Below are positions 1 through 64,000 of a stretch of 64,000 nucleotides of DNA, in pieces. Each line of letters starts with the position of its first letter. Position 1 is the first letter of the stretch. Under the pieces are notes generated by a model. The model was not told the DNA's origin and did not search any database. It saw only the letters and a program-made list of their open reading frames with translations. The stretch lies in NCBI RefSeq assembly GCF_001940455.1, contig NZ_MKQR01000016.1, positions 279,125-343,124 on the forward strand, in the 5' to 3' direction. This stretch comes from Actinokineospora bangkokensis. Lineage in GTDB: Bacteria; Actinomycetota; Actinomycetes; Mycobacteriales; Pseudonocardiaceae. A program made the translations under genes and the position numbers.

Positions 1-420
1 GCCGCGCTGGCCGCCGCCCTGCCCGCCGCGGGTCCCGCCGACGACGACGCCGCCCGCGCCGCGCACGAGGCGCTGGAGGCCGCGATCGCCGCGGGCGACG
101 TCACCGCCCACCACCGGGAGAGCAGGCGGTTCCACTTCGCCCTGGTGTCCCCGTGCGGGATGCACCGGCTGCTCAAGATGTTCGAATCCGCCTGGAACAT
201 CACCGAACCGGTGCGCCCCATGGCCCACATCGCCCCCGGGGACCGCTCGGTGCTGCACGACGACCACGCGGACATGCTGGCCGCGTTCGTCGCCCGCGAC
301 GCCGAGGCGCTGCTGTCGGCCGCGCGCGCCCACCACAGCAGGCTCGCGTCCCTGCTCGGCGCCGTCCCGCAGCACACCGGTCTGCTGGCCGAACGCGGGC
401 CAGGGGAAATATACGATTGA
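1..420 (+). CDS. GntR-family regulator, C-terminal FCD domain (5' end missing)
   Basis: The reading frame is open from the first base and stops at 418-420, so the winged-helix N-terminus lies outside the window. The visible 139 residues match the all-helical FCD ligand-binding domain: the segment RFHFALVSPCGMHRLLKM, then LHDDHADMLAAFVARDAEAL, and a closing ARAHHSRL. The spaced histidines and aspartates are those that usually bind a metal and a small carboxylate ligand in this family. It ends 81 bases before an NCS1 transporter and a racemase on the same strand, so a regulator of hydantoin, allantoin or pyrimidine use is the natural inference. The effector cannot be read from the sequence. Confidence 0.8.
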   Translation, partial: AALAAALPAAGPADDDAARAAHEALEAAIAAGDVTAHHRESRRFHFALVSPCGMHRLLKMFESAWNITEPVRPMAHIAPGDRSVLHDDHADMLAAFVARDAEALLSAARAHHSRLASLLGAVPQHTGLLAERGPGEIYD

Positions 421-501
421 GTTGATGGCCGCGTAACACCGCGCTCCTAGCCTCGTTCCGCAGCGGCGCCCCCTCCCCCGCCGCGCGCTAGGAGAGTGAC
501 G

Positions 502-2088
502 ATGTCCGACACCGCACTGCCCTACCAGGAACACCCCCGCCCCCTCCCGCCCGGCGCGAGCACCGGCCACGACGACCTCGTCGAAGCGGCGGGGGCGCCC
601 GTCGGCGGCGGGCTCGTCAAACCGGGCTACGACCCCCGGCTCACCAACGAGGACCTGGCCCCGCTGAAGAAGCAGACCTGGGGCTCCTACAACATCTTCG
701 CCTTCTGGATGTCCGATGTGCACAGCGTCGGCGGGTACGTCACCGCGGGCAGCCTGTTCGCGCTCGGGCTCAGCAGCTGGCAGGTGCTGGTGGCGCTGCT
801 CATCGGGATCAGCGTCGTCTACCTGTTCTGCAACTGGGTCGCCAAGCCCAGCCAGCGCGCGGGCGTGCCGTACCCGGTCATCTGCCGGGCCTCGTTCGGC
901 GTGCTCGGCGCGAACGTGCCCGCCATCATCCGCGGCCTGATCGCCGTGGCCTGGTACGGCATCCAGACCTACCTGGCCTCGGCGGCGCTGGACGTGGTGC
1001 TGCTCAAGCTCTTCCCCGGCCTGCTGCCCTACGCCCAGGTGGAGCAGTACGGGTTCGCCGGGCTCCCGCTGCTGGGCTGGGGGACCTTCGCCCTGCTGTG
1101 GGTGCTGCAGGCGGCGGTGTTCTGGACCGGCATGGAGACCATCCGCCGGTTCATCGACTTCTGCGGCCCCGCGGTCTACGTGGTCATGTTCGTCCTCGCG
1201 GGCTACCTGCTGGTCAAGGCGGGCTGGGGCGCGGTCGACCTGAACCTGGGCGAGGTCGAGCACACCGGCCTGGACTCCATCCCGGTGATGCTCGGGGCCA
1301 TCGCGCTGGTGGTGTCCTACTTCTCCGGGCCGATGCTCAACTTCGGCGACTTCTCCCGCTACGGCAAGGACTTCGCCGCGGTGAAGCGGGGCAACCTGCT
1401 GGGGCTGCCGCTGAACTTCCTGGTGTTCTCGATCCTGGTCGTGGTCACCGCGTCGCTGACCGTGCCGGTGTTCGGCGAGCTGATCACCGACCCGGTGGCC
1501 ACCGTGGCCCGCATCGACTCCACCTTCGCGATCGTGCTGGGGGCGCTGACGTTCACCACCGCGACCATCGGCATCAACATCGTCGCGAACTTCATCTCCC
1601 CCGCATTCGACTTCTCCAACGTCAACCCGCAGCGGATCAGCTGGCGCGCGGGCGGCATGATCGCCGCCGTCGGCTCGGTGCTGATCACGCCGTGGAACCT
1701 CTACAACAACCCCGAGGTCATCCACTACACGCTGGAGACCCTGGGCGCGTTCATCGGGCCGCTGTTCGGCGTGCTCATCGCGGACTACTACCTGGTGCGC
1801 AAGCAGGAGGTGGTCGTCGACGACCTGTTCACCCTCAAGCCCACCGGCCGCTACCACTACCGGCGCGGCTACAACCCCGCCGCGATCGCGGCCACGGTGG
1901 TCGGCGCGGTGGTGGCGATGGTGCCGGTGCTGTGGCAGAGCGGGCCCGGGATGGCCACCGCCTCGCAGTACAGCTGGTTCATCGGCATGCTGCTCGGCCT
2001 GGGCACCTACCTGCTCGCCGCGCCCGCGTTCCGGGTGGCGGAGCAGAGCCGCGTCGGCGCGGCGGAGCCCGAGGTGGTCGAGGTCTGA
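502..2088 (+). CDS. NCS1-family nucleobase/hydantoin:cation symporter
   Basis: The 528-residue protein has about twelve hydrophobic segments and the hallmarks of the nucleobase:cation symporter-1 family (allantoin, uracil, cytosine, hydantoin permeases). These include a hydrophilic N-terminus ending in LTNEDLAPLKKQTWGSYN, the motif FAFWMSDVHSVGGY in the first membrane segment, and NWVAKPSQRAGVPYPV. An in-frame GTG lies at 496, but ATG at 502 is preferred because GGAG at 491-494 then sits 7 bases upstream. The stop overlaps the start of the racemase gene by one base (TGATG), so the two are translationally coupled. With the racemase, the best guess for the substrate is a hydantoin or allantoin; family members differ by few residues, so this is not certain. 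Confidence 0.88.
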   Translation: MSDTALPYQEHPRPLPPGASTGHDDLVEAAGAPVGGGLVKPGYDPRLTNEDLAPLKKQTWGSYNIFAFWMSDVHSVGGYVTAGSLFALGLSSWQVLVALLIGISVVYLFCNWVAKPSQRAGVPYPVICRASFGVLGANVPAIIRGLIAVAWYGIQTYLASAALDVVLLKLFPGLLPYAQVEQYGFAGLPLLGWGTFALLWVLQAAVFWTGMETIRRFIDFCGPAVYVVMFVLAGYLLVKAGWGAVDLNLGEVEHTGLDSIPVMLGAIALVVSYFSGPMLNFGDFSRYGKDFAAVKRGNLLGLPLNFLVFSILVVVTASLTVPVFGELITDPVATVARIDSTFAIVLGALTFTTATIGINIVANFISPAFDFSNVNPQRISWRAGGMIAAVGSVLITPWNLYNNPEVIHYTLETLGAFIGPLFGVLIADYYLVRKQEVVVDDLFTLKPTGRYHYRRGYNPAAIAATVVGAVVAMVPVLWQSGPGMATASQYSWFIGMLLGLGTYLLAAPAFRVAEQSRVGAAEPEVVEV

Positions 2089-2819
2089 TGGAACTGCTGG
2101 TCATCAACCCGAACACCTCGGCGCCGATGACCGCGCTCGTCGAGCGGGCTGCCCGGGCCGTCGCCGGTCCGGGCACCCGCGTGCGCGCGGTCACCCCGGC
2201 CATGGGCCCGGCCTCGATCGAGAGCCACTACGACGAGGCGCTGGCGGTGCCCGGCGTGCTGGCCGAAGTGGCCGCCGGGGAGCGGGCGGGGGTCGACGGG
2301 TACGTGCTGGCCTGCTTCGGCGACCCCGGCCTCGACGCCGCCCGCGAGGTCGCCACCGGGCCCGTGGTGGGCATCGCCGAGGCGGCCATGCGCACCGCGA
2401 TGTACCTGGGGCGCGGCTTCAGCGTGGTGACGACGCTGGCCCGCACGACCGGCCGCGCGCGCGACCTCGCCGCCCGGTACGGCGCGGAGCGGGCGTGCCT
2501 GGGCGTGCACGCGTGCGGCATCCCGGTGCTCGACCTGGAGTCCGACCCCGACGCGGTGAAGAAGGTGGTGGCCGCGTGCGCGGTCGCCCTGGAGGCCGAC
2601 GGGTCGGACGCGGTCGTGCTGGGCTGCGCCGGGATGGCCGAGCTGTGCGCGGTCGTGTCGGCGGAGCTGGGCGTGCCCGTGGTCGACGGCGTGCAGGCCG
2701 CGGTGCTGGCGGCGCAGTCGTTGGTGGCCATGGGGTTGCGCGGTCCGGCGCGCGGGGAGTTCGCCCCGCCCCCGGCCAAGCCCTACCTGGGCCTGATGGC
2801 GGAATTCACCCGTGGGTGA
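2088..2819 (+). CDS. Asp/Glu/hydantoin racemase family protein
   Basis: The product (243 aa) belongs to the cofactor-independent aspartate/glutamate/hydantoin racemase family. It begins MELLVINPNTS, as hydantoin and allantoin racemases do. The two catalytic cysteines are visible as C76 in LACFGDPG and C180 in VVLGCAGMA, each at the mouth of one half of the pseudo-symmetric fold. The known role in this subfamily is interconversion of the stereoisomers of 5-substituted hydantoins or of allantoin before ring opening. The start overlaps the stop of the upstream NCS1 transporter, so uptake and racemisation are probably made together. No hydantoinase or carbamoylase gene is present in the window. 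Hydantoin versus allantoin cannot be separated by sequence alone. Confidence 0.85.
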   Translation: MELLVINPNTSAPMTALVERAARAVAGPGTRVRAVTPAMGPASIESHYDEALAVPGVLAEVAAGERAGVDGYVLACFGDPGLDAAREVATGPVVGIAEAAMRTAMYLGRGFSVVTTLARTTGRARDLAARYGAERACLGVHACGIPVLDLESDPDAVKKVVAACAVALEADGSDAVVLGCAGMAELCAVVSAELGVPVVDGVQAAVLAAQSLVAMGLRGPARGEFAPPPAKPYLGLMAEFTRG

Positions 2820-2875
2820 TTGACCGATCGCGCCCGGGTTCCGTTAACTGGGGACCCGGGTGCGAGGAGGTCGAC

Positions 2876-3961
2876 GTGCGACGCTGGCTGGTACCGGTCC
2901 TGACCGCGGCGGCCCTGGCCGCTCCCCCGGCGCTGCACAGCCCCGCCGAGGCCGCCGTCGCCCTGACCGCGCGGCAACTGGCCGGGCAGCGTGTCGTCTA
3001 CTCCTACCCCGGGCTCGTGCCGCCGCAGTCGCTGCTGGACCGCGTCCGCGCGGGCGAGGCGGCGGGGGTCATCTTCTTCGGCGAGAACATCTCCAGCCCC
3101 ACCCAGATCGCCGGTGTCGTCGCGCAGCTGCGCCAAGCCGCGGCCGCGAGCCCGGTCCCCACCCCCCTGCTGCTGATGACCGACCAGGAGGGCGGGCAGA
3201 TCCGCCGCCTGCCTGGCGCTCCGGAGCTGTCGCAGAAGCAGGTGGGGCAGTTGGGCACGACGGCGGCCGCGGACGCGGGAACGTCGGCGGGGAACAACCT
3301 GCGCGGTGTCGGCATGAACGTCAACCTGGCGCCCGTCGCGGACGTCTACCGCACCCCGGGCGACCTCATGGACCAGTACGGCCGCTCGTACTCCACCAAC
3401 TCCGCCTCGGTGGGGGTGCTGAGCCGGACCTTCATCCAGGCCCAGCAGGCGACCGGCGTCGCCGCCACGGCCAAGCACTTCCCCGGCCTCGGACCCGCGG
3501 CCGCCACCGAGAACACCGACCTGCGCCCGGTCACCGTGTCCACCACGCTGTCGGACCTGCGCACGAAGGACGAACCGCCCTACGACGCCGCGGTGTCGGT
3601 GGGGGTGAAGCTCGTCATGCTGTCCTGGGCGGTGTACCCGGCGCTCGACCCGAACCGCCCGGCGGGCCTGTCCCGCACCGTCGTCCAGGGCGAACTGCGC
3701 CAAGGCCACGCCTTCCGCGGCGTCACCATCTCCGACGCGCTGGAGGCCGGTGCTCTCCAGGCCTACGGCGGCACCGGCAACCGCGCCGTGCTCTGCGCCC
3801 AGGCCGGTGTCGACCTCATCCTCGCCTCGGCCCGCGACACCGGCCAGGGCGACCAGGTGGTGACCGCGCTGTCCACCGCCTACACCGGCGGCACCCTCGA
3901 CCGGGCCGAGTTCACCGCGTCCACCGACCGCGTCCTGGCCCTGCGCGCGAGCCTGCCCTGA
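2876..3961 (+). CDS. Secreted glycoside hydrolase family 3 protein (NagZ-like)
   Basis: The GTG at 2876 follows a full AGGAGG at 2865-2870 and opens a signal peptide (RRWLVPVLTAAALAAPPAL, cleavage near SPAEA). The mature protein is a single GH3 barrel of about 335 residues: GVIFFGENI, LLMTDQEGG, the substrate loop TAKHFPGLG, and TISDALEAGAL, whose Asp is the expected nucleophile. The family removes beta-linked sugars, in bacteria often N-acetylglucosamine from wall fragments. In NagZ the acid/base His lies in a loop after KHFPG; here the loop reads PAAATENTDLRPV without a His, so activity or mechanism may differ. Total length is 361 aa and there is no second GH3 domain. It faces the MarR gene, stop to stop, 4 bases apart. 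Confidence 0.85.
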   Translation: MRRWLVPVLTAAALAAPPALHSPAEAAVALTARQLAGQRVVYSYPGLVPPQSLLDRVRAGEAAGVIFFGENISSPTQIAGVVAQLRQAAAASPVPTPLLLMTDQEGGQIRRLPGAPELSQKQVGQLGTTAAADAGTSAGNNLRGVGMNVNLAPVADVYRTPGDLMDQYGRSYSTNSASVGVLSRTFIQAQQATGVAATAKHFPGLGPAAATENTDLRPVTVSTTLSDLRTKDEPPYDAAVSVGVKLVMLSWAVYPALDPNRPAGLSRTVVQGELRQGHAFRGVTISDALEAGALQAYGGTGNRAVLCAQAGVDLILASARDTGQGDQVVTALSTAYTGGTLDRAEFTASTDRVLALRASLP

Positions 3962-3965
3962 CCGC

Positions 3966-4403
3966 TCAGGCGACCCCGGTGCCGCCCAGCTTGTGCAGCA
4001 GCCCGGTCAGCAGCTCCACCTCGTGCTGGTCCCACTCGGCCAGCGCCGCGCGCCACCGCGAGCGCTGGTCGTCCAGCAGCGCCGTCAACCCCTTGTGCCC
4101 GCTCGGGGTCAGCTGCACCAACCGGGCGCGGGCGTCGCTGGGGTCGATGACCCGCTCCAGCAGCGCCAGGCGGACGGCGGCGTCCACCTGGCGGCTCAGC
4201 GTCGACTTGTCCAGCGACAGCCGCGACGCCGCCTCCGACATCCGCAGCGGACCGGTGTGCAGCACCAGCACCAGCAGCGGGTAGACGGTCGGGTCCAGCC
4301 TCGGGTGCAGCGTGCGCGCCGAGTCGCGGACGGCGGCGCGGGCGCGGCGCCACATCGCCGTCAGCTCCGCCTCCAGGCCGGGGAGCGCGTCTTCGGTGGC
4401 CAC
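3966..4403 (-). CDS. MarR-family transcriptional regulator
   Basis: This 145-residue protein is a typical one-domain MarR repressor. Helical dimer parts flank a winged helix-turn-helix at about residues 50-105: MSEAASRLSLDKSTLSRQVD is the recognition region, and DPSDARARLVQLTP is the wing with its usual D-x-R motif. It ends VELLTGLLHKL. It stands alone on the minus strand, convergent with the GH3 gene and 51 bases downstream of the siderophore-interacting protein gene, so it could be co-transcribed with the latter. No operator was recognised immediately upstream. The ligand is unknown. Confidence 0.85.
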   Translation of the reverse strand: MATEDALPGLEAELTAMWRRARAAVRDSARTLHPRLDPTVYPLLVLVLHTGPLRMSEAASRLSLDKSTLSRQVDAAVRLALLERVIDPSDARARLVQLTPSGHKGLTALLDDQRSRWRAALAEWDQHEVELLTGLLHKLGGTGVA

Positions 4404-4454
4404 GGAGCCTCATTCCAAGCGTCGAGGGCGAACCCCGATCCTAGCCCGGACGGC

Positions 4455-5207
4455 TCACACCGGGTCTGTGCGCTTCGCCGCCTGGAACTCCGGCTCGGCC
4501 ATGCCCCGGCGCCAGTACCCGGAGATCGACAGCTGGTCCACGTCCGCGAGGACCGAGCGCAACTGCTTCACCGCACCGGTCTCGCCGTGCACGAACGCAT
4601 GACCCCGCCCGGCGGGCAACGGGTACTCCCGCACCGCGTCCACCAGCGTCCCGGGCGCCACCCAGCGGATGTCCACAGCGGCCTCGGTGACGAACTTCTG
4701 CTCCTCGGCGCTGTCGTCGACCTCCAGGAAGGCCACGCCCACCGCGTGCGCGGGCAGCGACTCGATGGCGGCGCCGATCGCGGGCAGCGCGGCGGCGTCA
4801 CCGGCGAACAGGTGCCAGTCGGCGGAGTCGTCCGGCCGGTAGGCACCGCCGGGGCCCATGAAGGAGAACTCCTCGCCGGGGCGCACCGCCGCCGCCCACG
4901 GCCCGGCCAGGCCGGTGTCGCCGTGGTGGACGAAGTCGATCGCCAGCTCGTCGGGGGTGCGGTGGCGGATGGTGTAGGTGCGGGTGACCAGGTTGCCGGA
5001 CGCGCGCAGCTCGGCGGCGTCGAGCGGGCCCTCCGGCCTGCCGTCGGGGAAGAACAGCAGCTTGACGTAATTGTCGGTGAACCCGTTGTCGGCCACGGCC
5101 GCCAGGCCGGGGCCGCCCGCCCAGACCCGCACCATGTGCGGGGTGATCCACTCGGTGCGGGTGACGGTGAGGGTGTGCACCGGTCGGGTGCGCTGCGGGG
5201 CTGGCAC
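4455..5207 (-). CDS. Siderophore-interacting protein (FAD/NAD(P)H ferric-siderophore reductase)
   Basis: At 250 residues, the protein matches the SIP family (ViuB and YqjH relatives), which reduces ferric siderophores in the cytoplasm to release iron. The N-terminal FAD-binding barrel includes NYVKLLFFPDG and the flavin motif VTRTYTIRH; the C-terminal part, LFAGDAAALPAIGAAIE, is the pyridine-nucleotide-side domain, and SISGYWRRGMAEPEFQ closes the protein, as in this family. The ATG at 5207 follows GGAGG. A near-perfect IdeR/DtxR iron box lies 21 bases upstream of the start (5228-5246), so the gene should be repressed when iron is plentiful. No siderophore biosynthesis gene is in the window. 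Confidence 0.9.
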   Translation of the reverse strand: MPAPQRTRPVHTLTVTRTEWITPHMVRVWAGGPGLAAVADNGFTDNYVKLLFFPDGRPEGPLDAAELRASGNLVTRTYTIRHRTPDELAIDFVHHGDTGLAGPWAAAVRPGEEFSFMGPGGAYRPDDSADWHLFAGDAAALPAIGAAIESLPAHAVGVAFLEVDDSAEEQKFVTEAAVDIRWVAPGTLVDAVREYPLPAGRGHAFVHGETGAVKQLRSVLADVDQLSISGYWRRGMAEPEFQAAKRTDPV

Positions 5208-5227
5208 GGCGGAGCCTCCCAGGTGTG

Positions 5228-5246
5228 TTAGGTAAGCCTAACTTAC
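5228..5246 (-). promoter_or_regulatory. Iron box (IdeR/DmdR-type operator)
   Basis: The sequence TTAGGTAAGCCTAACTTAC is a 19-base imperfect palindrome close to the actinobacterial iron box, TTAGGTTAGGCTAACCTAA. It sits 20 bases above the start codon of the siderophore-interacting protein gene, where a bound Fe(II)-IdeR dimer would block transcription. The match to the consensus is seen in the sequence; iron control is inferred from known DtxR-family biology. Confidence 0.8.
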
Positions 5247-5277
5247 TCCTGGGAGGCTCCGGTTGGCGAGCCGCCGG

Positions 5278-6873
5278 TCAGGGGCGGGCGCTCTCGATGC
5301 TGCTCAGCTCCGCCTCGCGCACCGACCGGCCGCGGGCCGCGGTGACCCGCCAGAGGGTCGTGACGCTCTGCAGCGGGTGCAGGAACCAGCCCCAGGCGCC
5401 GATCACCGGCAGCGAGCGGGCCACCCGGCCGCGGGCGCGCCGCTCCGAGCGCGAGTGCCAGCCGATGTGCAGCTCGAAGAGCAGGATGCCGACCGCGGCG
5501 GGCGCGGCGAACATGATCGAGGCCTCGATGCCGTAGCCCTTGCCCGCGGCGTGCTCCCAGTTCAGGTAGCACGACCCGGCCAGCAGGAGCAGCAGCGCGA
5601 TGCGCGGCCCGGCGCCGGAGTAGGGCGAGAGGGCGTAGCGGTGCGCCAAGCCCGCCACGATCAGCGCGGAGGCGTCGAACACCAGCGACACGACCGCGGC
5701 GAGCGGGGTCGGGATGCTGAAGCTGCGGGCGTACTCGAACAGCGACCACCAGGAGATGCCCATGGCCGCGACGAGCACGACGATCCAGGCCATGTTGGCC
5801 GACCAGGACAGCGCCACCGGCACCCTGGGCAGCGCGGCCGCCACCGGCGACGGGTCCACCGGCGCGGCGGCGACGCGCTCGGCGTGCGCGGTCACCGGCT
5901 CCACGGGCGGCGCGGCGGGCTCGGCGACGACGAGGTCCTTGCCCGCGGGGCGCTCGTCCGCCCGCTCGGCGCCCGCGTCGGCGTCGCGCGCCTGCTCGGC
6001 CTCGTCCGCGGGCCCGGCCTCCTCGGGCTTGTCGACGCCCTCGTCGAGCCACGACAGGTCGACCGGCCCGGCCTCGGCCGGGGTGTCGGCGTCGTCGCGC
6101 ACGGGGGTCAGCGTGACCAGGGTCGGGGAGTCGTCCTCGGCCGCCGCGCGCGCGGCGGGGTCGACCTTGCCGAAGACCTCGGTGGCGTCCGCCGGGCGGG
6201 CCTGCTCGGCCTTGCCCGTCTCGACCGCGGTGTCCATGTTGTCTGTGGTGTCCTTGTCTGCCGGGGTGTCCACGCCGGGGACGCCCGCCACGGGAACGTC
6301 CGCCACGCCCTCGGCCGCGGCGCCGTCCGCCGCGACCGCCTCCGCGCCGACCGCGGTGGCGCCGGTGGCGGCCGCGGTGCCGTTGGTGCTCTTGCCCTTG
6401 GTCCTGGTCCGCGCCTTGGCCGGGGTGCCGTTGGCGGCCCTGCCCTGCTTGGCCGAGCCGTTGGTGGCCGAGCCGTTGGTGGCCGCCTTGGCCGCGCCGT
6501 TCGCCGAGCCGTTGGTCGCGGCCTTCGCCGCGCCGTCGGCCGCGCCGTTCGACGACCCGTTCGTCGCTCCGTTCGCGGACCCGTTCGACGACCCGGTGCC
6601 GGTGCGCAGCGCGTCCAGCTCGGCGAGCAGCCCGGGGCTGAGCGCGACGAGGTCACCGGTGTCACCGAGCTGGTTCTCCCGCCGCCAGGTCTCGATGACG
6701 TTGGTCGCGTAGGACCGGGCGGTGGTGACCCCGTAGGCGTCCAGGAACTGCTGGACACCGTGGGTGGTGGGCGGGTCGACCTGCTCGCACGCGTAGCGGA
6801 TCTTGTCAGCGATGGTGGCTCGTCCGGCCAACGCGAGCGCGTGGGCCGGATCGAGGGCGCTCTCCTGGCTCAC
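5278..6873 (-). CDS. DUF2637-type membrane protein with long low-complexity linker
   Basis: The 531-residue product has three parts. Residues 1-85 are folded, with an SYATNVIETWRRENQLG segment. Residues 90-340 are a low-complexity acidic and Ala/Gly/Asn/Ser/Thr-rich linker, with repeated NGSANGAAKAATNG-like units at about 95-145. From about residue 350 there are four membrane segments (MAWIVVLVAAMGISWWSLF, VVSLVFDASALIVAGLAHRY, IALLLLLAGSCYLNWEH, IMFAAPAAVGILLFELHIG), which fit DUF2637, a family related to SpdB-like plasmid-spread proteins of Streptomyces. The GTG start at 6873 is preceded by GGGAGGA. The role is unknown; DUF2637 proteins are common both in chromosomes and near conjugative elements, and nothing else conjugative is nearby. 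Confidence 0.7.
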   Translation of the reverse strand: MSQESALDPAHALALAGRATIADKIRYACEQVDPPTTHGVQQFLDAYGVTTARSYATNVIETWRRENQLGDTGDLVALSPGLLAELDALRTGTGSSNGSANGATNGSSNGAADGAAKAATNGSANGAAKAATNGSATNGSAKQGRAANGTPAKARTRTKGKSTNGTAAATGATAVGAEAVAADGAAAEGVADVPVAGVPGVDTPADKDTTDNMDTAVETGKAEQARPADATEVFGKVDPAARAAAEDDSPTLVTLTPVRDDADTPAEAGPVDLSWLDEGVDKPEEAGPADEAEQARDADAGAERADERPAGKDLVVAEPAAPPVEPVTAHAERVAAAPVDPSPVAAALPRVPVALSWSANMAWIVVLVAAMGISWWSLFEYARSFSIPTPLAAVVSLVFDASALIVAGLAHRYALSPYSGAGPRIALLLLLAGSCYLNWEHAAGKGYGIEASIMFAAPAAVGILLFELHIGWHSRSERRARGRVARSLPVIGAWGWFLHPLQSVTTLWRVTAARGRSVREAELSSIESARP

Positions 6874-6991
6874 CTGCGCGGTCCTCCCGGCTGTAGACGG
6901 CTGACGAGTGGGGGCGTGACTCTTCGGGGTAGGTGCACTGTGTCGGACGAGTGAAGTCAGAGCACCATCGGGCTACCGCAGGGGCCCGATC

Positions 6992-7020
6992 TTGACTCGT
7001 TCGTTTTCGGCCTGTTATCT
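6992..7020 (+). promoter_or_regulatory. Candidate sigma-70-type promoter for the YCII/ECF operon
   Basis: TTGACT (6992-6997) and TTATCT (7015-7020) are separated by 17 bases, close to the housekeeping consensus, about 130 bases before the YCII gene. ECF operons are often self-regulated from a different promoter type, so this may be one of two promoters. Confidence 0.4.
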
Positions 7021-7150
7021 CCGCCTCGGCGCGACACACCGAACGTCACAGTAGCCGCCACCCCGCAAAAAGCCGCAGCCACCCTGTCGATACCGGGGCG
7101 GGCCGTTCGTCTGGGAGGTGGGACCACCCCACCACGACAGGAGGAACACC

Positions 7151-7495
7151 ATGTCGCAGTACCTGCTCAGCATCTTCCAGCCGCCCGGCGAGATGCCCGA
7201 CGAGGCCGCGCTCACCGAGATCATGCGCCAGGTCGAGGAGCTCAACGACGAACTGCGCGCCGCGGGCGCCTGGGTCTTCGGCAACGGCCTGGAGGCCCCG
7301 GAGACCGCTACCGTGCTGCGCGCCGACGGCGACGACGTGCTCGTCACCGACGGCCCGTTCGTCGAGCTCAAGGAACACCTGGGCGGCTTCAGCATCATCG
7401 AGGCCGCCGACCTCGACGAGGCGCTGCGCTGGGGCACCAAGCTGGCGCGGGTGCTCGGCCTGCCGGTCGAGGTGCGCCCGTTCGTCGGCCGCTGA
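7151..7495 (+). CDS. YCII/DGPF-domain protein
   Basis: A full AGGAGG at 7139-7144 marks the ATG at 7151. The protein (114 aa) is a single YCII-related ferredoxin-like domain: MSQYLLSIFQP at the start, the signature VTDGPFVELKEHLGGF, and SIIEAADLDEAL near the end. The DGPF motif names the family. Its stop overlaps the start of the following sigma-factor gene by one base. DGPF proteins paired with a long ECF sigma factor are the defining context of sigma group ECF42, so this protein probably senses or carries a signal for it. The biochemical activity is unknown. Confidence 0.88.
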   Translation: MSQYLLSIFQPPGEMPDEAALTEIMRQVEELNDELRAAGAWVFGNGLEAPETATVLRADGDDVLVTDGPFVELKEHLGGFSIIEAADLDEALRWGTKLARVLGLPVEVRPFVGR

Positions 7496-8715
7496 TGCCC
7501 GCCGACCGCGTCGCCGCGGTGTTCCGCGCCGAGCACGGCCGCGCGGTGGCGTCCCTGGTCCGCTCCCTCGGCGACATCGACCTCGCCGAGGAGGCGGTCC
7601 AGGAGGCGTTCGCGGAGGCGGTGCGCCGCTGGCCCGGATCGGGCGAACCGCCCAACCCGGCCGCCTGGATCATCACCACGGCCCGCAACAAGGCGCTCGA
7701 CCGGGTGCGCCGCGAGTCCACCCGCGGCGCCCGCCAGGCCGCCGCGCACGCGCTGCTGACCGCCGAGCAGGACCCGCCCGAGGAGGAGGGGGCCGTGCGC
7801 GACGACCGGTTGCGGATGCTGTTCACCTGCTGCCACCCCGCGCTCGCCGTGCCCGCCCGCGTCGCGCTGACGCTGCGGCTGCTCGGCGGCCTGACCACCG
7901 CCGAGGTCGCCGCCGCGTTCCTGGTGCCGGAGGCGACGATGGCCCAGCGGGTGACCCGCGCCAAGGCGAAGATCCGCAAGGCGGGCATCCCCTACCGGGT
8001 GCCGCACGAGGCCGACCTGCCCGAGCGGGTCGGCGGCGTGCTCGCGGTGGTGTACCTGGTGTTCACCGAGGGGCACACGGCCAGCTCCGGCGACCGCCTG
8101 GTGCGCCGGGAGCTGTGCGCCGAGGCGGTCCGGCTCGGCAGACTGCTGGTGGAGCTGATGCCCGACGAACCGGAGGCGCTGGGGCTGCTCGCGCTGATGC
8201 TGCTCACCGAGTCCCGCCGCCCCGCGCGCACCGCGCCCGACGGCACCGCGGTGCTGCTGGCCGACCAGGACCGCGGCCGCTGGGACGCCGACCTGGTGCG
8301 CGAGGGCCAGGAGCTCGTCCGCCGCTGCCTGCGCCGCGGCCGACCGGGGCCCTACCAGGTGCAGGCGGCGATCCAGGCCGTGCACAGCGACGCGGCGAGC
8401 GCGGCGGCCACCGACTGGCGGCAGGTCCTCGCGCTCTACGACCACCTGCTGCGCCTGACCCCGACGCCGGTGGTGGCGCTCAACCGCGCCGTCGCGCTCG
8501 CCGAGGTGCACGGGCCGGGTGCCGCGCTGGCCGAGGTGGACCGCGTCGGCCTGGACCACTTCGGCCCGGCGCACACCCTGCGCGCCGAGCTGCTGCGCCG
8601 CCTGGGCCGCACCGGGGAGGCAGCCGCCGCGTACGCCGCCGCGGCCGAGCGCACCGGCAACGCGGTCGAGCGGGCGCGCCTGCTGGCCGCGGGGGAGGCG
8701 GTGGCCCGCGGGTAG
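7495..8715 (+). CDS. ECF42-type RNA polymerase sigma factor with C-terminal extension
   Basis: This 406-residue protein has sigma region 2 at about residues 5-75 (VRSLGDIDLAEEAVQEAFAE, then WIITTARNKALDRVRRE). Sigma region 4 lies at about 120-165 (LRLLGGLTTAEVAAAFLVPE, then MAQRVTRAKAKIRKAG). A helical extension of some 230 residues contains TPR-like units such as VALNRAVALAEVHGPGAA. This extension replaces an anti-sigma factor in group ECF42. The ATG overlaps the YCII stop (TGATG). The extension probably controls activity together with the upstream DGPF protein; the regulon is unknown. Confidence 0.88.
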   Translation: MPADRVAAVFRAEHGRAVASLVRSLGDIDLAEEAVQEAFAEAVRRWPGSGEPPNPAAWIITTARNKALDRVRRESTRGARQAAAHALLTAEQDPPEEEGAVRDDRLRMLFTCCHPALAVPARVALTLRLLGGLTTAEVAAAFLVPEATMAQRVTRAKAKIRKAGIPYRVPHEADLPERVGGVLAVVYLVFTEGHTASSGDRLVRRELCAEAVRLGRLLVELMPDEPEALGLLALMLLTESRRPARTAPDGTAVLLADQDRGRWDADLVREGQELVRRCLRRGRPGPYQVQAAIQAVHSDAASAAATDWRQVLALYDHLLRLTPTPVVALNRAVALAEVHGPGAALAEVDRVGLDHFGPAHTLRAELLRRLGRTGEAAAAYAAAAERTGNAVERARLLAAGEAVARG

Positions 8716-8739
8716 TCGGGCACCCGGCATGATTCCCCG

Positions 8740-9498
8740 GTGCCCAGAACCGTCACCGCGACCCGCTACGTGACGCCGCTGCGCGAGGGCGGCTCCCTAC
8801 CCGGCCTGGTGGAGGCCGACGACCTGGGCATGTACGTGGTCAAGTTCCGCGGCGCCGGGCAGGGCCCGCGCGCGCTCGTGGCCGAGCAGGTCGTCGGCGG
8901 GCTGGCCCGGTCGCTGGGGTTCCGGGTGCCGGAGCTGGTCTTCGTCGAGCTGGACCCGGAGCTGGGCCGCACCGAGCCGGACGAGGAGGTCCAGGAGCTG
9001 CTGCGCGCCAGCGGCGGGCGCAACCTCGGGCTCGACTTCCTGCCCGGCTCGTTCGACTACAACCCGCTGGTGCGCGACCCCGGCCCGGTCGAGGCGGCCC
9101 GGCTGCTGTGGTTCGACGCGCTGGTGCTCAACGTCGACCGCAGCTGGCGCAACCCCAACCTGCTGCTGTGGCACCGGCAGACGTGGCTGATCGACCACGG
9201 CGCCGCGCTCTACCCGCACCACCGCTGGGGCCCCGGCTGGTCGCCCGCGCCGCGCTACCGCTGGGACGCGGGCGACCACGTGATGCTGCCGGTGGCGGGC
9301 GAGGTCGCGAACCTGGCCGCCGAGGTCGACCTGGACGTGCTGGACGGCCTGCTCGCCGAGGTGCCCGACGAGTGGCTGCTCGGCTTCCCGGACCCGGCGG
9401 ACACCCGCCGGGCCTACCACGACTTCTTCACCGCCCGCCTGGCCACCGCGGCCGAGTGGACCGGGGAACTGGAGGCCGCGCGTGCCGCACGTGTTTGA
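8740..9498 (+). CDS. HipA-like kinase-fold protein
   Basis: The protein (252 aa, GTG start at 8740) resembles the compact HipA-like family that pairs with DUF3037 proteins. It has YVVKFRGAGQGPRALVAEQV, where K corresponds to the ATP-binding lysine. LWFDALVLNVDRSWRNPNLL corresponds to the catalytic loop (D-x3-N-x-N style), and TWLIDHGAALY is the metal-binding D. It lacks the N-terminal HipA domain and has no HipB-type antitoxin before it. The last 17 bases overlap the DUF3037 gene. HipA kinases phosphorylate glutamyl-tRNA synthetase in toxin systems; whether this short form is a toxin is not known. Confidence 0.75.
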   Translation: MPRTVTATRYVTPLREGGSLPGLVEADDLGMYVVKFRGAGQGPRALVAEQVVGGLARSLGFRVPELVFVELDPELGRTEPDEEVQELLRASGGRNLGLDFLPGSFDYNPLVRDPGPVEAARLLWFDALVLNVDRSWRNPNLLLWHRQTWLIDHGAALYPHHRWGPGWSPAPRYRWDAGDHVMLPVAGEVANLAAEVDLDVLDGLLAEVPDEWLLGFPDPADTRRAYHDFFTARLATAAEWTGELEAARAARV

Positions 9499-9874
9499 GT
9501 ACGCGCTGCTGCGCGCCGTCCCCCGCCAGGACCGCGGCGAGGCGATGAACATCGGCGTCCTGGTGCACTGCAAGGCGTTGGACTACCTGGGCTGCCGCAC
9601 CCACGTGGACGAGGCCCGGCTGCGCGCGCTGGACCCGGGCATCGACACCGCGGTGCTGGCGGAGGTGCTGGCGGGCCTCACGTCGACCTGCGCGGGCGAG
9701 GCGGGCCCGGTGACCTCCATCCCGCCGTCGCAGCGCTTCCGCTGGCTCACCGCGCCGCGCAGCACGCTGGTGCAGACCTCACCGACGCACACCGGCCTCA
9801 CCGACGACCCGGAGGCCGAGCTGGAGCGGATGTTCGCGAGCCTGGTGCTGCTTCAGGACCCCGCGGCGACCTGA
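9482..9874 (+). CDS. DUF3037 protein, partner of HipA-like protein
   Basis: The product, 130 residues, matches DUF3037: VFEYALLRAVPRQDRGEAMN at the start, NIGVLVHCKALDYLGCRTH, and a C-terminal ELERMFASLVLL. It starts with GTG inside the end of the HipA-like gene (17-base overlap), and the pair recurs side by side in many bacteria, so they probably act together. No catalytic motif is apparent. The 3' end overlaps the end of the convergent XRE gene by 22 bases. Confidence 0.8.
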   Translation: MPHVFEYALLRAVPRQDRGEAMNIGVLVHCKALDYLGCRTHVDEARLRALDPGIDTAVLAEVLAGLTSTCAGEAGPVTSIPPSQRFRWLTAPRSTLVQTSPTHTGLTDDPEAELERMFASLVLLQDPAAT

Positions 9875-10701
9875 CGGATGTAGTCCACCGACTCCTCGGG
9901 CCCCAACGCCCTGTCCCGCAACCGCTCCAGCGCGCCCCGGTACCGCCGCACCCGCTCGGGTTCCTCGAAGTGCAGGTCGGCCACCTCGGTGTCGACGTGC
10001 ACCGCCGTGCGGTCCCCCACCTCCTCGGGGAACGACAGCACGTCGAACGACCCGGTGGGCGCCACCCCGGCGGCGAACGGCAGGACCCGCACCTCCACCT
10101 CCGGCCTGCGCACCACGTCGACCAGGTGCGCGAGCTGGGAGCGCAGCACCTCCCGGTCCCCGACCTGCCACCGCAGCGCGGATTCCGCCACCACCCGGCG
10201 CACCGGCGCCCGCCCGCCCAGCACCACCCGCTGCCGGGCCATCCGCAGCTCCACCAGCCCGGCGACCTCGGGCAGCGTCCGCCCGGGGGTGCCGCCCTGG
10301 ATGGCCGCCAGGGCGTACTCCGGGGTCTGGAGCAGGTCGGGCACGAGCTGGGCGTCCCACCCCTCGATCGCGGTGGCGCTGGACTCCAGCCCGAGGAACA
10401 GGCCGCGGTCGGCGGGCACCAGCGAGCCGTCGAACGGGGCCCACCAGTCCTTGCCCCGCTTGGCGCGCTCGCGGACACCCAGCCAGAACTCCGCGCGGTC
10501 GCCCGCGCCGTAGAACTCCAGCAGGCGCTCCAGCTCCAGGGGGCCGGGCAACGACCGCCCGTTCTCGATGTGGCCGATGTTCTGCACGCTCCCGCGCACC
10601 TGGGCCGCGGCCTGTTCCCGGGTCACCCCGGCGGCCACCCGCCGCTGCCGCAGCTCGGCGGCCAGCCACCGCTTGAGCACTGTCGGGCTCGCAGCCTCCA
10701 C
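9853..10701 (-). CDS. XRE-family regulator with DUF5753 domain
   Basis: A GTG at 10701 with GGAG just upstream gives 282 residues; the frame stays open to 10800 but without a better start. Residues 5-65 are a helix-turn-helix (RRVAAGVTREQAAAQVRGSV, then NIGHIENGRSLP). Most of the rest is DUF5753, with WDAQLVPDLLQTPEYALA, MARQRVVLGG and VRVLPFAAG. This architecture is very common in Streptomyces and Pseudonocardiaceae, often as one of a pair with a small DUF397 protein. No DUF397 gene is here; instead a second XRE gene runs divergently. A perfect palindrome lies between them. Confidence 0.85.
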   Translation of the reverse strand: MEAASPTVLKRWLAAELRQRRVAAGVTREQAAAQVRGSVQNIGHIENGRSLPGPLELERLLEFYGAGDRAEFWLGVRERAKRGKDWWAPFDGSLVPADRGLFLGLESSATAIEGWDAQLVPDLLQTPEYALAAIQGGTPGRTLPEVAGLVELRMARQRVVLGGRAPVRRVVAESALRWQVGDREVLRSQLAHLVDVVRRPEVEVRVLPFAAGVAPTGSFDVLSFPEEVGDRTAVHVDTEVADLHFEEPERVRRYRGALERLRDRALGPEESVDYIRQVAAGS

Positions 10702-10733
10702 GGCGTCTCCACTCCACCCGATCGAGCGACTGA

Positions 10734-10753
10734 CTTTGGAGCGTGCTCCAAAG
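10734..10753. promoter_or_regulatory. Perfect palindrome between divergent XRE genes (operator candidate)
   Basis: The 20 bases CTTTGGAGCGTGCTCCAAAG form two exact 9-base arms around GT. The site starts 33 bases above the minus-strand XRE start and lies 74 bases before the plus-strand XRE start, placing it inside both promoter areas. A dimeric helix-turn-helix protein from either gene is the likely binder (inference). Confidence 0.6.
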
Positions 10754-10826
10754 TACCTTGATAAGAGGTTACTCCATACGGCCCATCTGCTCCACTCCAC
10801 CCGTTCTCCGACCCCGGGGGTCTCCC

Positions 10827-11513
10827 ATGTCCACCGCCCTGTCTCCCGTCCGCGCCAGGACGCTGCGCGCCCTTGTCCTCGCCCGCGAACTCGACGCCGC
10901 GCGCACCGCAGCCGGGATGACGACCCGCACCCTCGCCACCCTCATGTCCATGTCCCCGGCGATGGTCAACCGCGTCATGACCGGTCGACGACCACCGACC
11001 GCCCTGGAGATAGGCGCGCTCTGCGCCTTCCTCGACGTCCCCGCCCTCCGCAGGCGCTCGCTCTACGCACTGGCCTCCGAAGTGGACAAGCAGAACTGGC
11101 TGCACGACAACACATCAGACACCCCGTCACCCCTGCCGACCCTGCTCGACCTGGCCGACTCGGTCACCACCTACAGCGCGACCCACGTCCCAGAACCCCG
11201 GCGCCCGCACGACTTCGACCACACGGGGGCAGACCCCGCCACGACCCACCTCATCCACGAACGAGCGCTGTCCGATCCGCGGTCAGCGCGCCACCTGACG
11301 TCCCTCACCGGTGACGTCCACATCGTGCCCGCAGGCCACAACAGCCCGCCGCACTCGTTCCACCTCCTGCACATCCCCCACTTCCACCCCGTCGTCCACG
11401 CCGAGCACAACACGATGACGATCATCCTGGAGACCCCGTCGGCCACCGCGCCGTACCTGGCGCAGGTGGCGACACTGCTCACCCACGCCCGTCCTCCCAA
11501 CGACGTCCCGTGA
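10827..11513 (+). CDS. XRE-family regulator, divergent partner
   Basis: The ATG at 10827 gives 228 residues. The N-terminal part holds a helix-turn-helix (AAGMTTRTLATLMSMSPAMV, NRVMTGRRPPTALEIGALCA). The C-terminal part resembles a short DUF5753-like domain (LTGDVHIVPAGHNSPPHSF, TIILETPSATAPYLAQVATL). It is read away from the 9853-10701 XRE gene across a palindromic operator. A pair of related regulators sharing one control region suggests cross-regulation. No target gene is obvious downstream. Confidence 0.75.
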   Translation: MSTALSPVRARTLRALVLARELDAARTAAGMTTRTLATLMSMSPAMVNRVMTGRRPPTALEIGALCAFLDVPALRRRSLYALASEVDKQNWLHDNTSDTPSPLPTLLDLADSVTTYSATHVPEPRRPHDFDHTGADPATTHLIHERALSDPRSARHLTSLTGDVHIVPAGHNSPPHSFHLLHIPHFHPVVHAEHNTMTIILETPSATAPYLAQVATLLTHARPPNDVP

Positions 11514-11666
11514 CGCACGCCCGGAACCGCTGGGCACCACCCGCACCTTGACAACTCCACAGTGAAACCCGACGAACCCCCGGCACCTCCGCTGCGGCGC
11601 GAACCGGTCAGGAGGAGTTCCGCAGCTCACACCGGACATAGTTGTATTCCTCAACCAAACTCCCTA

Positions 11667-11685
11667 CAGTTGCAGGTATCAACTG
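11667..11685. promoter_or_regulatory. Inverted repeat upstream of MarR-efflux operon
   Basis: CAGTTG and CAACTG are separated by 7 bases (CAGTTGCAGGTATCAACTG). The site lies 13 bases before the MarR start. A related half-site, TAGTTG, occurs at about 11639-11644. The spacing and position suit autorepression by the MarR protein encoded next to it. Confidence 0.5.
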
Positions 11686-11698
11686 ATGGGGAGGCGAC

Positions 11699-12166
11699 AT
11701 GATCGCCACGACAACGGTGTCGGACCTGATCGAGGTGGTCCGCGCGCTGGTCCGGTCCGCGCGGTCGGCGCAGCACGCGCTGTCCGACGACCTGCCCGCC
11801 GCGCCCGCGACGCTGCTCGCGCTGCTCGACCGGCACGGCGAACAGCGGCTGGGCAGGCTGGCGGCCACCTTGGGCGTGGACCCTTCGGTGGTGAGCAGGC
11901 AGGTGACCCCGCTGCTCGCCGCCGGGCTGGTGCGCAGGCGGCCGGACCCGCTCGACGGGCGCGCGAGCCTGCTCGACCTCACCGACGAGGGCCGGGCCTG
12001 CCTGCACAGGCGCAGGCTCCAGAGCGCCGCCTGGTTCCGCGACGCCCTCGCGGGCTGGGACCAGGCCGACGCCGACCTCTTGCTGTCCCTGCTGCGCAGG
12101 TTGTCCGCGGACGTGCGCGGACACCTGGTGAACGACGAGGAGAACTGTCTTGACCACGCCCACTGA
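11699..12166 (+). CDS. MarR-family repressor of the adjacent exporter
   Basis: The ATG at 11699 follows GGGGAGG. The protein has 155 residues with a MarR winged helix: LGRLAATLGVDPSVVSRQVT, then the wing RPDPLDGRASLLDLTDEGR. It is followed, with a 17-base overlap, by a DHA2-type exporter. MarR plus MFS exporter in one operon is the standard plan for drug- or metabolite-induced efflux; ligand binding would relieve repression at the inverted repeat just upstream. The inducer is not evident. Confidence 0.87.
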   Translation: MIATTTVSDLIEVVRALVRSARSAQHALSDDLPAAPATLLALLDRHGEQRLGRLAATLGVDPSVVSRQVTPLLAAGLVRRRPDPLDGRASLLDLTDEGRACLHRRRLQSAAWFRDALAGWDQADADLLLSLLRRLSADVRGHLVNDEENCLDHAH

Positions 12167-13745
12167 GGCGGCCCCCACCGCCGCGCCGCTCAGCGCGCAG
12201 GAGAGCGGCCGGATGGACCACCGCCGGATCGTCGAGGCCCTGACCGGGCTCCTGCTGGCGATGCTCACCGCCTTCCTGTCCTCGACCATCGTCTCCAACG
12301 CCCTGCCGACGATCATCTCCGACCTGCACGGCACGCAGAGCCAGTACACCTGGGTGGTCACCGCGACCCTGCTGGCCTCCACGGCCAGCACCCCGATCTG
12401 GGGCAAGCTCTCCGACCTGGTCAGCAAGAAGCTGCTGGTGCAGGTCGCGATCCTCATCTTCACCGCAGGGTCGGTGCTGGCCGGGCTGTCGCAGTCGGTC
12501 GGCACCCTGATCGCGTGGCGGGTGCTGCAGGGCCTGGGCCTGGGCGGCCTGCAGGCGCTGGTGGTCATCGTGATCGCGGCGATGATCAGCCCGCGGGAGC
12601 GGGGCAAGTACTCCGGTCCCATCGCCGCGGTGATGTCGGTGGCCACCGTGGCGGGCCCGCTGCTCGGCGGCGTCATCGTCGACACCAGCTGGCTGGGCTG
12701 GCGCTGGTGCTTCTTCGTCTGCGTGCCGCTGGCCGTGGTCTCCCTGCTGGTCGTGCAGCGCACCCTCACGCTCCCGCTGGTCAAGCGCGACGTCACGGTC
12801 GACTACCTGGGCGCGGCGCTGATCGCCGCGGGTGTGAGCGCCCTGCTGATCTGGGTGACCCTGGCGGGCAACCAGTTCGCGTGGGGCTCGGCCACCTCGC
12901 TGGCCTTGGCGGGCCTGGGCGTGGTGCTGCTGGCGGGCGCGGTGTACGTGGAGACCAGGGCGGCGGAGCCCATCATCCCGCTGCGGCTGTTCCGGGACCG
13001 CACCACCGCGCTGGCCACCACCGCGAGCATCGCCGTCGGCACCGCCCTGTTCGGCAGCGCCGTATTCCTCGGCCAGTACTTCCAGATCGCCCGCGGCTAC
13101 TCCCCCACCGCGGCGGGCCTGCTCACCCTGCCGATGATCATCGGCTCGATGCTGTCGTCGACCGGGTCCGGCATCCTCATCACCCGCCTGGGCAGGTGGA
13201 AGGCGTTCCTGGTCACCGGGTCGGTGCTCATGGTCGGCGGCTTCGGCCTGCTGGGTACCATCGACCACGCGACGAACATGGTGCTCATCGGCACCTTCCT
13301 GTTCGTCCTCGGCCTCGGCCTGGGCATGACGATGCAGAACCTGGTGCTCGCGGTGCAGAACACCGTGGCCGCGGGCGACCTGGGCGCGGCCAGCTCCACC
13401 GTCGCGTTCTTCCGCTCGCTGGGCGGCACGGTGGGCGTGTCCGTGCTCGGCGCCATCCTGGCCAGCCGGGTCAGCGCGCTGACCGCCGACGGGTTGGCCG
13501 CCCTCGGTGTCGCGGTGCCCGCGGGTGGGTCGTCGGCGGGCATCGGCACCCTCAACGAGCTGCCCGCGCCCATCGCCGCGGTGGTGCGCGCCGCCTACGG
13601 CGACGCCACCGCCACGATCCTGCTGATCTCGGCCGCGCTGTCGGTGATCACCGTGGTGGCCATCCTGCTCATCAAGGAGAAGCCGCTGCTCACCACCACC
13701 GGTCTCCAGCGCCAGGAGCGGGAAGCCGCCGAGGCGGCCGTCTGA
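12150..13745 (+). CDS. MFS transporter, DHA2 (14-TMS) drug:H+ antiporter
   Basis: The TTG at 12150 lies 7 bases after GAGGAG and gives 531 residues with about 14 membrane segments. Motifs of the DHA2 (EmrB/QacA) group include SSTIVSNALPTIISDLHG in the first segment, TPIWGKLSDLVSKK (motif A), WRVLQGLGLGGLQALV (motif B) and VAGPLLGGVIVD (motif C, antiporter). It probably exports a toxic compound in exchange for protons. Control is by the overlapping MarR gene. The substrate is unknown. A strong hairpin follows the stop. Confidence 0.9.
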   Translation: MTTPTEAAPTAAPLSAQESGRMDHRRIVEALTGLLLAMLTAFLSSTIVSNALPTIISDLHGTQSQYTWVVTATLLASTASTPIWGKLSDLVSKKLLVQVAILIFTAGSVLAGLSQSVGTLIAWRVLQGLGLGGLQALVVIVIAAMISPRERGKYSGPIAAVMSVATVAGPLLGGVIVDTSWLGWRWCFFVCVPLAVVSLLVVQRTLTLPLVKRDVTVDYLGAALIAAGVSALLIWVTLAGNQFAWGSATSLALAGLGVVLLAGAVYVETRAAEPIIPLRLFRDRTTALATTASIAVGTALFGSAVFLGQYFQIARGYSPTAAGLLTLPMIIGSMLSSTGSGILITRLGRWKAFLVTGSVLMVGGFGLLGTIDHATNMVLIGTFLFVLGLGLGMTMQNLVLAVQNTVAAGDLGAASSTVAFFRSLGGTVGVSVLGAILASRVSALTADGLAALGVAVPAGGSSAGIGTLNELPAPIAAVVRAAYGDATATILLISAALSVITVVAILLIKEKPLLTTTGLQRQEREAAEAAV

Positions 13746-13760
13746 GGTCCACACCCGCCG

Positions 13761-13797
13761 CACCGCCGACACCGCCACGCCCGCGGTGTCGGCGGTG
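13761..13797 (+). terminator. Hairpin terminator after the exporter gene
   Basis: Perfect 14-base arms CACCGCCGACACCG (13761-13774) and CGGTGTCGGCGGTG (13784-13797) enclose a 9-base loop, 16 bases after the exporter stop. Only TTCC follows rather than a T-run, as is usual in high-GC actinomycetes. Confidence 0.75.
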
Positions 13798-13861
13798 TTC
13801 CACTCGGACCTACTTGACAGTAAGGTTCGGGTGCTCGGAGATGAGGGAAGGGATTCGCACC

Positions 13862-14116
13862 ATGGCACTGTCCGCCAAGACCGCTGGTCTGCTGCTCGCC
13901 GGAACCGGCGCCGCGCACTTCGTCGCGCCCAAGGCGTTCCTGGGGATCACGGTGAAGGCCTTCCCCAAGGACACCCAGCAGTGGGTGTACCGCAACGGCG
14001 CCACCGAACTGGCCCTGGGCCTGGCGCTCAGCACCGCCAAGACCCGCAAGCTCGGCCTGCTGGGTGCCCTGGGCTACGTCGGGTGGCTCGGCGCCAACGT
14101 CGTCAAGAACCGCTGA
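13862..14116 (+). CDS. Small hydrophobic protein of unknown function
   Basis: The ATG at 13862, with AGGGAAGGG upstream, starts an 84-residue product. It has two hydrophobic stretches (TAGLLLAGTGAAHFVAP, LGLLGALGYVGWLGANVV) around a polar middle, KAFPKDTQQWVYRNGATELA. The pattern GTGAAHF...P..F and the NGATEL...GLAL segment recall small DoxX-like membrane proteins of actinobacteria. Upstream, TACT and AGTA flank TGAC at 13811-13822, a possible TetR-like operator. No function is assigned. Confidence 0.65.
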   Translation: MALSAKTAGLLLAGTGAAHFVAPKAFLGITVKAFPKDTQQWVYRNGATELALGLALSTAKTRKLGLLGALGYVGWLGANVVKNR

Positions 14117-14200
14117 CCCGGCCGGTCACCGCCCAGCGGGCCGCGGTGCCCGTTGTCGCGGTGCCCGTCGCCGCAGCGCGCGTTGTCGCAGCACCCGCAG

Positions 14201-14932
14201 TCACGGCGCGGCCGCCGCGGGCTGGTCGAGCCCGGTGAGGGCCTCGGCCAGCCGCGCGGCGGCGGTCACCGCGTCGTCGGCCAGCGCCGTGGCCAGGTAG
14301 CCCCCCTCCAGGGGGACCAGCGAGTGCCACTCGCCGCTGCGCACCGGCGGCGCCGCATGGCCCGCGCCGACCTCGGTGGCCAGCACCCGGTGGCCCGCCA
14401 GGCCGGCCAAGGCCTGGTCCGCGACCGGGTCACCGATCACCAGCGACTGGCGCAGCACGGGGCGCCCGTCCCTGGTCACGTGCGTCTCGGTGGTCAGGTG
14501 CCCGGGCGCCTCGCCCTTGCGGCCCAGCACCAGCACCTCCCGCAACCGGACGCGCCCCGACCCCGCCAGCGCCACCCGCAGCACGGCGTGGTGGTCGGCG
14601 TGCCGGGTGACGACCGTGGGCTCCGGCAGGTACTCGCACTCGCCGCCGTCGGCGACCGACAGGGTGGTGCGCGCGGTGCTGCGGCCGGTACCGGGCAGCG
14701 CGACGGTGGCGGCGACCCCGACCAGCCGCAACTGGGCCCCCGGCCCCACCAGCACGTCGAGGCCCAGGTCGTCACCGCCGAGCGGGGCGGCGGCGGAGTT
14801 GACCAGGTGGACCACCGCCACGGGCCCGGTCCCGCGCTGGGGCAGCAGGGTCATCGGGGAGACCGAGACCAGCTCGCGCACCACCGCGCGGTCGCCCACC
14901 CGCTCGACGACCAGCCGCGCCCGGGCGCGCAT
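14201..14932 (-). CDS. ureD: Urease accessory protein UreD
   Basis: The last gene of the urease operon encodes 243 residues. UreD family signs are MTLLPQRGTGPVAVVHLVNS, LVGPGAQLRLVGVAATVALP, and CEYLPEPTVVTRHADHHAVL. UreD is the scaffold that binds apo-urease and recruits UreF and UreG for nickel insertion. The ATG at 14932 overlaps the ureG stop (TGATG). As in other actinomycetes, it is shorter than the roughly 270-residue proteobacterial form and is placed last in the operon. Confidence 0.88.
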   Translation of the reverse strand: MRARARLVVERVGDRAVVRELVSVSPMTLLPQRGTGPVAVVHLVNSAAAPLGGDDLGLDVLVGPGAQLRLVGVAATVALPGTGRSTARTTLSVADGGECEYLPEPTVVTRHADHHAVLRVALAGSGRVRLREVLVLGRKGEAPGHLTTETHVTRDGRPVLRQSLVIGDPVADQALAGLAGHRVLATEVGAGHAAPPVRSGEWHSLVPLEGGYLATALADDAVTAAARLAEALTGLDQPAAAAP

Positions 14933-15681
14933 CAGGCCAGCAGCCCGCGCACCCAGGCCGCGACGTCGGGCGCGTCCGGGGTGGTGACCAGCGACTGCGT
15001 GATCACCGGCAGGTCGCCGCGCATCCGGTGGGCGTCGGAGGTCATCACGTCCATGTCCGCGCCGACCAGCGGGGCCAGGTCGGTCTTGTTGATGACCAGC
15101 AGGTCGGCGGTGGTGACCCCCGGGCCGCCCTTGCGCGGCACCTTGTCCCCGCCCGCCACGTCCACGACGAACACCTGCGCGTCGACCAGACCGCGGCTGA
15201 ACACGGCGGTGAGGTTGTCCCCGCCGCTCTCGATGATCACCAACCGCAGCCCGCTGTGGCGCTCCTCCAACGCCTCCACCGCGTCGAGGTTGGCGGTGAT
15301 GTCGTCGCGGATGGCGGTGTGCGGGCAGGCCCCGGTCTGCACGGCCTCGATGCGGTCGGTGTCGAGCACCCCGGCGCGACGCAGGAAGTCGGCGTCCTCG
15401 GTGGTGTAGATGTCGTTGGTGACCACGGCGAGCTCCACCTCCGCCGACAGCGCCCGGCACAGCGCCGCGGTGAGCGCGGTCTTGCCGCTGCCGACCGGAC
15501 CGCCGATGCCGATGCGGAACGCCCGGCCCGAGGTGGGGGTCGCCGCGTGGTTGTCCGGGTCCGCCGCCGTCGGGTCGAAGTTCACCGCGTGGGTGTGGCC
15601 GTGCCCGTGGCCGGTGTGCCCTTGGCCCTCCGGGTGCTCGTGACCGTCCGGGTGGGCGTGGTCGTGCTGGTCAGCTGGCAA
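14932..15681 (-). CDS. ureG: Urease accessory GTPase UreG with His-rich N-terminus
   Basis: The protein (249 aa) contains the SIMIBI GTPase motifs: [19 protein letters not shown] (P-loop at about residue 60), [12 protein letters not shown], the metal-binding ACPH-type CPH ([12 protein letters not shown]), IESGGDNL and [11 protein letters not shown] hydrolysis drives nickel delivery to urease. The first 35 residues add a histidine-rich stretch ([19 protein letters not shown]), which could store or deliver Ni(II); this takes over a role played elsewhere by UreE, and no ureE gene is present. The start overlaps the ureF 3' end by 11 bases. Confidence 0.93.
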
Positions 15682-16363
15682 AGAGACGCACCTCCTCGGT
15701 GTGCTGGCGGGCGTGCGCCTCGGCCAGCAGGTCCAGCCCCGGGGAGCCCGGGGCGGGCAGGTCGTGCGGGGCGAGCCCCGCGGTCCCGGCGGCGCGCAGC
15801 GCCTGCGCGCCGAGTTCGTCGGACAGGTCGGCCACCATGGCGTTGACGGCGAACGGGTCCAGCCCCAGCAGCCGCACCGCGGCCGACGCGGGCCCGCTGA
15901 CGGCCAGGTACCCCGCCACCGCCGCGGCGTCCGCGGGCGACCCGCCCGCGACGCCGGTCAGCGCCCCGAGCGCGATGGGGTGGTGCGGGCGGGGCGTGGC
16001 GCGCAGCAGGGCGTCGAGGACCGGGGACGGCCACGCCCGCACCCCCGCGCGCATCGTGCCGCGGCCCTGCGCCCGGGAGGCGGTGCGCTGGGCGGTCGAC
16101 GGCGTGCGGGCGTCGAGCTCGGCGTCCAGCAGCGCCCAGTCCGGTGGCAGCAGGGCGGCCGCGGCGGCGAACACCGCCGCCAGCTCCCCCGCGGTGCGCA
16201 ACCGGCCCAGCAGGAACGACGGCAGTTCCCGCTCCCCGACGACGAAGCCGCGGGCGACCGCCTCCTCCAGCCCGCCGGAGTGCACGTGCCCGCCACCGGG
16301 GTAGCGGGAGTCGGCCAGCAGCAGGGCGACGACGCCGAGCCGTGCGGGGTTCGCGGTGGACAT
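15671..16363 (-). CDS. ureF: Urease accessory protein UreF
   Basis: The 230-residue all-helical protein begins [22 protein letters not shown], the UreF signature, and carries [11 protein letters not shown] and [20 protein letters not shown]. UreF bridges UreD and UreG and gates nickel transfer. It starts 4 bases after the ureC stop, inside the same tight operon. Confidence 0.88.
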
Positions 16364-16367
16364 GCGC

Positions 16368-18074
16368 TCAGAACAGGAAGTAGCGCTGCGCCATCGGCAG
16401 CTCGGAGACCGGGTCCGCCACCACCGGCTCGCCGTCGATGGTCACCGCGAAGCTGTCGGGGTCCACGCGCACGTCCGGGGTCGTGTCGTTGAGCAGCATG
16501 TGCTCCTTGCCGACCCGCCTGGTGTCGGCGATGCGGGCGAGCGGGGTGCGCAGGCTCCACCGGTCGGCCAGGTCGTCGTCGACCTCCTGCGCGACGAAGA
16601 CCAGGCTGGTCTCGGCGGCGGGGGTGGGGGCGGCGCCGTACATCGGGCGGGCCAGCACCGGCTGCGGGGTGGGGATGGAGGCGTTGGCGTCGCCCATCGC
16701 CGCCCAGGCGATGAACCCGCCCTTGAGCACGACCTGCGGGCGCACGCCGAAGAACTTCGGCTCCCACAGCACCAGGTCCGCGAGCTTGCCCACCTCGACC
16801 GAGCCGATGTGCTCGGCGATCCCGTGCGAGAGCGCCGGGTTGATCGTGTACTTGGCGACGTAGCGGCGGGCGCGCAGGTTGTCCGCGGCGCCGTCCCCGG
16901 CCAGCGCCCCGCGCCGGGCCTTGTTCACGTGCGCGGTCTGCCAGGTGCGCAGGACGACCTCACCGATGCGGCCCATGGCCTGCGAGTCCGAGCCGATCAT
17001 CGAGATGGCGCCGAGGTCGTGCAGCACGTCCTCGGCGGCGATGGTCGACGGGCGGATCCGCGACTCCGCGAACGCCAGGTCCTCCGGGATCGACGGGTTG
17101 AGGTGGTGGCACACCATGAGCATGTCCAGGTGCTCGTCGATGGTGTTCACCGTGTGCGGCCGGGTCGGGTTGGTGGACGAGGGCAGCACGTTCGCCTCAC
17201 CGACGACCCGGATGATGTCGGGCGCGTGCCCGCCGCCCGCGCCCTCGGTGTGGTAGGCGTTGATCGAGCGGCCCGCGATGGCGGCCAGCGTCGACTCGAC
17301 GAACCCGGCCTCGTTGAGGGTGTCGGTGTGGATGGCGACCTGCACCCCGGACCGGTCGGCGACCGTGAGGCAGGTGTCGATCGCCGCCGGGGTCGTGCCC
17401 CAGTCCTCGTGCAGCTTGAACCCGGCGGCGCCCGCGCGCAGCTGCTCGTGCAGCGCCTCCTCGCTGGTGGTGTTGCCCTTGCCCAGCAGCAGCACGTTGA
17501 CCGGCTGGTGGTCCATCGCCTGGAGCATCCGGCCCAGGTTCCAGGCGCCGGGGGTCAGGCTGGTGGCCTTGGTGCCGTCGGCCGGGCCGGTGCCGCCGCC
17601 GATCAGCGTCGTGAGCCCGGAGGCGAGGGCCTGGTCGGTGAGGGTGGGGGTGATGAAGTGGACGTGGCAGTCGATCCCACCCGCGGTGAGGATCCGGCCG
17701 TTGCCCGCCAGCACCTCGGTGGACGGGCCGATCACCAGCGCCGGGTCCACCCCGTCCATGGTGTCGGGGTTGCCCGCCTTGCCGATGCCCACGATCCGGC
17801 CGTCGCGCACGCCGACGTCGGCCTTGACCACGCCCCAGTGGTCGAGGATGACCGCCCCGGTGATGACCAGGTCGGGCGCGCCCTCGGCGCGGGTGGTCCT
17901 GGCCTGCCCCATGGACTCCCGGATGACCTTGCCCCCGCCGAAGAGCACCTCCTCGCCGGGGTGGGCGCCGCGGGAGCGGTCCTCCTCCACCTCGATGAGC
18001 AGGTTGGTGTCGGCCAGCCGGACGCGGTCGCCGGTGGTGGGGCCGTAGAGGGCTGCGTAGCGCGCGCGGTCCAT
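16368..18074 (-). CDS. ureC: Urease alpha subunit (catalytic)
   Basis: With the ATG at 18074 the protein has 568 residues, the normal length. Key sites are present: HVHFITP (nickel ligands), GFKLHEDWG whose Lys is carbamylated to bridge the two Ni(II) ions, AIHTDTLNE and [13 protein letters not shown]. The mobile flap [20 protein letters not shown] carries the Cys and the catalytic His. It hydrolyses urea to ammonia and carbamate in the cytoplasm. The frame is open 24 bases further up, but the ATG overlapping the ureB stop (TGATG) is the natural start. Confidence 0.97.
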
Positions 18075-18385
18075 CACCTGTCCAGCTCCCCCGCCCACTC
18101 CGGACGCAGTCCGGGCACCACGCGGCGGCCCGCGATCGGCACCAGGTCGACCTGGCGGTCGACACCGGGCTCGAACCGCACCGAGGTGCCCGCCGGGATG
18201 TCGAGGCGCTTGCCCCAGGCCGCCTCGCGGTCGAACTCCAGGCCGGGGTTCACCGCGGCGAAGTGGAAGTGCGAACCGACCTGCACCGGTCGGTCGGCCC
18301 CGTTGAGCACCGTGATCGTGGTGCGCTCGCGGCCGGGGTTCAGCTCCACCGGCTCGTCGCCGGGGATGATCTCGCCGGGGATCAC
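18074..18385 (-). CDS. ureB: Urease beta subunit
   Basis: A protein of 103 residues beginning [20 protein letters not shown], with [20 protein letters not shown], the canonical beta-subunit pattern. It packs on the alpha subunit and covers the active-site flap. It is separated from ureA by 97 bases that include a 14-base tandem repeat (CCTGGCTCGGCTGT at 18401 and 18415), and it overlaps ureC by one base. Confidence 0.95.
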
Positions 18386-18482
18386 GGCGCCTCCCTTCGT
18401 CCTGGCTCGGCTGTCCTGGCTCGGCTGTCCTGCGCTGTCGGGGTGGGCCCGCCTGGGTGTCCCCGGGGCCGGACCGGGCGCC

Positions 18483-18785
18483 TCAGGGGATCGGGTCGTG
18501 CACCGTCACCAGCTTGGTGCCGTCCGGGAAGGTGGCCTCCACCTGCACCGACTCGATCATCTCCGGTACCCCGGGCAGCACCTGGGCGCGGTCGAGCACG
18601 GTGCGGCCGCTGGCCATCAGCTCCGCGACCGTCCGGCCGTCGCGGGCGCCCTCGAGCACGTGGGCGGTGATCAGCGCGACCGACTCGGGGTGGTTGAGCA
18701 GCACCCCGCGCTCCAGCCTGCGCCGGGCGACGTCCGCAGCGACGTGGACGAGGAGCTTGTCCCGCTCGTGCGGCGTGAGGTGCAT
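18483..18785 (-). CDS. ureA: Urease gamma subunit
   Basis: The first operon gene encodes 100 residues, [20 protein letters not shown] at the start, and [17 protein letters not shown] and [20 protein letters not shown] later. The separate gamma and beta subunits show the three-subunit bacterial urease. The 238 bases upstream, to ilvE on the other strand, should hold the operon promoter; no clear -35/-10 pair or regulator box was recognised there. Confidence 0.95.
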
Positions 18786-19023
18786 GCGCCGTGTTTACCA
18801 CGGGCGGTGGGACCTGAACGGCGGCGACACGTGGTGTTAACGAGCCGACGGGTGGCCGTGAGCGGAGCGCACGCCCACCCCGGCGGGTGGGTCCGGTCGG
18901 CCCAGTCGCGGCCCACGACCGGGCGCTGGGTGCGGAGCGCGGTCACGCCCCCGGTCGGCACCGGCCGGACCCGGAACGCGCGGAGGGCGCCCCCCGGCGG
19001 GCACCGGCGCTACGATCCGCCGC

Positions 19024-20109
19024 ATGACGGCCGACTTCCCCCTGCACCGCACGACCCGGCCGGTGGCAGACGACGAGCGCGCGGCGGCCCTGGCCGACCC
19101 CGGCTTCGGCAAGCACTTCACCGATCACATGGCCGCGGCCACGTGGACGCCGGAGGACGGCTGGCACGACCGCAGGGTGGGGCCGGTGGTGCCCTACTCG
19201 CTGCACCCGAGCGCGGCGGTGCTGCACTACGCGCAGGAGATCTTCGAGGGCCTCAAGGCCTACCGGCACGCCGACGGCAGCGTGTGGTTGTTCCGGCCCG
19301 AGCGCAACGCGGCCCGGTTCGCCGCCTCGGCGCGCCGGTTGACCCTGCCCGTGCTGCCCGAGGAGGACTTCCTGGCCAGCGTCGAGGGGCTGGTGCGCGC
19401 GGACGAGGCGTGGGTGCCCGCCGCGGGCGGCGAGCAGAGCCTCTACCTGCGGCCGTACATGTTCGCCAGCGAGGCGTTCCTGGGCGTGCGGCCCGCGCAC
19501 CGGGTGGAGTACGGGGTGATCGCCAGCCCGGCGGGGGCGTACTTCGGCTCCGGTGTGGTCGGGGTGACGCTGTGGATCAGCGCCGAGTTCACCCGGGCGG
19601 CCGCGGGCGGCACCGGCGCGGCCAAGTGCGGCGGCAACTACGCCGCGGGCCTGGCCGCCCAGCTGGAGGCCCGCGAGCACGGCTGCGACCAGGTCCTCTA
19701 CCTCGACGGCGCCGAGCACCGGTGGGTGGAGGAGTCGGGCACGATGAACGTGGCCCTGGTGACCTCGGCGGGGGAGCTGGTGACCCCGCAGCTGGGCACG
19801 ATCCTCGACGGCGTCACCCGGGCCAGCGTGCTGGACCTCGCCGTCGAGCACGGGCTGACCCCGGTGCAGCGCCCGATCTCGGTGGTGGAGCTGGCCGAGG
19901 GCTGTGCGAGCGGGTCGATCACCGAGGTGTTCGCCGTCGGCACCGCCGCGGTCATCACCCCGATCACCGGGTTCCGCGGCCCGGACCTGTCGATCACCGT
20001 AGGCGGTGGTGCCCCCGGGGCGACCACGCTGGCCCTGCGCGCCCACCTGCTCGACATCCAGCACGGGCGCGTCGAGGACACCCGGGGGTGGCTGCGCCGG
20101 GTGGTCTGA
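19024..20109 (+). CDS. ilvE: Branched-chain-amino-acid aminotransferase
   Basis: The 361-residue protein is a fold-type IV PLP enzyme of the class II IlvE group: GPVVPYSLHPSAAVLHYAQE, IFEGLKAY, GGTGAAKCGGNYAAGL (K holds PLP), EESGTMNV and SGSITEVFAVGTAAVITPI (phosphate-binding loop). It catalyses the last step of leucine, isoleucine and valine synthesis and the first step of their breakdown. It is transcribed alone, divergently from the urease operon. Confidence 0.94.
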   Translation: MTADFPLHRTTRPVADDERAAALADPGFGKHFTDHMAAATWTPEDGWHDRRVGPVVPYSLHPSAAVLHYAQEIFEGLKAYRHADGSVWLFRPERNAARFAASARRLTLPVLPEEDFLASVEGLVRADEAWVPAAGGEQSLYLRPYMFASEAFLGVRPAHRVEYGVIASPAGAYFGSGVVGVTLWISAEFTRAAAGGTGAAKCGGNYAAGLAAQLEAREHGCDQVLYLDGAEHRWVEESGTMNVALVTSAGELVTPQLGTILDGVTRASVLDLAVEHGLTPVQRPISVVELAEGCASGSITEVFAVGTAAVITPITGFRGPDLSITVGGGAPGATTLALRAHLLDIQHGRVEDTRGWLRRVV

Positions 20110-20161
20110 CGCGGCCCCGTCGCGCGCCGGGACCGGTGCCGCGTCCCGGTATGGTGCGGGA

Positions 20162-20938
20162 GTGGCGAACAGACAAGCGGATGGCGGTGTGACCGGGGTG
20201 GGTGGGGTGGACGACGCCGATGGCACTGCCGGGCTGCTGTCGCTGCAGTTCGCCGGGCTGACCCGGGGCCTGCTCGCCGCCGGGAGCGTGGCCGAGGTGC
20301 TGCGCCGCGTGGTCGACGCCGCGCTGCGGGTCGTCCCGGCCGCGGACGTGGTGTCGGTGACGCTGCGCGACCCCGATGGCGGCTTCCACACCCCGGTGGC
20401 CACCGACCCCGTGGCCGACCAGCTCGACGAGCTCCAGTACGAGTTCGGTGAGGGGCCGTGCGTCGAGGCGGCGAAGCCGGAGGGCCCCGCCTACGCCCTG
20501 AGCGACCACCTGGCCGCCGAGCCCCGGTGGCCGAGGTTCGGCGCGGCGGCGGCCGAGCACGGGTTCGGCTCGGTGTTCGCCGTGGCCCTGCTCCCCGACG
20601 ACCGCCCAGCCACCCTGACCGGGGCGCTCAACGTCTACTCCTACGGCGGCGGGCTCACCGCGGCCGACCTGGACGCGGCCCTGCTGCTGGCCACGCACGC
20701 CTCGCTGGCGCTGGCCGCGACCCGGGCGGTCGACTTCGCCGACCTCAAGGTCGCGCAGCTCAGCCGCGCGATCGAGACCAGGGACATCATCGGGCAGGCC
20801 AAGGGCATCCTCATGCAGCGGCGCGGCATCGATGCCGACGCCGCCTACGCGGTGCTGCGCGACACGTCCCAGCGGCTCAACATCAAGCTGTTCGAGATCG
20901 CGGAGACGCTCGCCACCCGCCGCGAGGAGCTGGGCTGA
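20162..20938 (+). CDS. GAF-ANTAR domain regulator
   Basis: GTG at 20162 gives 258 residues. A GAF domain (about residues 20-175) includes QYEFGEGPCVEAAKPEGPAY. A C-terminal ANTAR domain of about 60 residues (LKVAQLSRAIETRDIIGQAK, GILMQRRGIDADAAYAVLRD) folds as a three-helix RNA-binding unit. ANTAR proteins bind paired hexaloop hairpins in leader RNAs and prevent termination. The GAF ligand is unknown. GAF-ANTAR proteins are abundant in filamentous actinomycetes. It faces the monooxygenase gene 10 bases away. Confidence 0.9.
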   Translation: MANRQADGGVTGVGGVDDADGTAGLLSLQFAGLTRGLLAAGSVAEVLRRVVDAALRVVPAADVVSVTLRDPDGGFHTPVATDPVADQLDELQYEFGEGPCVEAAKPEGPAYALSDHLAAEPRWPRFGAAAAEHGFGSVFAVALLPDDRPATLTGALNVYSYGGGLTAADLDAALLLATHASLALAATRAVDFADLKVAQLSRAIETRDIIGQAKGILMQRRGIDADAAYAVLRDTSQRLNIKLFEIAETLATRREELG

Positions 20939-20948
20939 CCCGCGGCGC

Positions 20949-22424
20949 TCACCCCGCTTGCGCGGGCGCGTCCACGGTGGTCGGGGTGAACGCCCGCGGG
21001 TCGAACGTGCCGACCCGGCTGCGCAGCCGCGGCGTGGACCACGGCCAGATGAAGCTGTTGCGCCCGTTGGCGTCGAGGTAGTAGCTCGAACAGCCGCCGG
21101 TGTTGTACACGGTGCCCGCCACGGCCTGCTGCACCTCGGCGTTGAACGCGTCCTGCACCTCCCGGCGCACCGACATCGCCCGCCACCCGCGGTCGCGGGC
21201 GTGCGCGAGCGCGGAGCCCAGGTAGTCGAGCTGGGCCTCCAGGATCATGAACGCCGAGGAGTGCCCGGTGCCCAGGTTCGGCCCGAGCAGGGTGAACAGG
21301 TTGGGGAACCCCGCGGTCACGGTGCCCAGGTAGGCCTGCGGGCTGCCCTGCCAGTGCTCACCGAGGGTGCGACCCGCACCGTCGCGGACGAGGTCGGCCA
21401 ACGGCAGGTCGAGGATGTGGAAGCCGGTGCCCAGGATGATGGCGTCGACCTCCGCGGTGGTGCCGTCCACGGCGGTGACGGTGCTGCCGTCGATCCGCGC
21501 GACCGCGCTGTCCACCACAGACACCCCGGGGCTGGTCAGCGCGGGCAGGTACGCGTTGGAGAACAACAGCCGCTTGCACCCGATGGTGTAGTCGGGGGTG
21601 AGCTTGGCGCGCAGCGCGGGGTCGGCGACCTTCGCCCGCAGGTGCGCCCGGCCGATGGCCTGCACGACGCGCATGAACCGGGGGTGGCGGAAGCCGGTCC
21701 CCAGCGCCTCCATCGCCGCGTACTGCACCCCGCGCAGCCAGCGCTGGGTGGCGGGGAAAGCGCGCATCAGCGTGCGCAGCGCGGGCGCGACGCGCACGTC
21801 CGGCTTGGGCAGCACCCACTGCGCGGTGCGCTGGAACAGGTGCAGCGACCCCACCACCGGCGCGATCTCCGGGACGAACTGGACCGCCGAGGCCCCGGTG
21901 CCCAGCACCGCCACGCGCTTGCCCGCCAGGTCGTAGCCGTGGTTCCACCGGGCGGAGTGGAAGACCTCGCCCGGGAAGCCCGCCAGCCCGGGGATGTCGG
22001 GCACCAGCGGCTCGTTCCACGGGCCGGGGGCGGTGACGAGGAACCGGGCGTCGTACTCGCCGTCGGTGGTGTCCAGCCGCCAGCGCTGCGTGCAGGCGTC
22101 CCAGCGGGCGCCCAGCATCTCCACGCCGAAGCGGGTGTGCTCGGCCAGCCCGGCGCGGCGGGCCACGGCGCGCAGGTAGTCCAGGATCTCCGGCTGGGTG
22201 CCGTAGACGCGCGACCAGTCGGCGTTGGGGGCGTCGCTGAACGAGTACAGCGCCGAGGGCACGTCGCAGGCGCACCCGGGGTAGGTGTTGGCCCGCCAGG
22301 TGCCGCCGAAGTCGTCGGCCTTCTCCAGCACCGCGAAGTCCAGGCCGAGCCGCTGCAACCGGATGGCCGCCCCGATGCCGGAGCAGCCCGCGCCGACCAC
22401 GAGGACCTCGTACGAGCGGTTCAC
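20949..22424 (-). CDS. Flavin-containing (Baeyer-Villiger-type) monooxygenase
   Basis: The 491-residue protein has two Rossmann motifs, VVGAGCSGIGAAIR for FAD and VLGTGASAVQFVPEI for NADPH. Between them is the Baeyer-Villiger fingerprint FxGxxxHxxxW (FPGEVFHSARWNH). The C-terminus, with AFNAEVQQAVAGTVYNTGG, matches the actinobacterial group that includes MymA. It uses O2 and NADPH to insert oxygen into a ketone or to oxidise a heteroatom. The GTG start overlaps the patatin stop by 4 bases; it is the last gene of a four-gene operon. The substrate is unknown, probably lipid-like given the neighbours. Confidence 0.88.
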   Translation of the reverse strand: MNRSYEVLVVGAGCSGIGAAIRLQRLGLDFAVLEKADDFGGTWRANTYPGCACDVPSALYSFSDAPNADWSRVYGTQPEILDYLRAVARRAGLAEHTRFGVEMLGARWDACTQRWRLDTTDGEYDARFLVTAPGPWNEPLVPDIPGLAGFPGEVFHSARWNHGYDLAGKRVAVLGTGASAVQFVPEIAPVVGSLHLFQRTAQWVLPKPDVRVAPALRTLMRAFPATQRWLRGVQYAAMEALGTGFRHPRFMRVVQAIGRAHLRAKVADPALRAKLTPDYTIGCKRLLFSNAYLPALTSPGVSVVDSAVARIDGSTVTAVDGTTAEVDAIILGTGFHILDLPLADLVRDGAGRTLGEHWQGSPQAYLGTVTAGFPNLFTLLGPNLGTGHSSAFMILEAQLDYLGSALAHARDRGWRAMSVRREVQDAFNAEVQQAVAGTVYNTGGCSSYYLDANGRNSFIWPWSTPRLRSRVGTFDPRAFTPTTVDAPAQAG

Positions 22425-23308
22425 GCGTCCTCCCGGGCTGTGGTGCGCAGTGCGACCTCCGCCACCGCGGGGACGCGGCGCCGGTCCATGAAGTTGGGGC
22501 CCATCACGGCCAGGGCCTCGGCGGTCGGCTCCACGCGCAGCACGCGCGCGCCGGTGCGCCGCAGCACCCGCTCCTCGGCGTCGAGCCTGCGGGTCATCGG
22601 CCCGCGCAGCAGCCGCTCCACCCGGTCCAGGCCGCGCGCGGGGACCGGCCCCGACGAGGTCATGGGGGCGACCACGACGACCTCGTCGAGGCCGAAGGGG
22701 GCGAGCAGGTCGGCCGAGGTGGGCGAGACGGTGCCGCCGTCGACGTACTCCCTCCCGCCGACCACCACCGGCGGGAACCACCCCGGGATGGCCCAGGACG
22801 CGGCCAGCGCCGGGCCGAGCGGTTCCCGCAGCGGCACGCGCTTGCCGGTGCGCCGGTCGGCGGCGATGAGCATGAGGTTCGGGTGCTGGACCGACGGGGC
22901 CAGCGCCGCGCCCAGCCGCAGCAGCCAGGAGTTGTCCCCGGAGCCGAGCGGGAGCAGCCCGGCCGCGGCGGCGGTGCCGTCCACCCGGCCGCGCAGCCGG
23001 GCCCGCAGCAACCCGGGGGCGGCGAACCCCGGCCGGGGCAGCGGCGGCACCCCGCCGGGCCCGGCGGCGAAGTGCTCCAGCAGCAGCTCGGGGGCGCCCG
23101 CGCTGCCGAGCCGGGCCGCCAGCACCTCGTCGAGGTCGAACCCGGCGGCCAGGATGGCCGCCAGCTCCGCGCCGCCGGAGGTGCCGACGACGACCTCCGC
23201 CGACACCGGGTCCCAGCCCAGCTCCCGGCGCAGGCTGTGCAGGGCGGCCACCGACCAGGTCAGCCCGAGCGTGCCGCCGCACCCGAGGACGAGCCCGCGC
23301 CGGGTCAC
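22421..23308 (-). CDS. Patatin-like phospholipase/acyl hydrolase
   Basis: The product, 295 residues from GTG, has the patatin oxyanion loop GCGGTLGLTW, the nucleophile elbow VVGTSGGAEL (Ser), and the catalytic Asp in YVDGGTVSPTSADLL. The Ser-Asp dyad is therefore complete. It should release fatty acids from lipids or esters. It overlaps both neighbours by 4 bases (GTGA), so the ligase, patatin and monooxygenase are made as a set. Confidence 0.87.
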   Translation of the reverse strand: MTRRGLVLGCGGTLGLTWSVAALHSLRRELGWDPVSAEVVVGTSGGAELAAILAAGFDLDEVLAARLGSAGAPELLLEHFAAGPGGVPPLPRPGFAAPGLLRARLRGRVDGTAAAAGLLPLGSGDNSWLLRLGAALAPSVQHPNLMLIAADRRTGKRVPLREPLGPALAASWAIPGWFPPVVVGGREYVDGGTVSPTSADLLAPFGLDEVVVVAPMTSSGPVPARGLDRVERLLRGPMTRRLDAEERVLRRTGARVLRVEPTAEALAVMGPNFMDRRRVPAVAEVALRTTAREDA

Positions 23309-24915
23309 GACGGCAGCTCCCGCTTGAGCAGCTTGCCGGTGGGCGTGCGCGGCAGCTCGTCGAGGAAGTGCACGTCGCGGGGCACCTTGTAGCGGGCCAG
23401 GTTGGCCCGGACGTGGGCGGTCAGTTCCCCGGCGGTGGGCCGGGCGCCCCTGGTGACCACGTAGGCGACGAGCCGCTGGCCGAACTCGGCGTCGTCCACG
23501 CCCAGCACCGCCACGTCGACGACCGCCGGGTGCCGGGCCAGGCAGTCCTCGACCTCCTGCGGGTACACGTTCTCCCCACCGGAGACGATCATGTCGTCGG
23601 CCCGACCCTCGACGTAGAGCCTGCCCTCGGCGTCGAGCCTGCCCAGGTCGCCGGTGTCCATCAGGCCGTCGACGACCTCCTTGGTGGACCCGGTGCGGTG
23701 GCCCTCGAAGTGCTGCTGCCCGCCGACGAAGATCGTCCCGGACCGGCCGGTGGGCACCGGGGCCCGGTCGCCGTCGAGGATCCTGATCGGCACGCCGATC
23801 GTGGGCCTGCCCACCGTGCCCGCCCCGGCGCGCAGGTCCGCGGGGGTGGCCAGTGCGGCGATGCCGGTCTCGCTGGAGCCGTAGCCGTTGTAGAGCACGT
23901 CCCCGAACTCGGCCATGAACCGCTCGGCCAGCTCCGGCCGCAGCGCCGACCCGCCGGAGAGCACCGTGCGCAGGCCCCGCAGGTCGTGCGCCCGCCGGAC
24001 CGGCTCCGGCAGGGCCAGGACGCGCTGCAGCATCACCGGCACCACGGCGAGGAAGGCCACCCGGTGCGCGGCGACGTCGGCCAGCGCGCGCTCGGGGTCG
24101 AAGCGGCGGCGCAGCACCACCGGGCAGCGCACGAACAGCGCCAGCGCCCACATCGCCAGGCCGAACCCGTGGAACAGCGGCACCGCGATGTGCATCGGGT
24201 CACCCGAGCGCATCCCCGTCCTGCGGATGATGGTGACCGCCGGGCTGAGCACTGACATGGGGCTGAGCTTGCGCGCCGCGCCCTTGGGGGTGCCGGTCGT
24301 CCCGGAGGTGAGGATGGTGACCTTCCCCGCGGGCACCCTGCCCCGCGGGGTGAACCGGCCGTGCCCGGCGACCAGCTCGTCCACCGTGGGCACCGGCAGG
24401 TCCGCGCCGTCGTGCCACGCCGCGACCACCGGCACCGGTGACTCGGGCAGCAGCGGCAGGAACTCGGCGTCGACCACCAGCAGGTCGGGGGTCACCCGCG
24501 CCCAGATCCCGGCCAGCTGCGGTGCGGAGAACTCGGTGTTGAGGTAGACGACGTCCGCGCCCAGCAGCGCCGCCGCGACCGTCGCCAGCACCCAGCCGCG
24601 GTGGTTGCGGCACATGATGGCGACGGTGGCGCCCGGGGCCGGGCGGTGGCGCTCGACGATGCCCTGGGCCAGCCTGCGCGCGGCGTCGTCGAGCTCGGCG
24701 AAGGTCAGGGTGCCCAGGTCGTCGACCAGCCCGGGGTAGTTGGGGCGGTGCTCGGCGGCGAGGGCGAGCAGGGTGGCCGCGGAGGTGCCGGTGGTGCGCA
24801 GGGCGCGCGCCGAGGCCTTGAGGTGGCGCGGCCGGGCCTGGCGGGCCAGGCCGGTGCTGGCCAGCGCGGCGACGGCGCTGCCGAGCACGGCCGCCGTCGG
24901 GGGCAGCTGCGGCAT
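23305..24915 (-). CDS. Acyl-CoA synthetase (AMP-dependent ligase)
   Basis: This 536-residue ligase has all ANL motifs: ILTSGTTGTPKGAARKL (P-loop), YNGYGSSETG, MDTGDLGRLD, SGGENVYPQEVEDCL and PTGKLLKREL with the catalytic lysine. It activates a carboxylic acid to an acyl-AMP and then acyl-CoA. It resembles the FadD13-type ligases that sit with monooxygenases and SDRs in mycolata. The ATG at 24915 overlaps the SDR stop by one base. Confidence 0.9.
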   Translation of the reverse strand: MPQLPPTAAVLGSAVAALASTGLARQARPRHLKASARALRTTGTSAATLLALAAEHRPNYPGLVDDLGTLTFAELDDAARRLAQGIVERHRPAPGATVAIMCRNHRGWVLATVAAALLGADVVYLNTEFSAPQLAGIWARVTPDLLVVDAEFLPLLPESPVPVVAAWHDGADLPVPTVDELVAGHGRFTPRGRVPAGKVTILTSGTTGTPKGAARKLSPMSVLSPAVTIIRRTGMRSGDPMHIAVPLFHGFGLAMWALALFVRCPVVLRRRFDPERALADVAAHRVAFLAVVPVMLQRVLALPEPVRRAHDLRGLRTVLSGGSALRPELAERFMAEFGDVLYNGYGSSETGIAALATPADLRAGAGTVGRPTIGVPIRILDGDRAPVPTGRSGTIFVGGQQHFEGHRTGSTKEVVDGLMDTGDLGRLDAEGRLYVEGRADDMIVSGGENVYPQEVEDCLARHPAVVDVAVLGVDDAEFGQRLVAYVVTRGARPTAGELTAHVRANLARYKVPRDVHFLDELPRTPTGKLLKRELPS

Positions 24916-25847
24916 CAGAGCTCATCCTCCCGGGTGGGCAGGCCGGAGCCCGCGGGGCGCTGCTGCCTGCGCTGGTGGCCGACGGCGAACCGCCTGCTCA
25001 CCACGACCTCCAGCGGCCTGCGCACGGCGGCGGTGACGACCTCGGCCACGTCGGCCCACCAGGGGCTGATCTTGGCGGGTCTGTCCACGATGGCCCGGCA
25101 GACGACCTCCGCCGCCTCCGCCGGGGTCAGCCCGGGGACGTTGTCGAAGGTCCTGGTCGGCGCGCTCATCCGCGTCTTGATCAGTGCCATGTAGATCGAC
25201 GTGGCGGTCACGCCGTCGGCGGTGGCCTCGGCGGCGACGCTGCGGAAGAACACGTCGAAGGCGGTCTTGGAGGCCTGGTAGGCCGCCCACCGCGGGGCGG
25301 GCGGGATGCGCACCCCGATGGTGGAGATGTTGACCAGGTGCCCGCCGCGGCGCTCGCGCATCGAGGGCAGCAGGCCCAGCACCAGCCTGACCGGGCCGAG
25401 GTAGTTGATCGCGATGGTGCGCTCGAAGTCGTGCATGCGGGTGTAGGAGGCGTCGATGGCCCGCCGGATCGACTTGCCCGCGTTGCTGACCAGCACGTCG
25501 ACGTGCCCGTGCTCGGCCAGCACCCGCTCCACCAGCGCGGCCACCGCGTCCAGGTCGGTGAGGTCGGTCGGGTACGCGTACGCGTCGGCCCCCGCGTCGG
25601 CGAGGTCCTTGACCACCTCGCGCAGCCGGTCCTCCGTGCGCGCCACCAGCAGCACCGTCGCCCCGGCGTGCGCGAGGCGACGCGCCGTGGCCTCACCCAA
25701 CCCGAAGGAGGCGCCGGTGACCAGTACGATCCTGCCCTGGACCGCCTCGCGCAGCGCCCGTTCGTCGACCCCGCCGCGCGGGTTGGTCAACCAGTCCGCC
25801 AGGGGACCGCGGGCCAGTGCCGTGAGCACCGGGGTGATGCCAGCCAT
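24915..25847 (-). CDS. Short-chain dehydrogenase/reductase
   Basis: The first gene of the operon gives 310 residues from ATG 25847 (a GTG 9 bases earlier is also possible). It is a classical SDR: VLVTGASFGLGEATARRL, VLVSNAGKS, then NISTIG and AAYQASKTAF carrying the catalytic Ser, Tyr and Lys. The C-terminal extension (VVSRRFAVGHQRRQQRPAG) and the N-terminal leader MAGITPVLTALARGPLADWL resemble SadH-like lipid reductases. It would interconvert a ketone and an alcohol, consistent with supplying or using the monooxygenase substrate. Confidence 0.88.
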   Translation of the reverse strand: MAGITPVLTALARGPLADWLTNPRGGVDERALREAVQGRIVLVTGASFGLGEATARRLAHAGATVLLVARTEDRLREVVKDLADAGADAYAYPTDLTDLDAVAALVERVLAEHGHVDVLVSNAGKSIRRAIDASYTRMHDFERTIAINYLGPVRLVLGLLPSMRERRGGHLVNISTIGVRIPPAPRWAAYQASKTAFDVFFRSVAAEATADGVTATSIYMALIKTRMSAPTRTFDNVPGLTPAEAAEVVCRAIVDRPAKISPWWADVAEVVTAAVRRPLEVVVSRRFAVGHQRRQQRPAGSGLPTREDEL

Positions 25848-25928
25848 GTTCCCCACCCACCGTTGGGATAATGTGGATTTTTGAATACCGGTACGATCCG
25901 TTCCCTGTCAACCTGTAGAGTTGAGCAC

Positions 25929-26540
25929 ATGTCGCGTCTGACCCGGGTCGAGAGCCAGACCCGCAACCGCGAGACGCTGCTGCGGACCGCGCGGCAGATG
26001 TTCCTCGCCGACGGCTACCACGCGACCTCCATCGCGCGCATCGCCGAGGCCGCGGGCTTCAGCACCGGCGCCGTGTACTCGAACTTCGAGGGCAAGGCCG
26101 AGATCGCGCTGCTGGTCCTGCGCGACATCCACAGCGAGCAGCTCGGCGCCCTCCGCGCCATGATCGCCGAACCCCTCGACGTCGACGACCAGCTCGGCCG
26201 CCTGCACGCCTGGGCCACCGAGGCCATGGCCTGCGGCTGGCCCCGCCTGGAGCTGGAGTTCGCCCTCGACGCCCGCACCGAGGACGCCCTGGTCAAGGTG
26301 GAGGCCGACCGCCAGCGCTCCACCGTCGACTACCTCACCGGCGTCATCGAACAGCGCCTCGCCGCCATCGGCGCCGACACCGGAGCCGTCCCCCTCCGCC
26401 ACCTCGTCGAAGCAGGCGTCAACCTCGCCATCGGCCTCGCCACCCGCAGCGTCATCGACCCCAAGGTCAACGCCGACAGCCTGGTCAACATCATCCGCAC
26501 CACCCTGGCTGTCATCCCCCGCCACCCGGTGCGCGACTAG
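25929..26540 (+). CDS. TetR-family regulator, divergent from the lipid operon
   Basis: ATG at 25929 gives 203 residues. The TetR helix-turn-helix is at about residues 10-55 (RETLLRTARQMFLADGYHAT, SIARIAEAAGFSTGAVYSNF), followed by a variable ligand domain. The frame is open 48 bases further upstream but without a ribosome site. It is transcribed away from the SDR-ligase-patatin-monooxygenase operon across 81 bases that contain the palindrome TACCGGTA (25886-25893), so it is the likely repressor of that operon. Confidence 0.85.
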   Translation: MSRLTRVESQTRNRETLLRTARQMFLADGYHATSIARIAEAAGFSTGAVYSNFEGKAEIALLVLRDIHSEQLGALRAMIAEPLDVDDQLGRLHAWATEAMACGWPRLELEFALDARTEDALVKVEADRQRSTVDYLTGVIEQRLAAIGADTGAVPLRHLVEAGVNLAIGLATRSVIDPKVNADSLVNIIRTTLAVIPRHPVRD

Positions 26541-26560
26541 CACTCCCCCTCCACCAACCA

Positions 26561-26583
26561 CCACGCCCCGCGCACCGGCGTGG
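26561..26583 (+). terminator. Hairpin after the TetR gene
   Basis: CCACGCC (26561-26567) pairs with GGCGTGG (26577-26583) around a 9-base loop, followed by CATTTGT, 21 bases beyond the TetR stop. A modest but well-placed terminator. Confidence 0.55.
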
Positions 26584-27429
26584 CATTTGTCGCGCCCTCA
26601 CATCGCGACTCCCACCCGCATCTCCCGCTCGAACCCCCACCATGCACAAATCCCCCGCCCCAGCACCACGACAATGATCACACCCGCGCACCCACCCGCA
26701 GACCGCCGCGTCCCACCGGTCGTCGACGCCCCAACAGCCGCACCTGAGCACCCCACAGCGCGCCTCCCCACCCTCACCGTCCGCGAGCACCGCGAGCCCA
26801 CGCCCCGCTCGCCCCACCCCGGCAGCCCGCATCCACCCCGCCTTCCCTACCTCCTCCACACCCCCTCGCTCTCCGCACCCGCACCTTCACCCGCTCCCGA
26901 CGTCACTACCCACATCCGCCCCCCGCCTCCATGGTTGGCACCACGCCCCCCGCCTGGCACCACCCGCGCACACAACGCCAAGCACCGCCCACCGCCACCC
27001 CACGCTCACGCACCCACCCGGTCCTGAGCACATGTAGCCGCCCTCCCGTGGCCACCCCCATCCCACCAATCCAGCCCAGCACCATCCCGCGCGTCACCAG
27101 TCATTCCCCCGCGTCCCGCGCCCCGCGCCCCGCGCCCCGCGCCCCGCGCCCCGCGCCCCGCGCCCCGCGCCCCGCGCCCCGACGCAGGCTCCCAGCCCCC
27201 GGCCAGGTACGCATGCCTTCCTCGTACCTTCCTCACGCCCGACCAACGTGCGCCAGCCTGCTTGCAAATCCGCCGACCCCAGGCCCGCTCTCCCAGCGAA
27301 CACCTGCGCAGCAGGCTAAGACTCTCGTTCAGCTCGCCACTAGCCCTGCACGCACCCAACTATCCATAATAGACACTTACCGTCAACGCGCGTCTCGTCG
27401 GCACCCCACAGCTCGCTGCCCGACAACTC
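26584..27429. other. Non-coding, extremely C-rich (plus strand) stretch
   Basis: No gene is supported here. The plus strand is made mostly of C and A with very little G, giving long proline/histidine/threonine-rich nonsense reading frames on both strands. It contains one perfect heptamer tandem array (27115-27180). The stretch lies downstream of both the TetR gene and the M17-like gene, so it is a double 3' flank without an obvious role. Confidence 0.6.
27115..27180. repeat. Tandem heptamer repeat CCCCGCG (about 9 copies)
   Basis: The unit CCCCGCG is repeated head to tail without error for about 66 bases. On the minus strand this is a run of GGGG tracts with 3-base CGC loops, an ideal G-quadruplex-forming pattern. 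It lies about 250 bases downstream of the M17-like gene on that gene's own strand. Confidence 0.9.
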
Positions 27430-28812
27430 TCACACGGCCAACGGAGCCATCAACAACTCCACCAACGTCCGAACCCCGAACCCCGTAGCCCCCCGAACCC
27501 ACCCCCCACGATCCCCGCCGGCAACCGCAACCCCATGAATGTCCACATGCGCCCAAGGAACCCCAGCAGGCACGAAGCCACTCAAGAACCCACCGCCCTC
27601 CACAGCGGACCCGCGCCGCTCCCCCGCAACTACATCAGCACCCACCCGCCTCGCACCTCCACGAGACGGTACAGGCAGCGGCCACACCGTCTCCCCAGCC
27701 CGCCCTCCAGCCCACCGAACCGATTCCACCAACCCCGCCGAAGTCCCCTGCACGGCAGCCACCCCCTCCCCCAAGGCGGCCCCCACAGCAGGCGACAGCG
27801 CCGCAACATCAACCACCGCACCCGGCGCCCCCTCAGCGGCAAGCGCCAGCACATCCGCCATCACCAACTGCCCCTCCACACCACCACTCAGCACCTCCAC
27901 CCCGGTCCCACCACGCAACCGAACGACCTCCCCCACCCGTCCCCCCGACGCCCCCTCCCCCACCGACGACGCCACGGGCAACCACGCCTCCACCCTCAAC
28001 GGGCAGTCCAACACCGCCAGAGCCGACACAGCAGCCAACACCACCGCGGCCCCAGCCATGTCCCCCCTGCGCCCCGCTCCGGAAACAACCCCGTTCCCCA
28101 CCAAAGCCACCGACCCCAAAGCCCCCTCAGGGGCATGCGTCAAACGCACCAACCGAGGCCCCCGAGCACCACCGCCAAACCCCACCCCACCGAGCCCCCC
28201 AAGCCCTTCATCCACAATCCGATGCGCATCCCACACCTCACACCCCACCCCCGTCTCCCCAGAAATCGCCCAAGCCCGCTCCACAAACCCCTCCGGCCCC
28301 GTCAACCCCCCGAACCCGTTCACCAGATCCCGAGCGAGCAACACCCCCGACCCCAAGACCTGCCCCACCGCCAACGCAGCCCGAGCCTCAGCCGACTCCT
28401 CCACCACGATGTCCACCCGCTGAACCCCCACGTCCCCCGAATCCCCCCGGTACCCCCCGAACCGATACCCGCCGAGCAACACCCCCTCCACCACAGCCCG
28501 AACCCCCACCGGCCCAGCCACCCCCTCAGGCACCACCACCGCCAAACTCCCCACCCGCACAGCCCGAACAGCCTCAGCAACCGCCGCCCGCACCACACCC
28601 CCGTCAACCCGCTCCCGCGGCCCCAACCCCACCAACACCTCAGCCCGCCCCAACCCAGGAACCACCAGCACCTGCCCCACACCCCCACCAAACCCCACCG
28701 CCCCCAGGAACTCAGCAGACACCTGCTCAGCCCCCTCCCCCGCGAAAACCGGCACCACAGCCGCCGCAGCGGTAGCAGGAAGCCGCCGCACCAAGTCCCA
28801 CTCAATGCTCAT
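27430..28812 (-). CDS. Leucyl aminopeptidase (M17)-like protein lacking metal ligands
   Basis: About 460 residues from ATG 28812; the frame is open further up and no good ribosome site was found. The fold pattern of M17 peptidases is recognisable: LVGNGVVSGAGRRGDMAGAA where active enzymes have GKG..FD.GG...K..M..D M.GAA, and LSGGVEGQLVMADVLALAAE in place of NTDAEGRLVLADAL. Thus the metal-binding Lys, one Asp and the Asp of NTDAEG are replaced, and Arg of EGR is Gln; only the Asp of GDM and the Glu of VEG remain. Catalysis by the usual two-zinc mechanism is unlikely. Composition is unusual (Gly- and Val-rich, G-ending codons). It may be a structural pseudoenzyme or a decaying gene. Confidence 0.7.
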   Translation of the reverse strand: MSIEWDLVRRLPATAAAAVVPVFAGEGAEQVSAEFLGAVGFGGGVGQVLVVPGLGRAEVLVGLGPRERVDGGVVRAAVAEAVRAVRVGSLAVVVPEGVAGPVGVRAVVEGVLLGGYRFGGYRGDSGDVGVQRVDIVVEESAEARAALAVGQVLGSGVLLARDLVNGFGGLTGPEGFVERAWAISGETGVGCEVWDAHRIVDEGLGGLGGVGFGGGARGPRLVRLTHAPEGALGSVALVGNGVVSGAGRRGDMAGAAVVLAAVSALAVLDCPLRVEAWLPVASSVGEGASGGRVGEVVRLRGGTGVEVLSGGVEGQLVMADVLALAAEGAPGAVVDVAALSPAVGAALGEGVAAVQGTSAGLVESVRWAGGRAGETVWPLPVPSRGGARRVGADVVAGERRGSAVEGGGFLSGFVPAGVPWAHVDIHGVAVAGGDRGGWVRGATGFGVRTLVELLMAPLAV

Positions 28813-30059
28813 GGCCAGCGAGTCTGCCCCGCCCGAGCCCCGCGCTCCACCCCGTTCCCCCACTCGTCAGCCACCTCACCCCCACCCACCACGCACAGCC
28901 CCCACCCCACCACCCAGCGCCACTCCACCCCGCCCTACCTCGGCCCGTCACCTACACGGCCCCCAAGATCAGCCAGGCCAAGCCGCCTCCCGAGAACCCC
29001 AAGGTCAACACCGCGAGGCCCCCGGGCAGCACCGACAACCGCAAGACGCAGAACAACGCCAACCGCGAACCACGCCCAACCCCAACGGCAAGGACATCCA
29101 GGACGCTTGGCGCATCTTCACCGCCGCGGAACTCACCTCGCGGGAACCCGCCAACCCCTCCGACTTAGTCCCGGTCCCGCACATCCCAACGTCACCTGCA
29201 CCCGCCCAAGCAGATGCCGACCCACCTCAAACCCCCGCAGCGGCCCCAGCCGCGAGCAGCCCACGTTCGAACGAACACGACTCCAACGATTCCCCAGAGC
29301 AAGCACACGCTCGCCACCTGGCAAACCGCAACGTCGAACCACCAAACACTCATCAAACGGCGGTGAGCCCACGCATTCGCCGCACATCTGCGGTCCTCGT
29401 CGCGGGTCACTCTTCGCCGCGACAACTGCCCACCCCCGCGTCCGCCCTGCGTGCATGCACCCCACTCGCGTACGAGCTCCGCGCCCGACGCCTTCCGCGC
29501 AAGTCACGTCGCAGCACCCGGACCGATACCCGACGCCGGGTGAGTACCGTCCCCGCGTCCGTCAGGTGAGTACCGTCCGCACATCGCCTGCATCAAGGCC
29601 GCAAGCTCGCGCTCCCGGATCTGCCAGTTGCCGGTCGGGCCGCGGAACCGATCTCCTCTGGCCTTGATCGCCCCGCCTGCGCAACTCGCCCCGCCCACCA
29701 AACCCGCCCAGTCCAGCCCGCCCAGCTCAACCCAACCCCGACTGGAGGGGCCAGCATCGCCAGAACCAACGCCCGGCCGGATCACGCATGGTCCGGGTCC
29801 GGGCCGGAGCCGCGCTCGCCAGCCCGCACCACCCGAATCCACGGCCAACGACTGACGCCAAGCGCAAGTAGGACGAACGGCGCGTGCGCTGCGGGCGAGG
29901 AGAGAAGGTGCGACCGCCGCCCCCGCGCGTCTTCCTATTGCTCTAGCTTACCGCTGGGGTACGACACAAAATCGCGCCCAACCCGACTCGTCCACAACCC
30001 ACAAGGGTGAACCTCACCAGCGAAGACGCCCTCACCCTACCCGAGCGCACCGACACGAC
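28813..30059. other. Intergenic stretch with no supported gene
   Basis: Open frames here on both strands look like compositional artefacts (Pro/His/Thr/Arg-rich, no family motifs). The strand bias of the preceding region fades after about 29.4 kb. One 14-base direct repeat is visible: GGTGAGTACCGTCC at 29539-29552 and 29575-29588, 36 bases apart. The last 150 bases before 30059 are less GC-rich, with CTCTAGCTTACCGC, but no promoter or terminator could be assigned. Confidence 0.5.
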
Positions 30060-31187
30060 TCAGTCCCAAGCGTCTTGGTTCAGGAAGCGGGCCACGGCTC
30101 GATAGGAGTTCGGCCCCATCACCCCGTCGATCGGACCCGCGTAGCCCCAGGACACCACTGAGCGCTGCCATGCCGAGTACGTCTGGGTGCCGGGAATCCC
30201 GTCCAAGGGCCCCGTGTACGACCAGTGCTCGGCCAGTTCAGCCTGCAGCGCCTTAAAGGTCTGCGGCCCGGGAACGCCGTCGAGGGGGCCTCGGTAGGTG
30301 GAGTCGCGGGTGAGCCAGTTCTGGGCGCGTTGCCAGAAGACCGGGCCGGGGATGCCGTCCTGTTCGGTGGTGGTCTTGGGCAGGGGTGGGGGCGGGCCGG
30401 GTTCGACGGGGGTGAAGGCGCTGGGTTTGGCGACGTCGAGGTCGACGGGGGTGCCTGCGATGGTGCCCGCGGAGGTGTACTGGTGGGCGGACCAGGTGGG
30501 GTAGGCGGTTCCGATGTCCGGGGGGCCGGGGTAGGTGCCGTTGTTGGGGCCCCAGGAGGCGGCCCAGAGCTTGGCGCCGGTGGCGGCGGTGCGGGTCCAG
30601 GAGGCGGCGCGGAGGGTGGTGGTGTTGAGGTAGATCCAGGGGACGTAGGGGGCGGCGAGGCGGTCGTGGACGCGGGTGAAGAAGGCGGCGGCGTCGGTGT
30701 CGGTCCAGAGGCGGGTGGAGTCGTCGAGGACTTCGTCGTCGAGGGCGATGACGTCGCCGGGGCGGTAGTCGTGGAGGTGGTCGACGAGGTAGTCGGCGGA
30801 GGCGGTCGGGGAGAGGAAGTCGCCGGAGAGCCAGTAGTGGCCGACCTTGAGGCCGTGGGCGCGGGCGCCGTCGACCTGGTCGGCGTAGGTGGAGGTGGTG
30901 TAGGGGCCCTCGGCGAGTTGGGAGCCGCCCGCCTTGACGATGGCGAAGGAGTGGCCCGCGGCCTTGACCGCGGCGAAGTCGATGCCCGCCTGGAAGGAGG
31001 CGACGTCGATGCCGGTGAGGGTGGCGTCCTCCGCCGTCGCTGTCGCGGGGGTCAGGAGACCCGCCAGCAAGGCCAGTCCCAGGGCCCGGTGGGCAAGGCC
31101 CGTTCCCACCCGGTGAGCGGTCGGGGTGTCGGGACGGTGGCGGGTGGGGGTGGCGGGGTGTCGAACGCGGTGGGGCGCCAGGCGCAC
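30060..31187 (-). CDS. Secreted GH25 muramidase with C-terminal wall-binding repeats
   Basis: GTG at 31187, four bases after AGGAGG, gives 375 residues. A long basic N-terminus precedes the signal segment HRALGLALLAGLLTPATATA. The GH25 lysozyme barrel follows: LTGIDVASFQAGIDFAAVKA, GHYWLSGDF, and VIALDDEV, whose acidic residues with the first Asp form the active site. After a proline-rich hinge there are three related peptidoglycan-binding units (YRGPLDGVPGPQTFKALQ, YTGPLDGIPGTQTYSAWQ, YAGPIDGVMGPNSYRAVA). It should cut the MurNAc-GlcNAc bond outside the cell. It is divergent from the L,D-transpeptidase gene. Confidence 0.87.
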   Translation of the reverse strand: MRLAPHRVRHPATPTRHRPDTPTAHRVGTGLAHRALGLALLAGLLTPATATAEDATLTGIDVASFQAGIDFAAVKAAGHSFAIVKAGGSQLAEGPYTTSTYADQVDGARAHGLKVGHYWLSGDFLSPTASADYLVDHLHDYRPGDVIALDDEVLDDSTRLWTDTDAAAFFTRVHDRLAAPYVPWIYLNTTTLRAASWTRTAATGAKLWAASWGPNNGTYPGPPDIGTAYPTWSAHQYTSAGTIAGTPVDLDVAKPSAFTPVEPGPPPPLPKTTTEQDGIPGPVFWQRAQNWLTRDSTYRGPLDGVPGPQTFKALQAELAEHWSYTGPLDGIPGTQTYSAWQRSVVSWGYAGPIDGVMGPNSYRAVARFLNQDAWD

Positions 31188-31399
31188 CGGGCCTCCTGTG
31201 GTCGTCTCCGACGTGTGCAGCGCACCCTGCTGCCTGCGCGAACCGCGTGTCAACGATTCACGGGACGAGCGTCGGATCGGTGGATCGGAGGCGGCGCGAA
31301 AGTTTTACGTTAAGCGACCGTTTGGTGGTGGTACGTAACCACCAGCAGCAGATCACACCGAACACGAGCCCGGCAGGTCGGGCGGATGGGAGGCCAGAG

Positions 31400-31846
31400 A
31401 TGAGCAAGCTGCGGACCATGGCAGGGATCGCGGCCACGGCGGCGGCGACGGGAGGTGCTCTCCTGCTGGCGGCTCCGGTCGCGAGCGCGGAGGGCGGTGC
31501 CATCTGCGGTGCGGAGGCCAAGGCGTGCGTCTCGCTGAGCGGGCAGCAGGCCTGGCTGATGAACGGCGGTGGCGCCACGTACGGCGGGGTCCCGATCACC
31601 TCGGGCAAGCCGGGGTACGAGACGCCGACCGGGTCGTTCACCGTGACGTACAAGGACATCGACCACTACAGCCAGGCCTACAACGGGCCGATGCCGTACT
31701 CGGTGTTCTTCACGACCTCGGGTGTCGCCTTCCACCAGGGCAGCCTGAGCGTGCAGTCGCACGGCTGCATCCACCTCTCGCCGGAGGCGGCGCGGGTCTT
31801 CTACGACTCGCTCAAGCCCGGCGACGTGGTGCAGGTGGTGCCCTGA
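31400..31846 (+). CDS. Secreted L,D-transpeptidase (YkuD domain)
   Basis: ATG at 31400 after GGGAGG gives 148 residues. A signal peptide (LRTMAGIAATAAATGGALLL, cleavage after ASA) precedes a compact YkuD domain with TSGKPGYETPTGSFTVTYKD and the active site SHGCIHL (His121, Cys123). L,D-transpeptidases form 3-3 peptide crosslinks or attach proteins to peptidoglycan. At under 120 mature residues it is a minimal version. It shares its upstream region with the divergent muramidase gene. A strong terminator follows. Confidence 0.9.
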   Translation: MSKLRTMAGIAATAAATGGALLLAAPVASAEGGAICGAEAKACVSLSGQQAWLMNGGGATYGGVPITSGKPGYETPTGSFTVTYKDIDHYSQAYNGPMPYSVFFTTSGVAFHQGSLSVQSHGCIHLSPEAARVFYDSLKPGDVVQVVP

Positions 31847-31861
31847 CACCTGCCGGGAGCG

Positions 31862-31889
31862 GGGGCCGGTCGCGTTCGCGACCGGCCCC
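31862..31889 (+). terminator. Strong hairpin terminator after L,D-transpeptidase
   Basis: GGGGCCGGTCGCG (31862-31874) and CGCGACCGGCCCC (31877-31889) are exact complements, 16 bases after the stop, and are followed by TT. In practice the loop would open to four bases. Confidence 0.8.
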
Positions 31890-31998
31890 TTCCCGCATTC
31901 CGGAACGGTTCAGACCGGACTCGGGTGCCCCCGGTATTGCGAGACCGGCGGTCGACAAAACCGAACGGTCGTCCATTCACGGCGTTTCGGCTCCCACT

Positions 31999-32020
31999 TT
32001 CCGGTGAAGGTTCACCGGAA
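31999..32020. promoter_or_regulatory. 22-bp perfect palindrome upstream of pucR-type gene
   Basis: TTCCGGTGAA (31999-32008) and TTCACCGGAA (32011-32020) are exact inverted copies around GG. A further half-site, TTCGGTGAAGG, lies at 32135-32145, just before the -35 box of the candidate promoter. The arrangement suggests a dimeric regulator acting on the downstream gene, possibly its own product. Confidence 0.5.
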
Positions 32021-32146
32021 CGGACTATTCCCTCACTTTCCGTTGTGGACGGTATCCACACCCGCGCTGAGCTGCGAAGATCCTTCCCGGCGAGGTCGAC
32101 CCCGCATACGCGGTGCGCGCCCGGTCGACTACTGTTCGGTGAAGGA

Positions 32147-32175
32147 TTGACACGATCGTGGCGGCTCCCTAGTGT
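32147..32175 (+). promoter_or_regulatory. Candidate sigma-70-type promoter
   Basis: TTGACA (32147-32152) is followed after exactly 17 bases by TAGTGT (32170-32175), about 70 bases before the PucR-type gene. The -35 matches the consensus perfectly; the -10 matches at the conserved first, second and last positions. Confidence 0.55.
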
Positions 32176-32243
32176 CGCCGCGCGGAACACCGGCGTGAAG
32201 CGCGACACACGCCGCCGGATTGTCACATGGGAGCGGTCGAGGA

Positions 32244-33539
32244 ATGCGCACAGAGCACAGCACGGGCGCGGGGCCCCAGGGAGTCGGGCCGGGCGCCGGT
32301 CCGGTCGGCGGGGCGACGCTGGTGCGCGTGCCCGCGCAGCCGGGGCGCGAGCGCAGCCCGGCGGAGGCCGTGGTGCCGCCCGCCTTCGCCGCGCGGCTGC
32401 GGGGCATGGCGCCGAGGGTGACCGCCGAGGCGCTGCGCGAGGTGCGGCGCGCGGTGCCCGCCTACTGCCAGCCGCCGGAGAGCCGGTTCGGGCAGGTGTT
32501 CGCCGCGCGCGTGCACCTGGCGGTGCGGCACGCCTTCGACCACCTGATCGACCCGAGCAGCCCGGACGAGCGCTGGCGGGCGGAGTTCCACCAGGCCGGG
32601 CGGGTGGAGTTCCAGGAGGGCCGCACCTCCGACGCGTTGCAGACGGCGGTGCGCATCGGGACGCGGGTGGCGTGGCGGTTGCTGAGCGTGGAGGGCCAGC
32701 ACGCCGGGGTGCCCGCGGACACCCTCTTCGGCATCGCCGACGCCCTCTTCCTCTACGTGGACACGCTCTCGGCGGTGGCCATCGAGGGCTACACCTCGGC
32801 CCAGGGTGAGGCGTCCGGGGCGCGGGAGCGCAGGCGCAGGCAGCTGCTGGAGCTGCTGCTGGGGTCCTCGACCGCCCCGCACGGCACCCTGCAGGAGTAC
32901 GCGGGCGCCGCGGAGTGGGTGCTGCCCGAGCAGGTGGCGGTGATCGCGCTGGACCGGCGCGGGCTGCCCGAGGCCGAGTCGGCGCAGCTGGGCTCGGACG
33001 CGCTGCTCGACCTGGAGAGCGACCACCCGTGCCTGCTGCTGCCGGAGCCGGACGACGCGGCGCTGGAGCGGGTGGCGGCGTGGTTGGGCGAGGGGGCGCG
33101 TGGCGCGCTGGGGCCGGTGGTGCCGGTGGCCGACGCGGCGCGGTCGCTGGCGGTGGCGCGGCGGGTGCTGGAGCTGGCCGGGCGCGGGTTGGTGCGCGGT
33201 GGGCCGCTGGTGCGCTCGGGTGACCACTTCACCGAGCTGACGCTCACCGCGGACGAGTTCCTGGTCGAGCACATCGCCAAGACGGCGCTGGCGCCGTTCG
33301 ACGAGCTGACGTGCAGGCAGCGGGAGCGGTTGGAGTCGACGTTGCTGGCCTGGTTGGACACCCGGGGCGGGGTGGCGGAGGTGGCGTCGCGGTTGGACGT
33401 GCACCCGCAGACCGTGCGCTACCGCATGCACCAGGTGGAGGCGCTGTTCGGGGACCGGCTCACCGACCCGGATTCGCGGTTCACCATCGAGATCGCGTTG
33501 CGGTCACGGCGACTGCGCGGTTCGGCATCCGGTAGTTGA
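32244..33539 (+). CDS. PucR-type regulator with C-terminal helix-turn-helix
   Basis: The ATG at 32244 gives 431 residues; an in-frame TTG at 32220 is an alternative and neither has an ideal ribosome site. The protein ends in a PucR/CdaR-type helix-turn-helix (TLLAWLDTRGGVAEVASRLD, VHPQTVRYRMHQVEALFGDR). The middle is a GGDEF-like sensory region (EWVLPEQVAVIALDRRG and SLAVARRVLELAGRG), and a helical N-terminal half precedes it. Such proteins are activators in purine, sugar-acid or amino-acid use. No catabolic operon adjoins it, so the target is open. Its own promoter region holds a 22-base palindrome. Confidence 0.82.
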   Translation: MRTEHSTGAGPQGVGPGAGPVGGATLVRVPAQPGRERSPAEAVVPPAFAARLRGMAPRVTAEALREVRRAVPAYCQPPESRFGQVFAARVHLAVRHAFDHLIDPSSPDERWRAEFHQAGRVEFQEGRTSDALQTAVRIGTRVAWRLLSVEGQHAGVPADTLFGIADALFLYVDTLSAVAIEGYTSAQGEASGARERRRRQLLELLLGSSTAPHGTLQEYAGAAEWVLPEQVAVIALDRRGLPEAESAQLGSDALLDLESDHPCLLLPEPDDAALERVAAWLGEGARGALGPVVPVADAARSLAVARRVLELAGRGLVRGGPLVRSGDHFTELTLTADEFLVEHIAKTALAPFDELTCRQRERLESTLLAWLDTRGGVAEVASRLDVHPQTVRYRMHQVEALFGDRLTDPDSRFTIEIALRSRRLRGSASGS

Positions 33540-33738
33540 GCCGTTCTCCCGCCCGACCACGGGGTTTGTGCCCGGTGGTGGGGTTCGGCGGGCCCGGGTG
33601 CCTGTTGCTGACAAATGCGTTCAGCGGAGTTGCCGCCGGGTGAACCGCGTAAATACCATTCCCGACGGCACGGCACTCCCCGCCACCGGTCGGCCCGGTC
33701 GGCCGGGTCCGCGGTCCGGCCGGAGGGGGGTGGTGGTC

Positions 33739-35109
33739 ATGCGGCTCCGAGTCGGCGCGGGCGCACTGCTCTTGGGCGCGCTGCTGGTGCCCGGCACCGC
33801 GCAGGCGCTGCCGCAGCCGCCCACGGGCGCCGCCCGCCTCGCCGCGCAGCCCTACACGTGCGTGTTCCCCGTGGTCGGGGCGCAGCCGGTGTCGGTGGCG
33901 GTGAGCGCGGACATCCCGGTGTCTGTGCCGGTGGGGTCGCCGCAGGACGGGTTCGCGGTGGCGACGGCCATCACCGTGCCCGCCGCGGTGACCGAGGCGC
34001 TGCTGGCGGCCGGTGGGTCGCAGGTGTCCGGTGCGGCCGAGGTGAGCACGGCGGTGACCACCGCGGCGGGGCCGAGGACGGTCGTCGTGCACTCGGTGGT
34101 GGCCGGGTCGCCGGTGCCGCCGTCCGGGGAGATGGTGGTGTCCGCGACGGGGGCGTTCCCGGAGCCGCTGGTGGCGGTGGAGGGCGCGGCGCAGTTGGCG
34201 CTGGGGCCGGTGGAGCTGGCGTTGGACCCGTCGTCGGCGCCCGGGTGGTCGGTGGACGGGGCCGCGGTGCGCGTCGCGTGCGCGCCGGACGCCCCGGCGC
34301 CCGCCGTGCTGGGGTCGACCGAGGTGTCGGCGGCGGTGGACTGGGCGGGGCCGTCCGGGGTGTCGGTGAACGCGGTGACGACGACGACGGTGGCGCTGAG
34401 CTGGACACCGCCGGAGGGCCGGTCGGTGGTCGGCTACGAGGTGCGCCAGGGTGAGACGGTGGTGACCTCGGTGACGGGGAACAGCGCCGTGGTGTCGGGG
34501 TTGAAGCCGGACGAGGACTACAGCTTCACCGTGCAGGCTCGCGACGAGGCGGGGGCGCGGTCGCGGGTGAGCGCGCCGGTGACGACGCGCACGAAGCCAG
34601 GTGTGGTGGTGCGGGTCTACGACATCGATGCGCGCACGCACGCGCGGGCCGCGGACGCGTCGCTGCGCTTCGGCGGGCGGGCCACGGCGCGGGTGGACCT
34701 GGACACCCGGTCGTCGACGATCGACCTGGAGTTGGACCCGACGACGGTGCTGGTGAAGCTGTACGGGGTGCTGCCGATGACGGCGTCGGTGTCGTTCGAG
34801 GCGGGGGTGACCACGGCGTCGTTGACCGACGAGGGGCTGACGGTGTCGGCGCGGGTGTCGGTGGCGGTGCCGGGGGTGAGCGTGTTCGGCACGCGGATGG
34901 ACACCGGGGGCAGCTGCCGCACGAGCGTGCCGCTGGACGTGGCGCTGCACTCGGACGGGGCGTTCGACCTGGTGCGCGGCGGGTCGGTGGCGGGGACCTA
35001 CACGATCCCGCCGATGACGGGCTGCGGCGGGTTGACCCCGATGGTGAACGGCTTGGCCGCCGGGCCGGGCAACACCCTGACCTTGCAGCTCACCGCGCGC
35101 GGAGCCTAG
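33739..35109 (+). CDS. Secreted fibronectin type III-containing protein
   Basis: ATG at 33739, 8 bases after GGAGGGGGG, gives 456 residues. A signal peptide (RVGAGALLLGALLVPGTAQA) is followed by a beta-rich domain starting with one cysteine (YTCVFPVVGAQPVSVAVSAD). Then one FnIII domain at about residues 205-285 (SVNAVTTTTVALSWTPPEG, VVGYEVRQGE, YSFTVQARDEAG), and a second beta domain with two cysteines (SCRTSVPLD, MTGCGGLTP). DUF6801-like or similar surface domains are possible for the flanks, but I do not recognise them with certainty. It is probably exported and perhaps wall-associated. Its end overlaps the convergent CMD gene by 20 bases. Confidence 0.75.
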   Translation: MRLRVGAGALLLGALLVPGTAQALPQPPTGAARLAAQPYTCVFPVVGAQPVSVAVSADIPVSVPVGSPQDGFAVATAITVPAAVTEALLAAGGSQVSGAAEVSTAVTTAAGPRTVVVHSVVAGSPVPPSGEMVVSATGAFPEPLVAVEGAAQLALGPVELALDPSSAPGWSVDGAAVRVACAPDAPAPAVLGSTEVSAAVDWAGPSGVSVNAVTTTTVALSWTPPEGRSVVGYEVRQGETVVTSVTGNSAVVSGLKPDEDYSFTVQARDEAGARSRVSAPVTTRTKPGVVVRVYDIDARTHARAADASLRFGGRATARVDLDTRSSTIDLELDPTTVLVKLYGVLPMTASVSFEAGVTTASLTDEGLTVSARVSVAVPGVSVFGTRMDTGGSCRTSVPLDVALHSDGAFDLVRGGSVAGTYTIPPMTGCGGLTPMVNGLAAGPGNTLTLQLTARGA

Positions 35110-35677
35110 TCAGCAGCCGGTGGGCGGTCGCCGCGGCACCGGTGGCGGGCGGGTCCGGTTCGACGCGCAGGGCGGTGAGCACCGTGGCGAGCATCTGGTA
35201 GTGACCCGCGAGGAACAGGAACTGCAGGGCGGTGGGCTCGTCGAGGTGGGCGCGCAGCCCGGCCCAGGTGTCGTCGTCGAGGTCCTGGTCGGTGTGCAGG
35301 CGGTCGACGGCGCGCAGCAGGGCGCGCTGCCGGTCGTCCCACAGCTCGGCGTCGGGGCCTCGGCGCACGGCATCGATGTGCGCGGCGTCGAAGCCGACGC
35401 GGGCGCTGAGGTGCACGTGGTGCTGCCACTCGTAGTCGTTGCCGCGCAGGTGGGCCACGCGCAGGATGACCAGCTCGGTGTCGCGCCTGCCCAGGCGCCC
35501 GCCCGCGAGGAGCTTGCCGGAGAAGTGCAGCCAGCCGCGGAAGACGGGCCGGTTGCGGCCGAGGACGCCGAAGACGGCCATCGGGGCGGTGCCTGCGACG
35601 ACGCCCGCGAGCCGGGGCAGCGCCCAGCCCAGGAGCCGGTTCTCGCGCAGTCCGCCCTGGGCGATGCGTGGTGCCAC
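35090..35677 (-). CDS. Carboxymuconolactone decarboxylase-like protein
   Basis: GTG at 35677 with AAGGAG upstream gives 195 residues; the much longer open frame lacks such a site. The CMD fold is shown by RRDTELVILRVAHLRGNDYE, WQHHVHLSARVGFDAAHIDA and LQFLFLAGHYQMLATVLTAL. In AhpD-type members this region carries a CxxC pair; here the cysteines are missing and the EWQHHV segment supplies His. It is therefore probably a gamma-carboxymuconolactone decarboxylase-like or unknown member, not a peroxidase partner. The gene is single, downstream of the GH3 gene beyond a terminator. Confidence 0.8.
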   Translation of the reverse strand: MAPRIAQGGLRENRLLGWALPRLAGVVAGTAPMAVFGVLGRNRPVFRGWLHFSGKLLAGGRLGRRDTELVILRVAHLRGNDYEWQHHVHLSARVGFDAAHIDAVRRGPDAELWDDRQRALLRAVDRLHTDQDLDDDTWAGLRAHLDEPTALQFLFLAGHYQMLATVLTALRVEPDPPATGAAATAHRLLTRLRAR

Positions 35678-35722
35678 TGACCGCTCCTTCCGCCGGGTGC
35701 CGGGCCTCCCCGTTGTACCAGC

Positions 35723-35757
35723 CCGCCCCGGGTCCGCACAGCGCGGACCCGGGGCGG
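35723..35757 (-). terminator. Very strong hairpin between GH3 and CMD genes
   Basis: Fifteen-base exact arms, CCGCCCCGGGTCCGC (35723-35737) and GCGGACCCGGGGCGG (35743-35757), enclose a 5-base loop, 27 bases downstream of the GH3 stop on the minus strand. It should end GH3 transcription and insulate the CMD gene. Confidence 0.75.
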
Positions 35758-35784
35758 TGGCACGGCAAGGGGTGCCCTGGGGCG

Positions 35785-38346
35785 TCAGCAGGGTGCGGCG
35801 TCGGGGTCCCTCGCGCCACCGGGCACCCAACGCACGTTGGCGAAGGAGGCCTCGAAGGGGCTCTCGGTGTAGACGAGGAACGGCGTGTTGACGTTGGCCA
35901 GGTCAAGCCCGCCCTGGTCGAAGCACGACACCGGTATCTTCACCGTCGACTTCGCCCCGACGCCCTGGAACAGCCCCGTCGCCTCCACCTCCGCGAAGCA
36001 CGGGTACACGCAGTGCGCGCTCACCACCACGCGTCCCGCGGGCGGCTGGTGCACGACCACGTCGAACTCCAGCGCGGCGTCCGCGCTGAGGTAGGGGCGC
36101 AGGTCGGAGCCGCCGGACGGGTCCTGCAGGTAGAGCTGGCCGGTGCCCGACCAGGTGGCGCGCAGCGCGTCCTGCTGGACGTTGACGTCGGCGGGCACGA
36201 CGCTGATCGTGGCCTGCGCGGCGGTGCCGTCCGGTCCGATCTCGGTGCCGCCCCAGTTCTCCGGGCCGCCGATGAACGAGCGGTAGGGCGCGATGTCCTG
36301 GCGGTTGAAGACCTCCAGGTCCTCGGTGGCCGGGCCGCCGCCACCGCCGCCGTCGTCGCACTCGGGCGCGGACTCAGGCAGCTGCGGCACGGTGACCCGC
36401 TGCCGCTCCGACAGGCCGTAGCCGTAGGCGAACAGCGGGTCGTACCCGGCGGCGCCCACGTTCAGCGGCGTCTGGCACGGGGTGCGCGGCCAGGAGTAGG
36501 ACAGCTTGCCGGTGAACCCGCCGCGCACCAGCACGTCCGCGATGCCCCCGCCCTCGGTGCCAGGCAGCCACCCGGCGACGAACGCGTCGGAGCGGTTCAG
36601 CTCGCGGTTGGTGGACAGCGGCCTGCCCGACAGGTACACGCTGACGACCGGGGTGCCCCGGCCCGCGACCTTGTCGAGCACCCGCAGGTCCTCCGGATGC
36701 AGGCGGGAGGCGTCGAGGCCCCGGCGACCCAGGTCGCCGTTGCCCTCGGCGTAGGGGGTCTCCCCCAGCACGGCGACGACCGCGTCGAACCCGGCAGGGT
36801 CGACGTCACCGGTCTCGCTGAAGGTGACGTTGGCGGCGCCGAGCGCCTGGCGCAACCCGGCCAGGACGGTGGTGCCGCCGGGGAAGTCGGCGTTGGTGTT
36901 GCCGGTGCCCTGCCAGGTCAGCGTCCACCCGCCGGTCTGGTTCTGCATGCTGTCGGCGCTCTTGCCCACGACGAGCACCTTGGCCCGCGACCCCAGCGGC
37001 AGCACCCGGCCGTTGTTCTTGAGCAGCACAGCGGACTCGCGCACGGCCTTGCGCGCGAGCGCCTTGGCCTCCAAGCTCTCCGCCGCACCCCGCCGCGCCG
37101 ACGGCTTGGGCTGGTCGAACACCCCCGAGCGCAGCTTGACCCGCAGGATGCGCGTCACCGCGTCGTCGATGCGCGCCACGGGAATCTCCCCGGACTGGAC
37201 CTGGGCGGTGGTGTTGGCGATGAACGCCTTCCAGTCCTGCGGCACCATGACGATGTCGATGCCCGCGTTGATCGCCTTGGCGCAGCTGGAGTTGGTGCAC
37301 CCGGGCACCTGCCCGATCCCGTTCCAGTCCGACACCACCAGGCCGTCGAAGCCCATCTTGCCCTTGAGGATGCCGTTGAGGGCCAGGTCGCTGCCGTGCA
37401 GCTTCCCCTCCGCGACGCCGAGGTCAGGGTTGGTCCAACTGTTGAAGCTGACCATCACCGTCTGCGCCCCCGCGGCCAGGGCGCCGTAGTAACCCTGCCC
37501 GTGAAGGTTGATCATCTCGGCGGGCGACGAGGCGTTGACCCCCTGGTCCACCCCGCCGGTCGTGCCACCGTCCCCGATGAAGTGCTTGGCCGTGGCCAGC
37601 ACCCCGTTCAACCGCGGCCCGCGGTTCCCCTGCAACCCCTTGACCGCCTCGTACCCGTAGGCGCGGGTGATCCGGGGATCTTCCGAGTAGCCCTCGTAGG
37701 TGCGCCCCCACCGGTCATCGCGCACCACCGCCAACGTCGGCGCGAACGCCCAGTCCTGCCCCGTCGCCCGCAACTGCTTGGCCGTCGCCGCGCTGACGTC
37801 CCGCACCAGGCACGGGTCGTGCGCGGCACCCAACCCGATGTTGTGAGGGAACAGGGTGGCCCCGTAAATGTTGTTGTTGCCGTGCACGGCGTCGATGCCC
37901 CAGATGACCGGGATCTTCGCCCGCGTGCTCACCGACGCCTGCCAATACGCGTCGGCCAACGCCAACCAATCCCCCACCGGCGCGTGCTTGTCCTTGTTCG
38001 GCCAAGCCCCACCCCCGTTGAGCACCGACCCGAACCCGTAGACCCGCACATCCTCCGGCGTGATCGACGTGATCTCCGGCTGCGTCATCTGACCGATCTT
38101 CTCCGCCAACGACATCCCCGCGACCATCCGCCGCACCCGCGACTCATCCACCGGACTCCGCGGCACATCACTGCGCACCAACGGCCAATCGGCCAACACA
38201 GGCAACCTGTCCTCAATCCGCGCACACCCGTGATCAGACCGCGCAGGCCCCACCACCGGCCTCCCCGACGCCCCGGCCAACGGCACCACCAACGCCGCCC
38301 CCACAACCCCCACCAACACCGCGACCCCGACCCGCCCACGTCTCAT
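35785..38346 (-). CDS. Secreted GH3 beta-glucosidase/exo-beta-glucanase
   Basis: ATG at 38346 with GGGGAG upstream gives 853 residues. A signal peptide (RVGVAVLVGVVGAALVVPLA) precedes the two GH3 domains: PVIWGIDAVHGNNNIYGATL, LATAKHFIGDGGTTGGVDQG and GLVVSDWNGIG, whose Asp is the nucleophile. The C-terminal domain carries the general acid region (GNGDLGRRG), and the core ends LFAYGYGLS. An acidic-glycine hinge (CDDGGGGGGPA) leads to a C-terminal beta-sandwich of about 160 residues seen in marine and actinomycete exo-1,3/1,4-glucanases. It probably releases glucose from beta-glucans outside the cell. The hydrolase is transcribed alone. Confidence 0.9.
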   Translation of the reverse strand: MRRGRVGVAVLVGVVGAALVVPLAGASGRPVVGPARSDHGCARIEDRLPVLADWPLVRSDVPRSPVDESRVRRMVAGMSLAEKIGQMTQPEITSITPEDVRVYGFGSVLNGGGAWPNKDKHAPVGDWLALADAYWQASVSTRAKIPVIWGIDAVHGNNNIYGATLFPHNIGLGAAHDPCLVRDVSAATAKQLRATGQDWAFAPTLAVVRDDRWGRTYEGYSEDPRITRAYGYEAVKGLQGNRGPRLNGVLATAKHFIGDGGTTGGVDQGVNASSPAEMINLHGQGYYGALAAGAQTVMVSFNSWTNPDLGVAEGKLHGSDLALNGILKGKMGFDGLVVSDWNGIGQVPGCTNSSCAKAINAGIDIVMVPQDWKAFIANTTAQVQSGEIPVARIDDAVTRILRVKLRSGVFDQPKPSARRGAAESLEAKALARKAVRESAVLLKNNGRVLPLGSRAKVLVVGKSADSMQNQTGGWTLTWQGTGNTNADFPGGTTVLAGLRQALGAANVTFSETGDVDPAGFDAVVAVLGETPYAEGNGDLGRRGLDASRLHPEDLRVLDKVAGRGTPVVSVYLSGRPLSTNRELNRSDAFVAGWLPGTEGGGIADVLVRGGFTGKLSYSWPRTPCQTPLNVGAAGYDPLFAYGYGLSERQRVTVPQLPESAPECDDGGGGGGPATEDLEVFNRQDIAPYRSFIGGPENWGGTEIGPDGTAAQATISVVPADVNVQQDALRATWSGTGQLYLQDPSGGSDLRPYLSADAALEFDVVVHQPPAGRVVVSAHCVYPCFAEVEATGLFQGVGAKSTVKIPVSCFDQGGLDLANVNTPFLVYTESPFEASFANVRWVPGGARDPDAAPC

Positions 38347-38549
38347 CGGACTCCCCGTTCCCCGGCCTCGTCGCCCAGTCACCGAATCGTCGACGCACCC
38401 CGGGGGAACGGACAATCCACCGATAGGCGCATCTCCTCTCGACCACCAAGAGAAGATGCCATGCCGTAATCCCAGCTGACGCCCTCCAGGGGGTGACGAA
38501 CCCACAAGTCAGGAGGGTGCGGTACGTAAACCTAATCCCCCAGGTCGAG

Positions 38550-40838
38550 TCAGAGCCCGATGATCGGTTTCGTCCGTCTCAGGACGAGGTTGGGATGGCC
38601 GAAGAACTGGTAGGCCAGGGTGGTGGCCGGAGCGCCGTCGCGGGTGCGAGGGTGGACAGCCGATCGCAGAGCACGCAAGACCTCGGCGACAGCTTTCCCG
38701 GTGTAGACGGCGGTGTAGAAGGTGTGGGCCACCTCGCCCGCGGCGATGTCGTCGATGTTCCACAGCGGGGCCACGACCGCGCACGCCCCTGCGGCCAGGA
38801 ACGCCCTGGCCAGGCCGGAGTAGTCGCCGAGCAGTTCCCCGCCGGAACCCACCTGGCAGGCGTTGAGGAACACGAACGGGCTGCCCCGCAACGACAGCCC
38901 GGACACCTGTTCGGGGTTGAGGAACCTCGGCACCATCCGATCGGGGGCCAGCGGCGATTGGGCCAGCAACACCAGTCCGTCCTGGGCGTTGTCGGGATCG
39001 CACTGACCGTGCAAGGCGAAGTGGAGCACATCCACTCTCGGGCCCTGCTCAAGGAAGTTGAGCACGACGGTGTGCAGCGGTGGGACGTGCTCGCACGGCG
39101 GGTAGGAGGCTGCCACCCTGGCCGCCTCGACCTCGGCGCTGGGCAACCTGCTCCAGCCCGGCACCCCTTCGTACCGGGCCGAGATCACGGCGTGGGTGTC
39201 CGCTCGCGCCCGCGCCGCAGGCCGAGGCGGGGGCCTGCGGGTGTCGAGGACCCACCGGCCGAGCGCTGTGCGCGCGCCGAGGAAGGGGCTGTGGCCGGGT
39301 TCGGGCGCATCGAGCACCGCCAACTCCCACGGCACGTGCGGTTCCGCGCTGACCAACAGCACCGACGGGGGTCGCGGCGCGCGATGGGCGATGACGGCAC
39401 GCACCGCGTCGGCGATCGGGACCGGCACCTTGTCGCCGATGTCGCGGCCGAGGCCGACCAGGGTGGTCACCGCGTCGCGGGCGTCGACGGCGGCGCTCAT
39501 CCGCAACCGGGTGCGCCTGGCCAGCCCGGCCGGATCGTCACCGATGCCGCACCGGTACGGACCAGCATCCACGCGCAGCCCCGGCAACGGCGACCGCGCT
39601 GTCCACACCAACGTCTGCCCACGCACGTCGGCACCGCGCTCCACGACGACCACCAGGTCCGGGGAATCCCCGCTCAGCAAGTGCCCCAAGTCCACCCGAC
39701 CACTCGTGACCGGTTCGACCAGCACTGCTCCCCCGTCGCCGCCGATGACCACCGTGCGGGAGGCGTAACCGCGCAGCGTGCCCCCGACGTGGAACGACAC
39801 CCCGATCTCGCGTCGGTCCTGCAACCCCGGACCACCCAACGCCCGCATCCGCAGGAGCGTCCGCGGGTGGGGATTGGTGCCGGTCGCCGCCAGTGCCACC
39901 GGGTTCGACCAGCCCACCGGCTCCACTCCGGCAGGGTCGTAGACCAACACCAGTTCCAACACCACGTCCCTGTCAGGCAACCGCAAGGCCCCCGTGCCAC
40001 CGACCTCAGGGTCGCGGTCGACCCGGAGGCCGACTTCCACGTCGAACTCGGCGCCCTCGGCCACCGTCGCCGGAGCGCTCAGCAGCGGCCACGCTGTCCG
40101 CTCTTGGACGTCAGGACCATCGCCCAACCGTGAGGGCGGCTTCTCAGCGGGGTCCTCCTCGGTGGCCGGATCGGTCACCGGGGAAGGTTTCGGATTGTTG
40201 AGCGGGTAGTGCCAATCGAGCGGTCCGGCCGAACGCGGCGGGAATGCCCTCCCGAGGCGCCCCGCGCTCCCAAATCTCCCAGCCTGCCTGTCATCCAGCT
40301 GTGCGTAGACGAGAAGCTCCGCCAGCAAGTCCGCAACGACAGCGCCAGCGCGCCCACCAGTCAACAGCGGCGCCAACTCAGCGCACAACACCCCTTGCGG
40401 CGCCCTGCGCACCATCGTGAAGACGTTCATCCGATCGACAAGTCTCGTTGGCGGAACCGATGTGGCCATCCGGTCGAGCAGACACGCACGAACCACTGTG
40501 GCCACCGGGATCGACGAAGGGTGCAAGCCACCGACCAAGGCCACCACATTGGGCACGGTCCACGACCGGACCACAGATTTCACCAGATCGTCGGCCTCGC
40601 GCGGCCAGAGCGTCCCCAGCAACCGCCAGTCGACGATGTAGCGCCAACGATGACCATTCGCGACCAATTCTTCGCGGAGCTTGCGCCCTTCGCGTTCGTC
40701 TTGCTCCGAACGCGAGGGCGGCGCTTCGCGCCTAGCGCCGATCCTCGCTGCGGCGGCACGCGCCTCAGCACGGGATCGCGGGTCACGCAGCAGCGCGATC
40801 AGGCTTTCCACAGGTGTCGCTTCGGCCGACATGTCCAC
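38550..40838 (-). CDS. CHAT-domain (caspase-like) protein
   Basis: The protein has 762 residues (ATG 40838; a second ATG at 40832). About residues 1-200 are helical and unassigned, 250-400 look beta-rich (VLELVLVYDPAGVEPVGWSN, IGVSFHVGGTLRGYASRTVV), and about 470-762 form a CHAT cysteine-protease domain. The dyad is visible as His610 in HFALHGQCD and Cys661 in FVFLNACQVG, and family features LARAFLAAGACAVVAPLW and FFGHPNLVL follow. CHAT proteases cleave specific partner proteins and in bacteria often act in immunity or programmed death. No TPR repeats, sensor gene or obvious substrate gene adjoins it. It is transcribed alone, 147 bases beyond the WbqC gene. Confidence 0.87.
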   Translation of the reverse strand: MDMSAEATPVESLIALLRDPRSRAEARAAAARIGARREAPPSRSEQDEREGRKLREELVANGHRWRYIVDWRLLGTLWPREADDLVKSVVRSWTVPNVVALVGGLHPSSIPVATVVRACLLDRMATSVPPTRLVDRMNVFTMVRRAPQGVLCAELAPLLTGGRAGAVVADLLAELLVYAQLDDRQAGRFGSAGRLGRAFPPRSAGPLDWHYPLNNPKPSPVTDPATEEDPAEKPPSRLGDGPDVQERTAWPLLSAPATVAEGAEFDVEVGLRVDRDPEVGGTGALRLPDRDVVLELVLVYDPAGVEPVGWSNPVALAATGTNPHPRTLLRMRALGGPGLQDRREIGVSFHVGGTLRGYASRTVVIGGDGGAVLVEPVTSGRVDLGHLLSGDSPDLVVVVERGADVRGQTLVWTARSPLPGLRVDAGPYRCGIGDDPAGLARRTRLRMSAAVDARDAVTTLVGLGRDIGDKVPVPIADAVRAVIAHRAPRPPSVLLVSAEPHVPWELAVLDAPEPGHSPFLGARTALGRWVLDTRRPPPRPAARARADTHAVISARYEGVPGWSRLPSAEVEAARVAASYPPCEHVPPLHTVVLNFLEQGPRVDVLHFALHGQCDPDNAQDGLVLLAQSPLAPDRMVPRFLNPEQVSGLSLRGSPFVFLNACQVGSGGELLGDYSGLARAFLAAGACAVVAPLWNIDDIAAGEVAHTFYTAVYTGKAVAEVLRALRSAVHPRTRDGAPATTLAYQFFGHPNLVLRRTKPIIGL

Positions 40839-40987
40839 CCCTCTCGCACGGTGAATCGCTCACCGTCAGTCGGATGTAACACCAACGGGCGAGTAAGACG
40901 ACGACATCTCATCATGATTGCGCACGCCAAAGAGCTTTATGGGCCGACAGTAACGGCCGAACACGCGAAATTGAATGGGCGTAGATC

Positions 40988-41710
40988 CTACTGGGGACAG
41001 GTGATCGTCGCCTTCGGTTGATTCCAGAGGAGGTCGTTGAGTTCTTGGCAGGTGAGGGCTGCGAGCCACCAGAGGCTGGTGGCGCGGCGTCGTGTGCGGA
41101 GGATTCCGATGTCGGGTGGGTGGGTGTAGCGGATGGTGAGTCCGGCGTCGGTGAAGGGTTGTGGGTTGAGGTAGGTGGCTCCGCCGGTGCCGCAGAGGTA
41201 GTGGGTGGCGTTGACGTGGGTGGTCAGGTCCGCCAGTCGTTCGGATCGGTGTGAGCGGGTGGGGATGGTGGTGGCGTGGATGATCTCGCCGGTCCAGCCT
41301 GTATGGCGCAGGAGCAGGTTGGTGGACAGGGTGGTGAGTTCGGTCAGGTTGGTGGTGTGTGCTGCGGCTGCCGCTGTGGCCTCGATGAGGGGTTGCAGCT
41401 GTGTCCAGCGGGGTGAGGTGCGGTAGTAGTGGTGGAGCAGGCTGGCGATGCGGTGGGCGGTGAGGGCGGGGTCGGCGAGACGGACCTGGTCGAGGGTGGT
41501 GTCGCGGCCGCGGGGGCGGTGCACCGGCGCGGTCAGCCATTGCCCGTGAGTGGAGTCGGTGCTCTCCAGCCAGGCGCGGTGTTGGTAGTCGCGGGCGGTG
41601 AATTGGACGGAGTCGAGGACGATCCAGATGTCGGCGGCGTGGAGTTTGGCGAGGGTGGACAGGCGGGGGAAGAGGTTGGGTTGGTGGATGGCGCAGACGC
41701 GGGTGGTCAT
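40988..41710 (-). CDS. WbqC-like family protein
   Basis: The 240-residue product begins RVCAIHQPNLFPRLSTLAKL and continues ADIWIVLDSVQFTARDYQHR, the signature of the WbqC family (PF08889 type), then GQWLTAPVHRPRGRDTTLDQ and THYLCGTGGATYLNP. WbqC proteins occur in O-antigen and glycan clusters and in actinomycete islands; the reaction is not established. It is the last gene of an operon with the broken YdcF and TPR genes, starting 14 bases after the YdcF frame ends. This is the only one of the three that is intact. Confidence 0.83.
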   Translation of the reverse strand: MTTRVCAIHQPNLFPRLSTLAKLHAADIWIVLDSVQFTARDYQHRAWLESTDSTHGQWLTAPVHRPRGRDTTLDQVRLADPALTAHRIASLLHHYYRTSPRWTQLQPLIEATAAAAAHTTNLTELTTLSTNLLLRHTGWTGEIIHATTIPTRSHRSERLADLTTHVNATHYLCGTGGATYLNPQPFTDAGLTIRYTHPPDIGILRTRRRATSLWWLAALTCQELNDLLWNQPKATITCPQ

Positions 41711-41724
41711 GGGGGTGGGGGTGG

Positions 41725-42387
41725 TCAGGTGATCAGGCGGCTGTCGAACCCGGCGTCGACGAGGCGCGTGTAGGCGGCTTCGACGTCGTGCGGGAGGGGT
41801 TGGCGGGCGGCGAAACCGAGTTTGGGGTACTCGATAACGCGTTGCAGGTCGCCGACGAGCATGTCGATGACAAGTTTGTCGTCGCCGATGGTGTGGGCGT
41901 AGTCGGTGAGGTCGAGTGGTTCGGAGGCGCAGACGACGGTGAGGTCGGGCCAGGTCTTCTGGCAGGTGGCCAGGGCGCGGCGTTACATGTAGGGCTTGCA
42001 GATGATCAGGGCTGAGCGTGGGGTGTGGCCGTGCTCGGCCAGCAGTGCGCGGGTGAGGGTGATGTTCTGTCCCGTGTTGGTGGCCTGTGGCTCGACGAGG
42101 ATGGCGTGTTCGGGGACGCCCGCGGTGATGGCGTGGTCGCGGTAGTGCACGGCCTCCCCGCGGGGGAACACGGTGCGGGTGGTGGGGCTGTTGCCGCCGC
42201 TGAAGACGATCAGCGGTGCCAGGCCGGCGTGGTAGAGGGCGGCGGTGTGGGTGGCCACCCCGAGGTCGTGGCTGCCGAGTCCGATGGCCACGTCGCAGGG
42301 GCGCAGTGGGTGGCCGACCTGGTGGTACTGCCAGATCAGGGCCGCGTCCGCCCAGTGCTGCTCGGTGATCGTCGCGTGCGCGGTCAC
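41725..42387 (-). pseudogene. YdcF/DUF218-family protein interrupted by an in-frame TAA
   Basis: The GTG at 42387 overlaps the upstream TPR gene by 4 bases and opens a DUF218 domain: CDVAIGLGSHDLGVATHTAA, PLIVFSGGNSPTT, ILVEPQATNTGQNI and ALIICKPYM. Translation then meets TAA at 41983-41985. The same frame continues beyond it for 85 codons with sensible protein, RRALATCQKTWPDLTVVCAS, then a stop at 41725-41727. Relatives read KPYMERRA at this place, so one G-to-T change (GAA to TAA) explains the break. The truncated product of 134 aa lacks the C-terminal third. The intact remainder suggests a recent mutation or a sequencing error. Confidence 0.8.
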
Positions 42388-43279
42388 AGGGTGCCTCTCC
42401 CGTGGTCGTCGTTGTCGAAGGCGGTGCGGATGCCGAGGATGCCGGCGTGCTGGTGGGTCAGGTCGAACTCCAGCGCCAGCGTGGCGGTGTGGTCGAGCAG
42501 GCGCAGGCCTTCCTCAGCGGTGGCCCGGTCGGACAGCAGCAGGTGGCCGTGGGCGGTGTCGAGCCTGACCCGTTGCAGGGGTGAGTTGCCGACCCGTTCG
42601 GCCAGGGCGATGTCGATGTGGCGCTGGGCGCGGGTCAGATCCCCCAGGTCGCGGTGGGCGAGGGCGAGTTTCTGGTGGGCCACCGACCAGTCGGCGGGTT
42701 CGTTGAGGTCCTGGAACAGGGTCGTGGCCCGGTCGAGGTAGTCCAGGGCGTCGGCGGCGGCACCGGCTTTGCTCAGCGCGGTCCCGACCCAGAGCAGCGC
42801 GCGGGCCCGGTCGCGGGCGCTGAGCCGCACATCGGCCGCCAGCCGCCGGTAGCGCAGCGCGGCGCCGGGCAGGTCCCCGTCCATCTCGTCGACGACGACG
42901 CGGGCGAGCTGGACCTGGGCGACCCGGCGGGTGTTGCCCAGGTCGGTGAACAGGGCGTGGGCCTCGGAGTAGGCCTGTCGGGCCGAGCCGGGGCCGTGCA
43001 GGCGCCCGCGGTCGCGCTGGACGTCACCGAGCAGCACCAGCGACCGTGCCCGCAGGTGCAGGCCGTTGGCGTCGAGCCGGGCCGGGCGGCGCGCCGCAGC
43101 CACCGGTCCACCAGGGTGGTGGCGAAGGTGAAGCTCTGCTGGGCGAAGGCCGCGGCGGCCCGTTCCAGGTCGTCGGACCAATCGTCATGCACCACCGCGC
43201 CGCGTGCGGTGACCTCGTCGTGGGTGGGGTCGGTGCCGTGGAGCAGTCGTCGAAAGCGCACCCAGCCCTCGCCGTCAGC
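42384..43279 (-). pseudogene. TPR-repeat regulator, frameshifted and lacking its N-terminus
   Basis: Two overlapping frames together make one protein. From 43279 down to about 43085 the frame reads ADGEGWVRFRRLLHGTDPTH and SFTFATTLVDRWLRRAAR. The continuation ARLDANGLHLRARSLVLLGD is in the next frame and runs to 42384, with helical repeats LSARDRARALLWVGTALSKA and WSVAHQKLALAHRDLGDLTR typical of TPR units. The junction lies in GCCGGGCCGGGC at about 43077-43088. Upstream of 43279 a TAG stops the frame, and no helix-turn-helix domain is visible, so the N-terminal DNA-binding part seems lost. Such XRE-TPR regulators often head WbqC/YdcF operons. Confidence 0.7.
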
Positions 43280-43337
43280 CTAGATCGAGCCAGCGGCCGC
43301 CAACCAGGCCGGCCGGTTGACCTCGGGATCCCGATCA

Positions 43338-44186
43338 TCACGAGCCCATGAGCGAACGGCGCCGCTCGTCGAACAACCGCCACGCCTCGGCCAGCATCAA
43401 GACCGCGATGTTGACCATGATCGCCAACCGCTCCTCATCAGCACTGACCTTGAGATGGTGCAGGTCTGCCGTCGGACCTGGCGTCACCTCGTACTTGAGA
43501 AAGCCGATCACCGCCCACCTGCGGGAATGCGCCAAGCCGCTGCAGATCATCCAGGCCCACTTCGCGCGATCCCCGGTCAATTCGCGGGCGGCGTCACCGG
43601 CACCCTTGAGGATGTCCGCCCACTTCACAGGCCGCGCGCACACTTGGCTGACCTGGTTCTGCGACAGATGCCGGTCCTGGGCCAGTTTCTGCAGAGACTG
43701 CTTGCGCTTGTCGCGCTGGTCGGCGGCGTTCTGGCGGACCTCGGCCGAACGGGTTGGATCGGTTGCCATCTCAGCCATCAGCAGCAGCGCGCTGTCTGAG
43801 TCCTCGGCGTCAGCCCATTCCCACCTGAGCAGACGAAAGACACGCTCGTCGCGGCTGGCCGGAGCCAGCAGCCACACCGCCACGGCAGCGTTCTCCAGCA
43901 CGGCTCGCACCAGAGTGAACCCGCCGCGGGCAGGAAGCGTTTGCTGCTCCTGCACGACCAGGCGCAAGGTCTCAAGGTGGTCAACCGCGCTGAGTAGCAC
44001 CTCGACGACCGCATGCGACAGGTTATAAGGATCGGTCGCCTTGTCGTCTCCGGCCAGCGAACTGCCGGGTTCCGGCGGGGGCTGCTGCGCATGAATGCGC
44101 TTCTGCCATGCCTCGACCAGGGCGAACGACTTGGACAGCCTCGCCAACGCCACGTCGCGGGCGTCCTGAGCAGCATCATGAGCCAT
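43338..44186 (-). CDS. Hypothetical helical protein
   Basis: ATG at 44186, with GGGAGG upstream, gives 282 residues. I do not recognise the family with confidence. It is predicted mostly helical: VVEVLLSAVDHLETLRLVVQ, FTLVRAVLENAAVAVWLLAP, a charged segment QRDKRKQSLQKLAQDRHLSQ, and WAWMICSGLAHSRRWAVIGF. The C-terminal SGLAHSRR and the order of helices recall DUF5677- or HEPN-like proteins found in defence islands, but the RNase motif (Rx4-6H) is not clearly present. It stands between the decayed TPR gene and an IS remnant. Confidence 0.65.
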   Translation of the reverse strand: MAHDAAQDARDVALARLSKSFALVEAWQKRIHAQQPPPEPGSSLAGDDKATDPYNLSHAVVEVLLSAVDHLETLRLVVQEQQTLPARGGFTLVRAVLENAAVAVWLLAPASRDERVFRLLRWEWADAEDSDSALLLMAEMATDPTRSAEVRQNAADQRDKRKQSLQKLAQDRHLSQNQVSQVCARPVKWADILKGAGDAARELTGDRAKWAWMICSGLAHSRRWAVIGFLKYEVTPGPTADLHHLKVSADEERLAIMVNIAVLMLAEAWRLFDERRRSLMGS

Positions 44187-44278
44187 CGAGAGCCACCTCC
44201 CAGGGGAACGTTACGGCGCGGCGCTCCCGCAGGCACGCGGTTTCCGCCACGGCGAGCGGCACTCCACCGAGCCGCTTA

Positions 44279-45065
44279 GAGGGTGTCTCACGTGGCCGCG
44301 TTCGAGGTTGATGGCATGATCTTGGGCCGTGGTTGATCGTTTGTCGTCGCGGTTGGTGCCAGACGAGTTGTGGGCGTTGGTGCAGCCATTGATCCCGGGG
44401 TTCGTGCCGCGTCCGCAGGGTGGTGGGACGGCGCCGGTGGATGACCGGGCGGTGTTCACTGCGATCGTGTACGTGCTGACCAGTGGCTGTGCCTGGCGGG
44501 ATCTGCCGCCGAGTTTCGGGGTGAGCGTGCCGACCGCGCATCGCCGGTTCGCCACCTGGACCAAGGCGGGCCTGTGGCGCAAGCTTCATCACGCGGTGCT
44601 GGACGAGCTCGGTTCGCAAGGTCTGATCGACTGGTCCCGGGCGATCCTGGACGGCGCGGCCGTCCGGGCGAAAAAGGGGGACCCATGACCGGTCCGAACC
44701 CCGATAACAGCCACGCCCTCAAGCCGTTGGTCATGGCTGTCCCGCCGATCCGATCCTGACGTGGGCCACGTCGCTTTCGCCCGGTCAAGCTGCACGCCGA
44801 CAAGGCCTACGACATCGACCACCTTCGCGCCTGGCTCCGCAGCCGCAAGATCGTCCCGCGCATCGCCCGCAAAGGCATCGAATCCAGCGAGAAACTCGGC
44901 CGCCACCGCTGGGTCATCGAACGAACGATCTCCTGGCTGTTCGGCTACCGCCGCCTAACCATCCGCTACGAACGCCACGCCAAGCACTTTTGCGGCTTCC
45001 TCATTCTCGCCGCAGCACTGACCTGCTTCAAGAAACTCTCGAAACCAGCCACGTGAGACATGCTC
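44279..45065 (+). mobile_element. Deleted IS5-family (IS427-like) insertion sequence
   Basis: The element is 787 bases, bounded by 18-base inverted repeats with two mismatches, GAGGGTGTCTCACGTGGC at 44279-44296 and GCCACGTGAGACATGCTC at 45048-45065. A TA dinucleotide flanks each end (44277-44278 and 45066-45067), the target duplication known for the IS427 group. The transposase inside has lost its centre, so the copy is immobile without help. A related remnant lies next to CRISPR array 1. Confidence 0.85.
44329..45056 (+). pseudogene. IS5-family transposase, internally deleted
   Basis: The N-terminal part (DELWALVQPLIPGFVPRP, TAIVYVLTSGCAWRDLPPSF, RAILDGAAVRAKKGDP) ends at a stop at 44686-44688. 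The C-terminal part is in another frame from about 44782: KLHADKAYDIDHLRAWLRSR, KLGRHRWVIERTISWLFGYR, AAALTCFKKLSKPAT. Between them about 60 codons, with the second catalytic Asp, are reduced to a short scrambled segment that still encodes ALKPLVMAVPPIRS. The Asp in LDGAAVRA and the Glu in VIERT remain. The pattern shows deletion plus frameshift. Confidence 0.88.
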
Positions 45066-45439
45066 TAAGTTGACCAGACGCTTAGCGATAGTCCGGTAGC
45101 GCCCATGTAATCCGTTACCGGCGAACCAGCGGACGCCGACCTCAGCGCGGCAACCGGCTCATTGCCTGACCTGACCTGACCTGACCGCGACCGCTGCGCT
45201 GCTACGCGGACGCTAAAAGCTCGACAGCGGCCTTGTGGCGCGCCTGGTGTGCACATTGGAGACCAAGGGGCCATTGCGGTAACTACCGTGCTCTTGCCGG
45301 AGTGCAGGCCTCAGGACCGACGCGTTCTCCACCTCGCACCTGCCTACCCCTTGGTCGTGCTCATTCCCGACCGTGCACACGAGGCCTCTGGCACCACTTC
45401 ACCGCCGTCCAAGAGCTGGCGCGTGATGCACGCGATTGC
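45066..45439. other. Intergenic stretch with a short CTGAC tandem repeat
   Basis: No gene is supported. The only structure seen is four exact CTGAC units at 45166-45185. The stretch separates the IS right end from the 3' end of the WhiB gene. Confidence 0.5.
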
Positions 45440-45799
45440 TTACGCGGCTGTGCGGCGGCGTTGTCGCCTGCGCCGGTTGTAGGTGTTGTGGGCTTCGCGG
45501 CACAGGTCGCATCGGCAGCCGTGTTTGGCGTAGCGCCGGTGTGTACCGTGACCTGGTTTGATGGCCGGGGCTGGGCGACCGAGTTCGTGGGCGAGTTGTT
45601 CGCGTTGGTCGGTGTCGAGGCCGCCCCAGATGCCCCACACCTCGCCGTTGTCCAGGGCTTCGGTGAGGCATAGCCGCGCGACGGGGCACGTAGCGCAGAG
45701 TGCCAGGCACTCGGGGACGTGGTCGCCTGGGTCGATGAAGTCGAGGTCTGGGCGGTCGGCGCAGGCGGCTCGCTTCCGCCACTGCGGTAGGCGCAACAT
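45440..45799 (-). CDS. WhiB-family [4Fe-4S] regulator with Cys-rich C-terminal tail
   Basis: The protein (119 aa) has the Wbl cluster cysteines C13, C35, C38 and C44 (ACADRP and CATCPVARLC, spacing C-x2-C-x5-C), followed by the turn GIWGGLD. After LGRPAPAIKPGHG comes an added tail, RRYAKHGCRCDLCREAHNTY, with a second C-x-C-x2-C cluster, then a basic end RRRRQRRRTAA that may bind DNA. Such tails are usual in phage- and island-borne proteins. Wbl proteins bind the main sigma factor. It starts 18 bases after the XRE gene ends, so the two form an operon. Confidence 0.88.
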   Translation of the reverse strand: MLRLPQWRKRAACADRPDLDFIDPGDHVPECLALCATCPVARLCLTEALDNGEVWGIWGGLDTDQREQLAHELGRPAPAIKPGHGTHRRYAKHGCRCDLCREAHNTYNRRRRQRRRTAA

Positions 45800-45817
45800 G
45801 GTTGGCTGGTCCCTGCG

Positions 45818-46168
45818 CTACACCTGAACCCCGCTGCCGTCGGCCGGTGGGCATGAGCCCCGCGGGTCTCGCTGGTGGTCGTCGGCCCCGTGTGCCGGGG
45901 CACGGGGTGCCAGCACCGTGAGGCCGCTGGCGATCTGAGGCATCTGGGGGGTGTCCAGGGTCATGTCGAGCAGGAGTTCCTCCGGGCGGCGTTCGAGGAC
46001 GTGGGCGAAGCGCAGGAGCATTTCGGGGCTGATGCCGCGATGGCCGTTCTCGATGGCGGACACGGTTCCCTTGTGGCAGCCGACTTTGCGGGCGAAGGCG
46101 GTGACGGACAGGCCCTTGCAGACGCGCAGGCGGCGTAGCAGGGCGCGGTTGAGGGTGGGGGTGGTCAT
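45818..46168 (-). CDS. XRE-family repressor-like protein
   Basis: The 116-residue protein carries a helix-turn-helix at residues 10-65 (RLRVCKGLSVTAFARKVGCH, KGTVSAIENGHRGISPEMLL). The rest, rich in Asp, Pro and Gly, looks unstructured. It resembles phage or island repressors. Directly upstream lie three copies of a CGTTTGCC-like site, so it probably controls itself and perhaps the divergent replication module. Confidence 0.82.
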   Translation of the reverse strand: MTTPTLNRALLRRLRVCKGLSVTAFARKVGCHKGTVSAIENGHRGISPEMLLRFAHVLERRPEELLLDMTLDTPQMPQIASGLTVLAPRAPAHGADDHQRDPRGSCPPADGSGVQV

Positions 46169-46180
46169 GTGTCGAAAGTA

Positions 46181-46224
46181 GCCAAACGAGCGGCGACGTG
46201 CAGCAACGTTTGCCGACGTTTGCC
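46181..46224. promoter_or_regulatory. Operator cluster upstream of XRE gene
   Basis: GCCAAACG (46181-46188) is followed by two direct copies of ACGTTTGCC (46206-46214 and 46216-46224), of which the first site is the inverted form. The two direct copies are 10 bases apart, one turn of the helix. The cluster begins 12 bases above the XRE start. Confidence 0.5.
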
Positions 46225-46610
46225 CAGTTCACCGCACCCCTATGGCCGTCAGGACCCGGGGGCGTCGTCGGTGTCCGGTCGTCTGCGTGGCGGAGTGGAC
46301 AGTCCAGGGTGCGAGCGGTATACAAGCTGTGGGGGTCTACTTCTGTAGACAAGGGATTGCTGTATGCCACTCGTCGAGGCCATCGGCGGTGTTTCGCCTT
46401 CGCACGTGGGGATGTGCGCCTTGCGGCGTGTGCCCGCGGGCTGATCGCCTGGGCCGCGTCTCACACCATGTTCGCGTGAGTGGACACGCGTGTCCGAACC
46501 ACGGTGCTCCCGCACCTGTCGTCGTGTGCGGGGGCTGTTCGGCGCGCCTTCAAAGACGTCGTCGATGCCGGGTGCCGCTGCTTCTCGGTGCCCGCCCAAA
46601 AGGGGGAGTC
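46225..46610. other. Control region between XRE and replication module
   Basis: No gene is supported. A small perfect palindrome, GTCTAC-TTCT-GTAGAC, lies at 46335-46350 and could be an operator or hairpin. The promoter of the rightward replication genes should lie here, but no clear consensus was found. Confidence 0.45.
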
Positions 46611-46910
46611 ATGAGGGGTGTTGTGCGTTCCGTTTCGGGGCCGGTGTTCGTGCCGGTGGACTTCACCGATCGGGAGATGAGCTACTGGGCCGCGGAGAAC
46701 GCAGCGATCTCGGCTCGTCTGGAAGAGATTATCACTGCTTGTGCCGGGGGGAGGGGGACACCGGCGCTGGTAGAGGAGTGGGTTGAGCTGACAGCCCGGT
46801 TGAAGGCGGTCGGGTACCGGGTGGAGGGTCTGGCGGCGCGGCGGCAGCGCGCGTTCCTGTGCCGGTGGCGGGATGGTGTGGGCGAGGACCGTGGTGGTGA
46901 GCTGTCGTGA
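46611..46910 (+). CDS. Small hypothetical protein heading the replication module
   Basis: ATG at 46611 after GGGGAG gives 99 residues. After a variable start it contains FTDREMSYWAAENAAISARL and EEWVELTARLKAVGYRVEGL, which look helical and possibly coiled-coil. I do not recognise the family. The stop overlaps the next start as GTGA, tying it to the replication genes. Confidence 0.65.
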   Translation: MRGVVRSVSGPVFVPVDFTDREMSYWAAENAAISARLEEIITACAGGRGTPALVEEWVELTARLKAVGYRVEGLAARRQRAFLCRWRDGVGEDRGGELS

Positions 46911-47920
46911 GTGCCCAGCGCAGGGCGCGCTTGGCCGGTCGGTGGGCGTTGTCGGTGCCGACCATGATGACGGCGGCGCCGCGACCGCGGGTGGACGAGC
47001 GGGCCCATCATGCGCTGGTGGCGCTGGCCACCTACGCCGACAACGACGGTCGCAACATCCTCGTCAGCGTCGAGACCCTCGCACGGAACTTGCGGATCTC
47101 CGCCAGGGAGTGCCGGTCGGTGCTCGACCGACTCGAAGCCGCTGGGCTGATCATCCCCGAGGCCGGGCGTCGGGGGATGCCGGGCTGGCGCCTGTCGATG
47201 CGGGACTTCGGCGGTGAATCCGACCCGCTGGAGGAGCGTGCCCGCCGCGATCGAGCGGCGCACGCGGCACGCAACCGGGCCTACCGCGAGCGTCAGCGCG
47301 AGGCGATCGCCCGCGCACGCGTGATGGCCGAGGACGCCATCCCGCGTGACGGGGCGCAGCAGCGTCCCGGGACGGCGGATCGAGGCGCACGCGATGGTCT
47401 GGCAGGGCATCACGTGACGGCACTTCCTCCCGTCCGAGACGGTGGAGCGACCATCATTTCCGCTGGTAGCGGTGCTGCACCTTCATCTACCTCCATGACT
47501 TACCTCCAGAACACCTACTCGGCGCGAGCCGGTGGCGGGTCTTTCGGGCAGTCGGACGCGCTGTTCGAGATGCCCGAACAGGCCGATGCGGCGACTGACA
47601 AGTCCAAGATCCTCTACACCGAGGAGTTCGAGATGTTCTGGGCGGTGTACCCGCGCAGGGTCGGCAAAGCCCGTGCGGCTGCCGCGTGGCACAAGGCCCG
47701 CACTGCGGGGGTGGCGGCGGAGGTGATCCGCGCGGGCGCGGTCCGCTACGCGCAACTGGTCGCGGCCGAGGCCCGCGAGCCGCGGTTCGTCAAGCAGGCC
47801 GAGGGCTGGTTGCACGGCCGCCGGTGGGAGGACGAGGTCCAACCACTGGTCGGAGCGGCGACGCGCGGCCCGTATCGGGATCCGGACCCGGCCGAGTACG
47901 CGAGTGTGTGGACCCGATGA
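46907..47920 (+). CDS. Replisome-organiser-like helix-turn-helix protein
   Basis: GTG at 46907 gives 337 residues. A winged helix near the start (VALATYADNDGRNILVSVET, LARNLRISARECRSVLDRLE) is followed by an Arg-rich linker (RRDRAAHAARNRAYRERQRE). A C-terminal domain, EEFEMFWAVYPRRVGKARAA, then EPRFVKQAEGWLHGRRWED, recurs in phage replication proteins. Placed directly before DnaC- and DnaB-like genes, it probably recognises an origin and recruits the helicase loader. All genes of this module overlap by 4 bases. Confidence 0.75.
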   Translation: MSAQRRARLAGRWALSVPTMMTAAPRPRVDERAHHALVALATYADNDGRNILVSVETLARNLRISARECRSVLDRLEAAGLIIPEAGRRGMPGWRLSMRDFGGESDPLEERARRDRAAHAARNRAYRERQREAIARARVMAEDAIPRDGAQQRPGTADRGARDGLAGHHVTALPPVRDGGATIISAGSGAAPSSTSMTYLQNTYSARAGGGSFGQSDALFEMPEQADAATDKSKILYTEEFEMFWAVYPRRVGKARAAAAWHKARTAGVAAEVIRAGAVRYAQLVAAEAREPRFVKQAEGWLHGRRWEDEVQPLVGAATRGPYRDPDPAEYASVWTR

Positions 47921-48681
47921 GCGAGCAGCCGACAACCTGTCAGCTGCCCGTGGTGCGGGTGGAGGACCTCGTCCTGCCGGGTCCGGACGACTTCGCCGCC
48001 GCCGGTGTGCCGCGGCGGCACGCGGAGTTCGCCGCGCAGGACTACCAGCGGCGCACCGCCGCCCGCGCCCGGGAGAACCGGAGGGCCGCGGTCCGGGCGT
48101 GCCGGGTGATCCCGCACCGGCACCGGGGCGCCCTGCCCGAGCATCCCGAGGTGCGACGGTGGGTCGTCGACGTCGTCGGTGCCAGCTTCACACCGGGTGC
48201 GGAGCGGGGCGGTGACCTGGAGTATCACCGGTGGGCCGGGCCGTCCCTGCTGATCGGGGGCCGGGTCGGCGTCGGTAAGACCCACCTGGCCTACGGTGCG
48301 CTGCGCGCGCTGGCGGCGTCGGGTCTGCGGATGCCCGACTTCGCCGCCGTCAGTGCCCCGGATCTGCACGCGGCCCTGCGGCCGCGGCCGGGCATGGACG
48401 GCGAGGGCGAGTTCCAGCGGTACGCCCGCGCGCGGGTGCTGCTGCTCGATGACCTGGGGGTGCGCAGGACCGGCACCGACTGGACCGAGGAGGTCGACTA
48501 CCGACTGGTCAACACCCGATACGACGGGTTCCTGCCGACGATCTTCACCACGAACATGACCCTGGACCAGCTCCAGGCCACCATGTCCGACCGGGTCGTC
48601 TCGCGGCTGGTCGAGATGTGCCGGGTCGTGATCATCGACGGCGAGGACCGGCGCTGGGCCGGGCTGGGTGGCCGGTCGTGA
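47917..48681 (+). CDS. DnaC/IstB-like AAA+ helicase loader
   Basis: ATG at 47917 overlaps the previous stop (ATGA) and gives 254 residues. The AAA+ core has Walker A LLIGGRVGVGKTHLAYGALR, Walker B ARVLLLDDLGV, and a sensor segment PTIFTTNMTLDQL, then DRVVSRLVEMC with the arginine finger. It resembles DnaC loaders rather than IstB, because a DnaB-like gene follows and no transposase precedes it. The N-terminal 100 residues would contact the helicase. Confidence 0.83.
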   Translation: MSEQPTTCQLPVVRVEDLVLPGPDDFAAAGVPRRHAEFAAQDYQRRTAARARENRRAAVRACRVIPHRHRGALPEHPEVRRWVVDVVGASFTPGAERGGDLEYHRWAGPSLLIGGRVGVGKTHLAYGALRALAASGLRMPDFAAVSAPDLHAALRPRPGMDGEGEFQRYARARVLLLDDLGVRRTGTDWTEEVDYRLVNTRYDGFLPTIFTTNMTLDQLQATMSDRVVSRLVEMCRVVIIDGEDRRWAGLGGRS

Positions 48682-49985
48682 GCGGCCCGGATGAGGTGGA
48701 CCTGCTCAACCCGGTCGCGGAGGAACGCTACCTGGGGTCGTTGCTGCTCACCGCCTCCCACACCGGGCTGCGAGACGACGCGCTCAGCGCGCTGGACCCG
48801 GGCGACTTCGCCGACCGGGGCATCGGCGCGCTGTGGTCACTGGCCCGCCGACTCGCTGAGGAGCGTCGCAGGATCAGCGCACGGGCCCTCCGGGAAGCCG
48901 CCGCGACGGGGAAGCATGGGTTCGTGCCGGGGGTGCTCGACCGCAAGATCGCGCAACTGGAGGCCGTGCTCGAAGCCCCCCGCACGGTCGAGGGGGACGT
49001 GGCGACCGTGCGGGAGTGCGCCCGCAGGCGCCGCTTGGTGGCGGTGTGCGACGCCATCCGCCAGCGCGCCATCGTCGGCGAGCCAGGCGACGCGCTGCGG
49101 TACGCCTACGACGCCCTCGCGGCGCTGGAACAGGGCGAGACGACCCGCCCGATGCGCTTCGACGAGATGCTCGACGGGTTGTGGGAGGCGATCGACAGCC
49201 CCGAGGCCCGCCCCGTCCACCCCACACCGTGGGCGGAGCTGAACCGGCGGCTCAACGGTGGGCTGCGCGGTGGCCGCTACTACGTGGTGGGCGCGAGGCC
49301 GGGTGAGGGCAAGTCGATCCTGCTGCACAACATCGCCCTCCACCACGCCCAGCAGGGCGGCTCGGTGTTGGTGTTCAGCGCTGAGATGGGCGCCATCGAG
49401 GTCGCCGGGCGCATGGCCGCGTCGGGCACCGGGGTGGAGCTCAACGACATCGTGGCAGGCGACCTGGCATCCCACCCCCGCGCTGTCCTGGCGCAGTGGG
49501 GTGAGCAGCACTGCCCGATCCCGCTCGTCGTGGACGACCGTGAGCGGGTCACGATGGGCTACATCCGGTCTCAATGCCGCCGCCACAAGGCGGTGCGCGG
49601 ACTCGACCTGGTGGCCATCGACTACCTGCAGCTCGTGGGCTCGACCGACACCCGCGTACCCCGGCACGAACAGGTCGCGCGGATCTCCCGGGAGTGCAAG
49701 CTGCTGAGCCGGGAACTCGACGTCGCCGTGGTGGTGGCCAGCCAGCTCAACCGGGAGGTAACCCGACGCGGTAGCGGGCGACCCACCATGGCTGACCTGC
49801 GCGAGTCCGGCGGCATCGAAGCCGACGCCGACGCCGTCCTGCTCCTCGCCCGCGGCACCATTGACGACGGCCACACCACCCTGCCCACCGACGAGCTCCA
49901 TGTCTACCTCGACAAGAACCGCCAAGGCCCCACCGGCGAGCTCACCCTGCGCTGGGAGGCCTACTACGCCCGCCTCGGCGACTGA
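48678..49985 (+). CDS. DnaB-like replicative helicase
   Basis: GTG at 48678 overlaps the loader stop (GTGA) and gives 435 residues. The N-terminal helicase-binding domain (NPVAEERYLGSLLLTASHTG) precedes a RecA-like motor: Walker A YVVGARPGEGKSILLHNIAL, SVLVFSAEMGAIEVAGRM, Walker B LVAIDYLQLVGS, and VVVASQLNREVTRRGSGRPT, then LRESGGIEADADAVLLLAR. It unwinds DNA ahead of a polymerase. It is distinct from a housekeeping DnaB by its phage-like operon. No primase, polymerase or integrase gene is seen nearby. Confidence 0.87.
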   Translation: MSGPDEVDLLNPVAEERYLGSLLLTASHTGLRDDALSALDPGDFADRGIGALWSLARRLAEERRRISARALREAAATGKHGFVPGVLDRKIAQLEAVLEAPRTVEGDVATVRECARRRRLVAVCDAIRQRAIVGEPGDALRYAYDALAALEQGETTRPMRFDEMLDGLWEAIDSPEARPVHPTPWAELNRRLNGGLRGGRYYVVGARPGEGKSILLHNIALHHAQQGGSVLVFSAEMGAIEVAGRMAASGTGVELNDIVAGDLASHPRAVLAQWGEQHCPIPLVVDDRERVTMGYIRSQCRRHKAVRGLDLVAIDYLQLVGSTDTRVPRHEQVARISRECKLLSRELDVAVVVASQLNREVTRRGSGRPTMADLRESGGIEADADAVLLLARGTIDDGHTTLPTDELHVYLDKNRQGPTGELTLRWEAYYARLGD

Positions 49986-50100
49986 TCCACCCCCACACGT
50001 AAGCCTCAGCTGGTCCACGCCCATGGTGCAACGCCGCTGTTGTCCACGGATCCATCCATCACGTGACAGCCACACGCAACTGTCCATTGCAGGAGCCGGC

Positions 50101-50520
50101 TTAGACCTGTTCTCACGTGGTGAACTTCTTGAAGCAGGTGAGTGCTGCGGCGAGGGTGAGGAAGCCGAAGTAGTTGCGCCGTGGTGTTCCCACCGGGTGC
50201 CGACACGGCGTTGGTGACCGGTGAGCCAGGACAGGGTTCGCTCGACGACCCACCGGTGGCGGCCAAGTCTGGTGGAGGTGTCGATGTTCTTGCGGCTGAT
50301 GCGGACCATGATGCCCCGGTTGATCAACCATCCGCGGATTTCGTGTACGTCATAGGCTTTGTCGGCGTGGAGATTGTCGGGTCGGAACCTGCGTGCTCGT
50401 CCCGACGTGCGCACGGACGGGATGGCGTGGACGAGGACGGGCAGGGCGAGGTGGTCGTTGACGTTTGGCCACGGACATTTCGACGACCAGGGGCAGCCAC
50501 GCCTGCCCGGGAGAGCCAGC
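50101..50520 (-). pseudogene. IS5-family transposase remnant at the distal end of CRISPR array 1
   Basis: Read on the minus strand, the C-terminal part of an IS5 transposase is visible in three frames: WLPLVVEMSVA, then NVNDHLALPVLVHAIP and FRPDNLHADKAYDVHEIRGW, KLGRHRWVVERT-like RLGRHRWVVERTLSWLTGHQ, and FLTLAAALTCFKKFTT with stop at 50113. An IS-end-like sequence, TTAGACCTGTTCTCACGTGG, lies at 50101-50120 and resembles the terminal repeat of the 44279 element. The N-terminal half and the other end are missing; the remnant runs to within about 40-60 bases of the first clear CRISPR repeat. Confidence 0.75.
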
Positions 50521-50559
50521 GCGGCTCAGGCGGATCTTGCGGTGCAGCTGCTCGCTGAA

Positions 50560-51957
50560 GTTGCGATCCTCGCTGGCCCGTGAGGGCCAGCGCTGCCCGA
50601 GCGGACTCCCCCCAGGGGGCAAATCGTGTGTTGTTGCGATCCTCGCTGGCCCGTGAGGGCCAGCGCTGCGGGGGCTGCTCCACACCCCGCACGCCCAGGT
50701 TGACGTTGCGATCCTCGCTGGCCCGTGAGGGCCAGCGCTGCGACTGCGCCCGGATCCACGCCGCGTTCTGGAAGGGGTTGCGATCCTCGCTGGCCCGTGA
50801 GGGCCAGCGCTGCGGGGATGACCGGGTGGGCGTCCTACGCCCAAGAGGTTGCGATCCTCGCTGGCCCGTGAGGGCCAGCGCTGCCCGTTGGCGGCCTGGA
50901 CGATCCGGACCGTGTTGGTGTTGCGATCCTCGCTGGCCCGTGAGGGCCAGCGCTGCTGGTGGACCGCCTTGTGTTGACGGTTCTGTCGCTGTTGCGATCC
51001 TCGCTGGCCCGTGAGGGCCAGCGCTGCACGGGGTAGCCCCGATCTGGTGGACCGCCAACCGGGTTGCGATCCTCGCTGGCCCGTGAGGGCCAGCGCTGCC
51101 GCGGTGCCGTCGTAGGCCTCCACCCAGTCGACGTCGTTGCGATCCTCGCTGGCCCGTGAGGGCCAGCGCTGCTCGGCCGCCTGGATGCTGGTCTCGGTGA
51201 CCACCTCGGGGTTGCGATCCTCGCTGGCCCGTGAGGGCCAGCGCTGCTTGTGGTGGCCCTGCTGTGGATCGCCCTGACCTATTGCGATCCTCGCTGGCCC
51301 GTGAGGGCCAGCGCTGCTACAGCGGCCGGGCGATGGCGTCCAGCACCTGCGTTGCGATCCTCGCTGGCCCGTGAGGGCCAGCGCTGCCGAGACCACCTAC
51401 CAAGCCCGACGACGCGCGCTCGTTGCGATCCTCGCTGGCCCGTGAGGGCCAGCGCTGCCTGTCCTGACAAACCGTGGACCGTCACTCTCCGGTTGCGATC
51501 CTCGCTGGCCCGTGAGGGCCAGCGCTGCACCGGCGTCAGCGACTCCACCGCCGACTGGGACCCGTTGCGATCCTCGCTGGCCCGTGAGGGCCAGCGCTGC
51601 CGCCATGGGGTTGTCTCCCTGCTCGGGGGGCTCCGTTGCGATCCTCGCTGGCCCGTGAGGGCCAGCGCTGCAGGTGACCCGGTGGGCCGCGACCCGGCGC
51701 AGGGCGTTGCGATCCTCGCTGGCCCGTGAGGGCCAGCGCTGCCGGGGGCGAGGCGGTGGCGACGCAGCATGTCCGCGTTGCGATCCTCGCTGGCCCGTGA
51801 GGGCCAGCGCTGCGTGGTGGCGGCGAGCAGCCACGCCTGCTTGACGTGGTTGCGATCCTCGCTGGCCCGTGAGGGCCAGCGCTGCGTGGTGGCGGCGAGC
51901 AGCCACGCCTGCTTGACGTGGTTGCGATCCTCGCTGGCCCGTGAGGGCCAGCGCTGC
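50560..51957 (-). CRISPR. CRISPR array 1 (type I-C), 20 repeats, 19 spacers
   Basis: Repeats are 37 bases, starting GTTGCGATCC and ending GGCCAGCGCTGC on the plus strand; repeats begin at 50560, 50633, 50705, 50777 and so on to 51921. All look identical except that at 51281, whose first base is A. Spacers are 33-38 bases. On the minus strand the arms CGCTGGCCC/GGGCCAGCG enclose loop TCAC and are followed by the 11-base AGGATCGCAAC, the usual type I-C handle, so crRNAs are read on the minus strand and the leader lies above 51957. The two leader-proximal spacers (51814-51848, 51886-51920) are identical. Several spacers read as plausible protein on the minus strand (for example DVDWVEAYDGTA from 51100-51135). 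Confidence 0.97.
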
Positions 51958-52095
51958 CCCGGATGAGCTGGGGGTCTTTCCTGAGCTTCTGTTGTATCGC
52001 ACGGGTAGTCCCAGAAGTTGGGACGACACGCCGGGGTCGGCCTGGGAACCTGTCGGTGTTTCGTGCCGCGATGGGGGTTCCGAGGGGAGGGGAGC
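51958..52095 (-). promoter_or_regulatory. Leader of CRISPR array 1
   Basis: The sequence next to the array contains GTCCCAGAAGTTGGGAC (a 6-base inverted repeat) followed by GACGACACGCCG at about 67 bases from the last repeat and GGAACCT further on. The same blocks occur at nearly the same distances beside array 2. Shared flanks on the same side of two arrays identify a leader with promoter and integration signals. Confidence 0.8.
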
Positions 52096-52576
52096 CGGAA
52101 CAGCTTCTACCTCCAGTAAGGGTGTCGAGTTTTTGGCATGTTCGGTTGGCTGTCGTGCGCCCGTCCTGTGGGTATGGTTCGACGGTGCTGCGCGGGGTGA
52201 TGAGCTTGGTCCTCCTGTCGGGTGATGTGGTGTTCTTGTCTCTGAGATTGCTGCGGCGAACCGTAAGGTGATCGTATGGATGTGTAACGTTGGCGGTTGC
52301 CTCACGACGGGTAGTGCAGTGAAAGTCAGGTGTGGTGCCGACTGTTGGGCTATCCCTGGCCTTCATGGCAGTGCGGACGTGCCGAGTTGAGGAGACTTGG
52401 AGTGAATCGATTTCGTGAATACGGGGAGAGTTGATTCGAGGGGTGACGTGGCGGGATCGCCGTCGACTGGTCATGTCGAACGACAATGTCTTGTGTGGCG
52501 TGGAAGCCACGGTGGTGTCGAGACGGTCTGCCGTTGGCGTTGTGGTTGATGGTCGAGGAATGGGAGCTGATGGGTG
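52096..52576. other. Region between leader 1 and cas3
   Basis: No gene is supported. It should contain the cas operon promoter on the plus strand. Base composition is less GC-rich than the surroundings (for example 52250-52300 and 52410-52450). No clear -35/-10 pair was assigned. Confidence 0.5.
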
Positions 52577-54787
52577 ATGTGGGCGCACAGTCCGAGTGAG
52601 GTGTCCGGTGCGCTGCATGGGCTTGCTGATCACGTGCGTTCGACCGCTCGGTGGGCGCGGGTGTTCGCCGAGCCTTTCGGCGCGGGGGACCTGGCGTGGG
52701 AGTTGGGGCTGGTGCATGACGCGGGTAAGGCGCGTTGTGCGTGGCAGGAGGGGTTGCTCGCCGCGGGGACGTCGGGTGGCAGGGTGGGTGTACCGCACAA
52801 GGAGGTCGGGGCGTCGTTCATCGCGCCGCGGGCGGGGGTGGCGGCGATGGCGGTTCTGGGTCACCATGGCGGGTTGCATTCGCGGAGTTGGCTGCTTCGG
52901 TTGTTGCGGGATTCGGATTCCGAGGATGTGGGTGAGGTGATGGCCCGGTTCTTCGAGGTGGTTCCGGAGGCCGCTTGTCTTGATTCGGGGGTGTCGCCTG
53001 TGCCGTCGGGGTGGGGGAAGGACCCTTTGGTGTGGGAGATGGGGGTGCGGATGGTGTTCTCGGCGTTGGTGGATGCCGACCATCTCGACACCGCGGCGCA
53101 TTTCGAGGGTTTGGACACCGTCCGGGTGGCGGCGCAGGTGGACATGGGTGTGTTGCGTGACCGGTTCGAGGGCGCGCGTTCCGAGCGGTTCTCCGGTGTG
53201 GTCCCGTCGCTGGTCAACGAGATCAGGTCGTCTCTGTACGCGCGGGTTGTGGGGGCTGCTGGCGGTGGGCGTGGCATTTACCGGCTGCCGGCGCCGACGG
53301 GGTCGGGGAAGACTGTTTCCTCGGCGGGGTTCGCCTTGCACCATGCTGCGCGCCACAGGATGTCGCGGGTGGTGGTCGCGGTCCCGTTCACGACGATCAC
53401 CTCACAGAACGCCCAGGTATACCGTGACTTGTTGGGCCCGGAGGTGGTGTTGGAGCACCACTCGAACGCTGAGTTCGACGGCCGAGATCTGCGGTTGGCG
53501 GCGGAGAACTGGGACGCGCCGTTCGTGGTCACCACTACCGTGCAGTTGTTCGACTCGTTGTTCGGTCGCAAGCCTGCTCGCTCGCGGAAGCTGCACAGGT
53601 TGGCCAATGCGGTGATCGTGCTTGATGAGGTGCAGGCGTTGCCGTTGTCGCTGCTGGGGCCGATCCTCGATGGTCTCCGGCTGCTGTGCCGCCACTTCGG
53701 GGCGACGGTGCTGTTGGCCTCGGCAACCCAACCACCGTTCGAGCGGCTTGCGGTGTGGAAGTCCCTGGACGTGGTCGAACTGGGGGGTGACGCGGTCGCG
53801 CTGTCGACGGGTCTGCGGCGCGCGGCGTATGAGTGGAGGCTCGATCCGAGGCCGACCACGGACCAGATCGCCGCCGAGGCCGCCGAGGTGGGGCAGGCGC
53901 TGGTGGTGGTCAACACGGTGCCCCAGGCGCGGGCGATGGTCCGCGCGGTGGCTGCGGTGGCGGCGGCGTCGGCGACGGTGCTGCACCTGTCGACAAGGAT
54001 GGTTCCCGTCCACCGGGACAGGGTGTTGGCCCAGGCATGTGACCTGGTGAAGTCGGGGGACCCGGTGCTGTTGGTGTCGACCCAACTCGTCGAGGCCGGG
54101 GTCGATGTGGACTTCCCTGTCGTGTTCCGGGCCTTGGCGCCTGCGGAGTCGTTGCAGCAGGCGGCAGGACGGGCCAACCGTGAAGGCAGGCGTTCCGGGT
54201 TGGGCAGGGTTGTGGTGTTCGATGCCGAGGGCACCACGATCCCCGCGTTCTACCGGGCCGGTGTCGCCAAGACCCTGGCGTTCTTCGGGCCCGGCAAGGC
54301 CGATCCCGGCGACCCGCAGGTGTTGGCCCGCTACTACGCGAGCCTCTACTCCGCCCTCAACGTCGATGCCGATCCCCGGGCTGTGGAGATTCAGCGCAAT
54401 CGCGGTGCGCTGGACTACCTGGCTGTCGCCGAGGGCCCGGTCACCGGGTTGGGTGACGCGGACCGCCCTCTGCGCGACTCCCGATTGGCGTTCCGCATGA
54501 TCGACGAGGACCAGGTCACGGTGGTGGTCACCGACTACGACAACAACGACGAGGTCCGGGAGTGCCTGCGCCGGGTCCGTGCGGGCGACGGCCCGCTGGG
54601 GGCGCTGGTGCGGCGCATGCGCCCGTACATGCTCTCCCTGCCCCGTTCTGTCGCCTCCAGACCGGAGGTGGCCAGTCTGCTCCGCCCGGTCGTCGCAGGG
54701 CAGAGGGACCTGTGGGAGTGGGTCGGTCACTACGACCAGTTAGTGGGACTCGACGACGGTGACACGAGCGAGGAGACAGTGTGGTGA
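52577..54787 (+). CDS. cas3: CRISPR-associated helicase-nuclease Cas3 (type I-C)
   Basis: GTG at 52574 and ATG at 52577 are adjacent; ATG is taken, giving 736 residues. The N-terminal HD nuclease has LGLVHDAGKA (HD at about 47-48) and LGHHGGLHSRSW. The superfamily 2 helicase follows: RLPAPTGSGKTVSSAGFAL (Walker A near 238), VIVLDEVQALPLSLLGPILD (DEVQ box near 350), LLASATQPP, and LLVSTQLVEAGVDVDFPVVF with QQAAGRANREGR (motif VI). Cas3 is recruited by target-bound Cascade and degrades one DNA strand. All catalytic motifs are intact. It heads the cas operon. Confidence 0.95.
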   Translation: MWAHSPSEVSGALHGLADHVRSTARWARVFAEPFGAGDLAWELGLVHDAGKARCAWQEGLLAAGTSGGRVGVPHKEVGASFIAPRAGVAAMAVLGHHGGLHSRSWLLRLLRDSDSEDVGEVMARFFEVVPEAACLDSGVSPVPSGWGKDPLVWEMGVRMVFSALVDADHLDTAAHFEGLDTVRVAAQVDMGVLRDRFEGARSERFSGVVPSLVNEIRSSLYARVVGAAGGGRGIYRLPAPTGSGKTVSSAGFALHHAARHRMSRVVVAVPFTTITSQNAQVYRDLLGPEVVLEHHSNAEFDGRDLRLAAENWDAPFVVTTTVQLFDSLFGRKPARSRKLHRLANAVIVLDEVQALPLSLLGPILDGLRLLCRHFGATVLLASATQPPFERLAVWKSLDVVELGGDAVALSTGLRRAAYEWRLDPRPTTDQIAAEAAEVGQALVVVNTVPQARAMVRAVAAVAAASATVLHLSTRMVPVHRDRVLAQACDLVKSGDPVLLVSTQLVEAGVDVDFPVVFRALAPAESLQQAAGRANREGRRSGLGRVVVFDAEGTTIPAFYRAGVAKTLAFFGPGKADPGDPQVLARYYASLYSALNVDADPRAVEIQRNRGALDYLAVAEGPVTGLGDADRPLRDSRLAFRMIDEDQVTVVVTDYDNNDEVRECLRRVRAGDGPLGALVRRMRPYMLSLPRSVASRPEVASLLRPVVAGQRDLWEWVGHYDQLVGLDDGDTSEETVW

Positions 54788-55446
54788 CCACGAGTCTGCC
54801 GACATCACCCTCCGGGGCACCTCCGGTGGTGGTGCAGGTGTGGGGTGACGGGGCGCTGTTCACCCGACCGGAACTGAAGGTGGAGCGGGTGACCTACCCG
54901 GTGATGACCCCCTCCGCCGCCGTGGGGGTGCTGGAGTCGATCTTCTGGAAGCCGGAGTTAGACTGGCGGGTGGTCGCCATCGAGGTCCTCAATGAGATCA
55001 AGCAGTTCACCCAGCGTCGCAACGAGACCACGGACCTCGCCTCGCTCGCGGACGCCGCGACCGGGCGGCGCACGATCGACACCGCCGCGCACCGGGTGCA
55101 GCGCAACGCGGTGTGCCTGCGTGATGTCGCCTACCGCATCCACGCCCACGTCGACCTGCGCTCGCACGCGACCAAGCCAGAGGCCGCCTACCGCGATCAG
55201 TTCCGTAGACGGGTGACCCGGGGCAGTTGCTTCTCCCAGCCCTACCTGGGCACTCGGGAGTTCAGCGCCTTCTTCGGCGACCCCGACGACCGGGCACCCC
55301 TGCCCCGCAGCGAGGACCTGGGAATCATGCTGCACAGCGTGGACCACAGCCACACTCCCGCACGGTTCTCCTGGTTCACGGCCCGCCTGCAGGACGGTGT
55401 GCTGCACGTCCCCGCCCAGGGGATCCCCGGGAACCAGGTGGTCTGA
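54781..55446 (+). CDS. cas5c: Cas5c, crRNA-processing endoribonuclease
   Basis: Two tandem GTG codons (54781, 54784) follow GAGGAG; the first gives 221 residues. The RAMP fold is shown by VVVQVWGDGALFTRPELKVE and RVTYPVMTPSAAVGVLESIF. The family-typical segment ATKPEAAYRDQFRRRVTRGS is next, then CFSQPYLGTREFSAFFG. In type I-C, Cas5c replaces Cas6: it cuts the repeat at the base of the hairpin and stays on the 5' handle. The handle of these repeats would be AGGATCGCAAC. It overlaps cas3 by 7 bases and cas8c by one. Confidence 0.93.
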   Translation: MVTTSLPTSPSGAPPVVVQVWGDGALFTRPELKVERVTYPVMTPSAAVGVLESIFWKPELDWRVVAIEVLNEIKQFTQRRNETTDLASLADAATGRRTIDTAAHRVQRNAVCLRDVAYRIHAHVDLRSHATKPEAAYRDQFRRRVTRGSCFSQPYLGTREFSAFFGDPDDRAPLPRSEDLGIMLHSVDHSHTPARFSWFTARLQDGVLHVPAQGIPGNQVV

Positions 55447-57233
55447 TGCTGCTGCAACGACTGGCCGAACACGCCCGCCAGGACACCACTACCCGGCCGT
55501 TCCACCGGCCCCGAGCGTTTCAGTGGCAGCTGCGCATCCGGCTCGACGGCACACTCGCCGGCGACCGGGTCGAGTCGATCCAGACCCTCGACGCCAAGGG
55601 CAGACTCCAGGGCATTCCGCACACCGTCCCCGCCATCGTCCGCACGGTCGGGGTGGCGGCCAACCTTGCCGCCGACGACGCCCAGTACGTCCTGGGTTGG
55701 GGTGATGACACCACCCGACCGGAGCGGGTCGCCCGCTGCCACACCGCGTTCGTCGACCTCACCCGGCGGTGGGCGGCCAGTCCCGAGGGCCGGGACGACC
55801 CGATCGCCGCCGCGGTGGACGCGTTCTACCGCTCCGGCGCCCTCGCCACCGTGCCCCGCGACCCGGACGTCGCCGCCAAGCACGGAGTCCTGCTCACCGT
55901 CGAGGACGGGGCGGGGGTCACCCACGCCTACGACGCCCCCTCGATAAGCAGGTTCTGGGAGGGCGAGGTCGCTCGGCGCAAGGCTGGCAAGGACACAGCG
56001 GGTACGGGGCTGTGCCTGGTCTGCGGCACGGTGCGGCCGCTGCTGGACACCTTGCCCAGCAAGGTGCCCTCCAAGCTCGTGCCCGGAGCCAGCAATGACG
56101 CGGCGTTGGTCAGCGTCAACGAGCGGGTGTTCGGCTACGACCTGGGCATCCGACTGGCCAGCACACCGATCTGCATCCCCTGTGGTGAAGCGGTCTCCGC
56201 TGGCCTGGTCCGGGTGTTGTCCTCTCCGCACAGTGTCCGCCATAGTGGGCAGGACAGCTGCCTGGCCTGGTGGACGACCGAGCCCAGCGAGTTCGATCCG
56301 CTGAGCCTGGTCCTCGACGCCGATCCCGACGCGGTGACCACCCACCTTGAGACCGTCCACCGCGGCCATCCCACTCGTGCAGGCATCGAGCACGCCCAGT
56401 TCTGCGCGGTGACCGTCGGGGGCAACATCGCGCGGATCATGGTGAGGGACTGGTTGCAGATGCCGTTGCCGCAACTCGACGCCCGCATCAGCAGCTGGTT
56501 CGACGACCAGCGCGTGACCCCCGCCCGCGCCAGCGAACACGAGTACCAACCGCTGCAGCGGTTGGTACTGGTCTGCGGCAGGTGGTTGCGCCGCGAGAAG
56601 CGGTACGTCTTCCTCGAGGCCAAGGGCGCCGACCGGCCAGCCGGTGTCGAGCGTGACCTGCTGCGGGCGGCCATCCGTGGGACCCCGCCACCGGCGTCGC
56701 TGCTGGTCCACGTGATCAACCGGGTCCGCAGCGACGGCCACCTGGACACCGCGCGAGCAGGGCTGATCCGCCTGTGCCTCGTCCGATCCCCCCTCACCTC
56801 GGAGACACCGTTGCCTGGCCTGGATCCCACCAACACCGACCCCTTCTACGTCGCAGGACGCGTATTCGCGGTGTTGGAGGCCATCCAGCACGCGGCCTCC
56901 GACGGCAAGCTCAACACCACCTACGGCGACCGGTACTTCGCCGGGGCCATCACCACCCCGCGCGCAGCAATCGTCAACGGCCGCAAAGACGCCAACGCCT
57001 GGCTGCGAAAACTCCGCAGGAGCAACCCCGGGGCCGCGGTGAACAACGAGAAGGCCCTCGACGAACTCTTCGGCCTGCTCGACAGCACAGCCATCCCCGG
57101 CCACGCCTCCCTGCCCCAGCAGGGCCAGTTCCTGCTCGGCTACCACCACCAACGCGCCCACCGCTTCCAGACCATTCGCGGGGCCACCGCCACCGACACC
57201 CCGAGCACCGACAACCAGGAGCACCACGCATGA
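55446..57233 (+). CDS. cas8c: Cas8c (Csd1), large Cascade subunit
   Basis: ATG at 55446 (TGATG overlap with cas5c) gives 595 residues, the usual size. Family features are the start MLLQRLAEHARQD, a zinc-finger pair CLVCG and CIPCGE in the middle, and a helical C-terminal domain. Cas8c recognises the PAM (TTC in most I-C systems) and stabilises the R-loop. The C-terminal 140 codons probably also encode a separate small subunit from an internal start (see 56811). The stop overlaps the cas7 start (ATGA). Confidence 0.93.
   Translation: MLLQRLAEHARQDTTTRPFHRPRAFQWQLRIRLDGTLAGDRVESIQTLDAKGRLQGIPHTVPAIVRTVGVAANLAADDAQYVLGWGDDTTRPERVARCHTAFVDLTRRWAASPEGRDDPIAAAVDAFYRSGALATVPRDPDVAAKHGVLLTVEDGAGVTHAYDAPSISRFWEGEVARRKAGKDTAGTGLCLVCGTVRPLLDTLPSKVPSKLVPGASNDAALVSVNERVFGYDLGIRLASTPICIPCGEAVSAGLVRVLSSPHSVRHSGQDSCLAWWTTEPSEFDPLSLVLDADPDAVTTHLETVHRGHPTRAGIEHAQFCAVTVGGNIARIMVRDWLQMPLPQLDARISSWFDDQRVTPARASEHEYQPLQRLVLVCGRWLRREKRYVFLEAKGADRPAGVERDLLRAAIRGTPPPASLLVHVINRVRSDGHLDTARAGLIRLCLVRSPLTSETPLPGLDPTNTDPFYVAGRVFAVLEAIQHAASDGKLNTTYGDRYFAGAITTPRAAIVNGRKDANAWLRKLRRSNPGAAVNNEKALDELFGLLDSTAIPGHASLPQQGQFLLGYHHQRAHRFQTIRGATATDTPSTDNQEHHA
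56811..57233 (+). CDS. cas11c: Cas11c small subunit from an internal start within cas8c (predicted)
   Basis: In type I-C systems the small subunit is known to be made by internal initiation inside cas8c. Here an in-frame TTG at 56811 follows GGAG (56801-56804) at a spacing of 6 bases. It precedes DPTNTDPFYVAGRVFAVLEA, the region where known Cas11c proteins begin, and continues KLNTTYGDRYFAGAITTPRA to the cas8c stop. The product would have 140 residues, all-helical. The start is a prediction; the family fact is established. Confidence 0.65.
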   Translation: MPGLDPTNTDPFYVAGRVFAVLEAIQHAASDGKLNTTYGDRYFAGAITTPRAAIVNGRKDANAWLRKLRRSNPGAAVNNEKALDELFGLLDSTAIPGHASLPQQGQFLLGYHHQRAHRFQTIRGATATDTPSTDNQEHHA

Positions 57234-58114
57234 ACGCCCCCCACCTGGACCCGACCGTCCGCCACGACATCGTGTTCCTCTTCGACGTCACCGACGGCAA
57301 CCCCAACGGCGACCCCGACGCGGGGAACCGGCCCCGCACCGACGACGAGTCCGGACAAGGCCTGGTCACTGACGTCGCCCTCAAACGCAAGATCCGCGAC
57401 ACCCTCGCCCTCGCCGCTCCCGGGGAACCCCGCTACGGGATCTTCGTCGAGGCCGGGCACGCCCTCAACCCGCGCCTGGAAGCCTCCTACACCGCCACCG
57501 GCCTGACCCTCGGCGACAAGAAGATCACCGAGGACAAGGCCGCCCAGGCCCGCGCCTGGCTCTGCGACCGCTACGTCGACCTGCGCCTCTTCGGTGGCGT
57601 GCTCTCGGTCGGCAACACCGGCCGCCTGGGCCAGATCCGCGGCCCGCTGCAGGTCGGCATGGCCCGCAGCATCGACCCCGTCCTGCCCACCGACCACACC
57701 ATCACCCGGGTCACCCAGACCAAGCAGGCCGACATCGACAAGGGCGAGACCACCGAGATCGGCAGCAAGTGGACCGTCCCCTACGGTCTCTACCGCACCG
57801 AGCTGTACTACTCCGCCACCCGCGGCAGCCAAACCGGTGTCGACACCCGAGACCTCGAACTGCTGCACCGCTGCCTGGAGATGATGTTCGACCACGACCG
57901 CTCCGCCACCCGCGGCCGCCTCGCCCCCCGTGGCCTCTACGTCTTCAGCCACTCCGACGCCTTCGGCGCAGCACCCGCCCACCGACTCCTCGAACGCGTC
58001 CACGTCACCCGCCCCGACACCACCACCCCCGCTCGTGCGTTCACCGACTACACCGTGTCCATCGACGACGATGGACTGCCCACCGGGGTGACCCTGACCA
58101 AACTCATCGCCTGA
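57230..58114 (+). CDS. cas7c: Cas7c (Csd2), Cascade backbone
   Basis: The 294-residue RAMP protein has the start HDIVFLFDVTDGNPNGDPDA, NRPRTDDESGQGLVTDVALK, LRLFGGVLSVGN and KWTVPYGLYRTELYYSA, all typical of Csd2. Several copies coat the crRNA spacer. ATG at 57230 overlaps the cas8c stop. Confidence 0.95.
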   Translation: MNAPHLDPTVRHDIVFLFDVTDGNPNGDPDAGNRPRTDDESGQGLVTDVALKRKIRDTLALAAPGEPRYGIFVEAGHALNPRLEASYTATGLTLGDKKITEDKAAQARAWLCDRYVDLRLFGGVLSVGNTGRLGQIRGPLQVGMARSIDPVLPTDHTITRVTQTKQADIDKGETTEIGSKWTVPYGLYRTELYYSATRGSQTGVDTRDLELLHRCLEMMFDHDRSATRGRLAPRGLYVFSHSDAFGAAPAHRLLERVHVTRPDTTTPARAFTDYTVSIDDDGLPTGVTLTKLIA

Positions 58115-58122
58115 CTCCGATC

Positions 58123-58746
58123 GTGCAAGAAGACAGCACTCCCAGCATCCCCCTCTCGGCGCTGGAACACCACGCCTACTGCCCACGCCAAGCCGTCCTG
58201 ATCCACCTTGATGGCTACTTCGACGCCAACGTCGACACCATCCGTGGGGATCTCGCCCACGCCGCGGTCGACTCCGGTGGGCCAGGCAAGGACCGCGACG
58301 GCACGCGGGTGTGGCGGTCGCTGCCTGTGGTGAGCCACACCCTGCGGGTGCACGGTGTGTGCGACGTGGTTCGGTTCGAGTCGACCGGGCACGTCCCGGT
58401 CGAGCACAAGTCCGGTGCGTATCGACCTGGGGGACCGGCCGACGTCCAAGTCGCTGCTCAAGCGCTCTGCCTCAAAGAGATGTTCGGGACCCCGGTCCCG
58501 ACCGGCGTCATCTTCGCCGGCGCGGACCGCAGGCGCCACGTCGTCGACATCGACGCCCCGCTCCGGGCGCGGGTGGTCGAAACCACCCGCGCCCTGCGCG
58601 CCCTTTTGGCTGGCGTTTTCCTACCGGCCCCGGTCAACGATCGCCGCTGCCGCCGTTGTTCCCTGCGCGAAGGGTGCATGCCCGACGTTCCCGTCGACCC
58701 CGGAACGTTGTTCACTGCGCGACCGGAAGCGAGTTGGGATGACTGA
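58123..58746 (+). CDS. cas4: Cas4 exonuclease (adaptation)
   Basis: GTG at 58123, 8 bases after the cas7 stop, gives 207 residues. Four cluster cysteines are present: C20 (AYCPRQ) and C176, C179, C185 (CRRCSLREGC). The RecB-type nuclease motif appears as HGVCDVVRF and VPVEHKSGA, then VQVAAQALCL. Cas4 trims prespacers and selects those with a correct PAM. All catalytic residues are intact. The end overlaps cas1 by 8 bases. Confidence 0.92.
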   Translation: MQEDSTPSIPLSALEHHAYCPRQAVLIHLDGYFDANVDTIRGDLAHAAVDSGGPGKDRDGTRVWRSLPVVSHTLRVHGVCDVVRFESTGHVPVEHKSGAYRPGGPADVQVAAQALCLKEMFGTPVPTGVIFAGADRRRHVVDIDAPLRARVVETTRALRALLAGVFLPAPVNDRRCRRCSLREGCMPDVPVDPGTLFTARPEASWDD

Positions 58747-59754
58747 GCTTCTGCGGACTCTCTTCGCGACCACCGCGGGCACCCACCTGCAACTCGACGG
58801 TGACACGATCAGGATCATCCACCCAGAGCGGCCCGGCCGTCACCTGCTCCCCCTGGTCCGTTTGGACCACGTCGTCGCCTGGAACGGGGTGACCATCACC
58901 GACGACCTCCTGCATCGCTGTGCCGCGGATAGCCGATCGGTCACCTGGGTGACGCGCAACGGCCGTTTCCTCGCACGCACGAGTGGCCCCATCACAGGCA
59001 ATCCCCACCTGCGCCTGGCCCAGTACCGGGCCCACGATGACCCGTCCCACCGATTGCATCTGGCCCGCACCTTCGTCGCAGGCAAGTTGCATAACTACCG
59101 CCAACTGCTCCTGCGCGCGGCCCGCGACAGCACTGGCGCTCATCAGACCCGGCTGCGCGCCATCGCCGAGCACCATGCCGCCGCCCTCACCCGTCTCGCC
59201 GAAACTCGTAGCCTCGACGAGGTGCTCGGCATCGAGGGCAACGCCGCGCGCAGATACTTCCAGAACCTGGCCTTGCTCGCCCCAGGCGCTTTCCCCGGCC
59301 GGTCTCGACAACCGCCAACAGACCCGATCAACTGTCTGCTTTCCTTCGGGTACGGCATGCTCCGCGTCGCCGTTCACGGTGCGCTCGAACAAGTCGGTCT
59401 CGATCCCTATCTCGGCTACCTGCACGGCATTAGACCCGCGAAACCCGCTCTCGCACTCGACCTCATGGAGGAACATCGACACTGCTTGTCGACCGCTTCG
59501 TCCTCACCCTGCACAACCGAGGCCAACTCCACCGCCGCCACACCGAGGAACTACCAGGAGGCGCAGTCCAACTCACCGACCAAGGCCGCACCTTCTTCCT
59601 CGAACAATGGTCGAAGGCCAGAGCTCGGACGTGGCACCACGCCCCGCTCAACCGCGAGATCCCCGCCGCACTGCTCCCCCTGATCCAAGCCCGTCTCCTC
59701 GCTCGACACCTCCGCGGCGACACCCACACCTACCAACCCTGGACGTTGACCTGA
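58739..59754 (+). pseudogene. cas1: Cas1 integrase, frameshifted near its C-terminus
   Basis: ATG at 58739 opens a normal Cas1: LRTLFATTAGTHLQLDGDTI, LGIEGNAARRYF (Glu166), YLHGIRPAKPALALDLMEE (His229, Asp241). All three metal-binding residues are therefore encoded. After CATCGA (59474-59479) the reading shifts by one base. The expected C-terminus, LLVDRFVLTLHNRGQLHRRH and later TFFLEQWSKARARTWHHAPL, RHLRGDTHTYQPWTLT, runs in the -1 frame from CTG 59482 to TGA 59752-59754. Restoring one base gives 338 residues, the family length. No slippery heptamer is present. As it stands, the product ends in about 65 aberrant residues (stop near 59683). A real mutation, or a sequencing error, is possible. 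Confidence 0.88.
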
Positions 59755-60044
59755 TGGAACTGCTCATCACCTACGACGTCGACACCACCACCCCCGCAGG
59801 CCAACGTCGTCTGCGCCAGGTGGCCAAAGCGTGCGAAGGAGCCGGTCACCGCGTGCAGAAGTCCGTTTTCGAGGTCGTCTGCGACCCCGCACAACGACTG
59901 CGGCTCGAGGCAACCCTCACAGAGCTGATCAACCCCCGAACCGACTCCATTCGCATATACCAGCTCACCAAGGGAACCCTCGCCACCGCACGACACCTCG
60001 GCGCGGCAACCAACCCCGGCCATCACGACCCACTGGTCTTCTAG
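59754..60044 (+). CDS. cas2: Cas2, adaptation complex subunit
   Basis: ATG at 59754 overlaps the end of the restored cas1 frame (TGATG), giving 96 residues. MELLITYDVDTTTPAG has the conserved Asp8; VAKACEGAGHRVQKSVFEVV is the usual second motif and SIRIYQLT the beta strand. Cas2 dimers hold two Cas1 dimers. The gene is intact. The overlap with the shifted cas1 frame supports the view that cas1 was recently in one frame. Confidence 0.93.
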   Translation: MELLITYDVDTTTPAGQRRLRQVAKACEGAGHRVQKSVFEVVCDPAQRLRLEATLTELINPRTDSIRIYQLTKGTLATARHLGAATNPGHHDPLVF

Positions 60045-60173
60045 ATCGCGAAGGCGTGAGCGCACTCCCGCACGCACGCATCACCAAGCGCTCTCCGGCA
60101 CCGCCGGAATCATCTCGCTGCTTCAAACGGCCAGCGCCACCCGCGACCCGATAGGTCTCAGCGTCCAGAACAC

Positions 60174-60789
60174 GTTGCGATCCTCGCTGGCCCCGGAGGG
60201 CCAGCGCTGCGTCCACACGTACAGGTCGGGGGCGGCGGAGCCGCGGCTGTTGCGATCCTCGCTGGCCCCGGGGGGGCGCTGCTGCCTGCTGCCCGTCCCG
60301 GACCAGCCAGGCGCGGGAGTTGCGATCCTCGCTGGCCCCGGAGGGCCAGCGCTGCGCCCGGTCTTCGGGTTGACCCCGCCATCGACAACCTGTTGCGATC
60401 CTCGCTGGCCCCGGAGGGCCAGCGCTGCCGGATCACCAGGTGGCACCCCATGTCGGCGCCGACGTTGCGATCCTCGCTGGCCCCGGAGGGCCAGCGCTGC
60501 CGCGGGTGTCGCCCGCGTGGAAGTCGAGGACGGTGTTGCGATCCTCGCTGGCCCCGGAGGGCCAGCGCTGCCCGTGGTGGCGGCGAGCAGCCACGCCTGC
60601 TTGACGTGGTTGCGATCCTCGCTGGCCCCGGAGGGCCAGCGCTGCGCGAACACCGACAGGTACACGGTGCACCTGCACCAGTTGCGATCCTCGCTGGCCC
60701 CGGAGGGCCAGCGCTGCTACGCGGTCACCGACACGGTCAACGTCGTGTTGTCGTTGCGATCCTCGCTGGCCCCGGAGGGCCAGCGCTGC
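60174..60789 (-). CRISPR. CRISPR array 2 (type I-C), 9 repeats, 8 spacers
   Basis: Repeats start at 60174, 60249, 60319, 60392, 60464, 60535, 60609, 60681 and 60753, each 37 bases. They differ from array 1 at two loop bases: GGCCCCGGAGGGCC in place of GGCCCGTGAGGGCC. The minus-strand loop is thus TCCG, not TCAC. The repeat at 60249-60285 has a degenerate second half (GGGGGGGCGCTGCTGC) and could not form the hairpin. Spacers are 33-38 bases. Spacer 60572-60608 contains the 35-base spacer that is duplicated in array 1 plus CC at one end. Orientation is minus, with the leader above 60789. A possible further decayed repeat ends at 60140. Confidence 0.96.
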
Positions 60790-61158
60790 CCTGCGTGATC
60801 AGCGGGTTTCCATTCGATTCGGCAGGTTTCCGTGGCATCGTCCCAGCAAGTGGAACGACACGCCGTGGTCAGCTTCGGAACCTACAGGAAAGTTGCGGTG
60901 CATTGGTGGTTCCGAGCAGGGGCGGATGACCTTACGAAGCTCGCGGCAGCTTGGGTGTGATCAAGACATGCGAGGTCCGTCTGTCTTCGGTGCCCAACCG
61001 ATGTCCTGGGTCTTTTTCGCCTCATGTCCCGCTTGCCAACACGACATGCCAGATCGGGTAGTCGGTGGAGGACGTTGTGGTCGCGGGCTTGGCGAGCCGG
61101 AGTGGCCTGTGTCTCACTTGCCGGGGTGCTGACGCGCCGGGTTCAGTCACGAAGCCGG
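60790..61158 (-). promoter_or_regulatory. Leader of CRISPR array 2 and flanking non-coding DNA
   Basis: GTCCCAGCAAGTGGAACGAC begins at 60840 and continues ACACGCCG, GGTC and GGAACCT, matching leader 1 block by block; the GACACGCCG block is 66 bases from the array here and 67 in leader 1. A TGGTTCCGAGCAGG block (about 60906) corresponds to GGGGTTCCGAGG of leader 1. From about 60920 to 61158 nothing more is recognised; small open frames there have no family features. Confidence 0.75.
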
Positions 61159-62340
61159 TCAAGAAGGGTTAGTTCCGGTGGCGGAGAACACCGCGGTGGC
61201 CAGGGCGGTGAGGGCAGCTGCGACGGCGAGGACTGTCGGGGGGCCGCCGAGGGTGAGCAGGGTGCCGCCGAGGAGGCTGCCGAGTCCGAGGCCGAGGTAG
61301 ATGGCGGATCCGGCGGTGGCGAGGAGTAGAGGGTGGCGGGTGTGGTCGAGCCAGGTGTTGGTGGCGGGGGTGGTGGACCAGCAGGCGCCGCCCCACAGGG
61401 CGGTGAGGGCGAGGGTGGGGGCGGGGTGGTCGGTGGTGGGGGCGAGCAGGATGAGCACGAGGGCGGCCAGGGCGGTGGCGGTGGCCGACCAGGTGCGGGG
61501 TGTGGTGTGGGGTAGGGCCCAGCCGGCGGTGAGGGTGCCGGTGGCGGCGCCGATGCCGTAGGCGGTGAGGTAGGCGGCGTCGGGGCCGTGGGGTGCGTGG
61601 GGGCCGCCGATGACCACGGCGAGGTAGGGGTAGACCGCGCCGGTGGCGGTCCAGGTCAGCAGTGCGCCGATGAGGATGCCGCGGGCGCCGGGGGTGGCCA
61701 GGGCGGCCAGGCGGTGGCGGAGCGGGATGGGCGGGGGTGGGGGTGTGGTGGGGGCCAGGGTGGCCACGAGGGTGGCGGCGAGCAGGCAGAGGGCGACCAC
61801 CGACCACAGGGCGGGGGCGTGTCCGGCGTGGTAGGAGATCGCGGCGACGACGGGGACTCCGGCGAGCAGGGCGAGGGTGACCCCGGTCAGGACCAGGGCC
61901 ACCGCCTTCGCGCGGTGCGGTGGTGCTGTGGTGGCGGCGGCGAGGGTGACGGCGGAGGCGGTGGCCAGGGCGGCGCCGAGGGCGGTGATGACCCGTCCGG
62001 CGAGCAGGGCGGGGTAGGTGGTGGCCAGGGCGGCGGTCGTGTTGCCGGTGGCGGTGACCAGCAGGCACCCGGTGAGCAGGGTGCGCCGGTCGAGTCGGGT
62101 GGTGGCCACGGCGAGGACGGGGGCGGCGAGCCCGCACACGAGGCCGAAGACGGTGGCGAGTTGGCCGATGGCGGCGGCGGTGGTGTGCAGGCTGGTGGCC
62201 AGGGTGGGCAGCAGTCCGGCGACGGCGTGGCCGGAGGTGCCGGTGGCGGCGGTGGCCACGACCAGCGCCCACAGCCCGGGACGGGGCCGACCGCGGCCCT
62301 GGTGGGGGCCGCGGTCGGGGTGGTGGTCGCTGGCGGTCAC
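61159..62340 (-). CDS. MFS transporter (DHA1-like, 12 TMS)
   Basis: GTG at 62340 gives 393 residues with about twelve membrane segments: GTSGHAVAGLLPTLATSLHT in the first, VCGLAAPVLAVATTRLDRRT (motif A), and AGRVITALGAALATASAVTL, then LLGGTLLTLGGPPTVLAVAA. The pattern fits the arabinose-efflux/DHA1 group, usually exporting drugs or sugars. Alanine- and threonine-rich composition is shared with the preceding lipoprotein gene, which it overlaps by 4 bases (GTGA). Confidence 0.85.
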   Translation of the reverse strand: MTASDHHPDRGPHQGRGRPRPGLWALVVATAATGTSGHAVAGLLPTLATSLHTTAAAIGQLATVFGLVCGLAAPVLAVATTRLDRRTLLTGCLLVTATGNTTAALATTYPALLAGRVITALGAALATASAVTLAAATTAPPHRAKAVALVLTGVTLALLAGVPVVAAISYHAGHAPALWSVVALCLLAATLVATLAPTTPPPPPIPLRHRLAALATPGARGILIGALLTWTATGAVYPYLAVVIGGPHAPHGPDAAYLTAYGIGAATGTLTAGWALPHTTPRTWSATATALAALVLILLAPTTDHPAPTLALTALWGGACWSTTPATNTWLDHTRHPLLLATAGSAIYLGLGLGSLLGGTLLTLGGPPTVLAVAAALTALATAVFSATGTNPS

Positions 62341-63059
62341 GGCAGGCGGGAGGTCGCGACGGTCAGGGCGGTGTCGGTGACCGCGCAGGCGTCGAGCCCG
62401 GGCAGGGTGCTGATCACCGTGACCCCGACGACGCCGCCCGCGGCGGGGACGAGGCCGACGCAGCCGGGCAGGGTCGCGCTGGCCACGGGGTCGATCAGCC
62501 CGGCCCGCCCGTTCCAGGTGCGGCCCTGGGCGCCGGCGCGCTTGGTCGGGTCGGTGTTGAGGTGCGGGCCCCACCCGACGACGAGGGTGAACAGCCTCGC
62601 CCCGGGCGGGGGCGGCCCGCCGACGGGGCCCTTGGCGTCGATCTTGACGTCGCCGTGGCTGAGGATGCACATGGTCTGCACCTCGGCGTCCCCGGTGTCG
62701 CCGGGGCGCTGCGGCGCGGCGGGGGTGGTGGTGGGTCGGGCGGCGGGCGGCAGGTCGTCCCACCCCACGACCGTGCACGGGTCGAACCCACCCGGCCCAC
62801 CCCCGGCGGTGGAGGTGGCGGTGCCGCCGGCCACCGACCGGGTCGCCGCGCCGGTGGTGGTGGGGCGGGTCCCGGTGGGGGCGACGGCCTGGGTGGTGGG
62901 GGCGTTGAGGGCGCTGGAGAGGGCGGCGCCGATCGGGGCGGCGGCGGGGGTGGCGGGGTGGTCGGTACCGCACCCGGCCGCGGTGAGCGCGGCGGTGAGG
63001 GCGAGCACGAGGACGGCGGCCGGACGGACCGGGCGGGGGCCGGTGGCGGGGGTGGGCAT
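62337..63059 (-). CDS. DUF3558-type lipoprotein
   Basis: ATG at 63059 follows AGGAAGG and gives 240 residues; an ATG at 63098 overlapping the upstream stop is an alternative. The lipobox is LTAAGC after AAVLVLALTAA. The family signature FDPCTVVGWDDLPPAA lies after a Thr/Ala-rich linker, and a second Cys-containing half (MCILSHGDVKIDAK, LPGCVGLVPAAGG) follows. DUF3558 lipoproteins are abundant in actinomycetes and of unknown role, sometimes linked to wall or ESX functions. Confidence 0.75.
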   Translation of the reverse strand: MPTPATGPRPVRPAAVLVLALTAALTAAGCGTDHPATPAAAPIGAALSSALNAPTTQAVAPTGTRPTTTGAATRSVAGGTATSTAGGGPGGFDPCTVVGWDDLPPAARPTTTPAAPQRPGDTGDAEVQTMCILSHGDVKIDAKGPVGGPPPPGARLFTLVVGWGPHLNTDPTKRAGAQGRTWNGRAGLIDPVASATLPGCVGLVPAAGGVVGVTVISTLPGLDACAVTDTALTVATSRLP

Positions 63060-63094
63060 GCGGGGGCCTTCCTGAGGGTTGTGGGGGTGGGCGC

Positions 63095-63823
63095 TCATCG
63101 GGTCTTGGTGACGATGACGGCGGCCAAGGCCTCGACGACCTCGCACGGCGGGGTCTGGGGGAAGCGGTTGTTGGCTGTGGTGATCCCGGCGGCGCCGTCG
63201 GCGAGGGTGATCACCGCCGAGCACTGGGGGCCGGTCTTGTCGTTGGCGGTGGTGACGATCCACCCGGGGTGCCCGCCCCAGGTCTTGGTGGTGGAGCCGG
63301 GGACCTTGGCCGGGTCGGTCTGCAGGTTGCGGTCCCAGACCACGGTGGTGGAGAAGACCCCGCCCTCGGGGCCGGTGGGCGGGCCGTCGGGGTTGATGGT
63401 GACCTTGCCGCTGTTGGAGTAGACGCAGCGCAGCCCGACCCCGTTCGTGCCGCCCGCGGGGCGCAGTTGCGGGGCGTGCTCGGCGCCGTCGGTGGGGCGC
63501 ACCGGGGCCGGGAAGTCGCCCCAGGCGAGCCCGCAGGGGTCGAACGGGGCACCGACCTGCTCGGCGTTCTTGGGCGGGTCGAGGTCACCGAGGGCGACCG
63601 AGCCGGTCGCTCGACCGGCTCGGCGCTGCTCGGCGTCCCCGTCACCACCTGGCTCCCCACCGCTCCCGGTGGCCTGTGTGGACGGTGTAGGGGTGTCGGG
63701 GTCGGTGGTGGTGCAGGCGGTGGTGGTGATGAACGCCAGCATCGCGGTGGCGGCGGTGGCCGCGCGCACGTAGCGCCGGTCGATGCTCATGCCGTCCCTG
63801 CTCATGCTGTCCTGCTTGGTCAT
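63095..63823 (-). CDS. DUF3558-type lipoprotein
   Basis: ATG at 63823 is chosen because GGGAGG lies 5 bases before it, giving 242 residues. Three near-identical AGGACAGCATGA-like units give further in-frame starts at 63841, 63805 and 63790. The signal segment ATAATAMLAFITTTAC ends in a lipobox-like Cys. FDPCGLAWGDFPAPV is the DUF3558 signature, followed by RCVYSNSGKVTIN and QCSAVITLADG. It is a paralogue of the next gene, with which it shares an ATGA overlap at 63095-63098. Confidence 0.75.
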   Translation of the reverse strand: MTKQDSMSRDGMSIDRRYVRAATAATAMLAFITTTACTTTDPDTPTPSTQATGSGGEPGGDGDAEQRRAGRATGSVALGDLDPPKNAEQVGAPFDPCGLAWGDFPAPVRPTDGAEHAPQLRPAGGTNGVGLRCVYSNSGKVTINPDGPPTGPEGGVFSTTVVWDRNLQTDPAKVPGSTTKTWGGHPGWIVTTANDKTGPQCSAVITLADGAAGITTANNRFPQTPPCEVVEALAAVIVTKTR

Positions 63824-63854
63824 GCTGTCCTCCCGGGGCATCTCGGCTGTGTGG

Positions 63855-63998
63855 TCAGAGTTGGTCGAGGGCGCTGGTGAGCGCGGTGGTGGACAGGTCG
63901 CAGTCGCCGCTGGTGGCGGTGAGGGTCTGCACCTTGGGGCCCAGCGCGGCGAGCTCGACGTCCTCGACCAGGGCGACGGTGTCGGTGTCGAGCTGCAC
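63855..63998 (-). CDS. C-terminal end of a hypothetical protein (5' end outside the window)
   Basis: On the minus strand a frame open to the window edge ends at 63855-63857. The visible 47 residues read VELAALGPKVQTLTATSGDC and STTALTSALDQL. It precedes the DUF3558 genes and probably belongs to the same operon. No family could be assigned. Confidence 0.5.
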   Translation of the reverse strand: MQLDTDTVALVEDVELAALGPKVQTLTATSGDCDLSTTALTSALDQL

Positions 63999-64000
63999 GG

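Follow-up and report, generated by a model that had tools for sequence, protein, structure and literature searches.

The type I-C CRISPR-Cas locus of the soil actinomycete Actinokineospora bangkokensis raises the question of whether a system can keep its stored immunity after losing the ability to extend it. We analysed a stretch of 64,000 nucleotides from this species (the window), in which a sequence-only reading had described a type I-C operon that is complete except for cas1, broken by one base. Is the break real, how old might it be, and what would it do to the system?

Organization of the locus

The genes follow the type I-C order cas3, cas5c, cas8c, cas7, cas4, cas1 and cas2, with cas1 present but frameshifted (Table 1). 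The signature gene of the subtype, cas8c (Csd1), is present (TIGR01863), and two CRISPR arrays are associated with the operon. Our profile scan took in eight stretches, the two cas1 pieces and six complete cas genes. Each of these six exceeded the curated cut-off for one or more of the expected NCBIfam models and had near full-length matches in five relatives (genomes G011, G034, G044 and G065, and Lentzea terrae); for cas3, residues 1 or 2 to 737 were matched in all five. The description of the locus as otherwise complete therefore holds, the other six cas genes being intact.

Table 1. Features of the type I-C locus (window coordinates)
Feature	Position	Strand	Remarks
array A	50560..51957	-	20 repeats of 37 nt, 19 spacers
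cas3 (HD nuclease-helicase)	52574..54787	+	intact; TIGR01587 and TIGR01596 above cut-offs
cas5c	54781..55446	+	intact; TIGR01876 above cut-off
cas8c (csd1)	55437..57233	+	intact, start approximate; TIGR01863 above cut-off
cas7 (csd2)	57230..58114	+	intact; TIGR02589 above cut-off
cas4	58120..58746	+	intact, start approximate; TIGR00372 above cut-off
cas1 5' piece, original frame	58739..59479	+	247 codons, with E166, H229 and D241
one-base-short stretch of cas1 relative to orthologues	59473..59481	+
out-of-frame tail of the 0-frame cas1 product	59480..59683	+	67 residues and stop
cas1 3' piece, -1 frame	59482..59754	+	90 codons and TGA stop overlapping the cas2 start
cas2	59754..60044	+	intact; PF09827 and TIGR01573 above cut-offs
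array B	60174..60789	-	9 repeats, 8 spacers

In array A, 19 of the 20 repeats are identical and one has a single mismatch; a degenerate repeat-like stretch with 12 mismatches (50489-50525) is found at its left end. Eight of the nine repeats of array B are identical, the degenerate one lying at 60249-60285, and the repeats of the two arrays differ at two positions. The genome paper predicts four CRISPRs (PMC6273641, as far as accessible), whereas our repeat pattern search of the genome gave these two arrays. The remaining two may have other repeats or may be splits of arrays A and B.

One missing base divides cas1

Where a single uninterrupted frame of about 340 codons would be expected, cas1 is broken after codon 247. 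The original frame opens with the ATG at 58739, closes with the stop codon at 59681-59683 and encodes 314 aa. The first 247 residues match positions 2-250 of the 340 positions of the Cas1c model TIGR03640, while the last 67 leave that match. It is taken up again in the -1 frame, where positions 59482-59751 encode 90 residues that match Cas1c positions 253-339 of 340. Taken on its own, this 3' piece reaches an E value of 9.2e-28, far beyond chance. Both pieces exceed the PF01867 cut-off; neither reaches the full-length Cas1c cut-off, since each covers only a part of the model. The -1 frame stop (59752-59754) falls inside the cas2 start (TGATG).

Codon-position GC changes frame where the Cas1c matches do. 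It is 0.72/0.49/0.77 before the shift and, behind it, 0.73/0.47/0.78 in the -1 frame compared with 0.46/0.76/0.76 in the original frame. Measured against its orthologues, cas1 (58739-59754) is one base short at about 59473-59481; the missing base cannot be placed more finely because substitutions fall in the same stretch. E166, H229 and D241, which we take to be the Glu/His/Asp metal ligands of the Cas1c integrase, are present in the original frame and invariant in eight aligned sequences. The Cas1c matches in both frames and the codon-position GC thus confirm what had been proposed from the sequence alone, a one-base frameshift after catalytic residues that are themselves read normally, with the Cas1 C-terminus continuing in the -1 frame up to a stop that overlaps cas2.

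The sequence-only reading had suggested a comparison with cas1 of related strains, and this comparison sets the gene apart from nearly all its relatives. Of 150 genomes searched, our own included, 27 had a Cas1 match at E 0.001. We read the frames of eleven full-length type I-C cas1 genes from those 27 (own left out) and of the gene from Lentzea terrae, and all 12 consist of one open frame of 338-342 codons. A draw of 397 genomes of the order gave 27 matches at E 1e-30, 12 of which were at least 60% identical. Ten of these are intact, the window's own cas1 is in two pieces, and that of A. pegani is in pieces as well. Four of the ten were new, each with a single stop-free match over residues 1 to 336 or 337 of 338. 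The overall tally is 16 intact genes and two broken ones. With a disabling lesion where 16 orthologues are intact, the window's cas1 has the mark of a pseudogene. At E 0.001 or better, PF01867 matches only the two cas1 pieces in this genome, so that no second Cas1 is seen that could take over.

Mutation, assembly error or slippage

It is possible that cas1 is intact in the strain and that the draft genome lost the base in error. The A. bangkokensis 44EHW-T draft comprises 7,453,713 nucleotides in 32 scaffolds; according to the accessible part of the genome paper, the strain was sequenced twice, by 454 and on an Illumina HiSeq 1000, and all reads first went through the GS de novo assembler (PMC6273641). 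A Newbler-based draft that includes 454 reads leaves room for such an error. So does the 3' piece, which shows little or no relaxation, as an assembly error would give the same coding-like signature.

Indels in 454 data gather in homopolymers. The shift site is not one: three identical bases in a row occur no closer than 59444 and 59507, and no run at the site exceeds two bases, unlike the usual sites of 454 indels. The residue adjoining the shift is unusual too, since position 246 in the original frame is H here but L or F in the 12 relatives whose frames were read. Given sequencing by both 454 and Illumina and the lack of a homopolymer, we regard an assembly or consensus error as unlikely.

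A frame-plot scan over 463,875 of the 7,453,713 bases of the genome yielded 28, 17, 6 and 2 candidates at thresholds 3, 5, 8 and 12. The strict two, at window position 43094 and at position 380875 of contig C16, are further frameshift-like places in the 463,875 bases of contig and to that extent favour an assembly error. Owing to its atypical codon usage, cas1 itself escaped the scan, appearing in neither the set of two nor the set of 17. The scan can thus serve as no more than a rough guide, and says only that genes with typical codon usage do not commonly carry gross frameshifts. The window candidate lies on the minus strand (42387-43279), and its second piece has weak TPR matches below the curated cut-offs. 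The other is also on the minus strand (C16:380420-381815), in a gene whose start presumably resembles that of a helix-turn-helix regulator.

Slippage of the ribosome or polymerase, programmed or merely tolerated, could also yield some full-length Cas1 from a gene of this kind. The 3' piece would allow it, being still coding-like, with no -1 frame stop before 59752 and with its stop still overlapping the cas2 start. However, there is no in-frame X XXY YYZ slippery heptamer between 59380 and 59683, as the sequence-only reading had noted in judging programmed frameshifting less likely, and runs of A or of T in the same interval do not reach four bases. A conserved shift at this site is likewise not seen, since sixteen relatives read straight through. 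We therefore give this explanation very little credence.

Two possible causes of a mutation were considered and set aside. A maximum chi-square scan of the window, G011 and G007 (A. pegani) across cas1-cas2 placed a breakpoint at 59497, near the shift (permutation p 0.0006 over 59072-59760 and 0.0036 over 59072-60044). Identity between the window and A. pegani is almost flat around this position (0.84-0.86 in the flanking sliding windows), and G011 departs from both. Since the window-A. pegani identity is steady, the mosaic seems to be G011's or A. pegani's, and the frameshift is not tied to the breakpoint; a recombination junction was accordingly dropped as its cause. In the comparison of 59072-60044, the cas1 of one of these two genomes looks mosaic, with the breakpoint near 59497. 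Visual inspection showed a perfect inverted repeat (6-base arms, 5-base loop) across the shift site. The operon of 7.5 kb holds 40 such inverted repeats (loop 3-8), with about 2.5% of positions in a 5' arm. The coincidence is weak given this frequency, and we make no claim of a templated mutation.

Age of the lesion

The sequence behind the shift has kept the signature of a coding region. Its differences fall mostly on third positions (17/10/41 by codon position relative to G011, with pN/pS 0.27; 6/6/25 relative to A. pegani, with pN/pS 0.31), and no stop has arisen. For the intact pair G011-A. pegani, pN/pS over the same 90 codons is 0.245. Before the shift, the window gave 0.19 with G011 (0.13 for the last 90 codons) and 0.23 with A. 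pegani. Of 58 columns on which three outgroups agree, 6 differ in the window and 5 in G011. Because the stretch behind the shift still diverges much like coding sequence, the lesion appears on these figures to be recent on the scale of species divergence, or else an artefact. The intact pair has 0.28 before and 0.245 behind the shift position, while the window pairs run the opposite way, higher behind. This makes a slight relaxation, and hence an older lesion, possible, though 90 codons give such a comparison little power.

Consequences for the Cas1 protein

Together the two pieces align with nearly the whole length of type I-C Cas1 (TIGR03640; PDB 8d3l and 8d3p, from the type I-C Cas4-Cas1-Cas2 complex). 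An AlphaFold model of the intact G011 Cas1 (mean pLDDT 74) has its best PDB matches in the type I-C Cas1 chains 8d3p and 8d3l, from which the window differs in having its frame broken after residue 247. TM-scores were 0.64-0.66 and rmsd 14-16; the high rmsd may come from two lobes that the model sets differently. D241 lies in the first turn of helix 238-260 of this model. This helix is interrupted by the shift at residue 247, and helices 281-296 and 310-325 are lost from the window's product.

A one-base frameshift in the helix of the catalytic Asp would thus leave a 314-residue product in which a foreign tail replaces the last ~90 residues. Such a shortened Cas1 would probably be unable to form a working Cas4-Cas1-Cas2 integrase, and no new spacers would then be acquired. 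A split Cas1 with the 3' piece as a separate subunit is unlikely, because the first start codon in the frame of this piece is only a TTG at 59746. The effect may extend to cas2, whose translational coupling may weaken since the 0-frame stop ends 70 bases before its start.

The truncated Cas1 with its altered tail had also been suggested to act differently, and we found no positive evidence for this part of the sequence-only reading. An independent role for the shortened Cas1, for example as a Cas4 partner or as a nuclease that does not integrate, would be compatible with the retention of E166, H229 and D241. The Asp-bearing helix is cut, however, as judged from the G011 model, and a tail of this kind is absent from the 12 relatives whose frames were read. 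In the model of the window's 0-frame product, pLDDT stays below 50 from residue 185 on and the tail is not predicted to fold; this is a weak test, as the low values are partly due to the poor alignment behind the shift. A new function of the 67-residue tail thus seems highly improbable to us.

Probable interference without acquisition

We consider it probable that cas1 is a recent loss-of-function allele, with acquisition lost and interference likely intact. crRNA processing and interference through Cas5c, Cas7, Cas8c and Cas3 would continue with the 27 stored spacers, 25 of them different. An analogy comes from Xanthomonas oryzae: with cas1 and cas2 both deleted, its type I-C system processed crRNA and interfered with plasmids as before, according to the accessible part of the study (PMC8406640). 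Interference in A. bangkokensis is likely to be intact as well. Together with the lack of a second cas1, this analogy makes the proposal that the system can interfere but no longer acquire spacers the best-supported inference. Stored immunity would work and new acquisition would not. The species would thus offer a named type strain whose type I-C system is most likely able to interfere, but no longer to learn, at a locus that surveys by gene order alone would call complete.

Lesions of this kind have been met before. In the accessible parts of the respective papers, the type I-C system of Streptococcus mutans UA159 is suggested to be inactive through truncated cas1 and cas8c (PMC7316486), and pseudogenes are described in cas operons of Escherichia, Salmonella and Shigella that can otherwise still be recognised (PMC2886076). 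As far as these sources go, S. mutans UA159 has a truncated cas8c besides its truncated cas1, whereas the window's other six cas genes are intact; the decayed enterobacterial loci belong to other subtypes, with cas3 and cse1 decayed beside otherwise intact genes (PMC2886076). A further candidate parallel (PMC10333696) was rejected, as the truncation seems, from the part available, to concern Cas10. Nothing closer was found in the accessible literature on cas1 frameshifts, cas1 pseudogenes and loss of adaptation. The window's cas1 lesion looks like a new example of a known, ordinary kind of gene decay. The accessible literature on Actinokineospora and CRISPR gave no published account of this cas1 locus, and the genome paper, in its accessible part, makes no mention of cas1 (PMC6273641).

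A probable record of past acquisition in the arrays

A spacer of 35 nt occurs in two copies at the putative leader end of array A (51814-51848 and 51886-51920) and in one copy in array B (60572-60608), where it is third from the inferred leader and 2 nt longer at the left end. Read on the minus strand, the repeats end in ATCGCAAC, which we take to resemble the ends of known type I-C repeats. On account of this ending and of the degenerate repeats towards the left ends, we place the leaders on the right, putatively from 51958 onward for array A and from 60790 onward for array B; the crRNA strand of array A would then be the minus strand. The two putative leaders have a common 44-base stretch (82% identity), and related stretches occur in A. 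pegani and G011.

Each copy of the shared spacer is flanked by the repeat of its own array, so that separate acquisitions from one protospacer would best explain its presence in both. We consider an exchange between arrays A and B within the spacer sequence less likely. Simple duplication may account for the pair within array A. Provided that the arrays are oriented as proposed, the end of the spacer that stays fixed is its PAM side. This agrees with a report that processing by type I-C Cas4 appears to be confined to the PAM-proximal end (PMC6519985, as far as accessible). Since arrays A and B share a spacer despite their different repeats, this lineage was probably still able to acquire spacers before the lesion arose, and the arrays would hold a small record of that ability.

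As to the targets, the whole arrays A and B gave no phage match at E 0.1. The shared spacer had weak phage matches only (four records, best E 0.1), its first 23 nt found no exact match in viral contigs, and within its own genome it does not occur beyond its three array places at up to 3 mismatches.

Possible recurrence of cas1 decay in Actinokineospora

Among the 15 other genomes of the genus that were searched, cas1 was found in two: G011 has it intact, A. pegani in pieces. The A. pegani pieces lie at four contig ends (contigs 36, 106, 105 and 85; L023-L026) that share 355 identical cas1 bases. Both 5' copies are broken: one combines a deletion with a frame change, and the start of the other falls between residues 62 and 88, depending on the search. 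One 3' copy departs after residue 228, while the other runs intact into cas2, with two arrays downstream. If the contigs are right, no pairing of them yields an intact gene, and A. pegani seems to have none. As in the window, no intact copy is seen, but the breaks lie elsewhere and arose by truncation, frame change and deletion.

In all, 16 genomes of the genus were searched, ours included; cas1 was found in three of them, and two of the three show no intact copy. Because the A. pegani contigs also give no intact gene, cas1 loss may recur in the genus, and A. bangkokensis and A. pegani together suggest that cas1 is a weak point of these loci. The further claim that the genus repeatedly and independently loses acquisition through cas1, keeping its arrays and interference genes, seems rather doubtful to us, and three species are too few for any claim of selection. 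If selection does favour a frozen memory, for example against the capture of self-DNA, the genus would be a natural test case.

Two further observations concern these genomes. Contig 106 of A. pegani carries a second, divergent set of cas3, cas5, cas8c and cas7 (L024:2050-7819; 35-56% identity), with short arrays on both sides; no cas4, cas1 or cas2 match was found on this contig except the cas1 piece at its end. In G011, a remnant at L027:9567-9794 joins cas1 residues 182-228 directly to cas2 residues 59-95. A CRISPR repeat is found close to this remnant, and about 78 kb separate it from the intact operon of G011.
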